From NCBI RefSeq assembly GCF_037479095.1, contig NZ_JBBGZW010000001.1:3038001-3102000 (forward strand): a stretch of 64,000 bases of DNA, in the 5' to 3' direction. Every line of letters begins with the position of its first letter. Positions within the stretch are counted from its first letter, which is position 1. The notes beneath the pieces were generated by a model, which did no database searches, was not told where the DNA came from, and saw only the letters and a program-made list of their open reading frames with translations. Shown here one piece after another: positions 1 through 64,000 of the stretch. Source of the stretch: Pantoea nemavictus. GTDB taxonomy: Bacteria; Pseudomonadota; Gammaproteobacteria; Enterobacterales; Enterobacteriaceae. The position numbers and the translations under genes were made by a program.

Positions 1-410
1 CGAAAGGCGACACGCTGAAAGATGCGGCGGCGCTAAGCGGCAAATCCATCGGCGTAACGCGCGGTGCGGTAGAAGACATGGTATTGAGCGATATCGCGCC
101 GAAAGAGGCGCAGGTGAAACGTTATGAAGATAACAACACCACGCTGTCAGCTTATCTCTCTGGCCAGGTGCAGTATGTCGCCACCGGTAACCTGGTGGTA
201 GCCGCGATTGCGCGCCAGAACGCTGAAAAAGCGCCGGTTGCTCAGTTCATGTTGAAAGATTCACCGTGCTACATCGGCCTGAAAAAAGATGAGCCGGCGC
301 TAAAAGAGAAAGTGAATGCGCTGATTGAGCAGGGCATCAAAGACGGCACGCTGAACAAGCTGTCGGAAGAGTGGCTGAAAGCGCCGCTGCCAGCCAACCT
401 CGGCGCATAA
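1..410 (+). CDS. Polar amino acid-type ABC transporter substrate-binding protein (3' end only)
   Basis: Partial gene: the reading frame is open from base 3 and the start lies outside the window. The visible 135 residues are the C-terminal lobe of a family 3 periplasmic solute-binding protein, with the hinge-proximal GKSIGVTRGA stretch and the YLSGQVQYVATGN stretch that lines the ligand cleft in this family. The ligand cannot be read from the sequence. The gene is followed after 3 bases by two permease genes and an ATPase gene on the same strand, and then by ureide-degradation genes. This suggests, by context only, that the transporter may bring in a nitrogen compound related to purine or ureide breakdown rather than an ordinary amino acid. 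Confidence 0.85.
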   Translation, partial: KGDTLKDAAALSGKSIGVTRGAVEDMVLSDIAPKEAQVKRYEDNNTTLSAYLSGQVQYVATGNLVVAAIARQNAEKAPVAQFMLKDSPCYIGLKKDEPALKEKVNALIEQGIKDGTLNKLSEEWLKAPLPANLGA

Positions 411-413
411 AAC

Positions 414-1079
414 ATGGGGCAACTTAACTTTGCCGATCTCTGGCCACATTGGCCAGAGCTGCTGGCCGGGCTGTGGGTCACCGTTCAGATCACCGTGCTC
501 GCCACCGTGGGCGGCGTTAGCCTCGGCATTCTCGGCGCGGCGTTGCGCAGCGGTAAACCGAGCTGGGCGAGCCGCCTCTGGGGCGTGTACGTTGAACTGA
601 TTCGTAATACGCCGTTTGTGGTGCAGCTGTTTTTTATCGTCTTTGGTTTGCCCAATCTTGGTATGAAACTGACGGCGGGCGAAGCCGCACTGCTGGCGAT
701 GTTGATTAACCTCGGTGCCTACAGCACCGAAATTATTCGCGCCGGGATTCAGGTGACGCCGCGCGGGCAATGGGAAGCGGGGCGCGTGCTGGGCTTAACC
801 CGTACGCAAACCTTTATCCGCGTGGTATTACCGCCGTCGCTGCAGCGCATTTATCCGGCGCTGGTGAGCCAGTGCATCATTGTTATGCTCGGATCATCGG
901 TGGTATCGCAGGTGTCGTATGAAGAGTTGACCTTCGCCGCCAACCTGATTCAGTCGCGCACCTTTTTGAGTTTTGAAGTCTATTTCGTGACCACGCTGAT
1001 CTATCTGGCGTTGTCGATTGCCATGCGCCAACTGCTGCTGGCGCTGGGACGTAAATGGTTAGGAGCGCAGCCGGCATGA
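414..1079 (+). CDS. Polar amino acid-type ABC transporter permease (first)
   Basis: Inner-membrane permease of 221 residues in the His/Glu/Gln/Arg/opine family. It has several hydrophobic segments and the ELIRNTPFVVQLFF stretch typical of these permeases. The cytoplasmic EAA loop begins at Glu121 (EAGRVLGLTRTQTF) and docks onto the ATPase. It would form the translocation pore together with the next gene's product. The ATG start follows the binding-protein stop by three bases, and its stop overlaps the next start as ATGA, so the genes are translationally coupled. The substrate is unknown. Confidence 0.88.
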   Translation: MGQLNFADLWPHWPELLAGLWVTVQITVLATVGGVSLGILGAALRSGKPSWASRLWGVYVELIRNTPFVVQLFFIVFGLPNLGMKLTAGEAALLAMLINLGAYSTEIIRAGIQVTPRGQWEAGRVLGLTRTQTFIRVVLPPSLQRIYPALVSQCIIVMLGSSVVSQVSYEELTFAANLIQSRTFLSFEVYFVTTLIYLALSIAMRQLLLALGRKWLGAQPA

Positions 1080-1732
1080 CGACTTTTACCGACTGGGACA
1101 TCCTGCGTAACCTGCTGCTGGCGGCGCGCTGGACAATTTTACTCTCGCTGGTGGCGTTTTTCGGCGGCACGCTGGTGACCTTGCCGCTGCTGTTTATGCG
1201 CTTGCTGAAACGCAAATGGCCAATGCGCCTGGTGCGCGCTTACACCGAGCTGTTTCAGGGCACGCCGCTGCTGATGCAGCTGTTCCTCGCCTTCTTCGGC
1301 GTGGGCCTGTTCGGCATCGACGTGGCGCCCTGGACCGCCGCCTCGCTGGCATTAACGCTCTACACCAGCGCGTTTCTGGTGGATATCTGGTACGGCAGCA
1401 TTCGCGCCTTGCCAAAAGGGCAATGGGAAGCGTCGCGCTGCCTCGGCCTGACCTTCGGTCAAACGCTGTTTCGCGTGGTGGCGCCGCAGGCGATTCGTAT
1501 CGCCATCGCGCCCACGGTCGGTTTTGCCGTACAGGTGATTAAAGGCACCGCGCTGGCGTCGATTATCGGTTTTGTCGAGCTGACCAAAGCCGGCACCATT
1601 TTGAATAATGTGACGTATGAGCCCTTCAAGGTGTTTGGCCTGGTGGCGCTCGGTTACTTCCTGATGTGTTATCCGCTGTCGCGTTACAGCCAGTACCTGG
1701 AGAAAAAATTCAATGCCGCTCATCACCATTAA
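1076..1732 (+). CDS. Polar amino acid-type ABC transporter permease (second)
   Basis: Second inner-membrane permease, 218 residues, with its EAA loop around residues 118-120 (EASRCLGLTFGQTLF) and the conserved ELFQGTPLLMQLFL segment. I chose the ATG at 1076 because it overlaps the upstream stop as ATGA and is preceded by AGGAG. An in-frame GTG further upstream would lie inside the previous gene. It presumably forms a heterodimeric pore with the first permease. Its 3' end overlaps the ATPase start by 20 bases, showing a tightly packed operon. Confidence 0.88.
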   Translation: MTTFTDWDILRNLLLAARWTILLSLVAFFGGTLVTLPLLFMRLLKRKWPMRLVRAYTELFQGTPLLMQLFLAFFGVGLFGIDVAPWTAASLALTLYTSAFLVDIWYGSIRALPKGQWEASRCLGLTFGQTLFRVVAPQAIRIAIAPTVGFAVQVIKGTALASIIGFVELTKAGTILNNVTYEPFKVFGLVALGYFLMCYPLSRYSQYLEKKFNAAHHH

Positions 1733-2444
1733 TCAGGTACAGAAGTACTACGGCGACAACCATGTGCTGAAAGGGGTCGATCTCGACGTCGATCATGGCG
1801 AAGTGATCTCGATCATCGGTCGCAGCGGATCGGGCAAAAGTACCCTGTTGCGCTGTATGAACGGGCTGGAAGGCTATCAGGAAGGCAGCATCAAACTCGG
1901 TGGCATGACCATTACCGATCGCGAATCACAGGCGCGGGAAATTAGCCGTTCGGTTGGCATGGTGTTCCAGAACTTCAACCTGTTCCCGCACATGACGGCG
2001 CTGGAAAACGTGATGCTGGCACCGCGCCGCGTGCTGAAGAAAAGCGAAGCCGAATGTCGTGAGCTGGCGACGCAGATGCTGGAGAAAGTTGGCCTCGGTG
2101 AGCGCATCAACTATTACCCGGCCAATCTGTCTGGCGGCCAGCAGCAGCGCGTGGCGATTGCCCGTGCGCTGGCGATGCAGCCTAAAGTTTTACTTTGTGA
2201 TGAGATCACCTCAGCGCTCGATCCCGAGCTGGTAGGCGAAGTGCTGAAAGTGCTGGAGCAGCTGGCTGCCGAAGGCATGACGCTGATTCTCGTCACCCAT
2301 GAAATGAACTTCGCCCGCGACGTGGGCGATCGCGTGGTCTTTATGCATCAGGGGCGCGTCTGGGAGCAGGGCGACAGTAAAACGCTGTTCGCCAATCCGC
2401 AAACCGCGGAGCTGAAGCAGTTTATCTCGACCGTGCGCCTCTAA
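1713..2444 (+). CDS. Polar amino acid-type ABC transporter ATP-binding protein
   Basis: ATPase of 243 residues that powers the preceding permeases on the cytoplasmic face. The Walker A motif GRSGSGKST lies at residues 36-44, the Q-loop is in VFQNFNLFPH, the signature is LSGGQQQRVAIARAL, and Walker B is followed by DEITSALDPE. Isoleucine replaces the more common proline in DEPTSALD, a variation seen in the polar amino acid branch. Length and motifs match GlnQ/HisP-like proteins. It is the last gene of the transporter. The aminotransferase gene starts 21 bases downstream and probably shares the transcript. Confidence 0.9.
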   Translation: MPLITINQVQKYYGDNHVLKGVDLDVDHGEVISIIGRSGSGKSTLLRCMNGLEGYQEGSIKLGGMTITDRESQAREISRSVGMVFQNFNLFPHMTALENVMLAPRRVLKKSEAECRELATQMLEKVGLGERINYYPANLSGGQQQRVAIARALAMQPKVLLCDEITSALDPELVGEVLKVLEQLAAEGMTLILVTHEMNFARDVGDRVVFMHQGRVWEQGDSKTLFANPQTAELKQFISTVRL

Positions 2445-2465
2445 GCTTTCAACAAGGAATACACC

Positions 2466-3701
2466 ATGGATATCAGCCAATTTTCGCAAATCAATCCGCC
2501 ACAGCGTCTGCTGATGGGGCCGGGCCCGATTAACGCCGATCCGCGCGTGCTGCGCGCCATGTCGAGCCAGCTGATTGGTCAGTACGATCCGGCGATGACG
2601 CACTACATGAACGAAGTGATGGCGCTGTACCGTGGCGTATTTCGCACTGAAAACCGCTGGACGATGCTGATCGACGGCACCTCACGCGCCGGGATCGAAG
2701 CGATCCTGCTGTCGGCGATCCGTCCAGGCGACAAAGTGCTGGTGCCGGTGTTCGGCCGTTTTGGTCATCTGTTGTGTGAAATTGCCCGTCGCTGCCGCGC
2801 GGAAGTGCACACCATTGAGGTGCCGTGGGGCGAAGTATTCACGCCGGATCAGATCGAAGATGCGATCAAAAAGGTACAGCCGCGCCTGCTGCTGACGGTG
2901 CAGGGCGATACCTCCACCACCATGCTGCAGCCGCTGGAAGCGCTAGGCGCAATTTGCCAGAAATATGGCGTGCTGTTCTACACCGATGCCACCGCGTCAC
3001 TCGGCGGTAACGCGCTGGAGACCGATGCGTGGGGCCTCGATGCGGTCTCTGCCGGGATGCAGAAATGCCTTGGTGGACCGTCCGGCACCTCGCCGATCAC
3101 CCTCAGTCCGCAGATGGAAGCGGTGATCCGCAAGCGTAAGTGCGTGGAAGAGGGCATTCGCACCGCCGATCATCAGGATGGCGACGACGAGATGATCTAC
3201 TCCAACTATTTCGATCTCGGCATGATCATGGATTACTGGGGCCCGGAGCGTCTTAATCACCACACAGAAGCCACCACCGCACTGTTTGGCGCGCGTGAAT
3301 GTGCGCGTCTGATGCTGGAAGAGGGGCTGGATAACGGCATCGCGCGCCACCAGCTGCACGGCGATGCGCTGCTGAAAGGCATTCAGGGCATGGGCCTCGA
3401 AACCTTCGGCGACCTCAAACACAAAATGAATAACGTGCTCGGCGTGGTGATCCCGCAAGGCGTGAATGGCGATCAGGTACGCAAGCTGGTGCTGGAGGAT
3501 TTCGGCATCGAAATCGGCACCTCCTTTGGTCCGCTGCACGGCAAAGTGTGGCGCATCGGCACCATGGGCTACAACGCGCGCAAAGATTGCGTGATGCAAA
3601 CCCTGAGTGCGCTGGAAGCGGTGCTGAATCACGTGGGTTACCGCACCACGCAAGGTGCCGCGATGCAGGCGGCGTGGGATCTCTACGGGAGCCGCGCATG
3701 A
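2466..3701 (+). CDS. hpxJ: (S)-ureidoglycine--glyoxylate aminotransferase (PucG/HpxJ-like)
   Basis: PLP-dependent class V aminotransferase of 411 residues. The probable Schiff-base lysine is Lys200 in SAGMQKCLGGPSG, and the cofactor-pyridine aspartate is Asp174 in YTDATASLGG. The nearest families are alanine/serine-glyoxylate transaminases and PucG. Because the next gene is an allantoate amidohydrolase and OHCU decarboxylase and HIU hydrolase follow, I assign the PucG/HpxJ role: transamination of ureidoglycine with glyoxylate to oxalurate and glycine. The fold and cofactor chemistry are seen; the substrate is inferred from context. Its stop overlaps the next start (ATGA). Confidence 0.8.
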   Translation: MDISQFSQINPPQRLLMGPGPINADPRVLRAMSSQLIGQYDPAMTHYMNEVMALYRGVFRTENRWTMLIDGTSRAGIEAILLSAIRPGDKVLVPVFGRFGHLLCEIARRCRAEVHTIEVPWGEVFTPDQIEDAIKKVQPRLLLTVQGDTSTTMLQPLEALGAICQKYGVLFYTDATASLGGNALETDAWGLDAVSAGMQKCLGGPSGTSPITLSPQMEAVIRKRKCVEEGIRTADHQDGDDEMIYSNYFDLGMIMDYWGPERLNHHTEATTALFGARECARLMLEEGLDNGIARHQLHGDALLKGIQGMGLETFGDLKHKMNNVLGVVIPQGVNGDQVRKLVLEDFGIEIGTSFGPLHGKVWRIGTMGYNARKDCVMQTLSALEAVLNHVGYRTTQGAAMQAAWDLYGSRA

Positions 3702-4957
3702 CACAAAGCCTGATGAGCGCCAGCGAGGCACAATCGGCCGCCGCGCGCGTCATGGTGCGCTGTGACACGTTAGCGGCGATCAGTGAGAGCGAAGAGGGGC
3801 TGACGCGCGTTTATCTGTCGCCGGAACAGCTGCGCGCTAACGCACGCGTTGCTGAGTGGATGCAGGCTGCGGGCATGACGACGTGGCAGGATGCGGTGGG
3901 CAATATCTGTGGCCGTTATGAAGCGACGCAGCCGGGCGCGCAGGCGCTGCTGCTCGGTTCTCACCTTGATACGGTACGCAATGCCGGTCGCTATGACGGC
4001 ATGCTCGGGGTGTTAAGCGCTATCGAAACCGTGCAGTGGCTGCACGATCGTCAACAGCGTTTGCCGCTGGCGATTGAGATTGTCGGCTTCGGCGATGAAG
4101 AGGGCACGCGTTTCGGCATTACGCTGCTCGGCAGCCGTGGCATAACCGGCAGCTGGCCCGAAAGTTGGGTCACGCATCCCGATGGCAACGGCATCACCGT
4201 GGCGGAAGCGATGCAGGATGTCGGTTTCGATGCGGCAAAAATCCTCGACGCGGCGCGCGATGTGAATGACATCGCGGCCTATCTGGAGCTGCATATTGAG
4301 CAAGGTCCGTGTCTCGAGCAGGAAGATTTGGCGCTCGGCGTGGTCACCGCGATTAACGGCGCGCGTCGTCTGAACTGCAGTTTTATCGGAGAAGCCGGTC
4401 ACGCCGGCACCGTGCCGATGACGCATCGCAAAGATGCGCTGGCCGCCGCTGCCGAATGGATGGTGTTTATCGAACACACCACCGCCGAGCACGACCCGCA
4501 GCTGGTGGCGACGGTCGGTACGCTGAGCTGTTTACCGGGCGCGGTGAACGTTATCCCCGGCGAGGTACAGCTGTCGCTTGACGTGCGCGGCCCGCAGGAT
4601 GAGCCGCTAGAGCGCCTGCTCTCGACGCTGCTGACTCAGGCGCAGGCGATTGCGCTGCGTCGCGGCTTAACCTTTAACGCTAACGAGTATTACCACATTG
4701 CCGCAACGGCCTGCGATACGCGTCTGCAGCAGGCGTTGAGCCACGCGGTGGAAACCGTGCAAGGGCGCAGCCTGTCGCTACCGAGCGGCGCGGGCCACGA
4801 TGCGATTGCCATCGCCGAACGCTGGCCGGTGGGGATGTTGTTTGTGCGTAATCATCGCGGTATTAGCCATCATCCGGCGGAATCGGTGCAGGCTGAGGAT
4901 GTGGCGCTCGGCGTGCAGGCTTATTTGCAAGCGGTGTGCGACATCGCGCGTGTATAA
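3698..4957 (+). CDS. hpxK: Allantoate amidohydrolase (AllC/HpxK-like)
   Basis: M20-family binuclear amidohydrolase of 419 residues, in the hydantoinase/carbamoylase branch. Metal-binding and catalytic motifs are GSHLDTV, YDGMLGV, the GDEEGTRFG glutamate pair, LHIEQGP and the C-terminal GAGHDA. It would hydrolyse allantoate towards ureidoglycine, ammonia and carbon dioxide, the substrate for the preceding aminotransferase. I chose the ATG at 3698 because it overlaps the hpxJ stop as ATGA; the longer open frame runs inside hpxJ. Beta-ureidopropionase or N-carbamoyl amino acid hydrolase activity is possible for this family, but the neighbours favour allantoate. Confidence 0.82.
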   Translation: MTQSLMSASEAQSAAARVMVRCDTLAAISESEEGLTRVYLSPEQLRANARVAEWMQAAGMTTWQDAVGNICGRYEATQPGAQALLLGSHLDTVRNAGRYDGMLGVLSAIETVQWLHDRQQRLPLAIEIVGFGDEEGTRFGITLLGSRGITGSWPESWVTHPDGNGITVAEAMQDVGFDAAKILDAARDVNDIAAYLELHIEQGPCLEQEDLALGVVTAINGARRLNCSFIGEAGHAGTVPMTHRKDALAAAAEWMVFIEHTTAEHDPQLVATVGTLSCLPGAVNVIPGEVQLSLDVRGPQDEPLERLLSTLLTQAQAIALRRGLTFNANEYYHIAATACDTRLQQALSHAVETVQGRSLSLPSGAGHDAIAIAERWPVGMLFVRNHRGISHHPAESVQAEDVALGVQAYLQAVCDIARV

Positions 4958-4969
4958 AGGAGCAGCAAT

Positions 4970-5464
4970 ATGGATTTGGTAAGCTTTAATCAGTTGCCAC
5001 CGGAAGCCGCGCAGGCGGCGATTGCGCACTGCGTGGCGATTCCGGCCTGGCAGCAGGCGCTGGTGGCTGCGCGACCTTTTGCCAATGTGGCGGCGCTGCA
5101 GGAAACCGCCGATCGTCTGGCGCAGTTGTGGCAGGCCGATGCGTTGACGCAGGCGCTGAGCGCTCATCCACGTATTGGCGATAAGGTGGCGGGCGCGAAT
5201 AAAGAGGCGGCGCTATCGCGCAGTGAGCAATCGGCGATGCAGCAGGCCAACGGTGCGCTGCAGCTGGCGATGCTGGCGGGCAATCAAACCTATGAGCAGC
5301 GTTTTGGCCGGGTGTTTCTGATTCGCGCCAAAGGGCGCAGCGGCGAGGAGATGCTGGCTGAACTGCAGCGCCGGTTGAACAATGATGCACAGAGCGAACA
5401 GCGTGAAGCGCTGACGCAGCTGCGCGAAATTACCCTGTTACGGCTGAAGGAGAGCATCACATGA
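4970..5464 (+). CDS. hpxQ: 2-oxo-4-hydroxy-4-carboxy-5-ureidoimidazoline (OHCU) decarboxylase
   Basis: Protein of 164 residues matching the UraD/HpxQ family, which decarboxylates OHCU stereospecifically to S-allantoin. The family hallmark AHPRIGD is present, with the catalytic histidine at about residue 66. A ribosome-binding site (AAGGAGC) lies just upstream of the ATG. The stop overlaps the start of the HIU hydrolase gene (ATGA), so the two enzymes that complete urate oxidation are coupled. No urate oxidase or allantoinase gene is visible; they may lie upstream of the window. Confidence 0.88.
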   Translation: MDLVSFNQLPPEAAQAAIAHCVAIPAWQQALVAARPFANVAALQETADRLAQLWQADALTQALSAHPRIGDKVAGANKEAALSRSEQSAMQQANGALQLAMLAGNQTYEQRFGRVFLIRAKGRSGEEMLAELQRRLNNDAQSEQREALTQLREITLLRLKESIT

Positions 5465-5796
5465 GCACCATTACTACCCATATTCTCGATACCGCGCTGG
5501 GCAAACCGGCGATTGGCGTCGCGGTTTCCCTGGAGCAAAACAGCCCGGAAGGGTGGCTGCCGCTGGTGGAGGGCGAAACTGACAGCGATGGGCGCATCAA
5601 AGATCTGACACCCGAACCGCTCGCACCAGGCCACTATCGTTTGACTGCAGAGATTGGCGACTACTTTGCTGCCGAGGGGCGCGATGCGCTGTACGTCAGC
5701 GCGCAAATCGATTTCGTAATTGGTACCACGGGCAGCCATTATCATCTGCCGTTTCTCATCTCGCCGTGGTCGTGGTCGACCTATCGCGGTAGCTAA
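5461..5796 (+). CDS. hpxT: 5-hydroxyisourate hydrolase (transthyretin-like)
   Basis: Transthyretin-related protein of 111 residues that hydrolyses 5-hydroxyisourate, the unstable product of urate oxidase, to OHCU. It has the N-terminal THILDTALGKPA motif with the active-site histidine and ends in the diagnostic C-terminal tetrapeptide YRGS. No signal peptide is apparent, so it should be cytoplasmic. It is the last gene of the ureide operon. The next gene, katG, starts about 150 bases downstream with its own untranslated region. Confidence 0.9.
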   Translation: MSTITTHILDTALGKPAIGVAVSLEQNSPEGWLPLVEGETDSDGRIKDLTPEPLAPGHYRLTAEIGDYFAAEGRDALYVSAQIDFVIGTTGSHYHLPFLISPWSWSTYRGS

Positions 5797-5926
5797 TTTG
5801 CCGTTTTGCGCGGCACGTCACACGGCTGCGCTTGAAAGCCAGCAACTATCAAAACCTTCGGTTCATCCAAATATATTCTTGGCTTAAGTGCGGCTAATCT
5901 TAGTCGCATAATAGAAAGCAATGTGA

Positions 5927-8143
<2,217 letters not shown>

Positions 8144-8150
8144 TCAATCA

Positions 8151-8182
8151 AGCCGCAGCGAAATACGCTGCGGCTTTTGTCT
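8151..8182. terminator. Bidirectional terminator between katG and higA
   Basis: Perfect 10-bp stem AGCCGCAGCG / CGCTGCGGCT with loop AAATA, followed by TTTTGTCTTT on the plus strand. It lies between the convergent 3' ends of katG and higA. Confidence 0.8.
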
Positions 8183-8599
8183 TTAATCTTCGCGAAACGC
8201 CTCGAACGGCAGATTGAAACGTTTAGCCAATGCGGCCTTATGTTTATCCGTTAACTTGCGCTCTCCTTTCAGAATACGATTCACATAAGATCGCTGACCA
8301 ATCTCATTCACAAAAGATGACTGGTTGAGATGATGCTGATCCATTAACACCCGCAATAATGCAACACCGCCAGCCAATGTATTGATACGTTTATTGAATT
8401 CTGAAAACTCGGAGGCGGAATCCTCATATTTCGCAACTTTATCAGCCAGCATTTCAATCAGCGGATGGGCAGGATGATGTTCAATCAAATACTCCACCAG
8501 CTCCAAAGCCTGCTCGTAATCAGCTTCTGATTGACTTCCACCCAGAAGCGGAACCGCTTTGATCAGATTATTGGAGGCCTGAATGGCTTCGGCGATCAT
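8183..8599 (-). CDS. higA: HigA-type antitoxin
   Basis: Protein of 138 residues resembling E. coli HigA (YgjM). An N-terminal helical region includes the YEQALELVEYLIEHHP stretch, and a C-terminal XRE-type helix-turn-helix spans roughly residues 80-130 (LNQSSFVNEIGQRSYVNRIL). It should neutralise the HigB mRNA interferase and repress the operon. Its start overlaps the higB stop (ATGA), the usual toxin-first order of higBA loci. Two TTCC-N5-GGAA palindromes upstream of higB are candidate binding sites. Confidence 0.88.
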   Translation of the reverse strand: MIAEAIQASNNLIKAVPLLGGSQSEADYEQALELVEYLIEHHPAHPLIEMLADKVAKYEDSASEFSEFNKRINTLAGGVALLRVLMDQHHLNQSSFVNEIGQRSYVNRILKGERKLTDKHKAALAKRFNLPFEAFRED

Positions 8600-8907
8600 T
8601 CTTTATTCTCCCGATAATGCTTAACCACTTTGTCATACTCAGCATGGGTCACTATGTGTTTGATAAAAATCCGTTGGGCAATGAAGTCCGCAAAAAACAT
8701 CACTCTGAGATTATTCCCGCCGACGTTAATCACCCACCATTTGGCTCGGTATTTCATTCGATCAAGACTTGGAAAAATAGCTTTTAGCGCATCGGGATCG
8801 ATGAAAACGTTGCCATTTAAGGTTCTGTAAGTGGCATCCAATGCTGCTGCATCATTTGGAAATCTCCGTGTCGCTTCAGTGAACACTCTCCTTGAGATAA
8901 CGTGCAT
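8596..8907 (-). CDS. higB: HigB-type mRNA interferase toxin
   Basis: RelE-superfamily ribosome-dependent endoribonuclease of 103 residues, similar to E. coli HigB (YgjN): MHVISRRVF at the N-terminus, LKAIFPSLDRMKY, then VINVGGNNLRVMFFADF and a C-terminal HAEYD. I start it at the ATG with codon end 8907, which aligns with E. coli HigB and has GAGGGA just upstream. The open frame continues to 9033, but that extension is unlike the family and contains the operator-like palindromes. It is translationally coupled to higA. Confidence 0.87.
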   Translation of the reverse strand: MHVISRRVFTEATRRFPNDAAALDATYRTLNGNVFIDPDALKAIFPSLDRMKYRAKWWVINVGGNNLRVMFFADFIAQRIFIKHIVTHAEYDKVVKHYRENKE

Positions 8908-8921
8908 CATTCCCTCGACAT

Positions 8922-8975
8922 GTTCCAACATGGAAACATCATAGCGCAGAGCTGCAATGTTTCCAAGCAGGAAAC
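8922..8975. promoter_or_regulatory. Paired palindromes upstream of higB, candidate HigA operators
   Basis: Two related inverted repeats share the pattern TTCCAA-N3-GGAA: TTCCAACATGGAA at 8923-8935 and TTCCAAGCAGGAA at 8961-8973, the latter extended to a perfect GTTTCC-N5-GGAAAC. They are 38 bases apart, just upstream of the higB ribosome-binding site. Autorepression by HigA is established for the family; these particular sites are inferred. Confidence 0.5.
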
Positions 8976-9037
8976 TCGATGGCACATAGATAGCGTTGAG
9001 AAGGGGATTTGCCGCGCAGTGTTTACGCGGCAAAGAA

Positions 9038-9808
9038 TTACTTCAAGGTGTAAGCATCCGCATCACGCCACGCCGGGAAGCGTTCGCGGTAGGCTTGTAG
9101 CTCTTCCAGTGACAGCTCAGCGTCGAGGCGTGCGCGCGCAAAGGGCTCGCCGGCGGCCAGAATCTCACCCTGTGGCGAAATAATGCGACTATCGCCGCTG
9201 TATTGATGTTTATTGCCATCGCTGCCAACGCGGTTGCAGCCGGCGACGTAAGCCTGGTTTTCAATCGCACGCGCCAGCAGTAGCGACTGCCAATGCAGCG
9301 CACGCGGCGCTGGCCAGTTGGCGACATACAGTGCCAGATCGTAATCATTGTGATTACGCGAAAACACCGGGAAGCGCAGGTCGTAACAAATTTGCGGCAG
9401 AATGCGCCAGCCGCGCCACTCAAACACTTCGCGCGTTGCGCCCGCCACATAGTGCTGATGTTCATTGGCCATGCGGAACAGATGGCGTTTGTCGTACTGA
9501 TGCACCGTGCCGTTGGGTTCCACCAGCAGGAAACGGTTTACCGCGCCTTTTTCTGTCTGAATCGCCGCGCTACCTCCAACTAAGGCATTGCTGGATTGCG
9601 CGTGCGCATGCAGCCACGCCACTACCTCATCCTGCGGCAGCGAGCTTTCGGCGGCTTCCATGGCAAAACCGGTGGTGAACATCTCCGGTAGCAGAATGAT
9701 GTCGCGGCCTTCAATCCCTTTCAGCACACCGTCAAAATGGCGCAGGTTGGCGGCGCCATCCATCCAGCTCAGCGTTTCCTGCAGCACGGTAATTTTCAAA
9801 GCTGACAT
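9038..9808 (-). CDS. yafV: Omega-amidase (2-oxoglutaramate amidase), YafV/MtnU type
   Basis: Nitrilase-superfamily carbon-nitrogen hydrolase of 256 residues. The catalytic triad is visible as Glu42 (LLPEMFTTGF), Lys106 (YDKRHLFR) and Cys140 (QICYDLRFP). The family deamidates alpha-ketoglutaramate and related omega-amides formed when glutamine donates amino groups to keto acids. Here the gene overlaps the 3' end of a methionine transaminase gene by 13 bases, pairing it with the last step of methionine salvage. The ATG with codon end 9808 matches the E. coli YafV N-terminus; the longer frame runs inside the transaminase gene. Confidence 0.9.
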   Translation of the reverse strand: MSALKITVLQETLSWMDGAANLRHFDGVLKGIEGRDIILLPEMFTTGFAMEAAESSLPQDEVVAWLHAHAQSSNALVGGSAAIQTEKGAVNRFLLVEPNGTVHQYDKRHLFRMANEHQHYVAGATREVFEWRGWRILPQICYDLRFPVFSRNHNDYDLALYVANWPAPRALHWQSLLLARAIENQAYVAGCNRVGSDGNKHQYSGDSRIISPQGEILAAGEPFARARLDAELSLEELQAYRERFPAWRDADAYTLK

Positions 9809-10956
9809 AAGCGCTCCGCAGCGGCGTCGAGCGTCGCTTCCTGTTTGGCAAAGCACAGGCGAATCAACTTGTGCGGGAAAGGTTCGGCGCAGAATACCGA
9901 CAGCGGAATCGCCGCCACGCCAACCTCTTTGGTCAGCAGCTGGCAGAAACTGACATCGTCCAGATCGGAAATCGCGCTGTAATCCACTAGCAGGAAGTAG
10001 GTGCCTTCACACGGCAACACCTTGAAACGGCTGGTGGAGAGCGCCTTAATCAGCCGATCGCGGCGTGCGCGATAGAATTCAGACAGCTCGCGATAGTGTT
10101 CGGGCTGTTGGCGCAGCATATCGGCAATCGCCAGCTGTGCCGGTGTATTCACGGAGAAGGTCAAATACTGATGCACTTTGCGGATTTCGGCGCTGAGGGC
10201 GGCGGGTGCGATGCAATAACCGACTTTCCAGCCGGTCATGTGGAAGGTTTTACCAAATGAGGATACCGCAATCGCGCGCTGGCGCAGGTCAGCATGCGCT
10301 AATACGCTGGCGTGCCCCGCTTCGGCGAAGCAGATGTGCTCATAGACTTCATCGCTCAGCACATAGATTTCCTGCTCGGCAATGGCCTGCCAGAGTTCGG
10401 CATAATCACTTTTGCGCCAAACGGTGGCGGAAGGATTGTGCGGCGTATTCAGAATCACCAGGCGGGTTTTGGCGCTTAGCAGGCTGCGGAATGCTGACCA
10501 ATCCACGCGAAATTCAGGGGGTTGTAGCGCAATGCGTTTCAACACGCCGCCGGCGAGCTGAACAGCAGGTGCGTAGCTGTCATAGCTTGGGTCGAAGCAG
10601 ATCACTTCATCACCCTGGCGTACCAGCGCGGTGATCGCCGCATAGAGCGCTTCGGTGGCGCCCGCCGTCACGGTAATGTCGCTGTTAACATCGGGCGAGT
10701 GGCCGTAAAGTTCGGCGGTTTTCTCAACAATCGCCTCACGCAGTGGCAGTGTGCCGATCATCGGTGCATATTGGTTCGCGCCCTGGCTAACGTGATAAGC
10801 CAGACGCTCTTGCAGATAGCGTGGACCGTCGAAGTCGGGAAAGCCCTGCGAGAGATTGATGGCGTTGTGCTGCTGCGCGAGCGCGCTCATTTGCGTAAAA
10901 ATAGTGGTGCCGAGCGCCGGTAGTTTGCTCTCGGGGATCAGGTTGTGCTGCGTCAT
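9796..10956 (-). CDS. ybdL: Methionine aminotransferase (YbdL, MtnE role)
   Basis: Class I/II PLP aminotransferase of 386 residues, nearly collinear with E. coli YbdL. The Schiff-base lysine is Lys236 in SSFGKTFHMTGWKVGY; ILNTPHNPSATVW and SDEVYEH are the other cofactor-contacting motifs. It transaminates 4-methylthio-2-oxobutyrate to methionine, the last salvage step. It is divergent from mtnB, sharing a 130-base promoter region with MetJ boxes, and is followed by the overlapping omega-amidase gene. In E. coli, ybdL is elsewhere; its joining to mtn genes here supports the salvage role. Confidence 0.92.
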   Translation of the reverse strand: MTQHNLIPESKLPALGTTIFTQMSALAQQHNAINLSQGFPDFDGPRYLQERLAYHVSQGANQYAPMIGTLPLREAIVEKTAELYGHSPDVNSDITVTAGATEALYAAITALVRQGDEVICFDPSYDSYAPAVQLAGGVLKRIALQPPEFRVDWSAFRSLLSAKTRLVILNTPHNPSATVWRKSDYAELWQAIAEQEIYVLSDEVYEHICFAEAGHASVLAHADLRQRAIAVSSFGKTFHMTGWKVGYCIAPAALSAEIRKVHQYLTFSVNTPAQLAIADMLRQQPEHYRELSEFYRARRDRLIKALSTSRFKVLPCEGTYFLLVDYSAISDLDDVSFCQLLTKEVGVAAIPLSVFCAEPFPHKLIRLCFAKQEATLDAAAERLCQL

Positions 10957-11041
10957 TATTTGTGGCCTTAAGCGCGAATGTCGTTGCGGAGAAACCCTGT
11001 GTTGCTGCCACTATAAACAGGATGTTAATATTTGGCAATCG

Positions 11042-11057
11042 AGACGCTTAGACGTCT
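11042..11057. promoter_or_regulatory. Tandem MetJ boxes between ybdL and mtnB
   Basis: Two adjacent 8-base met boxes, AGACGCTT and AGACGTCT; the second is the perfect MetJ consensus. They lie 30 bases upstream of the mtnB start in the divergent ybdL-mtnB gap. MetJ with S-adenosylmethionine binds tandem copies of this octamer, so both transcripts are probably repressed when methionine is plentiful. Confidence 0.75.
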
Positions 11058-11086
11058 AAACTAACCTGCGGAGCCTGTATAGCGCT

Positions 11087-11701
11087 ATGACGGATTTTCT
11101 CCCACTGGAACATTTAGTGGCCGCCTGTCACTGGATTGGTGGTAAAGGCTGGGCGCCCGCCACCGGCGGTAATATGTCGGTGCGACAGGATGCGGAATAT
11201 TGCCTGTTGAGTGCGTCCGGCAAAGATAAAGGCAGCCTGACGCGTGATGACTTTATGCAGGTGGAGATCGCCACCAACGCGGTGCCATCGGGGCGCACCC
11301 CATCGGCGGAAACCGGTCTGCATACCTTGATTTATCGTCTCTTCCCCCAGGCTGGCGCGGTATTGCATACCCACAGCGTTAACTCCACCGTGCTGTCGCG
11401 CGTTGAGCAGAGCAATGCACTGCTGCTTAGTGGCTATGAGATGCAAAAAACGCTGGCTGGTCAGCATTCTCATCTCAATACCGTCGCTATTCCGTTGTTC
11501 GATAACGATCAGAATATTGATGCACTGGTCGAGCGTATCGCCGCCTTTGCCGCACACTCGCCGCTGCAATATGGCTTTCTGCTGCGCGGTCACGGTCTGA
11601 CCTGTTGGGGCAAGGACGTGAACGAAGCGCGCCGCCATCTGGAAGGGCTGGAATTCCTGTTTGCTTGTGAACTGCAACGTCGCCTGCTGGAGGCAAAATG
11701 A
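11087..11701 (+). CDS. mtnB: Methylthioribulose-1-phosphate dehydratase
   Basis: Class II aldolase/adducin-fold enzyme of 204 residues. It dehydrates 5-methylthioribulose 1-phosphate to 2,3-diketo-5-methylthiopentyl 1-phosphate. Zinc ligands His94 and His96 are in VLHTHSVNS, a third histidine is in [11 protein letters not shown], and the phosphate-binding TGGNMSVR stretch starts near residue 26. First gene of mtnBCD; its stop overlaps the mtnC start (ATGA). MetJ boxes lie directly upstream. Confidence 0.94.
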
Positions 11702-12381
11702 TCCGCGCCATTGTTACCGATATTGAAGGCACCACCAGTGATATCCAGTTCGTCCACACGGTGCTGTTTCCCTATGCACGTCAGCATTTAGCCGCCTTTG
11801 TGCGCGAGAATGAGGCCGATGCAGGCGTGGCTGCGGCACTCAACGCGGTGCGGGAAGAGTCGGGGAGTGCGCAGGCCTCGCTCGACGAACTCATCACTAC
11901 GCTAATTGGCTATATCGATCAGGATCGTAAGTCGCCGGGCTTGAAGGCGTTGCAAGGCATGATTTGGCGAGCCGGTTACCTTGAGGGCCAGTTTACCGGC
12001 CACCTCTATCCGGATGTGCTGCCAGCTTTGCAGCGCTGGCAGCAGCAGGGCCTTGGCCTGTATGTATATTCCTCGGGATCGATCGCCGCGCAAAAACTGT
12101 TATTTGGTTACAGCGATGAAGGTGATTTAACCTCGCTGTTTAGCGGCTATTTTGATACCGGCGTGGGCGCGAAACGTGAAACGCAGTCGTATCGCAACAT
12201 CGCTGAAAAAATTGGCCTCGCACCCGACGCCATCCTGTTCCTGTCGGATATTCATCAGGAACTGGACGCGGCGGCACAAGCAGGCTGGCACACGGTGCAG
12301 TTAATTCGTGACGCGGCAGATAACGTTAGTCGTCATCATCAGGTAAATGATTTTTCACAGATTAAACCGGAGTCGATTTAA
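11698..12381 (+). CDS. mtnC: Enolase-phosphatase E1
   Basis: HAD-superfamily enzyme of 227 residues that enolises and dephosphorylates diketo-methylthiopentyl phosphate to the acireductone. HAD motif I is [10 protein letters not shown], with the nucleophile Asp8 and the enolase-phosphatase-specific Glu10. [16 protein letters not shown] carries motif II, and [13 protein letters not shown] carries the acidic motif IV. Its start overlaps mtnB and the next gene, mtnD, begins one base after the stop, so the three genes form one operon. Confidence 0.94.
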
Positions 12382-12382
12382 C

Positions 12383-12925
12383 ATGAGTGCATTGACCATT
12401 TTTACCGATACCGAAGCCAATCAGCCGGTGTGGCACAGTACCGATGCAGCAGCGATTCGCGATCGCCTTAACGCTAAAAACGTGCGTTTTGAGCGTTGGG
12501 AAGCGGATCACGATCTGGGCGTTGATCCCGATTCTGAGACGGTGATTAAGGCTTATCAGCATGCGATTGATCGCCTGGTCGCCGAGAAGGGCTATCAAAG
12601 CTGGGACGTGCTGAGCATGCGCGCGGATAATCCGCAGAAAGAGGTGCTGCGCACTAAGTTTCTCAATGAACATACCCACAGCGAAGACGAAGTGCGCTTT
12701 TTCGTTGAAGGTTCAGGACTGTTTTGTCTGCATCTCGATGGCGAGGTTTATCAGATTCTGTGCGAGAAAAATGATCTGATTTCCGTACCTGCGGGCACCG
12801 CGCACTGGTTTGATATGGGCTCTGAGCCGCACTTCACTGCAATTCGTATTTTTGACAATCAGGAAGGCTGGGTGGCGAATTTCACCGGTGACCAGATTGC
12901 CGATGCGTATCCGCGTTTGGCGTGA
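12383..12925 (+). CDS. mtnD: Acireductone dioxygenase
   Basis: Cupin-fold metalloenzyme of 180 residues. The metal ligands are His97, His99, Glu103 ([12 protein letters not shown]) and His141 (TAHWFDMG), one position beyond the Klebsiella enzyme's numbering. With iron it makes 4-methylthio-2-oxobutyrate, the substrate of the YbdL transaminase; with nickel the family makes an off-pathway product. I chose the ATG at 12383, one base after the mtnC stop; the longer open frame overlaps mtnC. Last gene of mtnBCD. Confidence 0.94.
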
Positions 12926-12962
12926 TTTTGAGTGTGCTTTGCGAGCTAGATTGTGCTCGCTG

Positions 12963-13080
12963 TCCCCCTCCTCGGTCCTCCCCCATAAATGGAGGAGGAT
13001 GACGCTGCTGTATGTCAGTGCTGAAGCTGCATGTGGCAGCGTCTCCTTCCCCCATTTATGGGGGAAGGTCGGGATGGGGG
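12963..13080. repeat. 118-bp nested palindromic intergenic element
   Basis: The two ends are imperfect inverted copies: CCCCCTCCTCGGTCCTCC on the left, and on the right a stretch ending GGAAGGTCGGGATGGGGG. Each arm contains its own hairpin around CCCCCATAAATGG or CCCCCATTTATGGGGG. Inside lies a further perfect pair, GACGCTGC / GCAGCGTC. The element sits between the convergent mtnD and mtnA genes. It looks like a small non-coding mobile or extragenic repeat and could act as a terminator. Confidence 0.7.
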
Positions 13081-13104
13081 ACTGCCAGCACAATCCAGCC
13101 TACC

Positions 13105-14124
13105 TCAAGGCAAAAATATCCCTTCCTGAACCTGTGCAGGTGTCACCACTCCGGTATCCAGCACCCAACCGCTAATCAGCGCCGCAGGCGTTACATCAAA
13201 CGCTGGGTTATATACCGCTGCATTTTCGGGCGCCCACTGCACGCTGCCAAAACTGCCTGACACGCCGGTCACTTCGCTGGCGGCGCGTTGTTCAATCGGT
13301 ATCGCGGCGCCATTAGGGCACAGACGATCAAGCGTAGTATGCGGTGCTGCCACATAAAACGGAATGCCGTGATACTGCGCCAGCACGGCCAGGCTGTATG
13401 TACCAATCTTGTTTGCTACATCGCCATTGGCGGCGATGCGATCTGCACCGACCCAAATGGCATCTACCGCGCCGCGCGCCATTAAGCTGGCGGCCATCGA
13501 ATCAGTAATCAACTGGTAGGGAATGTTGAGCTCACCGAGTTCCCATGCGGTTAAACGGCCGCCTTGCAGCAGCGGTCGGGTTTCATCAACCCAGACATTT
13601 TTCACCAAACCTTGCTGATGGGCATAGGCGATCACGCCCAGCGCGGTGCCCACCCCCGCTGTCGCCAGACCGCCGGTATTACAATGGGTTAGCAACTGGC
13701 TGCCCGGTTTCACTAGCGCGCTACCGGCGCGGGCGATGTTGTCACACAGCTGTTTATCTTCGGCCACCAGCCGCAGCGCCTCAGCGCTTAACGCTGCGAC
13801 AAAATCGTTCTCCGCCAGCGCCACTTTCATGCGATCCAGGTTATTCATCAGGTTCACCGCCGTTGGGCGGGCGGCACGCAGAACCTCCAGAGCGGCAGCT
13901 AATTCCACCTGCGTTGTCCCCTGTTCGCCAAGCAGCGCCAGCAGCAAACTGGCGGAGAGGCCAATCAGCGGGGCACCGCGCACGCGCAGGGCATGAATAT
14001 GCTCAACCAGCTGCGCAACGCTGTGCGCAGGCAGCCAGTTTTGCTGTTGTGGTAGTGCCTGCTGGTCAAGGATCCACAGCTGGTTATCGCGGACCTCAAG
14101 GCTGGTGGTTCGAAGTGTTTGCAT
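13105..14124 (-). CDS. mtnA: Methylthioribose-1-phosphate isomerase
   Basis: eIF2B-alpha-like isomerase of 339 residues converting 5-methylthioribose 1-phosphate to methylthioribulose 1-phosphate, the substrate of MtnB. Catalytic residues are Cys148 in [14 protein letters not shown] and Asp228 in [13 protein letters not shown]. The N-terminal RVRGAPLIG motif is also present. The gene is divergent from mtnK across a 105-base region containing MetJ boxes and convergent with mtnBCD. Confidence 0.95.
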
Positions 14125-14176
14125 TGTGTGAAATCCCTGTTGCCTTAATGCTGGCTATTGTGCCAACATGCGTAAC

Positions 14177-14200
14177 GGATGTATAGACGTCTGAACGGCT
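14177..14200. promoter_or_regulatory. MetJ box array between mtnA and mtnK
   Basis: A perfect MetJ octamer AGACGTCT at 14185-14192 is flanked in register by GGATGTAT and GAACGGCT, each matching the consensus at five of eight positions. It lies in the divergent mtnA-mtnK promoter region, so the same regulator probably controls both sides. Confidence 0.7.
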
Positions 14201-14229
14201 TATTACTGTCGAAACACGAGGAAAAAGCA

Positions 14230-15429
14230 ATGTCGCAATACCGTACGTTCACCGCTGCCGATGCTGTGGAATATGCTAAAAAATTTGGCAGCGTGGACGA
14301 TCCGTCAGCGCTGGTGAGCGCCGAGGAGATCGGTGACGGCAATCTCAACCTGGTGTTTAAAATCTTCGACAACCAAGGCCGCAGCCGCGTAGTGGTAAAA
14401 CAGGCGCTGCCGTATGTGCGTTGTGTGGGCGAATCCTGGCCGCTCACGCTCGATCGCGCACGGCTGGAAGCGCAAACGCTGATTGAGCACTACAAACATT
14501 GCCCACAGCACACCGTTAACGTCACCCATTACGATGCAGGATTAGCGGTAATGGTGATGGAAGATCTCTCCACTCATCGTATCTGGCGTAGCGAGCTGGT
14601 GAACGGCGCTTACTATCCACAAGCAGGGCGCCAGCTGGGGGAGTATCTGGCGCAGACGCTGTTCCATACTTCTGATTTTTTCCTGCATCCGCACCGGAAA
14701 AAAGCCGAAGTAGCGCGTTTCATTAATCCGGAAATGTGTGAAATCACAGAAGACTTGTTCTTCAACGATCCTTTTATTGACCACGAGCGCAACAAGTATC
14801 CTGCCGCGCTGGAGTCGCTGGTGGTCAGCCTGCGCAGCGATGATGCATTAAAAATTGCTGTTGCAGGCCTCAAGCACCGCTTCTTTGCCGATGCCGAAGC
14901 TCTCCTGCACGGCGACGTGCACAGCGGCTCCATCTTTGTGGCGGATGGCAGCCTGAAAGTCATTGATGCAGAGTTCGGCTATTTCGGGCCGATTGGTTTT
15001 GATGTCGGCAGCGCGATTGGCAACCTGCTGATTAACTACTGCTGCTTGCCGGGCCTGCTGGCACCGCGTGAAGCGGCAGAAGGGCGCGAACGTCGTCTTA
15101 GTGATGTGCAGGATGTCTGTAACCAATTTGCCAATCGTTTCCTTGAGCTGGCCAAAGCGAAAACCAGTGATGTGGCGCTGGCCTATCCGGGCTATGCCGA
15201 ATCCTTCCTGCGTAAGGTATGGCGCGATACCATTGGTTACTGCGGGACTGAATTGATTCGTCGTACCGTGGGGATGTCGCATGTCGCGGACTTTAAACAG
15301 ATTAACGATGACACGATGCGCACCGAGTGCATTCGCAGCTGTATAACGCTAGGACGTACGCTGATTTTGGCTGCCGATCATGTTGCCGATGTTGACGCAT
15401 TAATTGCGCGCATTCGGCAGGCGGGATAA
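14230..15429 (+). CDS. mtnK: 5-Methylthioribose kinase
   Basis: Protein of 399 residues with the APH-like kinase fold. It phosphorylates 5-methylthioribose at C1, the entry step of the bacterial salvage route. The catalytic loop is [13 protein letters not shown] and the metal-binding motif is [11 protein letters not shown]. The ATG at 14230 follows GAGGAAAAAGC; an earlier in-frame codon lies within the MetJ region and is not used. Presence of a kinase implies that methylthioribose is the intermediate, so a nucleosidase elsewhere or an importer should supply it. Confidence 0.94.
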
Positions 15430-15441
15430 AGCGATCGCCAT

Positions 15442-15470
15442 AAAAAAAGCCTCCGCATGGAGGCTTTTTT
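15442..15470. terminator. Bidirectional terminator between mtnK and fadE
   Basis: Stem AAAGCCTCC / GGAGGCTTT with loop GCAT, preceded by an A-run and followed by a T-run. It serves convergent mtnK (plus) and fadE (minus). Confidence 0.85.
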
Positions 15471-15473
15471 ATT

Positions 15474-17918
15474 TTATGCCGCTTCGCTGGTGCGCGAACG
15501 GGGTTTACTCTGCGGCTTTGGCACCGCCAGCGCTTCCGGCGCAAAGTCATCGACATTGATGGCTTTCAGGCGACTGGCTTCGGCGCGAATCAGCACTTGT
15601 GCTTCGCTTTCATCAATCCAACCCTCCTGCAAAGCACGCTGCGCCAGCGCATCCAGTCGGGTGAACGACAGGTGTTTTTTCTGCTGCTGGCACAGACGAT
15701 CGTGAATCACTTCTGCTGCCATCACATCCTGCAACGCTTGCTCCAGTTGACCCGCCGGATTGTGCGCGCTCGGTGCCAGATACTGACCGCGACCTAAACG
15801 GGTGCGCGTGGCGGAGGGCAGCTGCAGCAGTTTCGCCAACTGGTGATCGAGCTTGTCAGACGGCGCTGGGCAATGATGTCCACCCGCGAAGATCACCAGA
15901 CGCAGCGCGCCGGCAACCAGGCGATTTGGGAAGTTGCGCAGTAGATCATCCATCGCCACTTCGGCCTGATGCAAGGCATCCTGCACGCCCCAATGCACCA
16001 GCGGCAAGTCGGCGGCATTACGGCCTTCATCGTCATAGCGTTTCAGCGTGGCCGAGGCGAGATACATCTGGCTCAGTACATCGCCAAGGCGCGCGGAGAT
16101 GCGTTCGCGACGCTTCAGGCTGCCGCCCAATACCGCCATCGATACATCCGACAGCAGCGCGAGGTTGGCGCTTAAACGGTTGAGATGCTGATAGTAGCGG
16201 CGCGTGGCATCGCGGGTCGGCGTGGCGCTGGTGCGGCCGCCGGTTAAGCCCAGCCACAGGCTACGTACTTTGTTACTGCCGACGTGGCCGATGTGGCTGA
16301 ACAGCGCGCGGTCAAAGGTCACCAAATCGTTTTTCGCTGCGGCATTCATCTCTTCCAGTACCCACGGATGGCAGCGGATGGCGCCCTGGCCGAAGATGAT
16401 CATGCTGCGCGTCAGAATATTCGCGCCTTCCACAGTGATAGCGATGGGAGCGCCCTGATAAGCTCGCGCTAGGAAGTTATTTTCGCCGAGCATAATCCCT
16501 TTACCGCCGGCAATATCCATCGCATCGATAATGGTGCGCTGGCCGCGATGGGTGCAGTGATACTTCACAATCGCCGACAGCACCGCCGGTTTTTCTCCCA
16601 GCATAATGCCGCTGGTGATCAGCGTAGCCGCGGCGTCCATCACATAAGCATTACCGGCAATGCGCGCCAGCGGTTCTTCAATCCCTTCCATTTTACCGAT
16701 GGAGACTTTGAACTGACGACGAATATGCGCATAGGCACCGGTTGCCAGCGCAATACTTTTCACGCTGCCGGTTGAGTTCGAAGGCAGTGTAATGCCGCGA
16801 CCCACTGACAGGCACTCCACCAGCATGCGCCAGCCTTGACCGGCCATCGACGGGCCGCCAATGATGAAATCAATCGGCACAAATATGTCTTTACCGCGCG
16901 TTGGACCATTCTGGAACGGCACGTTAAGCGGGAAGTGGCGCTGACCAATCTCCACGCCAGGCGTGTGGGTCGGAATCAGCGCGCAGGTGATGCCGAGCTC
17001 TTCAGTATTGCCCAGCAGATGATCCGGGTCGGAAAGTTTAAATGCCAGGCCAAGCACGGTGGCAATCGGTGCCAGCGTGATATAGCGCTTGTTCCAGGTG
17101 AGACGCATGCCCAGCACCTGCTTACCTTGCCACTCGCCCATGCACACTACGCCGGTATCGGGAATCGCCCCGGCATCGGAACCCGCTTCCGGGCTGGTCA
17201 ACGCAAAGCAGGGAATCTCATCACCGCGTGCCAGACGCGGCAAGTAGTGATCTTTCTGTTCGTCGGTGCCGTAATGCTGCAGCAGTTCGCCTGGGCCAAG
17301 CGAGTTCGGTACGCCAACGGTGATCGCCAGAATGCCGGAGACGCCGGCCAGTTTCTGCAGCACGCGTGCTTGCGCATAGGCTGAGAACTCCAGGCCGCCA
17401 TACTCTTTCTTAATGATCATGGCGAAGAAGCGATGCTGCTTGAGATAGGCCCACAGCTCCGGCGGCAGATCGGCCATTTCATGGGTGATTTCGAAGTCGT
17501 TCGCCATGCGGCACGCTTCTTCTACTGGACCATCAATAAAGGCTTGTTCCTCTTCCGTCAGACGCGGTTGCGGATAGTTGTGCAGCTTCTGCCAGTCCGG
17601 TTTACCGCGGAACAGATCGCCTTCCCACCAGGTGGTGCCTGCATCAATCGCCTCCTTTTCAGTGCGCGACATCGGCGGCATCACTTTCTGGAAGCTGCGC
17701 AGTGCCGGCTTGGAGAACAGGCTGCGGCGCATCACTGGCAGATTAAACGGCAGCAGAATGATCGCCAGCGGGACCAGCAGCCACGGCGTCCACACGCCAG
17801 CGGCCGCCAGCGCGCCGGTCCACAGCAGCAAAATCACGCTGCTGAGCAGCAGAGAGATTTGGTGATAGAACAAGACGCTAAGCAAAATTAGCGTCGCAAT
17901 GATTGAGGCAACCAACAT
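15474..17918 (-). CDS. fadE: Acyl-CoA dehydrogenase FadE
   Basis: Membrane-associated flavin acyl-CoA dehydrogenase that starts each beta-oxidation cycle. From the chosen ATG (codon end 17918) it has 814 residues, the same as E. coli FadE, and aligns from the first residue. That ATG has GGAG nine bases upstream, while the ATG five codons earlier lacks a good site. Two N-terminal hydrophobic helices anchor it, followed by the dehydrogenase domains ([33 protein letters not shown]) and the long C-terminal extension of this family. A FadR-type palindrome lies 23-39 bases upstream of the start. Confidence 0.96.
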
Positions 17919-17940
17919 AATGAACCACTCCATAAGTAGT

Positions 17941-17957
17941 AAGAGGTCTGACCTGTT
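17941..17957. promoter_or_regulatory. FadR operator upstream of fadE
   Basis: AAGAGGTCTGACCTGTT contains the palindromic core AGGTCTGACCT, matching the FadR site pattern TGGTCNGACCA except at the outermost bases. The position just upstream of fadE agrees with known FadR repression in E. coli. Confidence 0.65.
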
Positions 17958-18162
17958 ATGGGTGTAGGTTTAGAATATGGGGCAAAATTTATCAATCTGT
18001 TTACATCGCAATTACAACACATCTCACAAATTCATTGCGCGAACGGCAACAGCTGCCAAACTTCCTCAACAGGTCGCGCTTTTCCTGATGGCGGGCGCTT
18101 TGCGGCTTAGTCCCATTCCGTTAAACTTGCTGCGTCAATCTTTCCTCTAAAAGGACATCCCT

Positions 18163-18744
18163 ATGTACCAGGACATTATTCGCTCAGAGCTCAATGAAGC
18201 AGCCGATACGCTCAACAACTTCCTGAGTGATGAAGCTAACATTCACGCGATTCAGCGCGCTGCGGTTCTGCTGGCCGACAGCTTTAAAGCGGGCGGCAAA
18301 GTGCTTTCCTGCGGTAACGGCGGCTCGCACTGCGATGCCATGCATTTTGCTGAAGAGCTGACTGGGCGCTACCGTGAAAACCGTCCTGGCTACCCGGCGA
18401 TTGCCATTTCTGATGTCAGCCATCTCTCCTGCGTGAGCAACGATTTTGGCTACGATTACGTGTTCTCGCGCTATATCGAAGCGGTGGGTCGCGAAGGCGA
18501 TGTGCTGCTGGGTCTGTCCACGTCAGGTAACTCTGCCAACATCATCAAAGCCGTTGAAGCCGCGCGCGCGAAAGGGATGAAAGTGATCACGCTGACCGGC
18601 AAAGATGGCGGCAAAATGGCGGGATCGGCGGATATCGAAATTCGTGTGCCACATTTTGGCTATGCCGACCGCATTCAGGAGATCCACATTAAAGTGATTC
18701 ATATCCTGATGTTGCTGATCGAAAAAGAGATGGTTAAGTCATGA
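18163..18744 (+). CDS. gmhA: Sedoheptulose 7-phosphate isomerase (phosphoheptose isomerase)
   Basis: SIS-domain enzyme of 193 residues (E. coli GmhA/LpcA has 192). It makes D-glycero-D-manno-heptose 7-phosphate, the first step of heptose synthesis for the lipopolysaccharide inner core. Conserved stretches include [21 protein letters not shown] and [16 protein letters not shown]. The gene is divergent from fadE and followed by yafJ after 48 bases containing a CTCGCC/GGCGAG hairpin, the same order as in E. coli. Confidence 0.96.
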
Positions 18745-18792
18745 TGTGTTCCTCTCGCCGCTGGCGAGGGGTGCTAACCTAAGGCGGTTGCT

Positions 18793-19560
18793 ATGTGCGA
18801 ATTGCTCGGGATGAGCGCCAATGTCCCAACGGACATCTGTTTCAGTTTTACGGGTCTGGTGCAGCGTGGCGGTGGAACCGGGCCGCACAAAGATGGCTGG
18901 GGCATTACCTTTTACGAAGGCAAAGGGTGCCGCACTTTCAAAGATCCGCAGCCAAGCTATAACTCACCGATTGCCCGATTAGTGCAGGAATACCCGATCA
19001 AATCGCATTCGGTAGTGGCACATATTCGCCAGGCGAATCGCGGTGAAGTGTCGCTGGAAAATACCCATCCGTTCACGCGTGAACTGTGGGGCCGTAACTG
19101 GACATACGCGCACAACGGACAGCTTAAAGGGTATCGCCAGTTGGACACCGGGCCTTTTCGTCCCATCGGTGAAACCGACAGCGAAAAAGCCTTCTGCTGG
19201 ATTCTGCATAAACTTACCGAGCGCTATCCGCGCACGCCGGGCAACTGGCCGGCAGTTTTCCGCTACATCGCCGAGCTGGCAGCAGAAATGCGTGAGAAGG
19301 GCGTGTTCAACATGCTGTTGTCGGATGGTCGCTATCTGATGGCGTTCTGTTCGACCAATCTCTACTGGATTACGCGTCGTGCACCGTTTGGCAAAGCGAC
19401 ACTGCTCGATCAGGATGTGGAGATTGATTTTCAGCAGCAGACTACGCCGCAGGATGTGGTGACGGTGATTGCTACGCAACCGCTAACCGGTAATGAAACC
19501 TGGCACCGGATAGTGCCAGGCGAATGGGCATTATTTTGCCTGGGTGAGCGCCAGGAATGA
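18793..19560 (+). CDS. yafJ: Class II glutamine amidotransferase YafJ
   Basis: Protein of 255 residues with an N-terminal nucleophile glutaminase domain. Cys2 ([10 protein letters not shown]) becomes the catalytic N-terminal cysteine after methionine removal. [18 protein letters not shown] and YAHNGQLKG are the glutamine-binding motifs. No acceptor domain is fused, so the physiological reaction is unknown, as for E. coli YafJ. Its 3' end overlaps the convergent yafK gene by 30 bases. Confidence 0.92.
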
Positions 19561-20274
19561 TTTCGAGGCAGCATCCGGTGTTGAAATCACCGGGGTGCTG
19601 TTCACCGCATATTGGCCGGTTGCCGTTACGTTAACCGTTGGCGGCACACGGTACTTCACAAAGTAGGCATAGCCCGGCTGCAGTTCACGCCAGAAGTTAA
19701 TGTAGGTCGAATATTTATGACGCTGCATGTTGCTGTCTGTCATGCGGAACGGATAGATATTGACCTGAATCTCCTGCTGACCATTACGCAGCGCGGCGTT
19801 GGTAAAGGCGAAGATCTCATCCATCGATGCATCGGTCATCGCGTAGCAGCCAACTGACACGCAATCACCGTGAATCATTAAATAGTTACCGTCATAGCCT
19901 TTAGCGCGATCGTACTGGTTAGGAAAACCGGTATTAATGGCGCGATAGAAACGGCTATCTGGTTTTAACTGGTTCAGCTTAACGTTATAAAAGCCTTCGG
20001 GACTTTTGAAATCGCCCTGACGACGTTTCGGTCCTAAGCCGCCAGAGAAATTACAGATGCGATAGCTGTCCAGCAGACGATATTCATTACCGATTTTGCC
20101 GTACAGTTCCAGCGTACGCTCTTCCTTGAAAATCTGAATAAATACAGGTGTACCAATTAATTGTTTCTTTAACTCTTTGCTCACCGGAGCCAGCGGTTGC
20201 GCAGGCTCAGGGTTAATTGCCCAGCTAAGGACCGGCATAAGAATCATCGCAATCAATAATGCGATTCTGCCCAT
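19531..20274 (-). CDS. yafK: YkuD-fold peptidoglycan-Lpp amidohydrolase YafK (DpaA)
   Basis: Exported protein of 247 residues. A signal peptide covers roughly residues 1-19, then an L,D-transpeptidase (YkuD) catalytic domain with the motif [14 protein letters not shown] carrying the active-site histidine and cysteine. E. coli YafK/DpaA/LdtF detaches Braun lipoprotein from peptidoglycan rather than forming cross-links; this close relative with matching gene context probably does the same in the periplasm. It overlaps yafJ tail-to-tail. Confidence 0.9.
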
Positions 20275-20586
20275 TCTGTAGATACCTTGATGTGAAGAGA
20301 GATGATGACGCTAAGCGTCCGGGTATTGCATTATCGGAAATATCCGCTATCGCAGCGCAACATTAACATTGTCTGGCTTTTAATCAAGCCAGTGTCCGAG
20401 AAAATGGCGCGTTCCTAAAAGGAATACGACCAGAAATTTGTAAACTTTAATTTGTTGATCAGAAAGTTCGCTTTTTTTCCTGGTTTTTAAAACGCCTTAA
20501 TCCTGATGATAAACAAGACGCGTTCTGGCTGTTAACGGAATCCGTCTGCCTATACTGCGCCGGTCAATTTCATCAGGTAATAATCC
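20275..20586. other. 312-base intergenic region, yafK / FkbM gene
   Basis: Divergent, AT-rich gap. It contains a perfect 7-bp hairpin CTGGCTT-N6-AAGCCAG at 20373-20392 and a TATACT hexamer at about 20551 that could be the -10 of the methyltransferase promoter. No plausible gene is seen. Confidence 0.5.
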
Positions 20587-21384
20587 ATGGAACACTCCTC
20601 TCGCCCGTCCCTTTATCAGGTTGATAACCTGAGCTACATGTTGTCGTCCGGCCCGGATATGATTAATGCGCATTTACGCGGCGGCAAAGCCTGGGAGCCG
20701 ACAACGCTGCAGATTTCTCAGCTACTAATCGCAGGTATTGAGCGTCCGATATTGATCGATGTGGGAGCCAATTTAGGCGCCTGGTCGGTGCCGATGGGCG
20801 ATCATATTCGGGCGAAGGGCGGAAAGTTATATGCTTTCGAGCCCCAGCGTCAGGTGTTTTATCAACTTTGCGCCAATCTGTTTAGCAATCAGCTGTTTCA
20901 TTGTCATGCCATGCAGATGGCGATTGGCGACGCGAATGGTGAAATTGACGTACCGGTACTGGATATGCAAACCGAGGTGAACGTCGGTGCGCTGTCGCTG
21001 GATGCTGATATTCGCGCGCAACAGAAGATGCTCAGCACCGCCTTTACAGAGAGTGAATCGGTACGCATCGCTACCTTAGACAGTTTGCACTTACCTGCCG
21101 CGCATCTCGTCAAAGTGGATGTGGAAGGGCTGGAGTTAGAAGTGCTGAAAGGTGCACGTCAGTGGCTGGAGAGCTCAGGCTATCCGGCGATTTTGTTTGA
21201 GGTGTGGGGCGACTATCTGCCGGCTCTGATCCCGAAACGCAATCGCCTGCTCAACCTGTTAAAACGTGCGCTGGGCTACGAAGTGGAAATGTTTGGCGAA
21301 CTTGGCATCGCACAGCATCCGCAGAATAAACGCCTGGAGATCAAAAAAACCGATAAAGGCATGGAGATTCGTCGCCTGGTGTAA
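20587..21384 (+). CDS. FkbM-family SAM-dependent methyltransferase
   Basis: Protein of 265 residues with a class I methyltransferase fold. The S-adenosylmethionine loop is LIDVGANLGAWSVP (about residues 56-69), followed by LYAFEPQRQVFYQL and the FkbM-family signature LVKVDVEGLELEVLKGA with FEVWGDY. FkbM enzymes O-methylate sugars, polyketides or lipids, so a surface polysaccharide or small molecule is possible but unproven. It stands alone between yafK and dinB, a position with no counterpart in E. coli, which suggests a lineage-specific insertion. Confidence 0.82.
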   Translation: MEHSSRPSLYQVDNLSYMLSSGPDMINAHLRGGKAWEPTTLQISQLLIAGIERPILIDVGANLGAWSVPMGDHIRAKGGKLYAFEPQRQVFYQLCANLFSNQLFHCHAMQMAIGDANGEIDVPVLDMQTEVNVGALSLDADIRAQQKMLSTAFTESESVRIATLDSLHLPAAHLVKVDVEGLELEVLKGARQWLESSGYPAILFEVWGDYLPALIPKRNRLLNLLKRALGYEVEMFGELGIAQHPQNKRLEIKKTDKGMEIRRLV

Positions 21385-21414
21385 TTGGGCGCGCTAACAT
21401 CAGGGTACTTTTGC

Positions 21415-21434
21415 ATCTGTACAAATATCCAGTA
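21415..21434. promoter_or_regulatory. LexA box upstream of dinB
   Basis: ATCTGTACAAATATCCAGTA fits the SOS box pattern CTG-N10-CAG with an AT-rich centre. It lies 17 bases upstream of the dinB ATG, as expected for a LexA-repressed gene. Confidence 0.75.
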
Positions 21435-21450
21435 TTATAAAGAGGTCTCG

Positions 21451-22527
21451 ATGGAATCTGGGTTAGTTGCAAAAGTGAAAATCATTCATGTCGATATGGA
21501 CTGCTTCTACGCGGCGGTGGAAATGCGCGATGATCCTTCATTGCGCGATATTCCCATCGCGATTGGTGGCAGCCGCGTACAGCGCGGCGTGATCAGTACG
21601 GCTAACTATCCCGCGCGCAAATATGGCGTGCGCAGCGCGATGCCCACCGGTATGGCGCTAAAACTCTGTCCACATCTGCGTTTATTGCCGGGCCGCTTCG
21701 ATGCGTATAAAGAAGCATCGCGCCAGATCCGCGACATCTTCTCGCGCTACACCGCGCTGATTGAACCCTTATCCCTTGATGAAGCCTATCTGGATGTGAC
21801 CGACAGCCTGCATTGCCACGGCTCAGCAACATTAATGGCGCAGGCGATACGGGCGGATATCCTGCGCGAAACCGGTTTGACCGCCTCGGCCGGCATTGCG
21901 CCGATTAAGTTTCTCGCCAAAATCGCCTCCGATCTTAACAAACCCAACGGGCAATATGTGATTACACCGGATGCCATGCCAGGTTTTTTACTGACGCTGC
22001 CGCTGAGCAAAATCCCCGGCGTTGGCAAAGTGGCGACGAAAAAGCTGGAAGAGATGGGTTTACGTACCTGCGCTGATGTCCAGCAGGCCGATCTGGCGCT
22101 GCTGCTGAAACGCTTTGGCAAATTTGGCCGTATCTTGTGGGAACGCAGTAACGGCATTGACGAACGCAATGTGGTGGTGGAGCGTGAGCGTAAATCGCTG
22201 GGCGTTGAGCGCACGCTCATGGAGGACATTCACAGCTGGGAGCAGTGTCTGGAGATTATTGACTTTCTCTATGCCGAATTAGATCGCCGCTTAACGGCAA
22301 TCAAGCCGGATAAGCAGATCGCTCGCCAGGGAGTAAAGCTCAAGTTCAACGACTTTCAGCAGACTACGCAGGAACATGTCTGGCCGGTATTGAACAAAGA
22401 CGACATGATCGCGGTAGCGCGTCAGGCATGGGATGATCGTCGGGCAGGGCGCGGAGTGAGGCTAGTGGGATTGCATGTCACTATGGTTGATCCGCAGCTG
22501 GAGCGGCAGCTTGTGTTGGGGTTGTGA
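21451..22527 (+). CDS. dinB: DNA polymerase IV
   Basis: Y-family translesion polymerase of 358 residues. Catalytic acidic residues lie in [14 protein letters not shown] and [11 protein letters not shown]. The helix-hairpin-helix stretch [20 protein letters not shown] and the C-terminal beta-clamp-binding tail QLVLGL are present. I chose the ATG at 21451 (after AAAGAGG), giving a seven-residue N-terminal extension relative to E. coli DinB; the longer frame has no ribosome-binding site. The SOS box supports damage induction. In E. coli, yafNO follow dinB; here they are 17 kb away. Confidence 0.96.
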
Positions 22528-22564
22528 GGTGATGGTGCGGCCTGGCTCGCACCCACCCAAAACA

Positions 22565-23635
22565 CTACTTCTTAGCGTACTTCGCTTCCAGCGTGGCAAA
22601 CCACGGTGCGACGAAATCGCTGTTCTCGCCCCAGCCAGGGATAATCTTGTTCAGTGAAGCCACGTTAACCGCACCTTGCTGACTGTTCAGCTGCTGCTGC
22701 GAAATGGATGCCGCTTTAAACTCATAGCTTGCAGGCGTGGTTTCGCCGCCAATCTTGTTCGCCACCAGACGCATATTCACCGCGCCAATGGTTTTCGGGT
22801 CCACCGCCACGGTCTGCACCCAGGGACTGTTTTTCTCGTGCATCAGCTGCAGATCCTGGTTGGATACGTCGATGCTATACAGCTTGATTTCAGTACGACC
22901 ATTCTCCTGCAACGCTTTGTAGGCGCCCTGACTAAATGCATCCCACGAACCCCAAATTGCATCAATCTTGCCTTTCGGGTACTTCGCCAGAATCGCGCCA
23001 ATCTTGTTGGCGGTATCGCCCTGAACATCAGAGGAGACGGCGCCGATCGATTCCAGTTGATGAATGCCTGGGTTCTCTTTCAGCAACTTCTCATACACCA
23101 CCTGACGGCGATCCATCGCCGGGAAACCGGCCACCCACAATTTGACGATATTCGCTTTGCCATTGAAGTCTTTGATCAAACTGCCGAGTGATTCCTGCGC
23201 CAGCGAGGCGTCATTTTGCGCGGTTACGGTCACACCCTTCACTGGCGTATTTACCGGCGTATCAAACACCGACAGCTTAATACCGGCATCGGCGATGCGC
23301 TGCACTAGCGCGGTAGAGTAGGGATCTTTGCCATGCGACAGAATAATGCCGTCATATTTTTGGCTGATCGCCTGATTAACAAAATCCTGGAAACGCGCAT
23401 CATCGCCGTTGCTTAAAAAAGTGCTGACCTTAAAGCCCAACTTGCGGCCCTGCTGAATTGCACCGGCCACAAACTGTGTGGTGTTGTCGTCGGAACCGAG
23501 GTTACGGATGATGGCAATGCGCACCGGGCCTTCGTGATTGGCGATGGCTGCGGGCACCGGCGTTGTGGTGTCGGCAAAGGCAGCGCTGACGTTCAGCAGG
23601 CTCACTGCCAGCAGCGAAAGGGTAATTTTTTTCAT
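22565..23635 (-). CDS. Ribose-type sugar ABC transporter substrate-binding protein
   Basis: Periplasmic binding protein of the RbsB/LacI-like class I fold, 356 residues, with a signal peptide ending near Ala21. Motifs include IRNLGSDDNTTQFVAGAIQQG, QKYDGIILSHG and DAIWGSWDAFSQGAYKAL. It differs enough from RbsB and XylF that the ligand cannot be assigned. It is the last gene, on the minus strand, of an ATPase-permease-binding protein set. An array of MetJ-like octamers lies upstream of the set, so methylthioribose is one hypothesis. Confidence 0.85.
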   Translation of the reverse strand: MKKITLSLLAVSLLNVSAAFADTTTPVPAAIANHEGPVRIAIIRNLGSDDNTTQFVAGAIQQGRKLGFKVSTFLSNGDDARFQDFVNQAISQKYDGIILSHGKDPYSTALVQRIADAGIKLSVFDTPVNTPVKGVTVTAQNDASLAQESLGSLIKDFNGKANIVKLWVAGFPAMDRRQVVYEKLLKENPGIHQLESIGAVSSDVQGDTANKIGAILAKYPKGKIDAIWGSWDAFSQGAYKALQENGRTEIKLYSIDVSNQDLQLMHEKNSPWVQTVAVDPKTIGAVNMRLVANKIGGETTPASYEFKAASISQQQLNSQQGAVNVASLNKIIPGWGENSDFVAPWFATLEAKYAKK

Positions 23636-23662
23636 TATGCTCTCTTTCTGAATAACAGCGCC

Positions 23663-24661
23663 TTAGCGGCGCTGGATGTAAGTGATTGCCAGCGCCAGCG
23701 CCAGCACCAGTCCTTTAATGATGTCCATCGCGTAATAGGGCACCGACAGCATCACCAGCCCGTTCTGCAACACGCCGAGGATGACGGCACCCACCAGAGT
23801 CCCCAACGCATTAGGTTTGCCTGAACCGGCCAGCGAGAAGCCAATCCACGCCGCGGCGACGGCGTCCATCAGGTAACCGCCGCCGGCATTCACCTGCGAA
23901 GAGCCGATGCGCGAAGCCAGCAGAATGCCGCCCAGCCCAGCCAGCAGCGATGAAAGCACATAGGCCAGCACGCGATAACGCGTGGTGCGGATGCCCGATA
24001 ACCGCGCCGCTTCCGCATTACCGCCGAGCGCATACATGCGACGACCGTGCTTGGTTAGCGATAGCGCCAGCTGCGCCACTATCGTCACCACCAGCATAAT
24101 AATCACGATGGTCGGCACCTGGCCGAGCAGGCCAAAAGCAGCGGGAATGGTGCCCTCGGCCATGTCACCGCTTGGCAGCACCATATTTTCCGTGATCGAC
24201 CCGCCGAAGCTGTAGGTCATCGCCACGCCCTGAATCACAAATAGCGTGGCCAGTGTGGCGAGCATGTCGGGAATACGCAGAATCACAATCAAGAAGCTGT
24301 TGAATAATCCCACCAGCGTGCACAGCAGCAGCGTGATAATAATGGCTTCGGTGGTGCCAAAGCCGTGCCAGACGAAGAGCGAAATCACCAGCGCATTGGC
24401 CAGCGATGCCGTCGATCCGACTGACAGGTCAAAGCCGCCAATCGTCAGTGAAATCGATACGCCGATGGCGATTACCGTCACGATGGCAATCGAACGCAGG
24501 ATGTTGATGATGTTGGTGGGCTCAAGGAAGCTGTCTGAGGCCAGACCAAACGCGGCAATCAGAATAACCACCGTCAGCAACATGCCCCATTTATAGAGGA
24601 AATCGAAAAGCTGATGGCGCAGAGAAGGCTGCGGGGTTAGGGATAGTTCTTTGCTGCTCAC
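23663..24661 (-). CDS. Ribose-type sugar ABC transporter permease
   Basis: Inner-membrane permease of 332 residues, RbsC family (BPD_transp_2), with about eight to ten hydrophobic helices. The cytoplasmic TKHGRRMYALGGNAEAARLSGI motif contacts the ATPase. I chose the GTG whose codon ends at 24661 because it overlaps the ATPase stop as GTGA; an upstream start would lie deep inside the ATPase gene. The binding-protein gene follows after 27 bases. The substrate is unknown. Confidence 0.87.
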   Translation of the reverse strand: MSSKELSLTPQPSLRHQLFDFLYKWGMLLTVVILIAAFGLASDSFLEPTNIINILRSIAIVTVIAIGVSISLTIGGFDLSVGSTASLANALVISLFVWHGFGTTEAIIITLLLCTLVGLFNSFLIVILRIPDMLATLATLFVIQGVAMTYSFGGSITENMVLPSGDMAEGTIPAAFGLLGQVPTIVIIMLVVTIVAQLALSLTKHGRRMYALGGNAEAARLSGIRTTRYRVLAYVLSSLLAGLGGILLASRIGSSQVNAGGGYLMDAVAAAWIGFSLAGSGKPNALGTLVGAVILGVLQNGLVMLSVPYYAMDIIKGLVLALALAITYIQRR

Positions 24662-26163
24662 GCAGGTGTTCCTCCGGTGGAATAAAGCAGAAGTGTCTCT
24701 TCTGTGGCGTCTATGCCCTCCATCTCTGCCACAATGCGCCCATCCCAGAGCACACAAATGCGATCGCATAAACCGACCAGTTCAGAAAACTCGCCCGAAG
24801 CATAAATGATGCCTTTACCTTCGCGCGCTAAGCCTGCGATCAGACTGAATAGCTCGGTTTTGGCTTTGATATCAACGCCCTTTGTGGGCTCATCAAAAAT
24901 CAGTACATCGGCGTTGTTGCGCAGCCATTTGCCAATTGCCACCTTCTGCTGATTACCGCCGGACAGGCGACGCAGGGTTTGCGCCGGTCCGGTAGTGCGT
25001 ACATTCAGGCGTTGAATCACCTCTTCAGCCCAGCGCCATGCCTTGCGATGACCGAACACGCTCCAGCGCGAAAAACTGTTATCGGCGCTGATACTGAGAT
25101 TCATGCTGACGGGTTCATCGATGAAAATGCCCTCTTTGCGCCGCTCTTCCGGCACCAGCGCCATGCGGTTCTCGACAGAGTCGTGGGGTGAACGCGGTCG
25201 CCATGCTTTGCCGTGCAGTTCGCCTTTCTCAACGCGGCTTTTGCTGGCGCCAAATAGCGCTTTGCACAGTTCGGTTTTACCGGCACCGGCTAAACCCGCA
25301 ATGCCGAGGATTTCGCCCTGGTGCAGCCGCAGCGAAATGTCCTGCAGTAACTGGTCGTCGTGCAAGCCGTCAACCGACAGCAGCAGCGGTCGCGCCTCAC
25401 GCGTGCGACGGGGCGGAAAGACATCGTTGAGCTGATGTCCCAGCATCTTCTCTACGATTTGCTCGCCGCTCAGCGCGGCCATCGGACAGCTTTCGATCAG
25501 GCGTCCGTCACGCAGCACCGTCAGGCGATCGCATATCGCTTTCAATTCGTCAATACGATGCGAGATAAACACTACGCCAATGCCGCTGGACTGTAAGCGA
25601 CGCACCACGGCGAACAGGCGCTCGCTCTCGTGCTGATCGAGCGGAGCGGTAGGTTCATCAAGAATCAGAAAGCGGCAGTGGTGCGAGAGCGCGCGAGCCA
25701 GCAGAATTTGCTGCTTCTCCGCTAGCGTGCAGCGTTCAACCAGACGATTGACGTCAATATTCACTTGCAGCTGCGCCAGCAAAGCACGCGCCTGGCGACG
25801 TATATCGCGCCAGTTATAGAGGTGCCCCGGCTCGGCTAAGCGATCGAGCAGAATGTTCTCCGCCACGCTAAGTTGCGGCACCAGCGCCACATCGACTTCC
25901 TGCTGGACCAGATGGATGCCCAGCTTTTTGGCATCACGCGGCGAGCGAATCATCACCGGTACGTCGTCCAGCAGAATCTCACCGCTGTAGTGCGCATGCG
26001 CCCCAGCCAGCACCGCCATCAGCGTTGATTTTCCGGCGCCGTTGGCACCGGTTAAGGCATGTACCGAACCGCCTGCGGTGAGGAAATCTACCTGCGCTAG
26101 CGCGGCGAAACCGCCAAAGGCGATGGAGATATTACGCATCTCCAGGCGGTTGATCGCAGTCAT
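24658..26163 (-). CDS. Ribose-type sugar ABC transporter ATP-binding protein
   Basis: Protein of 501 residues with two tandem ABC domains, as in RbsA/MglA. The N-terminal domain has GANGAGKSTLMAVLAG and LILDEPTAPLD; the C-terminal domain has the degenerate GLAGAGKTELCKALFG and LSGGNQQKVAIGKWL with LIFDEPTKGVD. It energises the downstream permease. It is the first gene of the minus-strand operon, so the 325-base gap above it should contain the operon promoter and control sites. Confidence 0.9.
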   Translation of the reverse strand: MTAINRLEMRNISIAFGGFAALAQVDFLTAGGSVHALTGANGAGKSTLMAVLAGAHAHYSGEILLDDVPVMIRSPRDAKKLGIHLVQQEVDVALVPQLSVAENILLDRLAEPGHLYNWRDIRRQARALLAQLQVNIDVNRLVERCTLAEKQQILLARALSHHCRFLILDEPTAPLDQHESERLFAVVRRLQSSGIGVVFISHRIDELKAICDRLTVLRDGRLIESCPMAALSGEQIVEKMLGHQLNDVFPPRRTREARPLLLSVDGLHDDQLLQDISLRLHQGEILGIAGLAGAGKTELCKALFGASKSRVEKGELHGKAWRPRSPHDSVENRMALVPEERRKEGIFIDEPVSMNLSISADNSFSRWSVFGHRKAWRWAEEVIQRLNVRTTGPAQTLRRLSGGNQQKVAIGKWLRNNADVLIFDEPTKGVDIKAKTELFSLIAGLAREGKGIIYASGEFSELVGLCDRICVLWDGRIVAEMEGIDATEETLLLYSTGGTPA

Positions 26164-26446
26164 GAAGCCGGGCCTTTAATTATTTGAGTGGGAGGCATTT
26201 TTTCCTGAACCCTCACTCTGGGCAACAATCGAAAGGGCATAAGCTAGCACGAAATCTTCTTAGCCGTCCGGACATCTGGACATGATGGCGGCTAAAGCTG
26301 AAGAGCAGGAAAGAGTTGGAGGAATCAGGAGGTGGGAAGCAAGATTGTCAGGGCAATATGCTGGGGAAGTCGATCGCTATAAAGGGCAACCCGACGCTAT
26401 GCCTGCAAAGATTTTGTCGACTGTGCATTAATTTGCGCAAGGCATA
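26164..26446. other. Intergenic region upstream of the sugar ABC operon
   Basis: Gene-free gap between the ABC operon start and the pepD terminator. It contains a 36-base imperfect palindrome from TTAGCCG to CGGCTAA (26260-26295), described separately. Nothing else is recognisable. Confidence 0.5.
26262..26293. promoter_or_regulatory. Candidate MetJ-like or palindromic operator upstream of the sugar ABC operon
   Basis: Four contiguous octamers, AGCCGTCC, GGACATCT, GGACATGA and TGGCGGCT, match the MetJ box AGACGTCT at 6, 6, 4 and 5 of 8 positions. The block is enclosed by TTAGCCG / CGGCTAA, so an operator for another dimeric repressor (LacI type, for example) is an alternative. It lies about 100 bases upstream of the ATPase start. 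Confidence 0.3.
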
Positions 26447-26471
26447 AAAAAACCCGACCGAAGCCGGGTTG
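26447..26471 (-). terminator. pepD terminator
   Basis: Read on the minus strand: stem AACCCGGC / GTCGGGTT with a TTCG tetraloop, followed by a T-run. It lies 17 bases beyond the pepD stop. Confidence 0.85.
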
Positions 26472-26488
26472 CTCGCGAAAGCGCAAAC

Positions 26489-27952
26489 TTACGCTTTTTC
26501 TGGCATTACGCTCAGCAGCGCAGTCAGCAGCTTCCAGTACAAACCGACGCTCTCGATGTGTACCTGCTCATCGGGCGAGTGCGGGCCGGTAATGGTGGGA
26601 CCGATCGAAACCATATCCATTTCCGGGTACGGCTTCTTGAACAGACCACACTCCAGACCGGCGTGAATCACCTGAATGTTTGGCGTTTTGCCAAACAGCG
26701 CTTCGTAAGTTTTACGCGTCAGCGCCATAACCGGTGAGTCAGCATCGGGCTGCCAGCCCGGGTAGCCGCCCTTCGGTGCGCCTTGCGCGCCAGCAAGATC
26801 GGCCAGCGAGGTCAGCACTTCAACTACCCAATCTTTACCGGTATCGATCAGCGAACGAATCAGGCAGATAATTTCGGCATTATTCTGATCCATGGTCACC
26901 ACGCCGACGTTCAGCGAGGTTTCCACCACACCTTTAGCGACGTCGGAGTTACGGATCACGCCGTTTGGCGTGGCATTCAGCAGGTTCAGGAAACGATCGC
27001 GGCTGTCAGTGCTTAACGCCTGGCCCTGGTGCGCCAGCGACTCGGTAACCACCGCAATGTGTTTCTCTTTAATGCCCAGCTCGTTCAGCAGCGTCGCCTG
27101 GAAATGTGCCGCAGCAGATTTCAGCGCATCCACTTGATGGCTGTCGATGGCCAGCGTCGCGAAGGCTTCGCGTGGAATGGCGTTGCGCAGCGTACCGCCG
27201 GTGAATTCGATCAAACGTACGTCGAATTCACGCGCGTGCAGCGCCAGGAAACGCGCCAGCAGCTTGTTGGCGTTGCCCAGACCGTGGTGAATGTCGGCAC
27301 CGGAGTGACCGCCTTTCAGGCCTTTCAGCGTCAGCTTCAGGGTCTCATAGCCCGCCGGGACAGCTTCACGCGTCAGTGGCAGGGTGGTGATGAAGTCGAT
27401 ACCCCCGGCGCAACCCATGTAGATCTCGCCTTCCTCTTCGGAATCGGTGTTGATCAGAATGTCGGCCTGCAGCCAGTTCGGCTGTAAACCAAATGCACCG
27501 TCCATGCCGGACTCTTCGGTCATGGTCAGCAGCACTTCGACCGGACCGTGGATCAGGCTGTTATCAGCCAGTACCGCCAGCGCAGAAGCCATACCAATGC
27601 CGTTATCCGCGCCCAGCGTGGTGCCGCGCGCTTTCACCCATTCGCCATCAACGTACGGCTGAATCGGATCTTTGGTGAAGTCGTGCACTGTGTCATTGTT
27701 CTTCTGCGGCACCATATCGAGGTGCGCCTGCAGCGCCACCGGCGTGCGATTTTCCATGCCAGCCGTAGCGGGTTTACGAATCAGGATGTTGCCAACCTGA
27801 TCGCGCTCAACCCAAAAACCTTGCTCTTTTGCCCAGCCAACAACGTATTCGGCCAGGGCTTCTTCGTGGTAAGAAGGGTGCGGAATGGAACAGATTTTGG
27901 CAAAAATATCCCACAGCGGTTGGGGTGAAAGTTGCGACAATTCAGACACCAT
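26489..27952 (-). CDS. pepD: Cytosolic non-specific dipeptidase (aminoacyl-histidine dipeptidase)
   Basis: M20-family dizinc peptidase of 487 residues (E. coli PepD has 485). Metal and catalytic motifs are ALQAHLDMVPQ, TLGADNGIGMA, MTEESGMDGAFG and the C-terminal VIHAGLECGLF. It hydrolyses dipeptides including carnosine-type substrates in the cytoplasm. It is divergent from gpt, as in E. coli, and ends in a strong terminator. Confidence 0.96.
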   Translation of the reverse strand: MVSELSQLSPQPLWDIFAKICSIPHPSYHEEALAEYVVGWAKEQGFWVERDQVGNILIRKPATAGMENRTPVALQAHLDMVPQKNNDTVHDFTKDPIQPYVDGEWVKARGTTLGADNGIGMASALAVLADNSLIHGPVEVLLTMTEESGMDGAFGLQPNWLQADILINTDSEEEGEIYMGCAGGIDFITTLPLTREAVPAGYETLKLTLKGLKGGHSGADIHHGLGNANKLLARFLALHAREFDVRLIEFTGGTLRNAIPREAFATLAIDSHQVDALKSAAAHFQATLLNELGIKEKHIAVVTESLAHQGQALSTDSRDRFLNLLNATPNGVIRNSDVAKGVVETSLNVGVVTMDQNNAEIICLIRSLIDTGKDWVVEVLTSLADLAGAQGAPKGGYPGWQPDADSPVMALTRKTYEALFGKTPNIQVIHAGLECGLFKKPYPEMDMVSIGPTITGPHSPDEQVHIESVGLYWKLLTALLSVMPEKA

Positions 27953-28134
27953 GCGTCTCCTGTGTCAGCGTGGCGGACATACCGCACGCACGCGGGTTTC
28001 CAGTAAAAATCGTCGTCAGAACATCTGACGTGATGGGCCTGAGAATATCACTGTTTCTCGCCGGGTGCGTAATCAGGCGCGCTAAAAACCTGCAACCAGT
28101 AAGACAGATGCTGGTTTTTAAGGCGTCAGATCCT

Positions 28135-28140
28135 TATAAT
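28135..28140 (+). promoter_or_regulatory. Probable gpt -10 element
   Basis: A perfect TATAAT sits 65 bases upstream of the gpt ATG. The spaced -35 position (TGGTTT) is weak, so only the -10 is confidently read. Confidence 0.45.
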
Positions 28141-28204
28141 CTCGCGCAACCTTTTCCCCCTTGCATATTTTTTAAGCCAAGTTTCTTGGCCGGGATTCCT
28201 TCAT

Positions 28205-28663
28205 ATGAGCGAAAAATACGTCGTAACCTGGGACATGTTGCAAATTCATGCCCGTAAACTGGCCCAGCGCCTGCTTCCTGTGGAACAGTGGAAAGGTATC
28301 ATTGCGGTGAGCCGCGGTGGTCTGGTTCCGGCATCATTGCTGGCGCGCGAACTGGGTATTCGCTATGTCGATACCGTTTGCATCTCCAGCTACGATCACG
28401 ACCATCAGCGCGAAATGAAAGTGCTGAAGCGTGCAGAAGGCGACGGTGAAGGCTTCATCGTGATTGACGATTTAGTGGATACCGGCGGTACCGCGCAGGC
28501 GATTCGCGATATGTATCCAAAAGCGCGTTTCTGCACCATCTTCGCCAAGCCAGCTGGCCGTGCGTTGGTAGACGACTATATTGTCGACATCCCGCAGAAC
28601 ACCTGGATCGAGCAGCCTTGGGACATGGGCGTGGTGTACATCCCGCCAATCGTCAAAAGCTAA
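28205..28663 (+). CDS. gpt: Xanthine-guanine phosphoribosyltransferase
   Basis: Purine salvage enzyme of 152 residues, identical in length to E. coli Gpt. The PRPP-binding loop is [15 protein letters not shown], and the N-terminal [21 protein letters not shown] stretch is present. It transfers phosphoribose to xanthine, guanine and hypoxanthine at the inner membrane surface. A GC-rich hairpin (CAACGCCCGG / CCGGGCGTTG, 28679-28703) lies downstream without a clear T-tract. Confidence 0.97.
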
Positions 28664-28784
28664 TTGATGCATCGCAAACAACGCCCGGTTATGCCGGGCG
28701 TTGTGCTTTCTGCGCCTCGCGCGCGTATGGCGGGTGCAGTACACTCTTAGCCATCGCCATGACGTTGGCAGGAGAATCACTAAG

Positions 28785-30032
28785 ATGTCTGATAAAAACC
28801 TGAGCGAAGAACTCTTCAAACCCCGTTTCAAACACCCGGAAACCTCTTCATTAGTGCGCCGCCAGCATCACGCGGCGGTACAGGTGCATAACGCCCTCGA
28901 AGGTGACACCCAGCGCGGCTGGTACCGCATGCTGAATAAGCTGCTGTGGACGTGGCGTGGTTTGTCGCCACAGGAGATCAGCGAGGTGCTGGCGCGTATT
29001 GCCGTTAGCGATTTCGAGCGCACCAATGAAGCCCTGCTCGACACGGTGATCGGCTATCGCGGCGGCAACTGGAATTACGAGTGGTCGAAGCAGGCAGCGC
29101 TGTGGCAGCAGCAGGCGATGCAAAGCGAGAATCATGAAACCGCCGGTCAACATTGGCTGCACGCCGCCAATCTGTTCAGCCTTGCCGCCTATCCTTATAT
29201 TAAGGGCGACGATCTGGCCGATCAGGCGCAGGTGCTGGCCAATCGCGCCTATGAGGAAGCCACGCAGCGCTTGCCGGGTGAACTGAAATCGCTGACCTTC
29301 CCGATAAGCGGTGGCGCGCCAGTGACCGGCTTCCTGCACATGCCAGCGCAGGCCGAAGCGCCGTATCCAACGGTGCTGCTGTGCGGCGGTCTCGACTCCT
29401 TGCAGAGCGATCACTATCGCCTATTCCACGATTATCTTGCGCCGCGCGGCATCGCTATGCTGACGCTGGATATGCCGTCGGTAGGGTTCAGCAGCAAATG
29501 GACGCTCAATCAAGATACCAGCCAGCTGCATCAGCAAGTGCTGCGCGAGCTGAGCAACGTGCCGTGGATCGATCATACGCGCGTGGCGCTACTGGGTTAT
29601 CGCTTCGGTGCCAATGTGGCGACACGTCTGGCTTATCTTGAGGTGCCGCGCCTGCGCGCCGTCGCCACGCTCGGCGCCATGGTGCACAGCGTGTTTGTTG
29701 ATGCGCAGCAACAGCAACAGTTACCGGATATGTATATGGATATGCTGGCGAGCCGTCTCGGCATGTCATCCACCTCCGACAGCAATTTGCGCATCGAACT
29801 CAATCGCTACTCCTTGAAGGTGCAGGGTTTACTGGGGCGCCGCACGCCAACGCCGATGCTGGCGGCGTACTGGCCAGATGATATTTTTGGCCCGCAAGAG
29901 GATGCGCAGCTGATTGCTAACTCATCCTCGCAGGGCAAGACGCTGGCGATTCCCGCCAAACCGGTGTTTGCCAGTTTTGACCAGGCGTTGAATCAAATTT
30001 GTGACTGGCTGGAAAAACAGTTGAAAAACTAA
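28785..30032 (+). CDS. frsA: Fermentation-respiration switch protein FrsA (alpha/beta-hydrolase fold)
   Basis: Protein of 415 residues (E. coli FrsA has 414). The N-terminal part is helical; the C-terminal alpha/beta-hydrolase domain begins around residue 165 ([16 protein letters not shown]). The nucleophile-elbow position reads [11 protein letters not shown] with arginine where hydrolases have serine, as in E. coli FrsA, so classical serine hydrolysis is unlikely. FrsA is described as a partner of the EIIA-Glc phosphotransferase component. The ATG at 28785 follows GGAGAATC; a longer frame upstream is not supported. Confidence 0.93.
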
Positions 30033-30141
30033 CTGGCGAAAGCGCGAACCTCTGCTACTACTTATATCCGGGATTTTCCATTTTTAGTTTCATGGGAAGC
30101 TAAAAATGCATTTGATACGGTTTATTTGAGGGAGAGTTTGC

Positions 30142-30543
30142 ATGACGTTACCGAGTGGTCACCCCCGTAGTCGCCTGCTTAAGCGCTTCACCGAATTGGG
30201 GCCGTATATTCGTGAGGGGAAATGTGAAGAGACGCGTTTCTTCTTTGATTGCCTGGCGGCCTGCGTCAACGTCAAGCCGGCACCGGAACTGCGTGAATTC
30301 TGGGGCTGGTGGATGACGCTGGAAGCCCATGAAGATCACTTTACCTATGAGTACCACTTCGGTCTGTTTGATAAAGCAGGTGATTGGGGCGCAGCAACCA
30401 TCAAGGGCAAAGAGAACAATGCCAAAGTGGAAAGCACACTGCGTAATTTCCATGAGCGCCTGAAAGCAATGCTGCATGAGCAGAAGCTGGATCTGAAACC
30501 GGCGGAAGGGTTTAAAGACGAGCCAGTAAAACTGAGCGCCTGA
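30142..30543 (+). CDS. crl: Sigma factor-binding protein Crl
   Basis: Protein of 133 residues matching the Crl family. Crl binds sigma-S and stabilises its holoenzyme in early stationary phase. Recognisable segments are [32 protein letters not shown] and [18 protein letters not shown] precedes the ATG. The gene lies between frsA and phoE, as in E. coli, and is closed by a terminator. Confidence 0.95.
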
Positions 30544-30569
30544 TAAAACGTAGCGTGATTGAACAAGAA

Positions 30570-30598
30570 AGAGCCGGTGATGAGCCGGCTCTTTTTTT
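30570..30598. terminator. Terminator between crl and phoE
   Basis: Stem AGAGCCGG / CCGGCTCT with a short loop and a following T-run on the plus strand, located between the convergent 3' ends of crl and phoE. Confidence 0.8.
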
Positions 30599-30624
30599 AT
30601 AGACACAACAAGGGTAATACCAAA

Positions 30625-31743
30625 TCAGAACTGGTACGTCAGACCAACGGCCACGATGTCATCGTTGTTGAGTGACAGACGGTTGTCGTCGCTCAGCTGG
30701 TTGATTTTGTAATCAACAAAGGTCGACATGTTTTTGTTGAAGTAGTAAGTCGCGCCCACATCGATGTATTTAACCAGGTCCGCATCGCCGATACCTTCGA
30801 TGTCTTTGCCTTTGGTCTGAACGTAACCGATGGAAGGACGCAGGCCGAAGTCGAACTGATACTGAGCAACCAATTCGATGTTCTGCGCTTTGTTCGCTGC
30901 ACCTGATACTGCTGCGCCGGTAGCGGAATCCGTACCGCTGATTGGCGTCATGTTACGGGTTTCGGTGTAGATGGCCGCCAGGTAAACGCTGTTAGCATCA
31001 TATTTGATGCCCGCGCCCCATGAATCGGCTTTATCACCGGAACCGTATGCACGCGCTTGCTGCTGGTTAGTACGATCGGAAGAGGTAAGGGCAGACATCA
31101 GGCTGATGCCGCTATCACCAAGGGTGTAGCCCAGAGATGCACCGTAACCGTCGCCGTTCTGGCGTGAGGTATCGGTCGCGCTACCGCGTGCGTTGGCGCT
31201 GGTCGAATCGTTTTTGCCCTGATATTGCAGCGCGAAGCGCAGGCCATCAACCAGACCAAAGAAGTTGTTGTTGCGGTAAGTTGCCACGCCGGTCGCACGC
31301 GCGGTCATGAAGTTATCGGTACGCGCCGTACCGTCACCGCCAAACTCTGGGAACACGTCCGTCCAGGCCTCAACGTCGTACAGCACGCCGTAGTTACGAC
31401 CGTAGTCGAATGAACCGTATTGACCAAATTTCAGGCCAGCAAAGCCCAAACGGGTTTTGTTGCCAGTGTTAGCGTCAGAACCTTCAGAGTTGTTGACGTT
31501 GTATTGATATTCCCACTGACCGTAACCGGTCATCAGGTCATTAATCTGCGTCTGGCCCTTGAAACCGATACGCACGTAAGATTTGTCGCCATCGCTTGAC
31601 GCATTATCGCTGAAGTAGTGTTCAGCTTTAACACGGCCGTAGAAGTCCAGTTTATTACCGTCTTTGTTATAAACTTCTGCGGCGTTTGCGGTGGAAGCCA
31701 GTGCCAGCGCAGAAACAACCAATGCCAGTGTGCTTTTCTTCAT
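30625..31743 (-). CDS. phoE: Outer-membrane general porin, PhoE locus
   Basis: Trimeric beta-barrel porin of 372 residues in the OmpC/OmpF/PhoE family. The signal peptide ends at [20 protein letters not shown]; the constriction-loop PEFGGDGT stretch is present, and the terminal phenylalanine (LTYQF) directs outer-membrane assembly. Sequence alone does not separate PhoE from OmpC. Position between crl and proB and a Pho box upstream argue for the phosphate-starvation porin. It is about 20 residues longer than E. coli PhoE, mainly in extracellular-loop regions rich in Gly, Ser and Ala. Confidence 0.9.
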
Positions 31744-31823
31744 TTTGCTATCAATCCCAATGAGTAAAATTTGTTGTACCCGTGAAAGGTTTTGTAAAAC
31801 ACGGGACTTTTTACCGGTTGGCG

Positions 31824-31841
31824 ATGAAAGTTTTATGACAG
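31824..31841 (-). promoter_or_regulatory. Pho box upstream of phoE
   Basis: On the minus strand the sequence reads CTGTCAT-AAAA-CTTTCAT, two PhoB 7-mers separated by four AT bases, with one mismatch to CTGTCAT in the second. It lies 81-98 bases upstream of the porin start, a suitable position for PhoB activation. Confidence 0.7.
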
Positions 31842-31989
31842 TTTTTCGGTTTTCTTGTTAATCGCGAACTTTTGGTCTAGCGCATTGTCCGCGGATTTTT
31901 GTGCTTTTCCCCTTGCTGCTGTTGGCTTCCTTGCTCACTCCTGATAAAACGTCCCTTCGCAGATTTTTTTCTTACATGGCAGGAAAAAC

Positions 31990-33093
31990 ATGAGTGGCAG
32001 TCAGACCCTTGTGGTCAAGTTGGGTACTAGCGTCCTCACCGGCGGTTCGCGTCGGTTGAATCGGGCGCACATGGTGGAGCTGGTTCGTCAGTGTGCACAA
32101 CTGCACGCGGCGGGCCATCGCATTGTTATTGTGACCTCTGGCGCCATCGCCGCTGGACGCGAACACCTTGGTTACCCCGAACTGCCGCCTACCATCGCCT
32201 CAAAGCAGCTGCTGGCTGCGGTGGGGCAGAGCCGTTTGATCCAGCTGTGGGAACAACTTTTCTCGATTTACGGCATTCATATTGGACAAATGCTGCTGAC
32301 GCGCGCCGATATGGAAGATCGTGAACGCTTCCTCTACGCGCGTGACATGCTGCGTGCGCTGCTCGACAACCACATCGTACCGGTGATTAACGAGAACGAC
32401 GCGGTGGCGACCGCGGAGATTAAAGTCGGCGACAACGACAATCTGTCGGCGCTGGCCGCGATGCTTGGCGGTGCCGATAAACTGCTGCTGCTGACCGATC
32501 AGCAAGGGCTGTTCACCGCCGATCCACGCACGAATCCTGAAGCTGAATTGATCAGCGACGTGCACCAGATCGATGACGCGCTGCGTACCCTCGCCGGCGG
32601 CAGCGTTTCCGGCCTCGGCACCGGCGGCATGGCGACGAAACTGCAGGCGGCCGACGTCGCTTGCCGCGCCGGCATTGATGTGATTATCGCTGCGGGCAGC
32701 CGTCCCGACGTGATCAGTGACGTGCTGTATGGCAAACCGGTTGGCACGCGCTTCCATGCGCAGCAGTCGCCGCTGGAGAACCGCAAACGCTGGATCTTTG
32801 GCGCGCCGCCTGCCGGTGAAATCACCATTGATGATGGCGCGCTGGCCGCGATGCTCGAACGCGGCAGCTCGCTGCTGCCAAAAGGGATTCGTGAGGTGCA
32901 GGGCAATTTTTCGCGCGGTGAAGTGATCCGCATTCGCAATCTGCAAGGGCGAGATATCGCCCACGGCGTGACGCGTTACAATAGCGATGCCATGCGCATG
33001 ATTGCCGGTCATCACAGCCAGGAAATTGGCGAGATCCTCGGTTACGAATATGGCCCGGTAGCGGTGCACCGTGACGACATGATCGTCAGTTAA
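31990..33093 (+). CDS. proB: Glutamate 5-kinase
   Basis: First enzyme of proline synthesis, 367 residues as in E. coli. An N-terminal amino acid kinase domain ([63 protein letters not shown]) is followed from about residue 275 by a PUA domain. It phosphorylates glutamate and is normally feedback-inhibited by proline. AGGAAAAAC precedes the ATG. proA follows after 10 bases. Confidence 0.97.
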
Positions 33094-33103
33094 GGAGCGG
33101 ATG

Positions 33104-34357
33104 ATGTTAGAAGAAATGGGTAAAGCGGCGCGCGCAGCGTCGTACAAGCTGGCGGAGCTCTCCACCGAACAGAAAAATCAGGTGCTGCTGACCATTGCCG
33201 ATCGTCTGGAAGCGGAAAGCGCCGACATTCTGGCAGCCAACGAGCAGGATCTGGCCGATGCACGGCAAAACGGCATGAGCGCAGCGCTGCTCGATCGTTT
33301 GACGCTCAACCCGCAGCGCCTGAAAGGCATTGCCGATGATGTGCGTCAGGTGTGTCGTCTGGCCGATCCGGTTGGCCAGCTGATTGATGGCGGCGTGCTG
33401 GATAGCGGCCTGCGCATTGAGCGTCGTCGCGTGCCGCTCGGCGTTATTGGCGTGATTTATGAAGCGCGTCCCAATGTGACCGTCGATGTCGCGTCGCTGT
33501 GCCTGAAAACCGGCAATGCGGCCATCTTGCGCGGCGGCAAAGAGACCTATCGCACCAACGCGGCTACCGTGCGGGTGATCCAAAATGCCCTGATGCAGCA
33601 CGGATTACCGGCGGGCGCGGTGCAGGCGATTGAAAATCCAGATCGCGAACTGGTTAATCAGCTGCTGAAGCTTGATCGCTACGTCGACATGCTGATCCCG
33701 CGCGGCGGCGCAGGTTTGCACAAGCTGTGCCGTGAGAACTCGACTATTCCGGTCATCACCGGCGGCATCGGCGTGTGTCATCTCTATCTCGATGAAACCA
33801 TGGAGACCGAGGCGGCGCTGGAGGTGATCGTCAATGCCAAGAAACAGCGGCCAAGCGCCTGTAACTCATTGGAAACGCTTCTGATTCATCGCCATCAGGC
33901 TGAGCGCTTTATCCCGGCATTCCTGCAGCGCATGGCGCAGGAGAAGATTGCGCTGCACGGCGACGAAAACGTGCTGGCGCTGCTGCAAAACGGTCCCGCT
34001 GATGTGGTGGCGGTGAAAGCAGAAAATTATGATGACGAATGGTTGTCGAACGATCTGAACGTCAAGCTGGTGGCCGATATTGATGCCGCCATTGCGCACA
34101 TTCGTCAGCACGGCACGCAGCACTCCGACGGCATCCTTACGCGCAGCATTGGCAACGCCAATCGCTTCGTCAACCAGGTTGATTCATCTGCGGTATACGT
34201 TAATGCCAGCACCCGTTTCACCGACGGCGGTCAGTTCGGCCTCGGCGCCGAAGTGGCGGTCAGCACGCAGAAGCTGCACGCGCGTGGACCGATGGGACTT
34301 GAAGCGCTAACCACCTATAAATGGATTGGTTGGGGCGACGATACGCTGCGTCGTTAA
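33104..34357 (+). CDS. proA: Glutamate-5-semialdehyde dehydrogenase (gamma-glutamyl phosphate reductase)
   Basis: Second proline-biosynthesis enzyme, 417 residues, NADPH-dependent, aldehyde dehydrogenase fold. The catalytic cysteine is in [37 protein letters not shown] and [18 protein letters not shown] are typical. Two ATG codons are adjacent; I prefer the second (33104), which matches the E. coli N-terminus and has better spacing from AAGGAG. In E. coli the tRNA gene thrW and a prophage follow proA; here a terminator and a small phage-like cassette follow and no tRNA is visible. Confidence 0.97.
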
Positions 34358-34378
34358 TGTTCGCTCCTGCATGACAAT

Positions 34379-34407
34379 GGGCACCGAAAACGGTGCCCAT
34401 TTTTTTC
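34379..34407 (+). terminator. proBA terminator
   Basis: Perfect stem GGGCACCG / CGGTGCCC with an AAAA loop, followed by ATTTTTTT, 22 bases after the proA stop. Confidence 0.9.
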
Positions 34408-34703
34408 GCTTTCGATCCAGTTATTCCAAGAGCTTTTTGATTTATTTCTGTCATCTATGGCGGGGTCGCTGCTTTTCACCCATTTTTTCCTTTAGATGCT
34501 GGTCTTACTGCTACAGAACAATCCTGAAAACCCCTGTCAGAACAAGCGATATGGTAATGATCACTGGTTTCGGCTTAACCGAAAGGGATAATGATTGTCC
34601 AGCTTCATTGATAAAAGCGGTTGGGTAGTAAACTGACGGTAATATAAAATGAACTGGTAGCAAAAATGAAAATAACATTCAGTCTTTTACTGAAGGCAGA
34701 TTA
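34408..34703. other. Intergenic region between proA terminator and phage-type repressor
   Basis: No gene or tRNA is recognised. A perfect hairpin TTTCGG-CTTAA-CCGAAA lies at 34568-34584. A candidate repressor promoter is TTGGGT (34621-34626), 16 bases, TATAAA (34643-34648). Confidence 0.45.
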
Positions 34704-34718
34704 TTAACTGATGGTTAA
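34704..34718. promoter_or_regulatory. Operator palindrome overlapping the repressor start codon
   Basis: TTAACTGATGGTTAA is a perfect inverted repeat TTAAC-N5-GTTAA whose centre contains the repressor's ATG. Near-copies occur downstream of the repressor at 35494-35508 and 35516-35530. This looks like an autoregulatory site of the cassette repressor. Confidence 0.6.
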
Positions 34719-35442
34719 AAAAGAAAGTACCAGACAAGCATTTACTGCCAGGCTGATTGCCGCGTGCGAGAGCGCGGGAATTGTCGGACACGGACGGAAC
34801 AAACAGGTTGCGCTTGCTCTGCAAGAGAGGGGATGCAAGATCTCAACGCCGGGGGTTTGGAAATGGTTTAACGGACAATCAATTCCGGATGATAACAATT
34901 TGCTGGCGCTCAGCCAGTTATTAGACGTGCGCGTCGAGTGGCTGCAGTTTGGCATGGAAAAACCGGCTGCCTTGCTGACTCAGCGAAGCCTGGTTAACCC
35001 ACAACATCTGTTTCGCGTGGAGAGTCTGGATATCGGACAACACGGTGTGCGCAGCAGCAGTACGCGTGACGAACTGGTGGAAACCATTCAAGCCATTGAA
35101 TATGGGCTGGAAGAGGCGCGCGTACTGTTTAACGGCCGTCCGGCCGAAAATATTCGCCTCATCGCCCTCAACAGTGACTCAATGGCAGGCACCTTTGCGC
35201 CGCGCGATCAGCTGTTTGTCGATATCAGCGTGCATCGCTTCGATGGCGATGGCATTTATCTGTTTACGCTTGACGATCAGCTCTATCTCAAACGCCTGCA
35301 GCTGCAGCACAAGAAGGTGGCGGTAATCTCCGATAACAAGCGCTATGAGACCTGGTATTTAACGCTGGAAGAAGCGAAGACACTGCAGGTGGTAGCGCGG
35401 GTGATCATGAGCCAGGCGCGTGATTACCAAATTCTGGGCTGA
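34711..35442 (+). CDS. Phage CI-like repressor, XRE helix-turn-helix plus S24 peptidase-like domain
   Basis: Protein of 243 residues. The N-terminal part (about 8-75) is a phage-CI type helix-turn-helix ending LDVRVEWLQFG. The C-terminal part (about 145-235) is a LexA/CI S24-like domain with the serine in ALNSDSMAGTF and the lysine in LYLKRLQLQ. The linker lacks the Ala-Gly or Cys-Gly cleavage dipeptide at the usual distance before the serine, so RecA-stimulated self-cleavage may not occur. Operator palindromes cover its start and the promoter region downstream. It is the probable master switch of the lysis/tailspike cassette. Confidence 0.85.
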   Translation: MVKKESTRQAFTARLIAACESAGIVGHGRNKQVALALQERGCKISTPGVWKWFNGQSIPDDNNLLALSQLLDVRVEWLQFGMEKPAALLTQRSLVNPQHLFRVESLDIGQHGVRSSSTRDELVETIQAIEYGLEEARVLFNGRPAENIRLIALNSDSMAGTFAPRDQLFVDISVHRFDGDGIYLFTLDDQLYLKRLQLQHKKVAVISDNKRYETWYLTLEEAKTLQVVARVIMSQARDYQILG

Positions 35443-35493
35443 TCACAAAACGGCAGGTTGCGACAAAAAAATATTTTGGCTGAAATCATAAAT

Positions 35494-35530
35494 TTAACTG
35501 ATGGTAAATAAAAAATTAACCATTGGTGTT
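35494..35530. promoter_or_regulatory. Twin operators of the lysis-cassette promoter
   Basis: TTAACTGATGGTAAA (35494-35508) and TTAACCATTGGTGTT (35516-35530) are variants of the TTAAC-N5-GTTAA palindrome at the repressor start. They are spaced 22 bases, about two helical turns, like lambda OR1/OR2, and abut the -35 of the downstream promoter. A weaker third half-site, GTTAA at 35550-35554, is possible. Confidence 0.55.
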
Positions 35531-35558
35531 TGCCAATGCATTAGAACCTGTTAATAAT
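35530..35558 (+). promoter_or_regulatory. Promoter of the lysis/tailspike operon
   Basis: TTGCCA (35530-35535), 17-base spacer, AATAAT (35553-35558): each hexamer has five of six consensus bases. It overlaps or adjoins the repressor operators and directs transcription into the nut site and the N-like gene. Confidence 0.6.
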
Positions 35559-35856
35559 TTGAGCATGGATGGACGACATACCTGCTCCCGGATGAGCCCG
35601 CTCTTAAACAATTGAGGCGCTGCACAAGCGCGATACATACCATCCAAAGTTAGTGAACTTTGGGATGGGGTGGATACGCACTTTGCAGCGTTGTCAGTTG
35701 CCCTCTGTTTTTCACTCTCCTCTACTTCACCCTGGCCGTTAACACTGCCGGGCGAGTTGACGTCGAGTATTTCCAGAGGAACAACCGACGCTTCGGTTTA
35801 AGCCGAATCGCCGTGCCTGCCACCCCATCGCCAAAGACTCATTCACAGGAGGAGTT
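35559..35856 (+). other. Leader region of the lysis/tailspike operon
   Basis: About 300 bases of probable untranslated RNA upstream of the N-like gene. It contains the nut site (separate entry), a long hairpin at 35640-35668 (CCATCCAAAGTT / AACTTTGGGATGG with one bulge) and TTCGGTTTAAGCCGAA at 35792-35807, an approximate inverted copy of the hairpin at 34568-34584. A TTG-initiated frame from 35660 lacks a ribosome-binding site and is not called as a gene. Confidence 0.5.
35599..35631 (+). promoter_or_regulatory. Lambda-type nut site (boxA and boxB)
   Basis: boxA is CGCTCTTAAACA at 35599-35610, sharing CGCTCTTA and the final ACA with the lambda boxA. Six bases later, boxB GCGCTGCACAAGCGC at 35617-35631 folds as a 5-bp stem (GCGCT/AGCGC) with pentaloop GCACA; leaving out the fourth loop base gives GCAA, a GNRA-like loop. 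The stem is the same as in the P22 boxB I recall. The next gene encodes an N-like protein, its expected partner. Confidence 0.75.
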
Positions 35857-36135
35857 ATGGCGATCATCCAGTACGGAAAATCAGTATTCTCAGGCAATGC
35901 ACGCACGCGCCGTCATCGGCGGCGCCAGTCCCTCAGTCGCCTTAAGCGCAGCATCGACAGCGCGCTCGGCATCGAATATGAAAACGTCACCTTACGCACC
36001 GCTGAGCGCATCTGCCAGCGCCAGACGCAATCACGCGTCGACAGTGCGGTGTTAGCTCCCACACGCGTCCATCAGACGCAAGCGAGTTTCGATAACTGCT
36101 GTTTACCCCACGTTTATTTGTACGCCGTGCGCTAA
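35857..36135 (+). CDS. N-like transcription antitermination protein (P22 type)
   Basis: Small basic protein of 92 residues with a strong ribosome-binding site (AGGAGG). The N-terminus reads MAIIQYGKSVFSGNA and continues TRRHRRRQSLSRLKR: an arginine-rich motif at residues 14-31. I recall phage P22 N as containing YGKS, GNAKTRRHERRR in the same order, so this is almost certainly a lambda/P22-type N protein that binds boxB RNA and lets RNA polymerase pass terminators. A matching nut site lies about 230 bases upstream. The C-terminal half is not recognisable in detail. Confidence 0.75.
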   Translation: MAIIQYGKSVFSGNARTRRHRRRQSLSRLKRSIDSALGIEYENVTLRTAERICQRQTQSRVDSAVLAPTRVHQTQASFDNCCLPHVYLYAVR

Positions 36136-36161
36136 GTCCTTCTCTCCCTTTCCCCACTTTT

Positions 36162-36270
36162 AAGCGGAACGTTTCAATGGTGCTCACTGTTTAACCATTC
36201 TTGAGCGTTTCGCTTACCAAACAATGCGCTGAGATCGATAAACGATCAGCGAGATTTATGTGTTTTTGCC
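36162..36270 (+). terminator. Terminator-like hairpins between N-like gene and endolysin
   Basis: Two candidates. A long imperfect inverted repeat spans 36162-36215 (AAGCGGAACG...ATGGT pairing with AACCATT...CGTTTCGCTT). A second stem at 36228-36250 (GCTGAGATCG / CGATCAGC, bulged) is followed by ATTTATGTGTTTTTG. They sit where an N-dependent operon would need terminators. Confidence 0.45.
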
Positions 36271-36324
36271 ATTTTGCGCAGCCATTTTCAGACTATTGCG
36301 CCCGTTAAAGAGGAACCAACCACT

Positions 36325-36792
36325 ATGAGCCAGATTATTGCCATCCTGAATTTCGAAGAGGGTTATCGCGAAGCGCCTTACCTCGACACGTTGGGCTTTC
36401 CGACGGTCGCTGGCGGTATTCGCATCGGCCCAAAAGGCGCATCGCTGAGCAATTACATTTTCCAGGTGCCACGACCGGTGGGGGATGTATGGAAGCAGTG
36501 CATCGTCGAGGGCAAAGTGCTGCAGATGCATCAGCGCGCGCTGGTGCAACAGGCGCTTGCCAAGTGCAATGAGGCGCGTAGCGATGTGCTGATCAGCATG
36601 GGGTATCAACTCGGTGTGGATGGCCTCGCGATGTTTCGCGGCATGCTCACCTCCATCACGCAAGGCGACTTTGATGCCGCCGCCAATGCCATGCTCGACA
36701 GCCTGTGGGCGCGGCAGACATCCGGCCGTGCACGGCGCCATGCCGAAGTGATGCGCAGCGGCACCTATGACATTTATCGGGGGCTGCTATGA
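36325..36792 (+). CDS. Phage endolysin, T4-type lysozyme (GH24)
   Basis: Muramidase-like protein of 155 residues. Alignment with T4 lysozyme by eye places the catalytic glutamate at Glu12 (FEEGYREAPYLD), the aspartate at Asp21 and the threonine at Thr27 (GFPTVAGG), with the same E-x8-D-x5-T spacing. The C-terminal GRARRHAEVMRSGTYDIYRG stretch resembles the lysozyme tail. No signal or signal-anchor sequence is present, so export should need the holin. I chose the ATG at 36325 (AGAGGA upstream). The stop overlaps the holin start (ATGA). Confidence 0.82.
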   Translation: MSQIIAILNFEEGYREAPYLDTLGFPTVAGGIRIGPKGASLSNYIFQVPRPVGDVWKQCIVEGKVLQMHQRALVQQALAKCNEARSDVLISMGYQLGVDGLAMFRGMLTSITQGDFDAAANAMLDSLWARQTSGRARRHAEVMRSGTYDIYRGLL

Positions 36793-37139
36793 ATCTGAAA
36801 CTGCTGATTTTTGTTACTGCGGTGCTGGCGGTGATCGTCGTGGTGATGGTGATGCAGCGCTTCACCACGCTGGAGTTCGTCAAGCATGCGCGGCTGTTAT
36901 TCAAAACCTGGTCGGTGTGGCTGGCGTCACTCGGTTCGATGCTCAGCGCGTGGGTGCAATCTTTTCCCAGTGCTGCGCTCGATGCGTGGAACAGCATGCC
37001 GCCAGATGTGAAAGCGATTCTGCCGCACAACTATCTCGGTTTGATTGGCGCCTTCATGGTGGCGATGGGCGTGATTGCGCAATTCGTTCGCCAGAAAGGT
37101 CTCAACCAGCAGAAAACAGCGATGGAGGAAAAAGCATGA
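36789..37139 (+). CDS. Holin-like membrane protein
   Basis: Protein of 116 residues with a strongly hydrophobic N-terminal helix (about 5-22), an amphipathic segment with WLASLGSMLSAWVQSFPSAALDAW, and a second transmembrane stretch NYLGLIGAFMVAMGVIAQF (about 81-99), then a charged tail. This architecture and its place directly after endolysin and before the spanin genes fit a phage holin. ATGA overlaps join it to both neighbours. Function is inferred from topology and order. Confidence 0.7.
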   Translation: MNLKLLIFVTAVLAVIVVVMVMQRFTTLEFVKHARLLFKTWSVWLASLGSMLSAWVQSFPSAALDAWNSMPPDVKAILPHNYLGLIGAFMVAMGVIAQFVRQKGLNQQKTAMEEKA

Positions 37140-37429
37140 CATTTCTCATGGCAATGCTCGGCGGCAGCTGGCACTGGCTCGCCGCACTGGCGGGCGTGAT
37201 TGCCGCGCTGGCTGCCAGTTATTTCGGCGGTAAGAAAATCGGCAAGGTGCAGCAACAATCCCAATCCGCCGTGGAAAACGCCGACAAAGCGGCAGCCCAG
37301 GCGGTGGCAGTTAATCAGCAGCAGCAACAGCTGCGCGAGGAGGCCAAACGTGTGGAAGCCAGCAATCTTAATCTTGATGACGCTGCTGCTCGCGACAAGC
37401 TGCAGCAATCGAAATACCACCAGCCCTGA
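37136..37429 (+). CDS. Inner-membrane spanin (Rz-like)
   Basis: Protein of 97 residues: an N-terminal transmembrane anchor (about 8-28, WHWLAALAGVIAALAASYFG) followed by a polar Q/K/A-rich helix likely to be a periplasmic coiled coil (residues 32-90). This is the Rz i-spanin plan. I chose the ATG at 37136, which overlaps the holin stop (ATGA); the longer frame has no support. The 3' part contains the start of an Rz1-like gene in another frame, the classical nested spanin arrangement. Confidence 0.72.
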   Translation: MTFLMAMLGGSWHWLAALAGVIAALAASYFGGKKIGKVQQQSQSAVENADKAAAQAVAVNQQQQQLREEAKRVEASNLNLDDAAARDKLQQSKYHQP

Positions 37430-37580
37430 AGCCCCTGTCGTCATCGACTCTGCCTGTACCCTTTTTTCCCCGATTTACACCCACGGCAATGATGCCGAGC
37501 GCATGGACGTTCGTACCGTGCGCGCCATCAACAACCACAACGATCTTTGGGAACAGCACTGCGGCCAACCGGCCAAATAA
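37350..37580 (+). CDS. Outer-membrane lipoprotein spanin (Rz1-like), nested GTG start
   Basis: Frame-shifted relative to the Rz-like gene and starting inside it. A GTG at 37350 has GAGGAGG six bases upstream, giving 76 residues: a short lipoprotein signal (WKPAILILMTLLLATSC) with lipobox ATSC, then a small periplasmic domain containing two more cysteines. The mature lipoprotein would insert in the outer membrane and meet Rz to fuse the two membranes in the last step of lysis. In lambda, Rz1 is likewise embedded in Rz. Confidence 0.7.
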   Translation: MWKPAILILMTLLLATSCSNRNTTSPEAPVVIDSACTLFSPIYTHGNDAERMDVRTVRAINNHNDLWEQHCGQPAK

Positions 37581-37631
37581 CGCTGCTCTCACGCATTTGC
37601 ATTACCTACCTGAAAAGCCGAGGAGGCTATG

Positions 37632-39377
37632 ATGATCGAAGTTAACTCTTATGCTGAACTGCGCACCACTGCACCATCCAAAAACGGCGATCTGGCATTC
37701 TTACGCCGTTACAATCCAGATTCCACCTTCCGTGGCGGCGGTGATTTTACCGGTTTTATCGGTACCACAACGGCCGTTGATGATGGCGGCACGCTGGCGG
37801 TAGGAAACGGTTTTTACTGGAAGCGCGTGATTAACAACCCTTCCGATATCAACCTCTATCACTTCGGTGCGAAGGGCGACGGTTATGCCAACGACACCGA
37901 TGCGTTTAATCGGATGCTGGCATGGACGCAAAACTACTCGGGGAACATCACCGCGTTACCGGTGCGTTTCCCAGGCGGTAAATTCCTGATTAGCCCAATC
38001 GATATCAGCGGTACCGAGCGCGCCTTCTTTGGCTTGCAAGGCGATGATGTTGAGCTGGGTTCTTTGCCGCGTACCACCATCATTTCAGACAAAAGCGCCA
38101 ATACGGTGTTCAAGGTGAAGGCGCGTCGTACCTCGATCAGAGGTATTGCATGGAATGGCCAGGCGTCGGCCGATATCACCACCAACAAAAGCACCATCAC
38201 TGCCGATATGTGCAGCAACGTGCAGCCGTTCTTCGAAAACACCTGTATCGAAGGCACCACCGTAAATATTTACTGTTTCCGCGCGCAGAATAATGGCGGC
38301 ACGGTAATCAAAGTGCTGGATACTCTCGACAGTAAATTCGACCAAATCTACACCCTGTATACCTACGGACGCGTGTTTGATGTCGGCTGGTCGAACTCGC
38401 CAAAAGGCGCCTGGGATCACTCCACGGCGATTGAGATCTGCAACTGTAACTTCCAGACCGGTTACGGTGACGCCACGCTCTATATGCCGCGCGTGACGCA
38501 GGGGATTTTGCGCAACGTATGGATTGAGCATACGCGCAATCCGGGCGATCTCTCTGACGGCGGCTGGACCATCGATACGCTGAATATTGAGGATTGCGGT
38601 AACCCATTCAACCTCAATAATGCGCGCGTCACCATCCGACAGCTGAACCTGCAATCTGGCGCCAAAGTGAGTACTGACCTCGCCCCTGGCCGCTGGTTAT
38701 CCACCTTTGAATATGGCTATCGCCGTGATGAAAGCTACGGCAGCTTCCTGACCGGTTCGCTGCGTGCGGGCTATTTCAGCGGCTACAAGATCACCAACAA
38801 TACCGACACCGATAACTGGTATCGCCTGGGACAGCTGTTTTTCCCGAATGCTAACCAGCAGTGGGTGATGGAGTTCATTGGTAAAGCGGATGCCACTCAG
38901 CCGACCGGCACCGCCGGTTCCCCGGTCAATGTGGCTGCCACCGGTAAAACCTGGATCAACCTGCAGCGACTGGAAACGGTATGGGCCGATGTTTATCACA
39001 TGGGGCAACCCGCGGTGCTGGATATCCGCTACAGCCGTGTTGGCACCACCTATGCGGCGGTATGGGTAAAACTGCGGGCTAACAGTGGCGACACCATGAT
39101 GAACCTGAAATGCACCGGTCCAACGCGTTTCGATAGCGGTTCATGCTCGCTGTTCCAGCAGGACTTCTCGGTGGTGACTGATACCACCAAACTGGGCGGC
39201 TTCAAACCCGCCGCGCGCTTCGGTCTGCATAATGGACTGGCAGGTATCGGCGCCAATGAGAAAGGAGTACTTACCGTCGCGACGGCGGCCGGTACGCCGA
39301 CCAATAAAACCGCGCCTACGGGCTTTGTGCTGGTCAATATTAACGGTGTCGATCGTAAGCTCCCCTATTACGATTGA
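37632..39377 (+). CDS. Tailspike-like right-handed beta-helix protein, probable polysaccharide depolymerase
   Basis: Protein of 581 residues. The N-terminal 75 residues (GGGDFTGF, DDGGTLAVGNGFYWKR, INLYHFGAKGDGYANDTDAF) are the usual entry of pectate-lyase-like phage tailspikes. The middle shows repeated beta-rungs rich in T, N, I and V, and the end (about 430-581) looks like a beta-sandwich trimerisation or carbohydrate domain. It recalls AmsF/WceF-type and Erwinia phage tailspike enzymes acting on amylovoran or stewartan. There is no virion head-binding domain and no signal peptide, so release would need cell lysis. I prefer the second of two ATGs because of AGGAGG spacing. Substrate is unproven. 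Confidence 0.78.
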   Translation: MIEVNSYAELRTTAPSKNGDLAFLRRYNPDSTFRGGGDFTGFIGTTTAVDDGGTLAVGNGFYWKRVINNPSDINLYHFGAKGDGYANDTDAFNRMLAWTQNYSGNITALPVRFPGGKFLISPIDISGTERAFFGLQGDDVELGSLPRTTIISDKSANTVFKVKARRTSIRGIAWNGQASADITTNKSTITADMCSNVQPFFENTCIEGTTVNIYCFRAQNNGGTVIKVLDTLDSKFDQIYTLYTYGRVFDVGWSNSPKGAWDHSTAIEICNCNFQTGYGDATLYMPRVTQGILRNVWIEHTRNPGDLSDGGWTIDTLNIEDCGNPFNLNNARVTIRQLNLQSGAKVSTDLAPGRWLSTFEYGYRRDESYGSFLTGSLRAGYFSGYKITNNTDTDNWYRLGQLFFPNANQQWVMEFIGKADATQPTGTAGSPVNVAATGKTWINLQRLETVWADVYHMGQPAVLDIRYSRVGTTYAAVWVKLRANSGDTMMNLKCTGPTRFDSGSCSLFQQDFSVVTDTTKLGGFKPAARFGLHNGLAGIGANEKGVLTVATAAGTPTNKTAPTGFVLVNINGVDRKLPYYD

Positions 39378-39393
39378 GGTCCAGCACCTTTTT

Positions 39394-39427
39394 GGCGAGG
39401 CCTCTGGCCTCGCCTTTTTTTGTTTAT
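39394..39427 (+). terminator. Terminator of the lysis/tailspike operon
   Basis: Perfect stem GGCGAGGCC / GGCCTCGCC with loop TCT, followed by a T-run, 17 bases after the tailspike stop. Confidence 0.9.
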
Positions 39428-39503
39428 AGAGCGGAGAAGGATATTTTGTTCTGTAAGCTCTTGCTGAAATGATTTCCGTATAATTTTTAAACACAATAAT
39501 TGA

Positions 39504-39521
39504 TGTACACTTTAAGGTGCA
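39504..39521. promoter_or_regulatory. Candidate YafN operator
   Basis: TGTACACTTTAAGGTGCA is an imperfect 18-base palindrome 39 bases upstream of yafN. Antitoxins of this family repress their own operon, but this site is inferred. No LexA box is evident here. Confidence 0.3.
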
Positions 39522-39559
39522 TTATTATGTGCTTAATAAAATATAATGAGAGGTGATTT

Positions 39560-39853
39560 ATGGAGCGAATTCTCGCGGAAAAATCTATAAATATTACTGA
39601 GTTGAGAAAGAATCCGGCAAAGTACTTCATTGATGAGCCGGTAGCTGTTCTTTCCAACAACCGACCTGCGGGTTACATGATCAGTGCTGAGGTATTTGAA
39701 GAACTGATCGATCTGTTGGAGGAGAAACAAGGAAGAGTTCATACGGCTGCGCGATTCAGACCCAATGCTAACCGTCTAAGTGACATTGCGGAGAGTGGCG
39801 AGAAACTGCTGCAAAGCGCCTCTGACAAGGATCTGACCGAGTTCACCGAATGA
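39560..39853 (+). CDS. yafN: Antitoxin YafN
   Basis: Phd/YefM-family antitoxin of 97 residues, close to E. coli YafN: ILAEKSINITELRKNPAKYF and VAVLSNNRPAGYMISAE are nearly identical to what I recall. The N-terminal half binds DNA and dimerises; the acidic C-terminal tail should wrap the toxin. Its stop overlaps the yafO start (ATGA). In E. coli, yafNO lie in the SOS-induced dinB operon; here the pair has its own upstream region next to the lysis cassette. Confidence 0.93.
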   Translation: MERILAEKSINITELRKNPAKYFIDEPVAVLSNNRPAGYMISAEVFEELIDLLEEKQGRVHTAARFRPNANRLSDIAESGEKLLQSASDKDLTEFTE

Positions 39854-40254
39854 GCATTAGGGTTTTTAAATCAACTTTGATTCGTCAACAATTGAGCCAG
39901 ACAGAGCTTGATGATTTAGTGGCGGATTTTCTGTCCTATAAAAAAGAGGGGGAGTTGCCAGATACGTTTGGTCGGGATGCGCTCTATGATGACGACCGAA
40001 CCTATCCATTGGTAAAAGAAGAGCAGGTGGCTCACATTCATCTTGCCGATGCAGATGCACCTTTTCCCAAATTTTTACGTCAGTTCAAGCGGACCAGCGA
40101 TCAGGCCCACTTGGTTTACTGTCAGGGTGCAATGGATCCCAATGCCTATTTACTGATTATCATCCTGAAGCCCGAAGCGCATAAAATGGCACGCAATAAT
40201 AACAATATGCATAAGATCGGGATGATGGCCGAAGCATTCAGGATGAAGTATTAA
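39850..40254 (+). CDS. yafO: mRNA interferase toxin YafO
   Basis: Ribosome-dependent endoribonuclease of 134 residues, close to E. coli YafO: LPDTFGRDALYDDDRTYPL, VAHIHLADADAPFP, AHLVYCQGA and the C-terminal NNMHKIGMMAEAFRM. It would cleave mRNA downstream of the translation start when YafN is degraded. It overlaps yafN by four bases. The acetyltransferase gene yafP that follows in E. coli is absent; the convergent ABC transporter gene comes next. Confidence 0.93.
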   Translation: MSIRVFKSTLIRQQLSQTELDDLVADFLSYKKEGELPDTFGRDALYDDDRTYPLVKEEQVAHIHLADADAPFPKFLRQFKRTSDQAHLVYCQGAMDPNAYLLIIILKPEAHKMARNNNNMHKIGMMAEAFRMKY

Positions 40255-40309
40255 GTTGATCAAAAACCCCTTTTTATAGAGGAGCGGCATAACACCGCTC
40301 CTCTATCCG

Positions 40310-41380
40310 TCACCCTTTCGGGAAAATCCACACATGGTTTTCCGGCAGCGCCAGATGGCAGTGCTGCGGATCGCGTACCTCGGTGCCGTAGGCGCGAATC
40401 ACAAAATCATCGCCCGCGGTACGGAACAGATATTCCCAGCGGTCGCCGAGATACATGCTGGTGAGCAGCGGCAGTTCCAGCTGATTTTCACCCGGTCCGT
40501 CTACCAGTCTCACGCGCTCCACGCGAATCACCGCCGTGGCGTCCTGCCCCTGTTGCACACCTTCTCCCGCTAATCCCCACAATGCCCAGCCTTTTCCTTC
40601 GATACGCGCTTTACCGTCGCGCAGCTCGGTGATTTTGCCGTGCAGCCGGTTGTTGCTGCCCATAAACTCAGCGGTAAACAGGGTTTTCGGCGAGCCGTAC
40701 ATCTCCTGCGGCGTACCCTGTTGCTCGATCTTGCCGTTATTGAGCAACAAAATACGGTCGGAAATTGCCATCGCCTCATTTTGATCGTGTGTCACCATCA
40801 GCGCCGACAAGCCCAGCTTGATGATCAGTTCACGCAGGAACACCCGCGCCTCTTCACGCAGCTTGGCATCCAGATTTGATAACGGCTCATCCAACAGGAT
40901 CACCGGCGGGTTATAAACCAGCGCACGGCCAATGGCTACACGTTGCTGCTGCCCACCGGAAAGCTGATGCGGGTGGCGTTTGCCGAGATGACCTAAGCCC
41001 AACTGCACCAGCACATCCTGCACGCGCTGGGTGATTTCAGCGGAGGCCACTTTGCGCAGCTTTAACGGATAAGCCACGTTCTCAAACACGGTTTTGTGTG
41101 GCCATAACGCGTAGGACTGGAACACCAATCCAAGGTTGCGCTCTTCCGCCGGGATCTCGCTGCGCGGCGTGCCGGCGTAAACGGTGTTGTTGCCAATAAC
41201 AATGGTGCCCTGCGTCGGCTTCTCCAGCCCAGCGACCGCGCGCAGCAGCGTAGTTTTACCGCTGCCGGATGGCCCCAATAGAGAAACCACCTCACCGCGC
41301 TGCAGGTTCATGGAAACGCCTTTCAGCACCGGGTTGTCGCCGTAGGTTAAGTGCAGGTTCTCGACCGATAATTCAATCAT
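40310..41380 (-). CDS. afuC: AfuC/FbpC-like ABC transporter ATP-binding protein
   Basis: ATPase of 356 residues in the ferric/putrescine/sulfate branch. Walker A GPSGSGKTTLLRAVAG, signature LSGGQQQRVAIGRAL, Walker B VILLDEPLSNLDAKLREEAR, and a C-terminal TOBE-type regulatory region from about residue 240. It overlaps the permease gene by 8 bases on the minus strand. Family annotation says iron(III), but the partner binding protein lacks the iron motif, so the substrate may be different, for example a sugar phosphate. Confidence 0.85.
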   Translation of the reverse strand: MIELSVENLHLTYGDNPVLKGVSMNLQRGEVVSLLGPSGSGKTTLLRAVAGLEKPTQGTIVIGNNTVYAGTPRSEIPAEERNLGLVFQSYALWPHKTVFENVAYPLKLRKVASAEITQRVQDVLVQLGLGHLGKRHPHQLSGGQQQRVAIGRALVYNPPVILLDEPLSNLDAKLREEARVFLRELIIKLGLSALMVTHDQNEAMAISDRILLLNNGKIEQQGTPQEMYGSPKTLFTAEFMGSNNRLHGKITELRDGKARIEGKGWALWGLAGEGVQQGQDATAVIRVERVRLVDGPGENQLELPLLTSMYLGDRWEYLFRTAGDDFVIRAYGTEVRDPQHCHLALPENHVWIFPKG

Positions 41381-43142
41381 GTAATTTCACTCCAAATCGC
41401 AGGGCAATACCCAAACCGACGACCACCAGCAGGATGTTAATAAAGGAGAGGGCGGCAACGATATCAATCGCGCCCGCCGCCCACAGGGAAACCAGCATTG
41501 AGCCGATGGTTTCCGTGCCGGGTGACAGCAGATACACGCCGGTGGAGTATTCGCGCTCGAAAATCAGGAACATCAGCAGCCATGATCCAATCAAGCCGTA
41601 GCGTGACAATGGAATCGTGACGTGGCGCGTAATCTGTCCGCGCGTGGCGCCAGTGCTGCGCGCCGCTTCTTCCAGCTCCGGCCCCACCTGCAGCAGCGTT
41701 GAGGAGATCAAACGCAGACCATACGCCATCCACACCACGGTATACGCCAGCCAGACGCTGAAGATGGTGCTACGCAGCGAACGCAGCCAGACGATCAGGT
41801 TATCGCGCAGCCACTGCGACCAGGCGAAATCAGAAAGCCAGCCCGCTTTGAGCGAGTTATCCAGCCACATCGGCAGGAACAGGAATACCCAGAGAAATGC
41901 CAGACCGGCCAGCAGCCCTGGCACCGCGCGCGGCACCAGCACGCTGTAGTCGAGGAAGCGCGTAGTGTTGTCCGGTTTGCGGTGCATGGCGATGCCAATA
42001 AATAGATAACATCCCACCGCCAGCGCGCCGCCAATGACGCCGATCGCCATGGAGTTGACGATAGCGCGCAGCAGGTTGGGTTGCGCCCAGATGGTCTGGA
42101 AGGTTTTGATCGACAGTTCATCCCACAGCGAGACGCCAACGCCCCAGTTGGAGATAAAGGCGCGCAGCACCACGCCGAGCAACGGTACGCCAATGGTGAC
42201 GGTCAGCCAGAAAGCGACCACCGCACCGGCAACCCAGCGCCATTTGCCTAGCGGCAGGGCGCGCGCCTGCGACGCTTTCCCTTTCACAGTGACGAAGCGG
42301 TTGGCGGTGCGCATCAGGCGGCGTTGCAGCATCACCAGCGGAATGGTGATGCAAATCAGCACCACCGCCACCGCGGCCATCAGGTGATAGGACGGCGTGC
42401 CGAGTTTATTGGTCAGCTGATAGAGATAGGTGGCCAGCACCATGTTGCCTTCGGGATCGCCCAGCACCAGCATCAGACCGAACACCTCCAGCCCGAGGAA
42501 AAACAGCAGTACGATGGCGTATAGGATCGAGGGACGTACCATCGGCAAACTGACCGCGGTCATCACCTGCAGCGGCGATGCACCGGCGATACGCGCCGCT
42601 TCTTCCACATCCGAACCCACGCTGCGCAGCGCCGAGGAGATATAGAGATAAGCGTGCGGCACGTGCGTCAGACCGGCGATCACCACGATGCTCGACATGT
42701 CGTAGATATTCCATGGCACAAATCCCAGCAGCGACTGCGCCCACAGCGAGAAGAATCCCACCGGGCCCGCCGCCACCACATAACCAAATCCCAATACCAT
42801 CGGCGAGACAAAAATCGGCACCAGGATCAGCGGCTCAATGAGGCGTCTGCCCGGTAGATCGGTGCGCACCATTAAGAATGCCAGAATGCCGCCCAGTGGA
42901 ATGGCGATGATCACCAGGCCGAATGCCAGAATGAATCCGCTTCTCAATGCCTTATAGAAGTCGGGATCGGTAAAAATAAATGCGAAGGACTCCAGGCTCC
43001 ACTCTTTCGACGGTGAAAAGAACGGGGCGGAGAGGAAACTTTGAATGACGATAAACGACAGCGGAACGTAGATAACCAGCGCGGTTATCAGCACCACGAC
43101 GCCGCGCGGCAGGCTTTGCCACTTTCTGCGCAATGTACTCAT
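41373..43142 (-). CDS. afuB: AfuB/FbpB-like double permease
   Basis: Inner-membrane permease of 589 residues made of two fused permease halves, each with an EAA loop: VEEAARIAGASPLQVMTAVSLPM in the first and LEEAARSTGATRGQITRHVTIPL in the second. About twelve hydrophobic segments are visible, with a cytoplasmic linker around residues 285-305. This fused organisation is typical of FbpB/AfuB. The binding protein is encoded 74 bases upstream and the ATPase overlaps at the 3' end. Confidence 0.88.
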   Translation of the reverse strand: MSTLRRKWQSLPRGVVVLITALVIYVPLSFIVIQSFLSAPFFSPSKEWSLESFAFIFTDPDFYKALRSGFILAFGLVIIAIPLGGILAFLMVRTDLPGRRLIEPLILVPIFVSPMVLGFGYVVAAGPVGFFSLWAQSLLGFVPWNIYDMSSIVVIAGLTHVPHAYLYISSALRSVGSDVEEAARIAGASPLQVMTAVSLPMVRPSILYAIVLLFFLGLEVFGLMLVLGDPEGNMVLATYLYQLTNKLGTPSYHLMAAVAVVLICITIPLVMLQRRLMRTANRFVTVKGKASQARALPLGKWRWVAGAVVAFWLTVTIGVPLLGVVLRAFISNWGVGVSLWDELSIKTFQTIWAQPNLLRAIVNSMAIGVIGGALAVGCYLFIGIAMHRKPDNTTRFLDYSVLVPRAVPGLLAGLAFLWVFLFLPMWLDNSLKAGWLSDFAWSQWLRDNLIVWLRSLRSTIFSVWLAYTVVWMAYGLRLISSTLLQVGPELEEAARSTGATRGQITRHVTIPLSRYGLIGSWLLMFLIFEREYSTGVYLLSPGTETIGSMLVSLWAAGAIDIVAALSFINILLVVVGLGIALRFGVKLHD

Positions 43143-43216
43143 AGTGAGACCCTGAATGGCGAAATCAGATAAGAGAAAACCAGCGCGACGCAGCGGGTCG
43201 CGCTGGCTTAATGCCC

Positions 43217-44305
43217 TTATTTACCGGCGGCGGTGCGCCACTGTTTGATGTAATCGAGGCGTTTTTTCGGCTGCAAATACTCCAGCAGGCTTTCATCCAC
43301 CGGGATCGGTTTCAGCGCCGTGCCTAACATTTTGGTCATGCCATCAATGTCGTTTTTGCCTTCAATATCGTTGCGCAGGGAAGGGATGTCGGCCTGATTG
43401 GCCAGAATGCTTTGTCCTTTCTCAGACAGCACGTAATCCAGCCACAGTTTGGCGGCATGGCTGTTACTCGCTTGCTGGCTGATAAAGGAGACGCGCGACA
43501 GTACCAGCGTGTAATCCTTCGGATAAGCGATCCCCAGTGAAGGATCGGTTTTGGCGCGGGCTTCGGCATAAGAGCCGAGGATGTTGAAGCCGATCAGGTT
43601 TTCACCGGATGAGACCCGCTCCATCATGGTGCCGGTTGATGACTGCACCGCTAAGCCGCCTTTTGCTACGTCGGCCAGGGTTTTGAAATAGTTGGGATCG
43701 GCTTTCGCATCCTGCACCGAGAGCATGAAGCCGAGGCCCGATTTCTCAATATCGTAGGTGGTGACTTTGCTCTTGAACTTGTCGGTCTGGCTGGCGATCA
43801 GCTTGGCCAGCGCGGTGTGTGAATCAGGCACATCAGCGGCGGGAATCAGGCGTTTGTTGTAGATGAAAACCACCGGTTCGTAGGTGGTACCGTAAGCTTT
43901 GTTATTCCACACCGCCCATTTGGGGATCTGGCTCAACTCTGGCGATTTATACTCCTGCGCATAGTCGGTAGCCAGCTTCAGGCCGGTATCCATTGAGGAG
44001 CTCCACACCACATCGCCGCTGGTGCCGCCCGACGCCTGTTCGCTGATAAAACGGTTGTACAGCTCGGTGCTGTTCATATCGTTATATTCAACTTTGATGC
44101 CGGGATAGGTTTCTTCGAAGCCTTTGATCAGCGGACCGGCGGCTTTGGTGTCGGTGGTGGAGTAGACCACCACTTTGCCCTCTTTCGTTGCGGCATCAAT
44201 AACGCTTTGGTAGTCCGCCGGATAGCCCTGCGGCGGGGCGGCAAAAGCAGAGCACGACATCAGGACAGTAGCGGTAACCAGAGAGAGATGAAATGTGTTC
44301 GACAT
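43217..44305 (-). CDS. afuA: AfuA/FbpA-like ABC transporter substrate-binding protein
   Basis: Periplasmic class II binding protein of 362 residues with a signal peptide ending near CSAFA-APPQG. Segments include VVVYSTTDTKAAGPLIKGFEE, GDVVWSSSMDTGLKLA and the C-terminal LEYLQPKKRLDYIKQW. The adjacent tyrosine pair that binds iron in FbpA proteins is not present at the expected place (SRVSFISQQASNSHAAKLWLD). Actinobacillus AfuA of this group was shown to bind phosphorylated hexoses, so the iron label is doubtful. I chose the ATG giving MSNTFHLSLV as the proper signal-peptide start. Confidence 0.82.
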   Translation of the reverse strand: MSNTFHLSLVTATVLMSCSAFAAPPQGYPADYQSVIDAATKEGKVVVYSTTDTKAAGPLIKGFEETYPGIKVEYNDMNSTELYNRFISEQASGGTSGDVVWSSSMDTGLKLATDYAQEYKSPELSQIPKWAVWNNKAYGTTYEPVVFIYNKRLIPAADVPDSHTALAKLIASQTDKFKSKVTTYDIEKSGLGFMLSVQDAKADPNYFKTLADVAKGGLAVQSSTGTMMERVSSGENLIGFNILGSYAEARAKTDPSLGIAYPKDYTLVLSRVSFISQQASNSHAAKLWLDYVLSEKGQSILANQADIPSLRNDIEGKNDIDGMTKMLGTALKPIPVDESLLEYLQPKKRLDYIKQWRTAAGK

Positions 44306-44480
44306 TATAATTAACCTTTTAGTTACATTTGAGGAACTAAGGGTCAACATAGCCGATCGTCTTTGTCAGACAAGAGGTGACCGAACGTTATCTTCACGAA
44401 GTGTGATTGTCGGCGCTGTTTAGCCAATTAACACCATTAAAACCACGCAGGCCGCGGCACGGCATTTGCGCTCGGTCACA

Positions 44481-45182
44481 CTATTGCGCGTCGGTTATTT
44501 TACGGTACAGCCGACGCGGATGGCCGATATTGCCATACTGCATCTCCACGCCAATAAAGCCGATCTCGACACAATATTCCAGATAACGGCGCCCGGTGGT
44601 TTTGCTGATTCCCACGCTCTCTACCACTTGCTCCACTGACCAGCTGTCCGCGGGCGCCTTGCTGAAAACGCGTTTAACCCGTTCCAGAGTGATCGCTTCA
44701 ATGCCTTTGGTTGAGGGCGCGGCAGGCATATCGCTGGTGGGCAGATTAAACAACTTATCCAGCACCTGCTGGTCAACACTCTTCATCTGGCGCAGGGTCT
44801 GCACTAGCAGCATAAAGCGTTCCAGCGAGGCGCGCAGACGATGAAAAAATACCGGTTTTAACAGGTAATCAAACGCGCCACTGCGCATCGCGTGGCTACA
44901 GGTTTGCATGTCGCTGGCGGCGGTAATAAAAATCACCGAACACTCAAAACGTTTTAGCAGCGGATCGTCAATCAGCGTGACGCCCTGGCCGTCCGGCAAG
45001 TAATTATCCAGTAGCACCAGCCTTGGCTGATGCTCGCGGATAAGATGACGCGCCTGCTCCAGCGTGGCGGCAATGCCCACCACACGCAGGTGAAAGTGCT
45101 GCTCAATAAATTCGCGATGCAAATCGGCGAGATGCGGCTCATCTTCGACAATCACAACATCAAGCGCCCTGGCACTATTCAT
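44481..45182 (-). CDS. CitB/DcuR-type response regulator
   Basis: Response regulator of 233 residues. The receiver domain has VVIVEDEPHLADLH, the phosphoacceptor aspartate in LVLLDNYLPDGQG and the lysine in DYLLKPV. The C-terminal output region contains the helix-turn-helix stretch WSVEQVVESVGISKTTGRRYLEY typical of DcuR/DpiA. The ATG with codon end 45182 is preceded by AGGAGG and overlaps the kinase stop. It probably activates the Afu-like transporter genes 175 bases downstream. Confidence 0.88.
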   Translation of the reverse strand: MNSARALDVVIVEDEPHLADLHREFIEQHFHLRVVGIAATLEQARHLIREHQPRLVLLDNYLPDGQGVTLIDDPLLKRFECSVIFITAASDMQTCSHAMRSGAFDYLLKPVFFHRLRASLERFMLLVQTLRQMKSVDQQVLDKLFNLPTSDMPAAPSTKGIEAITLERVKRVFSKAPADSWSVEQVVESVGISKTTGRRYLEYCVEIGFIGVEMQYGNIGHPRRLYRKITDAQ

Positions 45183-46827
45183 GGCAACCTCCTGGCGAAA
45201 CGGCGGGCTGGAACGGGATGAAAACCGAGAAGATGGTGCCCTGCGGCGCATTGTCGCTGATCTCGATGCTGCCGCCGGCCTGCTGAACATAACCTGCCGC
45301 CAGATAGAGGCCAATGCCGTGTTCCGCTCCCAGCACGTCGTCGTTGCTGGAGGGTTTACTGGTGACGCCCTGCTCAAACAGATGCGGTTTAATGCTGTCA
45401 TCTACGCCGCCACCCTGATCGGCGACTTCAATGAGCAGCTCCTGATTGCGATCGGAAATATACAACTCCACCGGCGTAGTGGGCGTTCTGGCGATGAGCG
45501 TGGCATCGACGGCGTTATCCAGCAAATTCCCCACCACAGACATCAATGCAGTTTCGCTAATGCCGGCGGGAATACGGTTGAGCTGGCAGGCGGGATCAAA
45601 TTTTAGCTCGACGCCTTTTTCACGCGCGCTGACATATTTCCCCAGCAGCAATCCGCACAGCGCCGGTGAGGTGAAGCGTGCGGAGACAAAATCCAGCACC
45701 TGCTGCGCCCCGGCAGATTGCGCGTGGATATAGCGCATCGCATCGTCATAGCGCTGCATTTGTAATAAGCCCACCAGCGTGGCGGTCCAGTTCAGCTGCT
45801 CATGACGCATAATGCGCAAATTATCCGCATATCGCTTTACCTGGCTCAGCTGGCTGCTCAGGGTATTGATGTCATTTTTATCGCGAAAGCTGCACACCCA
45901 GCCGCTTGGCTCGCCGGGCTCCAGCTCGATCGCCACCCGGTTGACGATCACCTGACGCTGATTCAGCACGGTGATGTGATCGTGGTGACGACCACTCGGT
46001 TGCTCCGCGTGTTGGCTGAGAAACCCCGGATGAATCTGCAGCGCCTCATGCAGCGGTTTACCCAGCAGTTCGCTCTCGCTCTGCTGAATATCCAGCAGTT
46101 CTCGAGCGGCGCGATTAATTAAAATCAGCTGCTTCTCCGCGTTAACGGCAAATACCCCTTCATACATCGCTTCCAGTAACGCTTTTTGTTGCAGCACCAG
46201 CAGCGCGATATCTTTCGGCTCCAGCCAGAACATCTGTTTCTTCAGGTTGCGGGTAAACACCCATGAAAAAATAAACAGCAGCAGCAGCAGGGCGAGGCCA
46301 TACAGGCTTGCTTGCCACAGCAGGCTAACGTTGATATTGGCGATATAGGAGGTGAGATAGCCCACCGACACAATACCAATCACCCGATGCTGCGCATCAA
46401 AGATCGGCGCTTTGCTGCGGAGCGATACGCCGATGCCGCCTTTACGTACGGAGATGATGGTGTTCCCCTGCAGCACCTCCGCGTTGTCGCCACCAATTAA
46501 CGGCAGGTTGAGGCGTTCGGGCGATTCCGAATGATAGAGATGCTGCTCATGGACGTCGCCGATGACGATATAACTGGCATCGCTTTGATTACGCAGTGGC
46601 TGGATCAATCCAGCAATGCCTGCAATATCCCGGCGTGCCACTCTCTCCGCCAGGCCCGGCATCAGCGCGATTTCACTGGCCTGCACCCGCGCGCGCTGGC
46701 CCAGATCGTGATGCAGCTGTCGGTCGATAAAATGGAACAGGATGGTGCCCAGCAAGGCTAATAGCAGGCAGGAAAAAAGCACCAGAGAGAGAAAGAGTTT
46801 CACCTGAAAAGGTAATCGGCGTTTCAT
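45175..46827 (-). CDS. CitA/DcuS-type sensor histidine kinase
   Basis: Membrane sensor kinase of 550 residues. A first transmembrane helix (about 10-31), a periplasmic PAS-like sensing domain (about 35-170, with YIVIGDVHEQHLYHSESPERL), a second helix (about 171-192), a cytoplasmic PAS domain, then the CitA-type phosphoacceptor MRHEQLNWTATLVGLLQMQ. The ATP-binding domain has VVGNLLDNAVDATL and DQGGGVDD...HGIGLYLA. Family members sense citrate, dicarboxylates or related anions; here the ligand may be the substrate of the neighbouring transporter. Confidence 0.88.
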   Translation of the reverse strand: MKRRLPFQVKLFLSLVLFSCLLLALLGTILFHFIDRQLHHDLGQRARVQASEIALMPGLAERVARRDIAGIAGLIQPLRNQSDASYIVIGDVHEQHLYHSESPERLNLPLIGGDNAEVLQGNTIISVRKGGIGVSLRSKAPIFDAQHRVIGIVSVGYLTSYIANINVSLLWQASLYGLALLLLLFIFSWVFTRNLKKQMFWLEPKDIALLVLQQKALLEAMYEGVFAVNAEKQLILINRAARELLDIQQSESELLGKPLHEALQIHPGFLSQHAEQPSGRHHDHITVLNQRQVIVNRVAIELEPGEPSGWVCSFRDKNDINTLSSQLSQVKRYADNLRIMRHEQLNWTATLVGLLQMQRYDDAMRYIHAQSAGAQQVLDFVSARFTSPALCGLLLGKYVSAREKGVELKFDPACQLNRIPAGISETALMSVVGNLLDNAVDATLIARTPTTPVELYISDRNQELLIEVADQGGGVDDSIKPHLFEQGVTSKPSSNDDVLGAEHGIGLYLAAGYVQQAGGSIEISDNAPQGTIFSVFIPFQPAVSPGGCHE

Positions 46828-47575
46828 ACAACCTGCAGTAAGGAAAACTGGAGTGAGGCGTGAGGGGAGACTAGCACGCGAAAATGCCGCCCGGCATCGG
46901 TTGAAGCCAGAGTTGTGAGCTGGCTACAATCTCTCAGCGGCTTGGGCGCTGGTGAGTGCTGGTACGCCGAACAAACGCTTTCCCTCCTTATTCCTGGCAT
47001 TCTCTCCCTGCGGCGCTAATCAATTGCTTAAATGCCAATTCATCGCGGCTAATCTATGTGCATCATTTTTATTAACGCGCTGCCTGAGTAAATTCCGTTT
47101 TGGTCTGGCAACCATTGACCTTATAACCACCAGTGGTGAGAATGCCGCTATAAGTTTTGAACCAGATCGCAAATTTTGGGCATTAAGCCCGTTGCAGTGC
47201 GGCTGCGAGAGCCGCACTGAATTAACGCCACTTGCACGCATCGGCTAGCGAAAGACGCGCCGGAGTAATAAAAGTGCAGGGCATACAGCAAATATCGTTA
47301 ATGTCGTGACGTTCGTTGAGAAGGCCCGTCTATTGATGCACCTTTTCAGCCCCGGTCGGCATTTCTTGTTTTCCGTGATGAGTGCGATAAAGCGCTAGCG
47401 CTTTTTTATTCTCATTAGGAAGCAGATAAAAATTTAATTTAAGTTCGGATTGAAAAGGCGGTCACTGCGTAAAGCATCGTCCGCTGCTGAAAAAACGTAA
47501 ATCGCTGAAATTACACTGAACTCTTATGAGTGCAGCGCAGCCTTTTTACGCCAAAAATAGCGCTTTGTCTGTTTT
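46828..47575. other. Long gene-free region upstream of the JUMPstart element
   Basis: About 750 bases without a supported gene. A 98-codon GTG-initiated frame (46952-47248) has no ribosome-binding site and no recognisable features. The promoter of the polysaccharide operon is expected here, but I could not place it with confidence. Confidence 0.4.
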
Positions 47576-47614
47576 CAGTACACTGGTAGCTGCAAGCCAG
47601 GGGCGGTAGCCTGC
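47576..47614 (+). promoter_or_regulatory. JUMPstart / ops element (RfaH recruitment site)
   Basis: CAGTACACTGGTAGCTG followed by CAAGCCAGGGGCGGTAGCCTGC matches the JUMPstart sequence, including the ops core GGCGGTAGC at 47602-47610. It lies 247 bases upstream of the first glycosyltransferase. RfaH recruited here allows RNA polymerase to complete long polysaccharide operons. Confidence 0.88.
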
Positions 47615-47860
47615 CCATTTTGTCGAGTAAAAACAGAATTAAATTGCTCAGTTTATTTGGCGATTATCTTATTACGCTTGCTGTGGAGTCAGATTTAACC
47701 GGCATTTTTAATTCGCCTGAGGAAACTCTGAAATACACAGCCAATAAATGTTAAGCAGGGCGAAAGCAACGCACAGCAATGGTTATCGATTATTTACTGT
47801 GACGTTCATCGATCTTTTTTTACGCCCGCAAATTTTACTCCGACGGAGTCCAGAGGTCCT

Positions 47861-48838
47861 ATGCAAAATCCCGTTAACGACGTTTTAATCAGCGTCATCG
47901 TGCCGGTGTATAACGCCGCGGCGTATCTGGAGCGATGCATTGATAGCCTGCTACGGCAGGATGAAACCCGTTTTGAAGCCATCTTCATTAACGATGGTTC
48001 CAGCGATAACTCGCTCGCCATTTTACAGCGTTACGCCCATTACCCGCATTTTCACATCATCGACAAAAGCAACGGCGGTGTCTCTTCAGCACGTAATCAA
48101 GGGATTAACGCATCGCGTGGCAAGCTGCTGTGCTTTTTAGATGCCGATGATTTTCTGCCAGCCAGTGCCTTCGCCACCTATGTGCGCCTGATGCAAAACC
48201 CGGTGGCGATGGTGGTGGGGGAGTCGCAGCACTTTACGCCGCAGGGGCAGCCACTCGATTTTCCGGCCAATTCGAGTGATGCGCGCCAGCTGGCAGCCTC
48301 AGCGGCCATCAATGATTTGCTCTACTTCAATCCGCGTCACGGCATCTGCGACAAGGTATTTCGTGGCGATGTAATCCGCCAGCATCAGCTCCGTTTTAAC
48401 GAAGAGATTTATAACTTCGAAGATCTGCTGTTCGTGATTAATTACCTGCATCTGCAGCAGGATCGCCAGGTGATATTTACCCAACAGGTGGTTTATCACT
48501 ATGTGGTATCAGATAACTCTGCCACGCGCTCGGCACTGCGGGAAAAACACTTCTCGTTTGCACGCTCCTTTAATGGCATGCAGGCGTTTTTATCCACGCA
48601 GCACAAGCGTTGTTATTACCATCTCTATTTAAAAGTCACCTCATCTTATATCTATAAAGCGCTGCACAGCGATGGATTCAGCCGTGCCTTTATTGATGAA
48701 TATATCTCGCTCTACCGTCGCAGCTTTAAGTCCTATTTCACCTCTGGATTGATGTTCAATCCGTGGAGTTTGTACTTTGCGCTGTTTTTCGTCAGTCCAC
48801 GACTGGTATCGCGTCTGCGCCGCCTGGCACAGAAATAA
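47861..48838 (+). CDS. Glycosyltransferase family 2
   Basis: GT-A fold glycosyltransferase of 325 residues. The nucleotide-sugar domain starts ISVIVPVYNAAAYLERCIDSL, with FINDGSSDNS, SNGGVSSARNQGI and the metal-binding DxD in CFLDADDF. The C-terminal part is basic and aromatic-rich, likely membrane-associated. First gene of a three-gene surface-polysaccharide operon under a JUMPstart element. Donor and acceptor cannot be told. The glycosyltransferase-flippase-glycosyltransferase order resembles, from memory, the small third EPS cluster of Pantoea stewartii. Confidence 0.87.
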   Translation: MQNPVNDVLISVIVPVYNAAAYLERCIDSLLRQDETRFEAIFINDGSSDNSLAILQRYAHYPHFHIIDKSNGGVSSARNQGINASRGKLLCFLDADDFLPASAFATYVRLMQNPVAMVVGESQHFTPQGQPLDFPANSSDARQLAASAAINDLLYFNPRHGICDKVFRGDVIRQHQLRFNEEIYNFEDLLFVINYLHLQQDRQVIFTQQVVYHYVVSDNSATRSALREKHFSFARSFNGMQAFLSTQHKRCYYHLYLKVTSSYIYKALHSDGFSRAFIDEYISLYRRSFKSYFTSGLMFNPWSLYFALFFVSPRLVSRLRRLAQK

Positions 48839-48854
48839 ACGCTGAGGTTGAGTT

Positions 48855-50162
48855 GTGAAAGATAAATTAAAAAACTCGATGTGGATGATCGCGGAAAAGC
48901 TGATTGCGGTATTTGGCCTGATATTTGTCACCTCCTATGTGGCGAAATATGTTGGGCCCACCACCTTCGGCATCATCTCGATCTCTATGCTGGTGTTCCA
49001 GTTTATTCAAAGTATTGCCCTGATGGGCAGCGATGTGATTCTGCTGAAACGCTTATCACAAAATCATCACTCCGGTATGCGCTTAATGATGGCGACATTC
49101 CTGCTGGTGTTACTGATTTATGGCGTGTTATCCGTCACTGGCATGCTGATTATGGGCGAAGAGTGGAGTGCTGATGCGTTGATATTTATCTGCGCTGCGG
49201 CGATTGCCTGCCTGTTTTCCTCACTCGATTTGGTCAATATCTACAATGAGGCGATGCTGAATGCGCGCCTGAATGTGATAGCCAACCTGGCTGGCCTGGC
49301 AATCAGTTTGACGGTGCGCTTCTTTATTTCCTATTACGGTTTTGACCCGCACTATCTGGCGATTCCCATTGTACTGGCGACCTTTATTCCGTTTGTCATC
49401 AAGCTGACGATATTCCTTAAATACCATCGCCAGGTGCCGATTCCCGCGATACGTCAGATGAAGAAATACTCCCGCTATATGGTGGCCTCGGGTATTTCAC
49501 TGGTGTTTTCGGTGATAGCGGTGGCGATTTATACCCGCGTGAATCAAATCAGCGTCTCTTATTTCCTCGGCGTAAAAGAGGCGGGGATATTCTCCGTCGC
49601 GCTAACGTTGGCTACCGCGTGGGTATTTTTACCTAATGCCTTACTGGCTTCCTTTTTCCCAGCGTTCTTTGCCGAGCGCGATGATGAGCAGTCGATCATT
49701 AAGGCGCAGAAATTACATCTGCTGGTGATTGGCGTTTCATCAATGGTGATTCTGGCTATTTGGCTATTGTCCGGATGGTTTATCCGTGACTTTTACGGCG
49801 CCGAGTATCTCGATGCGGTCGCGCCAACGCTATTACTCAGCGTTGGCGCGATGTGTGCCGTGCTCAGCAGCGTGATGGATCGCTTTATTATTAAGTACAA
49901 CGGTTATCGTTATTTGGTGAAGAAAACCTTCGTAGTGTTATTAATCTGCGTGGCGTCATCACTGCTATTGGTGCCGTATTTTGGTTTAAACGGCGCGGCC
50001 ATGAGCGTGGTATTAACCGAGTTCCTCTCCTTCTCGCTACTTAATTACTTTTTCCCTGCTCAGCCAGTTATGCGTATTCATCAAGTGTTTATCAACCCCA
50101 GGAAACTATGGCTGTTATTTAGCAATATCAAAACCTCAGACAGTAAAGAGAGTTTATCATGA
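48855..50162 (+). CDS. wzx: Wzx-type polysaccharide flippase
   Basis: Integral membrane protein of 435 residues with about twelve hydrophobic segments, polysaccharide synthase/MATE-like (Wzx, RfbX) family. The N-terminus KNSMWMIAEKLIAVFGLIFV and the YVAKYVGPTTFGIISISM stretch are typical. It would flip lipid-linked repeat units across the inner membrane. It starts with GTG after GAGG and overlaps the next glycosyltransferase start (ATGA). No wzy polymerase is present, so the cluster must work with genes elsewhere. Confidence 0.87.
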   Translation: MKDKLKNSMWMIAEKLIAVFGLIFVTSYVAKYVGPTTFGIISISMLVFQFIQSIALMGSDVILLKRLSQNHHSGMRLMMATFLLVLLIYGVLSVTGMLIMGEEWSADALIFICAAAIACLFSSLDLVNIYNEAMLNARLNVIANLAGLAISLTVRFFISYYGFDPHYLAIPIVLATFIPFVIKLTIFLKYHRQVPIPAIRQMKKYSRYMVASGISLVFSVIAVAIYTRVNQISVSYFLGVKEAGIFSVALTLATAWVFLPNALLASFFPAFFAERDDEQSIIKAQKLHLLVIGVSSMVILAIWLLSGWFIRDFYGAEYLDAVAPTLLLSVGAMCAVLSSVMDRFIIKYNGYRYLVKKTFVVLLICVASSLLLVPYFGLNGAAMSVVLTEFLSFSLLNYFFPAQPVMRIHQVFINPRKLWLLFSNIKTSDSKESLS

Positions 50163-51154
50163 ATGAAAAACCCCTATTTAGTCTTATCATTCCCGTCTAT
50201 AACTCACAAAAAACCATTCAACGTACTTTGCTGAGCGTACTTAAACAGACGTTCAGCAATTATGAGGTTATTGTCGTTAATGATGGCAGCAGCGATTCAA
50301 CCCCGAAAATACTGGAGGAGTTTAGCGCTTATTCGCAAGTCACCGTTATTCACCAGATTAATGCCGGTGTTAGCGCGGCGCGAAATAGCGGGATGCAACA
50401 GGCCAAGGGCGACTATGTACTGTTCCTTGATGCGGATGATTGGGTGGATGATAACTTCCTGATGATCTTCAAACAGAATCTCGATGCCTGGCCAGCGGAA
50501 ACGGTGGATCTGATGGTCGGCAACCTCAACGACAGCCGGGTGGGGAAGGTGTCGCAGGCGGGCTTCTTCAGTAATGAGGATATTCCCTATGTGCTCGGTG
50601 AGTTGGAGATGAGTGACAACATTGGTTATCTGCATAACAAATGTTATCGCCGGCAGATTATCGAAGAGCTAAATCTGCGCTTTTTGGAAGGTATCTCCAT
50701 GAGCGAGGATCTGCTGTTTAACCTTAAATTCTTCAGCTGCATTAGCAATTTCCTGGTGACACCGGGCGCGGCTTATCACTATGAAGATGTCGAGGCGTCA
50801 CTCTCCAAACGAAAAGTGCAATACAGCGAACTGAAAGTGAGAAAACAGTTTCTGACGGCGCTTTATGACTCAATTATTAGTAAGTATCACGCCAGCGATC
50901 TCGATTATTTTCTTAAAGGTATCTCCAAGCGCGTATTGGCGTTGGATATGCAAATCGTCACCGCCATGTATCACTCTTCGTTTTCACCTGCGGACATTGC
51001 CCAGGAAATTAATGAAATAAAGCGAGGAAAATACTCCAAAGGTATTTTCATTCTGCTGAATAAAAATGAAAAACTGAAGTACATGATTATGAATTTGAAT
51101 ACTCTCACAGCGTACTATTTTCTTTATGCACTCTACCGGATGCGCGCATTCTGA
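50159..51154 (+). CDS. Glycosyltransferase family 2
   Basis: Second GT2-type enzyme, 331 residues: FSLIIPVYNSQKTIQRTLLSVL, VVNDGSSDSTPKIL, INAGVSAARNSGM and the DxD in LFLDADDW. It shares architecture with the first transferase and likely adds another sugar of the same repeat unit. The 3' half is AT-richer than neighbouring genes, as is common in polysaccharide loci. Coupled to wzx by ATGA. An ERIC element lies immediately after its stop. Confidence 0.87.
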   Translation: MNEKPLFSLIIPVYNSQKTIQRTLLSVLKQTFSNYEVIVVNDGSSDSTPKILEEFSAYSQVTVIHQINAGVSAARNSGMQQAKGDYVLFLDADDWVDDNFLMIFKQNLDAWPAETVDLMVGNLNDSRVGKVSQAGFFSNEDIPYVLGELEMSDNIGYLHNKCYRRQIIEELNLRFLEGISMSEDLLFNLKFFSCISNFLVTPGAAYHYEDVEASLSKRKVQYSELKVRKQFLTALYDSIISKYHASDLDYFLKGISKRVLALDMQIVTAMYHSSFSPADIAQEINEIKRGKYSKGIFILLNKNEKLKYMIMNLNTLTAYYFLYALYRMRAF

Positions 51155-51159
51155 TTCTG

Positions 51160-51275
51160 CCTTCATACTTCAAGTTGCAGGTGCGTTGGCTGCGTGGATT
51201 CGCCCCGGTCACTTACTGATGTAAGCTCCCGGGGACTTATCCACTTGCCGCCTTCCTGCAACTTGAATTATTTGG
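51160..51275. repeat. ERIC-containing palindromic repeat (long form)
   Basis: About 116 bp with inverted ends (CTTCAAGTTGCAGG / CCTGCAACTTGAATTATTT). The centre (about 51197-51244) is the enterobacterial repetitive intergenic consensus core, with CCGGTCACTTACTGATGTAAG and CTCCCGGGGA. A related shorter copy without the core lies at 57714-57785 in the opposite orientation. Confidence 0.85.
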
Positions 51276-51279
51276 CAGA

Positions 51280-51338
51280 ACCGTTATCAGTGGCAACAAC
51301 TTAACCGTAATCAGTGGCAACAACTTACCGTTGCCACT
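51280..51338. repeat. 24-bp tandem repeat plus inverted copy
   Basis: ACCGTTATCAGTGGCAACAA+CTTA (51280-51303) is repeated at once with one change (51304-51327), then GTTGCCACT follows, forming a hairpin with AGTGGCAAC of the second copy. Directly downstream of the ERIC element; function unknown. Confidence 0.6.
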
Positions 51339-51622
51339 CCTTTTCATTATCTCCACACCTTTCCACTTCCTTCGCTGCTTTCTCCAACTTCTGGTTTACT
51401 CCTTCTTGCACTCCTCTCGCGTCTCATGTCAAATAGCGCCCCAGGCAATCGATTGCGCGCAAGTTTCGTGCATTTCCTGCCCTTAAAAACATCAGGGTGC
51501 GTGAATTTGATCCATTAAAACGTCATCCTTTGCGTTACGGCGGCGCTGCAAAGCCCGCGCCATGATTGGCAGCCATCGTTCTGGCTGCATTTTTGTTCAA
51601 GCTTGAATGTGTGGAGAGACAG
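51339..51622. other. Intergenic region upstream of sdaC
   Basis: No gene is supported. A longer in-frame start for sdaC at 51566 is not favoured. The sdaC promoter should be here but was not identified. Confidence 0.4.
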
Positions 51623-52912
51623 ATGGACAACTCACAAACCAGTACGCTTAGTACCGTTGAAACAGCGGCTAAGGGCTGGCGCAAGAGTGATACCGTGTGG
51701 ATGCTGGGTCTATACGGTACGGCGATTGGTGCGGGTGTACTTTTCTTACCGATCAATGCCGGTGCAGGCGGACTGGTCCCGCTGATTATCATGGCGATTC
51801 TTGCCTTCCCCATGACCTATTACGCGCACCGTGCGCTGACGCGCTTTGTGCTCTCCGGGAAAAATCCCGGCGAAGACATTACCGAAGTGGTGGAAGAGCA
51901 CTTTGGTGTCGGTGCCGGCAAGATCATCACCTTGCTCTACTTCTTTGCTATCTATCCCATCCTCTTGATGTACAGCGTGGCGATCACCAACACCGTCGAT
52001 AGTTTTATCGTGCACCAGTTGGGCCTGGTTTCGCCGCCGCGCGCATTGCTGTCGCTGATTTTGATTATTGGCATGATGACGGTGGTGCGCTTTGGCGAGC
52101 AGATGATTGTCAAAGCGATGAGCGTGCTGGTGTTCCCGTTTGTCGCGGTGCTGATGCTGCTGGCGGCTTATCTCGTGCCGCACTGGCATGGCGCGGCGCT
52201 GGAAACCTTGTCGCTGAGCCAGAGCGTGAGCGGTCACGGCATCTTAATGACGCTGTGGCTGGCGATTCCGGTGATGGTCTTCTCCTTTAACCACTCGCCG
52301 ATCATCTCGTCATTTGCGGTTGCCAAGCGCGATGAATATGGCGCGGGCGCTGAGAAAAAGTGTTCACGTATTCTCGCCAACGCGCATTTGCTGATGGTGG
52401 TGACGGTGATGTTTTTCGTGTTCAGCTGCGTGCTGAGCCTCTCGCCTGCCGATTTGCAGGCGGCGAAAGATCAGAACATCACCATTCTCTCCTATTTAGC
52501 CAACCACTTTAATGTGCCGATGATTGCCTGGATGGGACCGATTGTGGCGATGGTGGCGATCACTAAATCATTCCTCGGCCACTATCTTGGCGCGCGTGAA
52601 GGTTTCAACGGCATCGTGGTGAAATCCCTGCGCAGCCGCGGAAAAACCGTGACGCCGCAGCGTCTGAATCGACTAACTACCGGCTTTATGCTGCTGACAA
52701 CCTGGCTGGTGGCGACGCTGAATCCGAGCATTCTGGGGATGATTGAAACGCTGGGCGGGCCGATCATTGCGATGATTCTGTTCCTGATGCCGATGTACGC
52801 CATTCAGAGAGTGCCGGCGATGCGTCAGTACAGCGGTAAGATCAGTAACGTATTTGTGGTGATGATTGGCGTGCTGGCGATTTCTTCTATCGCCTATTCA
52901 TTGGTGAATTAA
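51623..52912 (+). CDS. sdaC: Serine/proton symporter SdaC
   Basis: Inner-membrane amino acid permease of 429 residues (same as E. coli SdaC), HAAAP family, with about eleven transmembrane segments. Near-identical stretches include WMLGLYGTAIGAGVLFLPIN, NPGEDITEVVEEHFG, VFSFNHSPIISSFAVAK and NPSILGMIETLGGPIIAMIL. It imports L-serine with protons. GGAGAG precedes the chosen ATG at 51623. The serine deaminase gene sdaB that follows in E. coli is absent; a repeat and a convergent chemoreceptor gene come next. Confidence 0.95.
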   Translation: MDNSQTSTLSTVETAAKGWRKSDTVWMLGLYGTAIGAGVLFLPINAGAGGLVPLIIMAILAFPMTYYAHRALTRFVLSGKNPGEDITEVVEEHFGVGAGKIITLLYFFAIYPILLMYSVAITNTVDSFIVHQLGLVSPPRALLSLILIIGMMTVVRFGEQMIVKAMSVLVFPFVAVLMLLAAYLVPHWHGAALETLSLSQSVSGHGILMTLWLAIPVMVFSFNHSPIISSFAVAKRDEYGAGAEKKCSRILANAHLLMVVTVMFFVFSCVLSLSPADLQAAKDQNITILSYLANHFNVPMIAWMGPIVAMVAITKSFLGHYLGAREGFNGIVVKSLRSRGKTVTPQRLNRLTTGFMLLTTWLVATLNPSILGMIETLGGPIIAMILFLMPMYAIQRVPAMRQYSGKISNVFVVMIGVLAISSIAYSLVN

Positions 52913-52927
52913 TCATCGTCATCAACA

Positions 52928-52982
52928 AGGTGCGCATTAATGCGCACCTTACGATTTTGTAGGGTCGCCATTTATGGCAACC
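52928..52982. repeat. Bipartite palindromic repeat, copy 1
   Basis: Module A GGTGCGCATTAATGCGCACC (52929-52948) and module B GGTCGCCATTTATGGCAACC (52963-52982), each an inverted repeat. Related copies with the modules in the opposite order are at 54796 and 58117. Between convergent sdaC and the chemoreceptor gene it may also terminate transcription. Confidence 0.75.
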
Positions 52983-52991
52983 TGGCAAACA

Positions 52992-54548
52992 TTACACCGC
53001 AGCCGTTTTAAACACGCTCATTGATTGTGCCAGGCGATCCGCCTGTTCCTGCAACGCCTGCGAAGCCGCTGAGGCTTCCTGCACCAACGCGGCGTTCTGC
53101 TGCGTTACCGCTTCCATCTGCGTAATCGCCGAATTAATCTCGCTAATTCCGCTGCTCTGTTCGCTGCTGGCGATGGTGATTTCGCTCATGATATCCGCCA
53201 CGCTTTTCACGCTATTGACCACTTCGCCAATGGTGGAACCCGCGTGCGTCACCAGACGGCTGCCTTCGTCGACCTGCGCCACCGAATCCTCAATCAACAC
53301 CTTGATCTCTTTCGCTGCAGAAGCCGAACGTGCCGCCAGATTGCGCACTTCGGTTGCCACCACGGCAAAACCGCGGCCCTGTTCGCCGGCGCGCGCTGCT
53401 TCAACGGCCGCATTAAGAGACAGAATATTGGTTTGGAAGGCAATGGAGTCGATCACGCTGATAATATCGACGATCTTCTTTGATGAGAGCGTAATGGCTT
53501 CCATCTTCTCGATAACCTGCTCCATCACCACGCCGCCCTGTTTCGCCACGTTAGAGGTATTAGCGACCAACTGATTGGCTTCACGCGCGTTCTCGGCGTT
53601 ATGTTTGACGGTGGCGGTCATCTGCTCCATCGCCGATGCGGTCTCTTCCAGCGAGCTGGCTTGCTGTTCGGTACGGGAAGAGAGATCGATGTTACCGCTG
53701 GAGATCTGATTCGACGCCACGGCGATGGTATCGGAGCCCGCGCGCACATCGGAAACGATGGTCAGCAGATTGTCATTCATCGCCTGCAGCGCCTGCATCA
53801 GCACGGCGGTTTCATCTTTGCCGGTGATCTCAATGTGCGAACTCAGGTCGCCCGCGGCCACTTTCCCGGCGATTTCCACCGCTTCGTTGAGTGGGCGCAC
53901 AATTGAGCGCGTCAGCATAAAGCCCAGCACGATGGCCGCCGCAATGGCGATAGCGGAGAAGATCAGCGTCATTTCAATCGCCGATGAACCGTTATCGATA
54001 ATTTTGGCACCTTCCTGCTCCAGTTGTTGTGACTGTGAGTCGGCAAACGCCACGGCGCTCGCGAGGAAAGCATTTTGCGTATCGGTAATGGATTTCAGCA
54101 CATAGGTGCTGGCCGCTTCGGCATCACCGGCACGCACCAGCGCAATCAGCTGGTTTTTTTCCGCTTCAAACTTGTCACTGGCGGCAAGCAGTCCGGCAAT
54201 TTTCTTTTTACCCACCTCAGTCACCTGCAGCGCTTTGATTTTATTCATCGCGTTATTGGTGTGTTCGGTGGCTTCCGCTAATTGCTGGTAGCGCTTCTCG
54301 TTATATTGCGGACGCGTGGTATCAATCACGATGCCGCGTAGATATTTAATTTGATCGTTAACGCCATCGCGCACGTCAAAGCCCAGGCGCACTTTTACAT
54401 AGCGATCTTCCACGATCGACGTGATGCCGGTTTTGATGTTGTTAATTTTGGTAATGGATGTCACGCCAACAATCACCAGCAGTGCCACCACTAAACCAAA
54501 GGCGATGCCCAGACGGACGCCGACCTTCATATTCTTTAAGCTCAACAT
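52992..54548 (-). CDS. Methyl-accepting chemotaxis protein
   Basis: Transmembrane chemoreceptor of 518 residues. First helix about 12-32, a periplasmic four-helix ligand domain (about 35-190), second helix about 192-213, HAMP (about 214-268), then the cytoplasmic signalling coiled coil with the hairpin tip IDSIAFQTNILSLNAAVEAARAGEQGRGFAVVA. Methylation-helix glutamates and glutamines flank the tip. It lacks the C-terminal NWETF-type CheR tether. The ligand is unknown. The ATG with codon end 54548 has GGGGAG upstream. A FliA-type promoter lies about 146 bases upstream. Confidence 0.92.
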   Translation of the reverse strand: MLSLKNMKVGVRLGIAFGLVVALLVIVGVTSITKINNIKTGITSIVEDRYVKVRLGFDVRDGVNDQIKYLRGIVIDTTRPQYNEKRYQQLAEATEHTNNAMNKIKALQVTEVGKKKIAGLLAASDKFEAEKNQLIALVRAGDAEAASTYVLKSITDTQNAFLASAVAFADSQSQQLEQEGAKIIDNGSSAIEMTLIFSAIAIAAAIVLGFMLTRSIVRPLNEAVEIAGKVAAGDLSSHIEITGKDETAVLMQALQAMNDNLLTIVSDVRAGSDTIAVASNQISSGNIDLSSRTEQQASSLEETASAMEQMTATVKHNAENAREANQLVANTSNVAKQGGVVMEQVIEKMEAITLSSKKIVDIISVIDSIAFQTNILSLNAAVEAARAGEQGRGFAVVATEVRNLAARSASAAKEIKVLIEDSVAQVDEGSRLVTHAGSTIGEVVNSVKSVADIMSEITIASSEQSSGISEINSAITQMEAVTQQNAALVQEASAASQALQEQADRLAQSMSVFKTAAV

Positions 54549-54693
54549 TGGATCTCCCCGTAATGCCAAAAATTGATGTTATCAAGACGGAAAAGCAGGC
54601 AAGACGCCCGCAGCAGGTTGATGTTTTTTAAGGTGAAAAAAGTTACGCAGCGTGACAAAACTGGTATGGCAGCACCGGCGCAAGCGCTATCAG

Positions 54694-54720
54694 TTATCGG
54701 TAGTTAATGTTTTAACTTTA
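54694..54720 (-). promoter_or_regulatory. FliA (sigma-28) promoter of the chemoreceptor gene
   Basis: Read on the minus strand: TAAAGTTA, 11 bases, ACCGATAA, against the consensus TAAAGTTT-N11-GCCGATAA (seven of eight in each half, correct spacing). Upstream of the chemoreceptor start, consistent with flagellar-class control. Confidence 0.75.
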
Positions 54721-54795
54721 ATTTTTTAGAGGTGTGTCACAGTTTGGTGAATGGCGATGACGTTGATTTTTGGCTGGGCGGGGAAAGGTGTATCT

Positions 54796-54842
54796 GGTCG
54801 CCATGAATGGCGATTCGTAGGGTGCGCGTTTCTGCGCACCGG
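54796..54842. repeat. Bipartite palindromic repeat, copy 2
   Basis: Module B GGTCGCCATGAATGGCGATT, then module A GGTGCGCGTTTCTGCGCACC, joined by CGTAG. Same family as 52928 and 58117. Lies between the cheV 3' end and the chemoreceptor promoter. Confidence 0.7.
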
Positions 54843-54855
54843 AATAACGATGTCA

Positions 54856-55818
54856 TTAACGCGGTTTTTTCAGTACGCCGTGAATCACGCTGGAGAGTTC
54901 GTTAATTTCGAATTTCGCCACGTAACCATCGGCACCGACTTTGCGCACGTGATCTTCGTTGGCGCTGCCGGAGAGCGATGAGTGGATCACCACCGGAATC
55001 TGGCGCAGGTTGTTATCGCGCTTGATATTGCGCGTCAGGGTAAAGCCGTCCATCTCCGGCATTTCCAGATCGGTCAGCACCAGCGCGATCTTGTCGTGAA
55101 TCGACTCGCCGTTGGCCGCGGCTTCTTTCTGCATCTCGTTAATCTTGATCCAGGCTTCCAGACCGGTGTTGTGCATGATGGCCGGAATGCCCATGCTCTT
55201 CAGGCCCTGTTCCAGCAGCTGACGCGCGACTTTAGAATCTTCCGCCACAATCGCCACCTGGCCCGGCTTCAGATTGAAGTCTTTGGCGGTTTCTGCGCTT
55301 GGCTCAACGCCGCGCACCGAGGGAATGATGTCATACAGAATCTGCTCAACGTCCAGCACCATCGCCAGATTGTTACTCTGGCCGTCGGTATCGAGGCAGG
55401 CGATGCTGGTAATATTGCGGCTACCGATGCCCGCTTCCGCGGTATGTACCTGGCTCCAGTCGAGACGCACAATGTTCTCCACCGACTCCACCGCAAACGC
55501 CTGCGTACTGCGCGCATATTCGGTTACCAGCAGCAGATTAAGGCCGGTTTCCGGTTTGCAGCCGGTGACGGCGGGCAGATCGATAACCGGAATAAACTGT
55601 CCGCGAATGCTCGCCATGCCAAGCAGCGGCGATTGCATACCTGCAGCGCGGGTGATGGTCGGCATCGGCACGATTTCACGCAGTTTAAACACGTTGATGC
55701 CGTAGAGCTCAGATTTGCCTTTCAGCTGATCGGAACCCAGGCGGAACAACAGCAGTTCGAATTTATTGGAAAGCGCAAGGTTAGCGCGTTCATCGATCTC
55801 TTTCTGAAAATTATCCAT
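54856..55818 (-). CDS. cheV: Chemotaxis coupling protein CheV
   Basis: Protein of 320 residues: an N-terminal CheW-like domain (about 15-160, FELLLFRLGSDQ, MASIRGQFIPVIDLP) that couples receptors to CheA, and a C-terminal receiver domain (about 178-315) with VAIVAEDSKVARQLL, the phosphoacceptor in LVLTDLEMPEMDGF and VAKFEINEL. Present in Salmonella-type but not E. coli K-12 chemotaxis. Two ATGs are adjacent; I prefer the second because of GAGG spacing. A FliA-like promoter lies upstream. Confidence 0.93.
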   Translation of the reverse strand: MDNFQKEIDERANLALSNKFELLLFRLGSDQLKGKSELYGINVFKLREIVPMPTITRAAGMQSPLLGMASIRGQFIPVIDLPAVTGCKPETGLNLLLVTEYARSTQAFAVESVENIVRLDWSQVHTAEAGIGSRNITSIACLDTDGQSNNLAMVLDVEQILYDIIPSVRGVEPSAETAKDFNLKPGQVAIVAEDSKVARQLLEQGLKSMGIPAIMHNTGLEAWIKINEMQKEAAANGESIHDKIALVLTDLEMPEMDGFTLTRNIKRDNNLRQIPVVIHSSLSGSANEDHVRKVGADGYVAKFEINELSSVIHGVLKKPR

Positions 55819-55877
55819 CATGGCCTCGGGGCAGATCTGGGCTGGGAAAAGGGCAGGGCAAAATCGCCATGATTAAC

Positions 55878-55904
55878 TTATCGGCAGCAGAGAAAAAAAA
55901 TGAA
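55878..55904 (-). promoter_or_regulatory. FliA-like promoter of cheV
   Basis: On the minus strand: TTCATTTT, 11 bases, GCCGATAA. The -10 half is a perfect sigma-28 match; the -35 half matches five of eight. It lies about 60 bases upstream of the cheV start. Confidence 0.6.
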
Positions 55905-55957
55905 GGGAGATAACGGAAATTTTAGCGTGAGAGCGATCGCCCTCACGCGAGAGTCGA

Positions 55958-57337
55958 TTACTTCAGCAGGATGGCGCGTACGCTTTTGCCTTTGATCTTG
56001 CCCTCTTTCAGCTTGATCAGGGCTTTCTTCGCCTGCGCCGCGTCGATGGCGACGTAAGCGTGTGTGGCCGTCATATCGATCTTGCCGATCTGGTCGCCAC
56101 TGAAACCGGCTTCACCGGTCAGCGCGCCGAGGATATCGCCCGGACGGATTTTGGCTTTGCGGCCGCCATCAATGCACAGCGTCATTTTGGTCGCCGGCAG
56201 CGACTTCGCGCTGGTGCCTTTCAGCGTGCTGGAGGAGACCCAGTTGAGCTTCTGCTGCAGATACTCTTCCAGCGCATTGGCGCGCACCATTTCGTCTGGG
56301 GCGACAAAGCTCACCGCCAGACCTTTCTCACCGGCGCGACCGGTACGGCCGATGCGGTGAATGTGCACTTCCGGATCCCACGCCAGCTGAAAGTTCACCA
56401 CCAGCGCCAGCGATTTGATATCCAGGCCGCGCGCCGCCACATCGGTGGCGATCAACACGCGGATGCTGCCGTTGGCGAAGCGAATCAGCACGCGCTCGCG
56501 ATCGCGTTGTTCCAGATCGCCATGCAGGGCTAACGCACTGATATCCCGTTCGTTCAGCGCGGCGGCCACGTCATCACATTCGCGTTTGGTGTTGCAGAAC
56601 ACCACACAAGAGGCCGGTTGCTGCTGGCTGAGCAGGGCACCGAGCAGGCTGTGACGCTCTTTGGCGCTGGCTTCAATAAACTGCTGCTCGATGGTCGGTA
56701 ATTCAGTTTTATCTTCGGTGGCAACCGCCAGCGCATCACGCTGAAAACGCTGGCTGAGGCTGGCGATGGTATCCGGCCAGGTAGCAGAGAACAGCAGCGT
56801 CTGGCGCGTCTCTGGCGTAAAGCCAATGATTGCTTCCATATCGTCGCGGAAGCCCATCTCCAGCATGCGATCCGCTTCATCCAGCACCAGCGTTTGCAGC
56901 TGGCTAAGATCGAGGTTGTCGCGCTTGAGGTGATCGAGCAAACGACCCGGCGTGCCGACCACGATGTGCGGTGCATGCACCAGTGAATCACGCTGCGCGC
57001 TCATCGGTTGGCCACCGCACAGCGTCAGAATTTTGATATTGCGGGTAAAGCGCGCCAGCTGGCGCAGCACATTGCTGACCTGATCGGCCAGTTCGCGCGT
57101 TGGGCACAGAATCAGCGCCTGCGTATGGAACTGGCTGTTATCAATACGGTTCAGCAAACCCACACCAAACGCGGCGGTTTTGCCACTGCCGGTTTTTGCC
57201 TGCGCACGCACGTCGCGCCCTTCCAGAATAGCGGGCAGGGAAGCGGCCTGAATCGGCGTCATGGCGTCGAAACCCATCTCGCGCAGGTTATCGAGTTGGC
57301 TGGCAGGCAGTTGCGTCAGGGTAGAAAAAGCAGTCAC
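55958..57337 (-). CDS. dbpA: ATP-dependent RNA helicase DbpA
   Basis: DEAD-box helicase of 459 residues (E. coli DbpA has 457). Motif I AQAKTGSGKTAAFG, motif Ia PTRELADQV, motif II VLDEADRMLEMGF, motif III FSATWP, motif VI HRIGRTGRAG, and a C-terminal RNA-recognition domain (TLCIDGGRKAKIRPGDILGALTG) that targets the hairpin 92 region of 23S rRNA during 50S assembly. I use the GTG with codon end 57337, which aligns with the E. coli start (TAFSTL); its ribosome-binding site is weak. The longer ATG frame adds 42 residues without family support. Confidence 0.92.
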   Translation of the reverse strand: MTAFSTLTQLPASQLDNLREMGFDAMTPIQAASLPAILEGRDVRAQAKTGSGKTAAFGVGLLNRIDNSQFHTQALILCPTRELADQVSNVLRQLARFTRNIKILTLCGGQPMSAQRDSLVHAPHIVVGTPGRLLDHLKRDNLDLSQLQTLVLDEADRMLEMGFRDDMEAIIGFTPETRQTLLFSATWPDTIASLSQRFQRDALAVATEDKTELPTIEQQFIEASAKERHSLLGALLSQQQPASCVVFCNTKRECDDVAAALNERDISALALHGDLEQRDRERVLIRFANGSIRVLIATDVAARGLDIKSLALVVNFQLAWDPEVHIHRIGRTGRAGEKGLAVSFVAPDEMVRANALEEYLQQKLNWVSSSTLKGTSAKSLPATKMTLCIDGGRKAKIRPGDILGALTGEAGFSGDQIGKIDMTATHAYVAIDAAQAKKALIKLKEGKIKGKSVRAILLK

Positions 57338-57713
57338 GGGAATGTCTCTAATTGCGGGTAGGATTGCGGCGGTCAGTCTGGCAGAAAGGGCCGGGATCGG
57401 CAATGGCAAAAGCGTGGTTGGTTTAGGCGTGAAATCAGTTAGCAATGCGATCGTTTTGTTCATTTTATCAGCGAGAACTCTCGCATAGTTCTAATGCTTT
57501 TCCGGTTGCTTTTACGCTAGCGCGTTGCGGGAAAAACAGACATCTTTAATGAAAAGGTGGGATTACCCTTGATAAATAAGCCTTATCGCATCTTTTAGTC
57601 GCCTTTTAGCGGGGGTAACGCTTATGTGTCGCTCCGGTTGGGTAAAATTCTGATTAAAAAACACCGTCGATTTGCTTTATATTTAGCGCGCCATTTGGCT
57701 AATTATAAAGTAC
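57338..57713. other. Intergenic region upstream of dbpA
   Basis: No supported gene. Contains the unassigned extended frame of dbpA and AT-rich sequence with no site I can name. Confidence 0.35.
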
Positions 57714-57785
57714 CCGAAATAATTCATGATGCAGGAAGGCGGCAAACGAGAGCAGCCAACGCACCTGCAGCGTGAAGGATGAAGG
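57714..57785. repeat. Short form of the ERIC-flanking palindromic repeat
   Basis: Inverted relative to the copy at 51160-51275. Reverse-complemented it gives CCTTCATCCTTCACGCTGCAGG, then TGCGTTGGCTGC, a 5-7 base junction, and TTGCCGCCTTCCTGCAT, then CATGAATTATTTCGG, matching the outer arms of the long copy while lacking its ERIC core. Confidence 0.75.
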
Positions 57786-57806
57786 GTAAATTCAGAGGTC
57801 ATTTCA

Positions 57807-58004
57807 TTGAGTCATCATGTCCAGGGACAAAACGAAGACATTCTGAAGATCGTCGGCCGCGCCGTGTTAACGCTGCATCTGCATGGGGAAACTTTGTCAT
57901 CGGATAAAGTCAGCTCCATGATTGCCTGTTACGCGGAAGAAGAGCCTGTCAGCGACGATGAAAACCAGCGGCTGTATGCGCTGGCGATTCAGATGCTTTC
58001 GTAA
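57807..58004 (+). CDS. YmgB/AriR-like small biofilm/acid-resistance regulator family protein
   Basis: Small protein of 65 residues with a TTG start preceded by AGAGG; no in-frame ATG is available near the N-terminus. The central pattern DILKIVGRAVLTLHLHGETLSSDKVSSMI resembles the YmgB/AriR and YcgZ family (VLGQAVTNLMLSGDNVNNK in AriR as I recall it), a three-helix dimer linked to biofilm and acid resistance. The match is modest, so the family call is tentative. A clear terminator follows. Confidence 0.6.
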   Translation: MSHHVQGQNEDILKIVGRAVLTLHLHGETLSSDKVSSMIACYAEEEPVSDDENQRLYALAIQMLS

Positions 58005-58053
58005 ATCCAGCACTCATCGGGTGTGCGCATGCCGCCCTTTTTATGTCGTACGT

Positions 58054-58078
58054 AAAGCCTCCTTGCGGAGGCTTTTTT
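58054..58078 (+). terminator. Terminator after the YmgB-like gene
   Basis: Stem AAAGCCTCC / GGAGGCTTT with loop TTGC and a following T-run. Confidence 0.85.
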
Positions 58079-58116
58079 GTTTATGGCGTCAATATGATTC
58101 GCGCATTGAGTGGGAC

Positions 58117-58170
58117 GGTCGCCATAAATGGCGACCCTACAACAGCGGAGGGTGCGCATTCATGCGCCTT
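58117..58170. repeat. Bipartite palindromic repeat, copy 3
   Basis: Module B GGTCGCCATAAATGGCGACC (58117-58136), then module A GGTGCGCATTCATGCGCCTT (58151-58170). Third member of the family seen at 52928 and 54796; located just past the amidohydrolase stop. Confidence 0.75.
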
Positions 58171-58177
58171 GAGAACA

Positions 58178-59551
58178 TCAGGCGCTAAACACCGGCAATC
58201 CGCGGTGGAAGGTGGCGCGTACCGGGGAAATGCGCGCTACGGCTTCGGCGGAACAGCTGGCCTCAACCAGCATCATGCTGGCTTCATCCGCCACCTGCGG
58301 CCATTGGCGCTCGCCCTGATTCGATAGCGGTAAAATGCCGCCGGTGGCGATATGCAGCGCACGGCTTAAACCAAACTCATCGGAACCGCGATACAGCTGC
58401 GCGTACAGATTGGCTTTTTCCAGCATGCTGCCGGTGCCAAACGGCGACCAGTGATCGATCACGCTATCGGTCCCGGTCATCACCGTGATGCCCGCCGCTT
58501 GCAGTTGCGGTAGTGGCATGGTCAGTTTGCCAATCGGAATCGTTGAGGCCACGCTCATCTGCTGCTCCGCCATGCCGGCAATCATCTGATCCAGCGCCTT
58601 GCCTTCCAGCGTAGCGAGCGCAAAGCCGTGGCTCAGCGTCACTTTACCTTTCAGCTGTGGATTTTTTGCAATGGTATCAACCATGTACTGAATCGCTGCC
58701 ACGCCAGCGGGCGAGGTTTCATGCAGGTGGATATCCACGCCGCGCTGGAAATCGATAGCGATCTGGAACATGGCATCCAGCGACGCCTGCATCGCGCCAT
58801 CCACGTTGGTCGGATCGAGTCCGCCAACGAACTCTACGCCCATCTGCATCGCTTCACGCATCAAACCATCGACTTTCGAGTGCAGCAAACCGTGCTGCGG
58901 GAACGCAACAATTTCACAGGGAAATTCCGGGTGATCGGCCAGCGCCAGCTTCAGATGCTCAAGACTTTTCAGGCCGCTAACCGGATCGATATTGCAGTGG
59001 CTGCGCGCTTCGGTGGTGCCTTTACTGTGCAACAGGCCAATGATCGCTGCAGCACGCGCCTGCGAGGTCGGCAGCAGCTGCGGGATCAGCACCTGCTCAC
59101 GCGCAATCATATCCATGATGGTTTTGCCCTGACGCGGACGCGGCGCTTGCCACGGGCCACCGTAGAAGGTTTTGTCGAGATGAATGTGCATATCGCGGGT
59201 GCGGGGCAGCAGCAGGGCGCCGTTGGCATCCCACTGCGTGAGCGCGGCATTGCGCGCTTTGCCGGCAGCATCAATTGTAACGAAAGCGCCATCTTTGATC
59301 GTGATGTCGTACAGCGCGGTGCGCGTAGCGATGATTTCACTGCCGTCGCGCTCAAAGCCCTCTTCGAGACGCACGTTAAGCAGTTGGTAGTGGGCGACGC
59401 GCGGCGGTGGCGTGTGCGGTTGCGTACTGTTTGACAGCAGCGGAGAGGCTTGTCCGGCATAGCTCATACCGGCTGCCATCAGGCTGCCAGCAGCGGTCAG
59501 GCTAAGAAATTCGCGACGGCTGGGAGAAGTGAGTTGCATCAGAGGTTCCAT
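58178..59551 (-). CDS. Tat-exported amidohydrolase, cytosine deaminase-like
   Basis: Metal-dependent hydrolase of 457 residues. The N-terminus carries a twin-arginine signal (SRREFLSLTAAGSLMAAG), so it is probably exported folded to the periplasm. Metal ligands are in DMHIHLDKTF, DIHLHETSP, LSHGFAL and the aspartate of TGTDSVIDHW, as in cytosine deaminase and YahJ-like enzymes. The substrate, probably a cyclic amide or aminated heterocycle, is unknown. The start is uncertain: I use the ATG with codon end 59551; no strong ribosome-binding site is visible. A LysR gene on the same strand lies upstream. Confidence 0.8.
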   Translation of the reverse strand: MEPLMQLTSPSRREFLSLTAAGSLMAAGMSYAGQASPLLSNSTQPHTPPPRVAHYQLLNVRLEEGFERDGSEIIATRTALYDITIKDGAFVTIDAAGKARNAALTQWDANGALLLPRTRDMHIHLDKTFYGGPWQAPRPRQGKTIMDMIAREQVLIPQLLPTSQARAAAIIGLLHSKGTTEARSHCNIDPVSGLKSLEHLKLALADHPEFPCEIVAFPQHGLLHSKVDGLMREAMQMGVEFVGGLDPTNVDGAMQASLDAMFQIAIDFQRGVDIHLHETSPAGVAAIQYMVDTIAKNPQLKGKVTLSHGFALATLEGKALDQMIAGMAEQQMSVASTIPIGKLTMPLPQLQAAGITVMTGTDSVIDHWSPFGTGSMLEKANLYAQLYRGSDEFGLSRALHIATGGILPLSNQGERQWPQVADEASMMLVEASCSAEAVARISPVRATFHRGLPVFSA

Positions 59552-59601
59552 CAAATGAGAAACGCTTAATCTGGCAAAACCTGACGCGGCGCGCTGCGAT
59601 A

Positions 59602-59626
59602 TTTTCCACTGATGAGCAGTGGAAAA
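59602..59626. other. Perfect hairpin downstream of the LysR gene
   Basis: TTTTCCACTG-ATGAG-CAGTGGAAAA, a 10-bp perfect inverted repeat immediately after the LysR stop and before the amidohydrolase start. It has no T-tract beyond the stem, so it may be a weak terminator or an operator. Confidence 0.5.
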
Positions 59627-59627
59627 A

Positions 59628-60488
59628 TCACTGCCACTGCAACTGGCAAAACGTCACGAGCGCGGCGGCCAGCGCCTGCTGCAACGCATCCTGCGGCGTA
59701 CGACAAAACAGCGCCAGTTCAAAATGGCTAATGCTCGGCAACCCGTCAGCTTCGCTTAGTACGCGATGCTCCGGCAGGCGGCAGCTGGCGGGCAGCAGCG
59801 TCACACCTAATCCGGCGGCGCTGGCGCTGGCAAGGGCCACTAAACTGGCGCTGCTGTAGCTAATGCGCCAGCTGCGGCCGAGGCTGTCTAGCGTCTGCGC
59901 CATCTCTTCGCGGTACAAACCGAGCTGTGGAAACACCACCAATGGCACCGGCGTTTGCTCAAAGCAGGGATGGGCGGCGCTATCCAGCCACAGCAGCGGC
60001 TCCGGACGTGAAGCCAGCGGGCGCTCGCCGCCGGGCTGTTTAATCAGCAGGATATCCAGCTCTTCGCGCTGCCATGCGCGATGCAGATCGACATACATGC
60101 CGCTCATCACGTCAAGGCGCAGCTGCGGGTGTTCGCGGCTGAATTCCGCCAGCAAACCGGCGGTCGGCGCGGCGAAATCTTCCGGCACGCCGAGGCGTAA
60201 AACGCCGTCACGCCATTTGTCGCTCAGCACGTCGTGTGCTTCGCCGTTCAGCGCGATAATACGGCGCGCATAGCCGAGCAGTTTTTCGCCCTCTTCAGTT
60301 AGCGCGACCTGATGCGAAGTGCGCTCCAGCAGCGCTTTGCCAATCATCTCTTCCAGCCGACGTACTTGCTGGCTGACGGTAGATTGCGACAGATGCACGC
60401 GATCGGCGGCGCGCGTAAAGCTGGCGGTTTCGCATACCGCGACGAAGCTCAGCAGCTGCTGCGGGGTGAACATCGGCTGACGATTCAT
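59628..60488 (-). CDS. LysR-type transcriptional regulator
   Basis: Regulator of 286 residues. The N-terminal winged helix-turn-helix is LLSFVAVCETASFTRAADRVHLSQSTVSQQVRRLEE (shown here only to mark residues 11-45), followed by a periplasmic-binding-like effector domain. The closest subgroup cannot be named. It is divergent from a CynX-type transporter gene across 87 bases, the usual arrangement for a LysR regulator and its target, and it precedes the amidohydrolase gene. The start is ambiguous between two ATGs; I use the one giving MNRQPMFTPQQ. Confidence 0.85.
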   Translation of the reverse strand: MNRQPMFTPQQLLSFVAVCETASFTRAADRVHLSQSTVSQQVRRLEEMIGKALLERTSHQVALTEEGEKLLGYARRIIALNGEAHDVLSDKWRDGVLRLGVPEDFAAPTAGLLAEFSREHPQLRLDVMSGMYVDLHRAWQREELDILLIKQPGGERPLASRPEPLLWLDSAAHPCFEQTPVPLVVFPQLGLYREEMAQTLDSLGRSWRISYSSASLVALASASAAGLGVTLLPASCRLPEHRVLSEADGLPSISHFELALFCRTPQDALQQALAAALVTFCQLQWQ

Positions 60489-60575
60489 TATTCCACTGGT
60501 CACCATGGTGTTATTTCATTTCCAAATAGTAACCACTGCTGCGATGCTGGCAACTCTTTTACAGCAGGATTGTGT

Positions 60576-61748
60576 ATGAATCGACATTATAACGGACTAA
60601 CACTCGGCGCTTTGGTGCTGGCTGGGCTGAATATGCGTCCGTTTCTCACTTCTATTAGTCCATTACTCGGCCAGCTGCGCCAGGCGATGGGACTCTCTTC
60701 ACTGGCGGCCTCGCTGCTGCCCGCAGTACCGATGGTGATGATGGGCGCGGTGGCGCTGCTAAGCGCTTCGTTGATGCAACGCGTGCCGCTGCAACGCTTG
60801 CTGCTGGCCGGATTGATGCTGCTACTGCTGGCGCTGGCCGCGCGCGGCATCATCCATGACGGCAGCTGGCTGGTGGTGAGTGCTCTCTTTGGCGGCCTTG
60901 GCGTGGGCGTGGTGCAGATGGCGATGCCAGGCTTGATTCGTCAGCGGTTTGCCCAGCGCAGCGCGGCAGTGACCGGACTGTGGGCCGGGGCGCTCATGGG
61001 CGGTGGCGGCTTGGGCGCCGCGCTGTCACCGTGGCTGAGCGAGCATTATGGTTGGTCGCTGGCGTTGACCGGCTGGGCGCTGCCGGTGCTGCTGGCGATT
61101 GGCCTGTGGCTCTACGTGCGCGTTCCGACTGCCGCAAGCACGGAAAACATTGCGCTGCCGTCGCTGTGGCGCAAACCGCGTGCCTGGACGCTGGCGCTGA
61201 GTTTTGGCCTGGTGAACGGCGGTTATGCCACCTGTGTCGCCTGGCTACCGGATGCTTATCAGCAACTGGGCTGGTCAGCGCAGGCCGGCGGTTCGCTGCT
61301 GGGCGTGATGATTCTGTGCCAGGTGGCGGGCGCGCTGCTGATGCCGCTGCTGGCGCGTAAGGCCGATCGCCGTCCGCAGCTGATTATTAGCCTGGTTTGT
61401 CAGTTGATCGGCATGAGCGGTTTTCTGCTGGCACCGCAATTGGCACCGTGGCTGTGGGCGGCGATTGCCGGTTTTGGCCTCGGCGCGGCGTTCCCATTGG
61501 CGATGGTGCTGGCGCTCGACCATCTGCCCCATCCGCAGGCCGGTGCGCGGCTGGTGGCGTTCATGCAGGGCGCGGGGTTTATCATCGCTGGCAGCATGCC
61601 GTTTATCGCCGGTCAGCTGCAGGCGTTGACCCACAGTTTTTGCAGCGTCTGGCTCATGCAAGCGGCGGTGACCGTCGGGCTAATCGTGCTTAACCTGCGC
61701 TTTCATCCTCACAGCTACCGTCGCGCCTTTGGTCAGACATCGGTGTGA
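60576..61748 (+). CDS. Major facilitator transporter, CynX/NimT family
   Basis: Inner-membrane transporter of 390 residues with about twelve helices. The N-terminus LNMRPFLTSISPLLGQLRQAMGL matches the CynX/NimT/YeaN group (cyanate or nitroimidazole transporters). I chose the ATG at 60576 (CAGGA upstream); the longer frame would run through the LysR promoter. It may export or import the substrate or product of the neighbouring amidohydrolase, under the LysR regulator. The substrate is not known. Confidence 0.85.
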   Translation: MNRHYNGLTLGALVLAGLNMRPFLTSISPLLGQLRQAMGLSSLAASLLPAVPMVMMGAVALLSASLMQRVPLQRLLLAGLMLLLLALAARGIIHDGSWLVVSALFGGLGVGVVQMAMPGLIRQRFAQRSAAVTGLWAGALMGGGGLGAALSPWLSEHYGWSLALTGWALPVLLAIGLWLYVRVPTAASTENIALPSLWRKPRAWTLALSFGLVNGGYATCVAWLPDAYQQLGWSAQAGGSLLGVMILCQVAGALLMPLLARKADRRPQLIISLVCQLIGMSGFLLAPQLAPWLWAAIAGFGLGAAFPLAMVLALDHLPHPQAGARLVAFMQGAGFIIAGSMPFIAGQLQALTHSFCSVWLMQAAVTVGLIVLNLRFHPHSYRRAFGQTSV

Positions 61749-61762
61749 TTGGTCCTACCAAA
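61748..61762. promoter_or_regulatory. LldR operator, distal
   Basis: ATTGGTCCTACCAAA, matching the GntR/FadR-family pattern TGGT-N3-ACCA. Centre 126 bases upstream of the proximal copy, close to twelve helical turns, consistent with DNA looping. Confidence 0.65.
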
Positions 61763-61873
61763 TGAGTGAAATTGCGCCGCATCATCACATAACGGGAAAA
61801 ATCACGCGCCTTTCGTTGCGTTGAGTTAACAATGCATTAACTATCTGGAACCTGAAATCCCGACCAAACGAAT

Positions 61874-61888
61874 ATTGGTCCTACCAAT
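61874..61888. promoter_or_regulatory. LldR operator, proximal
   Basis: Perfect palindrome ATTGGT-CCT-ACCAAT located just upstream of the lldR ribosome-binding site. With the distal copy it flanks the expected promoter, as the two LldR operators do in E. coli lldPRD. Confidence 0.7.
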
Positions 61889-61901
61889 GGTGGAGGGTTC
61901 C

Positions 61902-62690
61902 ATGAATGATAACTCGCCGCGCTTAGCGGATACGCTGCGCGCGCGGCTCTGCACGTGGATCAGTGAACATCAGCTGGAGCCGGGCATGCGTTTGCCCTCC
62001 GAACGCGCGCTGGCGGCGGAATTTGGTGCCTCACGTTCATCACTGCGTGAGGCAATTCAGCAGTTGATCAGCAGCGGCGTGCTCGTTAGCAAACGCGGAG
62101 GCGGCACCTGGGTACGCCAGCCGCAGGCGCCGTGGTCGGAACAGCGTATCGTTGAGCCGATTCGTCAGTTGCTGGCCGCCGATCCCGACTATCGCTATGA
62201 CATCCTGGAAGCGCGTCATGCCATTGAGGCCAGCACCGCCTGGCACGCGGCGTTACGCGCCACCGAATCCGATAAAGAGCGGTTGCGCTACGCCTTCGAT
62301 GCGCTGTTGAAGATGAACGAGAGCGACGATCCCGATCTCGCGGCGCAAGCCGATCTGCGCTTCCATCTCGCCATCGCCGAAGCCTCGCACAATGTGGTAT
62401 TGCTGCAAACCATGCGCGGCTTCTTCGATCTGCTGCAATCCTCGGTGCTGCACAGCCGCCAGCGCATGTATACCCATCCGGTGATTTTCAATCGCTTGCA
62501 CGAACAGCATCAGGCGATGTTCGAGGCGGTGATGAGCGGTGACGCGGAAGCGGCGCGCCAGGCGGCGATGGATCACCTCGGCTTCGTGCATACCACCATG
62601 AAAACCCTGCATGAAGATGAAGCGCGTCAGGCGCGGATTACGCGTCTGCCGGGCCACGATTTACCTCAGCATAAGGAAAACAACGGATGA
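61902..62690 (+). CDS. lldR: L-lactate-responsive transcriptional regulator LldR
   Basis: GntR/FadR-family regulator of 262 residues. The N-terminal winged helix-turn-helix ([31 protein letters not shown]) and the FCD ligand domain ([38 protein letters not shown]) are very like E. coli LldR. It represses lactate utilisation in the absence of L-lactate. GGAGGG precedes the ATG at 61902. The stop overlaps the lldD start (ATGA). The permease gene lldP that precedes lldR in E. coli is not present here. Confidence 0.94.
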
Positions 62691-63877
62691 TCATCTCTGC
62701 TGCCAGTGACTATCGCGCCGCGGCGCAACGCATCTTGCCGCCGTTCTTGTTTCATTATCTGGATGGCGGCGCCTATGCCGAGCACACGCTGAAGCGCAAT
62801 GTCGCCGATCTCTCCGACGTGGCGCTGCGCCAGCGCGTGCTGAAAAACATGTCGGAATTGAGTCTTGAGACAAAGTTGTTCAACGAAACCTTATCGATGC
62901 CGGTCGCGCTGGCGCCGGTGGGCTTGTGCGGCATGTACGCCCGCCGCGGTGAAGTGCAGGCGGCACGCGCAGCGGCACTGAAAGGCATTCCGTTTACGCT
63001 CTCTACCGTGTCGGTTTGCCCGATCGAAGAAGTTGCGCCGGCAATTAATCGCCCCATGTGGTTCCAGCTCTACGTGCTGCGCGATCGCGGCTTTATGCGC
63101 AATGCGCTGGAACGCGCCAAGGCTGCCGGTTGCACCACGCTGGTGTTTACCGTCGATATGCCAACGCCGGGCGCGCGTTATCGCGATGCGCATTCGGGCA
63201 TGAGCGGCCCGAATGCGGCACTGCGCCGTTACTGGCAGGCGGCAACGCATCCACAATGGGCGTGGGATGTCGGGCTACATGGCCGTCCGCACGATCTCGG
63301 CAATATCTCCACCTATCTTGGCAAACCGACCGGGCTGGAAGATTACATTGGCTGGCTGGCGAACAACTTCGATCCCTCCATTTCATGGCAGGATCTGGAG
63401 TGGATTCGCGAATTCTGGGATGGCCCGATGGTGATCAAAGGCATTCTCGATGCGGAAGATGCGCGTGATGCGGTGCGGTTTGGCGCCGATGGCATTGTGG
63501 TATCCAATCACGGCGGTCGTCAGTTGGATGGCGTGCTCTCCTCGGCGCGTGCGTTACCAGCGATTGCCGATGCGGTAAAAGGCGATATCACCATTCTGGC
63601 CGACAGCGGTATTCGTAGCGGTTTGGATGTGGTGCGCATGATCGCGCTCGGCGCCGACAGCGTGCTGCTGGGGCGCGCGTTTGTCTATGCGCTGGCCACG
63701 CACGGCCAGCGCGGCGTCGAGAATCTGCTCAATCTGATTGAGAAAGAGATGAAAGTGGCGATGACGCTGACCGGTGCGAAATCCATTAAAGAGATTACTC
63801 AGGCTTCGCTGGTGCAGGCCAATGCGCTGCTGAGCGAGGCAGGATTAAGCCCGGCACGTCCACGCGCGGTGAGCTGA
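62687..63877 (+). CDS. lldD: L-lactate dehydrogenase (quinone-linked, FMN)
   Basis: FMN-dependent alpha-hydroxy acid dehydrogenase of 396 residues (same as E. coli LldD), membrane-associated and feeding electrons to the quinone pool. Recognisable parts are [48 protein letters not shown], the catalytic histidine in [12 protein letters not shown], and [21 protein letters not shown]. Coupled to lldR by ATGA. Confidence 0.97.
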
Positions 63878-63901
63878 GAAAAGCAAAATCAGTCACGTTG
63901 T

Positions 63902-63908
63902 CTATACT
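63902..63908 (+). promoter_or_regulatory. Sigma-S-type -10 element upstream of osmC
   Basis: CTATACT, the preferred extended -10 of RpoS promoters, 33 bases upstream of the osmC start. OsmC is an RpoS-controlled gene in E. coli. Confidence 0.4.
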
Positions 63909-63940
63909 CATTACCTGTCGAACTAAACAGGAGGAATGAC

Positions 63941-64000
63941 ATGACCATTCATAAGAAAGGATCGGCCCATTGGGAAGGCGACATTAAAGGCAAAGGAACG
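63941..64000 (+). CDS. osmC: Peroxiredoxin OsmC (5' end only)
   Basis: Only the first 20 codons are in the window. They read MTIHKKGSAHWEGDIKGKG, almost identical to the E. coli OsmC N-terminus. AGGAGG lies seven bases upstream of the ATG. OsmC is an osmotically and stationary-phase induced thiol peroxidase for organic hydroperoxides. The gene continues beyond the end of the window. Confidence 0.88.
   Translation, partial: MTIHKKGSAHWEGDIKGKGT

Follow-up and report, generated by a model that had tools for sequence, protein, structure and literature searches.

A conserved Pantoea cassette behind proA with a predicted lambdoid switch, lysis genes and an exopolysaccharide depolymerase gene

The window, a stretch of 64,000 nucleotides from Pantoea nemavictus, carries a compact cassette directly downstream of proA (34704-39427, + strand). 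An earlier note had described a phage-derived unit at this place, and the genes it named are all present and open. Its CI-like repressor, N-like antiterminator, endolysin, holin, Rz/Rz1 spanins and tailspike-like protein were each matched by family searches. The cassette contains the following features.

34637..34663, + strand: conserved block upstream of CI (26 of 27 positions with at least 98% identity in 53 sequences)
34704..34718, + strand: operator O1 across the start codon of CI, TTAAC-N5-GTTAA (52 of 53 sequences)
34711..35442, + strand: CI-like repressor with HTH and S24 peptidase fold, 243 aa (PF00717, 8.8e-14)
35494..35508, + strand: operator O2, TTAAC-N5-GTAAA, paired with O3
35516..35530, + strand: operator O3, TTAAC-N5-GTGTT, abutting the -35 box of the lysis promoter
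35530..35558, + strand: sigma-70-like promoter TTGCCA-17-AATAAT for the operon of N, lysis and depolymerase genes (consensus scan)
35599..35631, + strand: nut site with boxA CGCTCTTAAACA (35599-35610) and boxB GCGCT-GCACA-AGCGC (35617-35631) (conservation)
35658..35836, + strand: N-leader RNA element, long-range helix of 35658-35673 with 35820-35836 (consensus structure)
35857..36135, + strand: N-like antitermination protein with arginine-rich N terminus, 92 aa (PF25694, 1e-21)
36325..36792, + strand: T4-lysozyme-type endolysin, 155 aa (phrog_7, 3.7e-10)
36789..37139, + strand: holin, 116 aa (phrog_1356, 2.5e-21)
37136..37429, + strand: Rz-like inner-membrane spanin, 97 aa (phrog_1026, 3.3e-10)
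37350..37580, + strand: Rz1-like outer-membrane lipoprotein spanin, GTG start assigned by eye (phrog_1275, 3.6e-19)
37629..39377, + strand: WceF/AmsF-like exopolysaccharide depolymerase, beta-helix, 582 aa (phrog_4250 'EPS depolymerase', 4.7e-170)
39394..39414, + strand: intrinsic terminator closing the operon (consensus scan and conservation)

No integrase, replication, packaging or virion gene was recognised in 31990-43142, as the earlier description had stated for virion, integration and replication genes, and no complete prophage is recognisable there. The survey used the ORF list together with searches of the cassette proteins and the toxin-antitoxin proteins against families; the other neighbours were judged by eye. 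An Rfam search of 31500-40500 gave no match.

The consensus scans of the region yielded counts little above chance or below it (2 promoters vs. 5.0 in shuffled sequences, 8 terminators vs. 5.9), and the promoter- and terminator-like sites rise above chance because they are conserved. The block upstream of CI is probably the CI promoter, with a -35 TTGGGT (34621-34626) and a -10 TATAAA (34643-34648) read by eye; it also includes a further conserved stretch. The O2 and O3 operators are 21-23 bp apart in all 52 sequences (22 bp in 50 of them) vs. 0 of 1040 shuffled ones, and the run GTTAATAATTTG at 35550-35561 in the lysis promoter region is conserved. O1, over the CI start, is a third operator beyond the pair described earlier. 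The best phage relatives of the repressor are those of Citrobacter phage Omnitron (45%) and HK022 (37%). Its Ser/Lys dyad is present in the window; Lys194 is found in 53/53 sequences and Ser157 in 49/53, the catalytic serine being replaced by alanine in 4/53. The A-G/C-G cleavage dipeptide is absent from the CI linker in the window, and A/C-G occurs there in 21/53 sequences, with cleavage at unusual sites possible. SOS autocleavage is not conserved across the CI proteins, and classical SOS induction is doubtful given the limited occurrence of the dipeptide and the serine replacements. When the two control regions were compared with the LexA box in six sequences, even the best matches deviated at 2-3 of the 8 core bases, and none is claimed.

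The boxA core is present in 52 of 52 sequences and boxB is identical in 51 of them; one base pair of the P. stewartii boxB is broken. Together with the arginine-rich motif of N, boxA and boxB upstream of the gene form the arrangement of a lambdoid N-nut system. In lambda and P22, a leader RNA helix lies between nut and N, as in the cassette. This leader helix, which the present analysis adds to the earlier description, ends immediately 5' of the N ribosome-binding site. Over the 448 helix cells of 28 of the 52 sequences, 99.8% are paired and 5 are changed on both sides, and the leader fold of the window has a z-score of -4.8. Among the control sites proposed earlier, the operator pair, the nut site and the final terminator are upheld by conservation; a terminator-like hairpin lies within 150 bp 3' of the depolymerase gene in 48/50 sequences vs. 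37/500 shuffled ones. However, the proposed hairpins between N and the endolysin gene did not hold up. Intrinsic-terminator-like hairpins occur there in 6 of 50 sequences vs. 6.6 expected, with none in the window by the same scan, so that Rho or weak hairpins would have to account for any need for N. The cassette shares with a lambdoid early operon the N family protein, boxA, a boxB of 5 bp and 5 nt, and the operators. It differs in that N runs straight into the lysis genes, that three operators flank CI, and that no cro, replication, Q, head or tail-assembly gene could be recognised.

The catalytic triad of the endolysin, which we take to be E12/D21/T27 by comparison with T4 lysozyme, is well preserved, each residue being present in 52/53 sequences and all three in 45/45 clean loci (sets leaving out frameshifted loci and the unrelated tailspike of genome G048). 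The Rz1 gene overlaps Rz in a different frame, and its lipobox cysteine C18 is retained in 51/51 sequences (45/45 among the clean loci). Rz1 and the start of the depolymerase gene are usually separated by about 47 bp. By homology of the beta-helix hydrolase, the encoded protein belongs to the WceF/AmsF exopolysaccharide (EPS) depolymerase family, and it aligns with the WceF structure 6TGF (2.2e-103) only from WceF residue 169. According to excerpts of PMC7949094, WceF hydrolyses stewartan, bears a Tat signal and a head domain and is encoded in the EPS cluster. The cassette enzyme, 39% identical to the WceF-like protein of the same genome, shares the beta-helix depolymerase family with WceF/AmsF, but lacks a head domain and, as judged by eye, a signal peptide, and is placed behind lysis genes. 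The depolymerases of the Erwinia phages phiEaP8 and Yoloswag are 46% identical to it over the full length and have the same annotated start, but sit in complete phages, without the lysis set of the cassette in the stretches shown. Since these closest phage enzymes share the start point, the missing head is no proof of domestication.

A search for the gene set in relatives, as the earlier note had proposed, found all or some of it in 54 of 61 Pantoea genomes, directly after proA and with near-constant order and spacing. The cassette also occurs at proA in the one sister-genus genome examined. An automatic intactness test of all seven genes is passed by 46 of the 54 Pantoea genomes, two of which carry a C-terminal frameshift. 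The earlier note had named frequent frameshifts and a full prophage with these genes as findings that would speak against domestication. Frameshifts are uncommon: of 56 loci, 47 pass the test, 2 of them with a C-terminal frameshift, and 9 fail it. The proA stretches fetched and the phage collections searched showed no full prophage with the gene set. The proA site is empty in four genomes, and one relative of theirs retains part of the cassette; two of the four nest among carriers in the trees, which suggests loss. The cassette is decayed or absent in some reduced or insect-associated genomes and damaged in P. ananatis LMG 2665 and P. stewartii. The locus of G048 (L145) was rejected as a cassette with swapped cargo; its own depolymerase is an N-terminal fragment, Rz/Rz1 were not found, and the other, unrelated tailspike lies past a tRNA-Thr gene. 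Similarly, an IMG/VR match with CI and the nut site was rejected as a phage, being the chromosomal cassette with proA.

The dN/dS comparison of 45 clean loci shows purifying selection on each of the seven genes. The medians are 0.051 for CI, the lowest in the cassette, 0.110 for the depolymerase, 0.114 for N, 0.126 for the endolysin, 0.154 for the holin, 0.189 for Rz and 0.266 for Rz1, compared with 0.087 for proA. Few fourfold sites are invariant (proA 0/127, CI 2/47, depolymerase gene 1/113), despite which the operators, boxB, the leader helix and the terminator are conserved. The cassette gene trees broadly track the unlinked housekeeping gene lysS. Distance correlations over 25 taxa gave r of 0.77 and 0.74 with lysS and of 0.92 and 0.89 with proBA, reached by 0 of 199 shuffles. 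Well-supported splits conflict in 3 of 16 lysS and 6 of 20 cassette splits (2/16 and 2/17 for proBA); the lysS conflicts leave room for some exchange. Vertical inheritance appears to be the best reading. Purifying selection, the shared proA site and the uncommon frameshifts support the earlier suggestion of a domesticated system rather than random decay. Most likely, the bacterium has domesticated part of a lambdoid prophage and retained it as a unit for switchable lysis and release, and its largely intact retention with an on/off switch across most of Pantoea points to a bacterial function.

From the conserved genes and sites, we infer repression, antitermination, lysis, release, enzyme activity, substrate and benefit as follows. 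CI bound at O2/O3 would shut the operon promoter, and would probably tune its own synthesis through O1. Upon removal of CI, transcription would start and N would be made, bind boxB and modify RNA polymerase for read-through into the endolysin, holin, spanin and depolymerase genes. Leaderless depolymerase, in which no export signal is recognisable, would fill the cell, and the holin, endolysin and spanins would then breach the envelope and set it free. The released enzyme may then cut stewartan- or amylovoran-type exopolysaccharide of the population or its neighbours.

The cassette resembles the type 10 secretion systems. For YenLC of Yersinia entomophaga, release by lysis of a subpopulation has been shown (PMC10847048, in excerpts). 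In the excerpted accounts of Serratia ChiWXYZ and YenLC, as in the cassette, a non-phage holin, endolysin and spanin cluster is linked to a cargo gene, and the linked cargo folds in the cytoplasm. The cassette likewise has holin, peptidoglycan hydrolase and spanin genes clustered outside a phage and linked to a signal-less cargo. However, the known systems are driven by ChiR or RoeA in those accounts, whereas the cassette switch consists of a CI repressor and N antitermination at nut; their cargo is a chitinase or toxin, whereas here it is an exopolysaccharide depolymerase whose secretion is predicted. The cassette is best read as operating in the manner of a type 10 secretion system that a lambdoid switch controls. 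A full-text literature search, with most subscription journals outside its coverage, found no report of such a cassette, and excerpts of PMC12175523 do not mention it. If this reading is correct, selection has preserved across the genus a phage decision circuit with its RNA elements, beyond the structural part of a phage, and lysis-mediated release, known for toxins and chitinases, would also serve matrix enzymes. It raises the questions of whether a subpopulation lyses to free its neighbours from their own slime and which signal reaches the domesticated CI-N switch.

Homologous depolymerases are coupled to lysis genes at other places in related genera, in some with Q instead of N, as at locus L184 (PF06530, 4.8e-41). 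In another genus (30 loci fetched of 38 matches), 24 loci have one or more lysis genes immediately 5' of the depolymerase gene on the same strand; at the other 6, lysis genes were undetected within 1500-base flanks. The dN/dS medians of that genus (endolysin 0.173 in 5 pairs, holin 0.358 in 21, depolymerase 0.100 in 12) come from few usable pairs and are not leaned on. It is conceivable, and we propose it tentatively, that Erwiniaceae-type bacteria have repeatedly built the same device from phage parts, in which a repressor is connected to lysis genes and to a soluble enzyme that cuts slime. Several of these loci include an antiterminator, N in the one at proA and Q in a flagellar one. A few cells would burst in response to a signal and dissolve the matrix for the rest, dispersing the biofilm or denying phages their EPS receptor. 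This would amount to altruistic matrix release under the control of a phage circuit, in most members of a genus.

Alternatively, the cassette may be an altruistic anti-phage unit, in which an infecting phage relieves CI (by an antirepressor, a Cro-like protein or CI loss), early lysis follows and the depolymerase strips the phage-receptor exopolysaccharide of kin. The intact lambdoid circuit with unconserved SOS cleavage suggests that another phage may be the trigger, and homologous depolymerases occur in 137 phage records, 102 named as Erwinia and 16 as Pantoea phages. However, PADLOC gave only weak matches (RmrA, LeoBC, RTasSLATT; E 0.0003-0.004) and slime stripping could expose kin to other phages, and we consider this explanation unlikely. 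It is quite improbable that only CI immunity and the depolymerase matter, through superinfection exclusion and slow EPS trimming after accidental lysis, with the lysis genes as passengers. The strongest constraint lies on CI, only CI and the depolymerase are present at locus L183, and lysis genes were undetected at the 6 loci of the other genus, but the endolysin, holin, Rz and Rz1 are constrained too, their catalytic and lipobox residues are kept, and nut and the N leader are conserved. A slowly decaying remnant that has no bacterial function, its frames open by recent insertion or chance, would fit a gene order left by large deletions from a lambdoid prophage and the loci that are lost or broken, but is very improbable, being contradicted by the low dN/dS at high synonymous divergence and the ultraconserved noncoding sites, and by the same placement in a second genus.

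Lysis genes also occur in settings other than the cassette. The Lrp-regulated lysozyme and holin of P. stewartii, plasmid-borne according to excerpts of PMC12285263, were not counted as a copy of it. Related lysis genes (endolysin 46-77%) are present without the depolymerase at eight further fetched loci that are prophage-like by eye.

Comparison of loci across the genus Pantoea established the anatomy and conservation of the cassette (34704-39427) and the selection acting on it. CI, N, endolysin, holin, Rz, nested Rz1, depolymerase and a terminator form a single rightward unit in the window, between the following neighbours:

31990-34357, proBA, left neighbour of the cassette
39560-40254, YafO-type toxin-antitoxin pair (PhdYefM-type antitoxin and YafO toxin), directly after the cassette

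No integrase, replication, head or tail-assembly genes were recognised between proBA and the YafO-type pair, in line with the earlier note, which had described a cassette free of virion, integration and replication genes. The PhdYefM/YafO pair was found only in the window and L092 (genome G028) among 59 loci compared and thus lies outside the unit. A tRNA-Thr(CGT) gene follows the cassette, or proA where the site is empty, at 12 of 21 scanned proA-region loci (L170, L108, L113, L118, L123, L128, L143, L145 and L156-L159); ARAGORN detected no tRNA gene in the window. The cassette occupies the proA side of this gene, a known phage integration site in enterics. At L113, ~1.3 kb of additional sequence separates N from the endolysin gene.

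The depolymerase and endolysin were used to search 61 Pantoea genomes (each species represented once, except the window's own, which had two), the endolysin matching in 54, and proA neighbourhoods were fetched, giving 54 loci besides the window. The gene set that the earlier note proposed to seek at proA in relatives lies, whole or partial, directly 3' of proA in 54/61 genomes (the window and 53/54 fetched loci). The proA site is empty in four genomes (L156-L159), the contig of G030 stops ~400 bases past proA, the 2.4 Mb genome G041 has a depolymerase remnant only, with no proA found, and the 1.4 Mb genome G043 has no match to depolymerase or endolysin. One sister-genus genome carries the whole set at proA, with cassette proteins of 57-73% identity. 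A family sample of 295 genomes showed CI at 69% or above only in that genome and the sample's three Pantoea genomes; the next-best CI reached 50% along part of its sequence and 47% along the whole.

An automatic intactness test (at least 85% of length) was applied to 56 loci, namely the window, the 54 fetched loci and the sister genus. CI, N and endolysin pass in 53 loci each, holin in 55, and Rz, Rz1 and depolymerase in 51 each, one of the passing depolymerases (L145) being an unrelated tailspike. All seven genes pass in 47/56 loci, 46 of them within the genus. Frequent frameshifts, which the earlier note would have read as decay, were not seen: nine of 56 loci fail, and two of the 47 passing loci have a C-terminal frameshift (CI of L102, endolysin of L131). 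Sequencing error is possible at L102, since proB there also looks broken. Several genes fail in L112 and L114 (in L114 proA too), L136 and L145 have no Rz/Rz1, the depolymerase is split in L140 and L142, and L141, L143 and L144 represent an insect symbiont and two small genomes. In P. ananatis LMG 2665 (L142), the depolymerase is frameshifted and Ala replaces Ser157 in CI. For the 45 clean loci, those without frameshifts or the unrelated tailspike, the dN/dS comparison proposed earlier gave median NG86 values of 0.051 (CI), 0.114 (N), 0.126 (endolysin), 0.154 (holin), 0.189 (Rz), 0.266 (Rz1) and 0.110 (depolymerase), with 0.087 for proA and 0.039 for proB; pairs were restricted to 0.15<dS<1.2 (180 to 925 of 990 used, many being excluded as saturated), are non-independent, and Rz and Rz1 overlap.

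The endolysin is of the T4-lysozyme type, with the triad E12/D21/T27 in 45/45 clean loci and 100% identity to its closest named record, from Pantoea sp. RIT-PI-b; the Rz1 lipobox cysteine is likewise present in 45/45. The depolymerase aligns with 6TGF, the structure of WceF of P. stewartii (2.2e-103), from WceF residue 169 onwards, and thus lacks the Tat signal and head domain with which WceF, a stewartan hydrolase, is described (PMC7949094). The nearest phage depolymerases, of phiEaP8 and Yoloswag (46%), begin at the same point, so the headless form may represent a soluble-enzyme subfamily rather than a bacterial truncation. Two more distant homologues in the window's genome (G000:C1:365923-367641 and G000:C2:210507-212267, 32-33%) have no cassette lysis-gene matches nearby. 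CI is HK022-like (37% to HK022; best phage relative 45%). Its A/C-G dipeptide occurs in 21/53 proteins, the window's CI not among them, and alanine takes the place of the catalytic serine in 4/53; judging from these residues, SOS autocleavage cannot be the general trigger.

Operator O1 (TTAAC-N5-GTTAA) overlaps the CI start codon in 52/53 sequences. Two more TTAAC-N5-G sites precede the operon promoter, 22 bp apart in 50/52; their half-sites are conserved and their centres vary. Pairs spaced 21-23 bp occurred in 0/1040 shuffled sequences. The boxA core is present in 52/52 sequences and boxB in 51/52, the exception being P. stewartii (L131), in which one boxB pair is broken, the endolysin frameshifted and Ser157 of CI replaced by Ala. 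Invariant fourfold-degenerate columns, by contrast, number 0/127 in proA, 8/151 in proB, 2/47 in CI and 1/113 in the depolymerase gene. In the N leader, 35658-35673 pairs with 35820-35836, just 5' of the N ribosome-binding site. In 28 of 52 sequences, 99.8% of cells are paired and 5 cells are changed on both sides. Covariation support for this putative helix is slight because it is mostly invariant. In the RNAalifold structure the boxA core is additionally paired with the ribosome-binding site, whereas the window sequence folded by itself at minimum energy places boxA in a local hairpin. The lambda N leader has a similar arrangement. As for the terminators proposed earlier, the strong one closing the operon is kept in 48/50, but no conserved terminator was found in the N-endolysin gap. 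Upstream of CI, a 27-nt block (34637-34663) hardly varies among 53 sequences, and only part of this conservation would be accounted for by a promoter.

Inheritance was compared over 25 taxa with lysS (an unlinked housekeeping gene), proBA and a clean cassette, 30 lysS loci having been obtained from 32 genomes searched. Rank correlations of distances with lysS (0.77 with CI+N+endolysin+holin, 0.74 with the depolymerase, 0.79 with proBA) are matched by 0/199 shuffles. Well-supported cassette splits contradict 3/16 well-supported lysS splits and proBA splits 2/16; in the reverse direction, 6/20 cassette and 2/17 proBA splits are contradicted. Since the distances correlate yet some supported splits conflict, inheritance is mainly, not strictly, congruent. 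Two of the four empty-site genomes, G012 and G031, were placed on the lysS tree, where they group with G048 (L145), which retains CI, N, endolysin and holin, with an N-terminal depolymerase fragment and no Rz/Rz1 found. This group is nested among carriers; the simplest reading is that the cassette was acquired long ago and lost late. A 653-aa tailspike at L145, located beyond the tRNA-Thr gene, was rejected as the cassette depolymerase, being a different tailspike.

A phage switch combined with lysis genes and this depolymerase is found at several loci, spread over several genera, and a single frozen accident does not explain this. In a family sample of 392 genomes, the depolymerase was matched at E<=1e-120 in nine, of which five are from Pantoea and four from three other genera. 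One of these genera has 38 matches in 25 of 37 genomes; among 30 of its loci fetched with 1500-base flanks (G281 and G474 being nearly identical at the depolymerase gene), 24 have one or more lysis genes immediately 5' of the depolymerase in the same orientation, and no lysis gene was detected there at 6. Flagellar genes flank four longer stretches, with FliD and FliS (L184), FliE and a CheV-like protein (L185) and FliF (L187) identified by Pfam and the neighbours of L182 by eye. At L182, L184 and L185 the depolymerase comes with a repressor, a Q-type antiterminator (PF06530, 4.8e-41 at L184; by eye in the others), endolysin, holin, Rz and Rz1. The second unit of the sister genus, L187, combines the depolymerase with a repressor, holin, endolysin and Rz, and no Q was identified there. 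A divergent CI accompanies endolysin, holin and depolymerase at L181; L183 has only CI beside the depolymerase, and at L186 the depolymerase stands alone. However, related lysis genes (endolysin 46-77%) occur without depolymerase at eight fetched Pantoea loci, prophage-like by eye. Away from proA, L191 (G017:C5) has endolysin, Rz and a 606-aa depolymerase beside a possible Q-type antiterminator (by eye), and is perhaps a prophage remnant.

No free phage carrying this gene set turned up in IMG/VR scans, which reach close relatives only, or in phage records. The IMG/VR scan with the depolymerase gave no match; those with CI and the nut site matched one contig, rejected as a phage because it carries proA and is a chromosomal cassette. 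In phage records N had no match, and the best matches were 66% for endolysin, 45% for CI and 46% for depolymerase.

From what is known of the protein families, CI would repress the operon, N would allow its read-through, and holin, endolysin and spanins would lyse the cell; the leaderless depolymerase would then be released and cut exopolysaccharide. Judged by its genes, the cassette would work like a type 10 secretion system, to which it corresponds in gene content. We rate it as a variant of that system because its switch appears to be a lambdoid CI-N circuit and its predicted cargo cuts matrix polysaccharide. No prior description of the cassette was found in the full-text literature searched, which included few subscription journals. 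Lytic release from a subpopulation by type 10 secretion was demonstrated in Yersinia entomophaga (PMC10847048), a paper whose main text mentions neither Pantoea nor Erwinia and nowhere uses the strings antitermin or depolymerase. For Pantoea phages, it has been proposed that surplus tailspike enzyme leaves with the phage progeny (PMC9915841), consistent with the notion of a diffusible enzyme.
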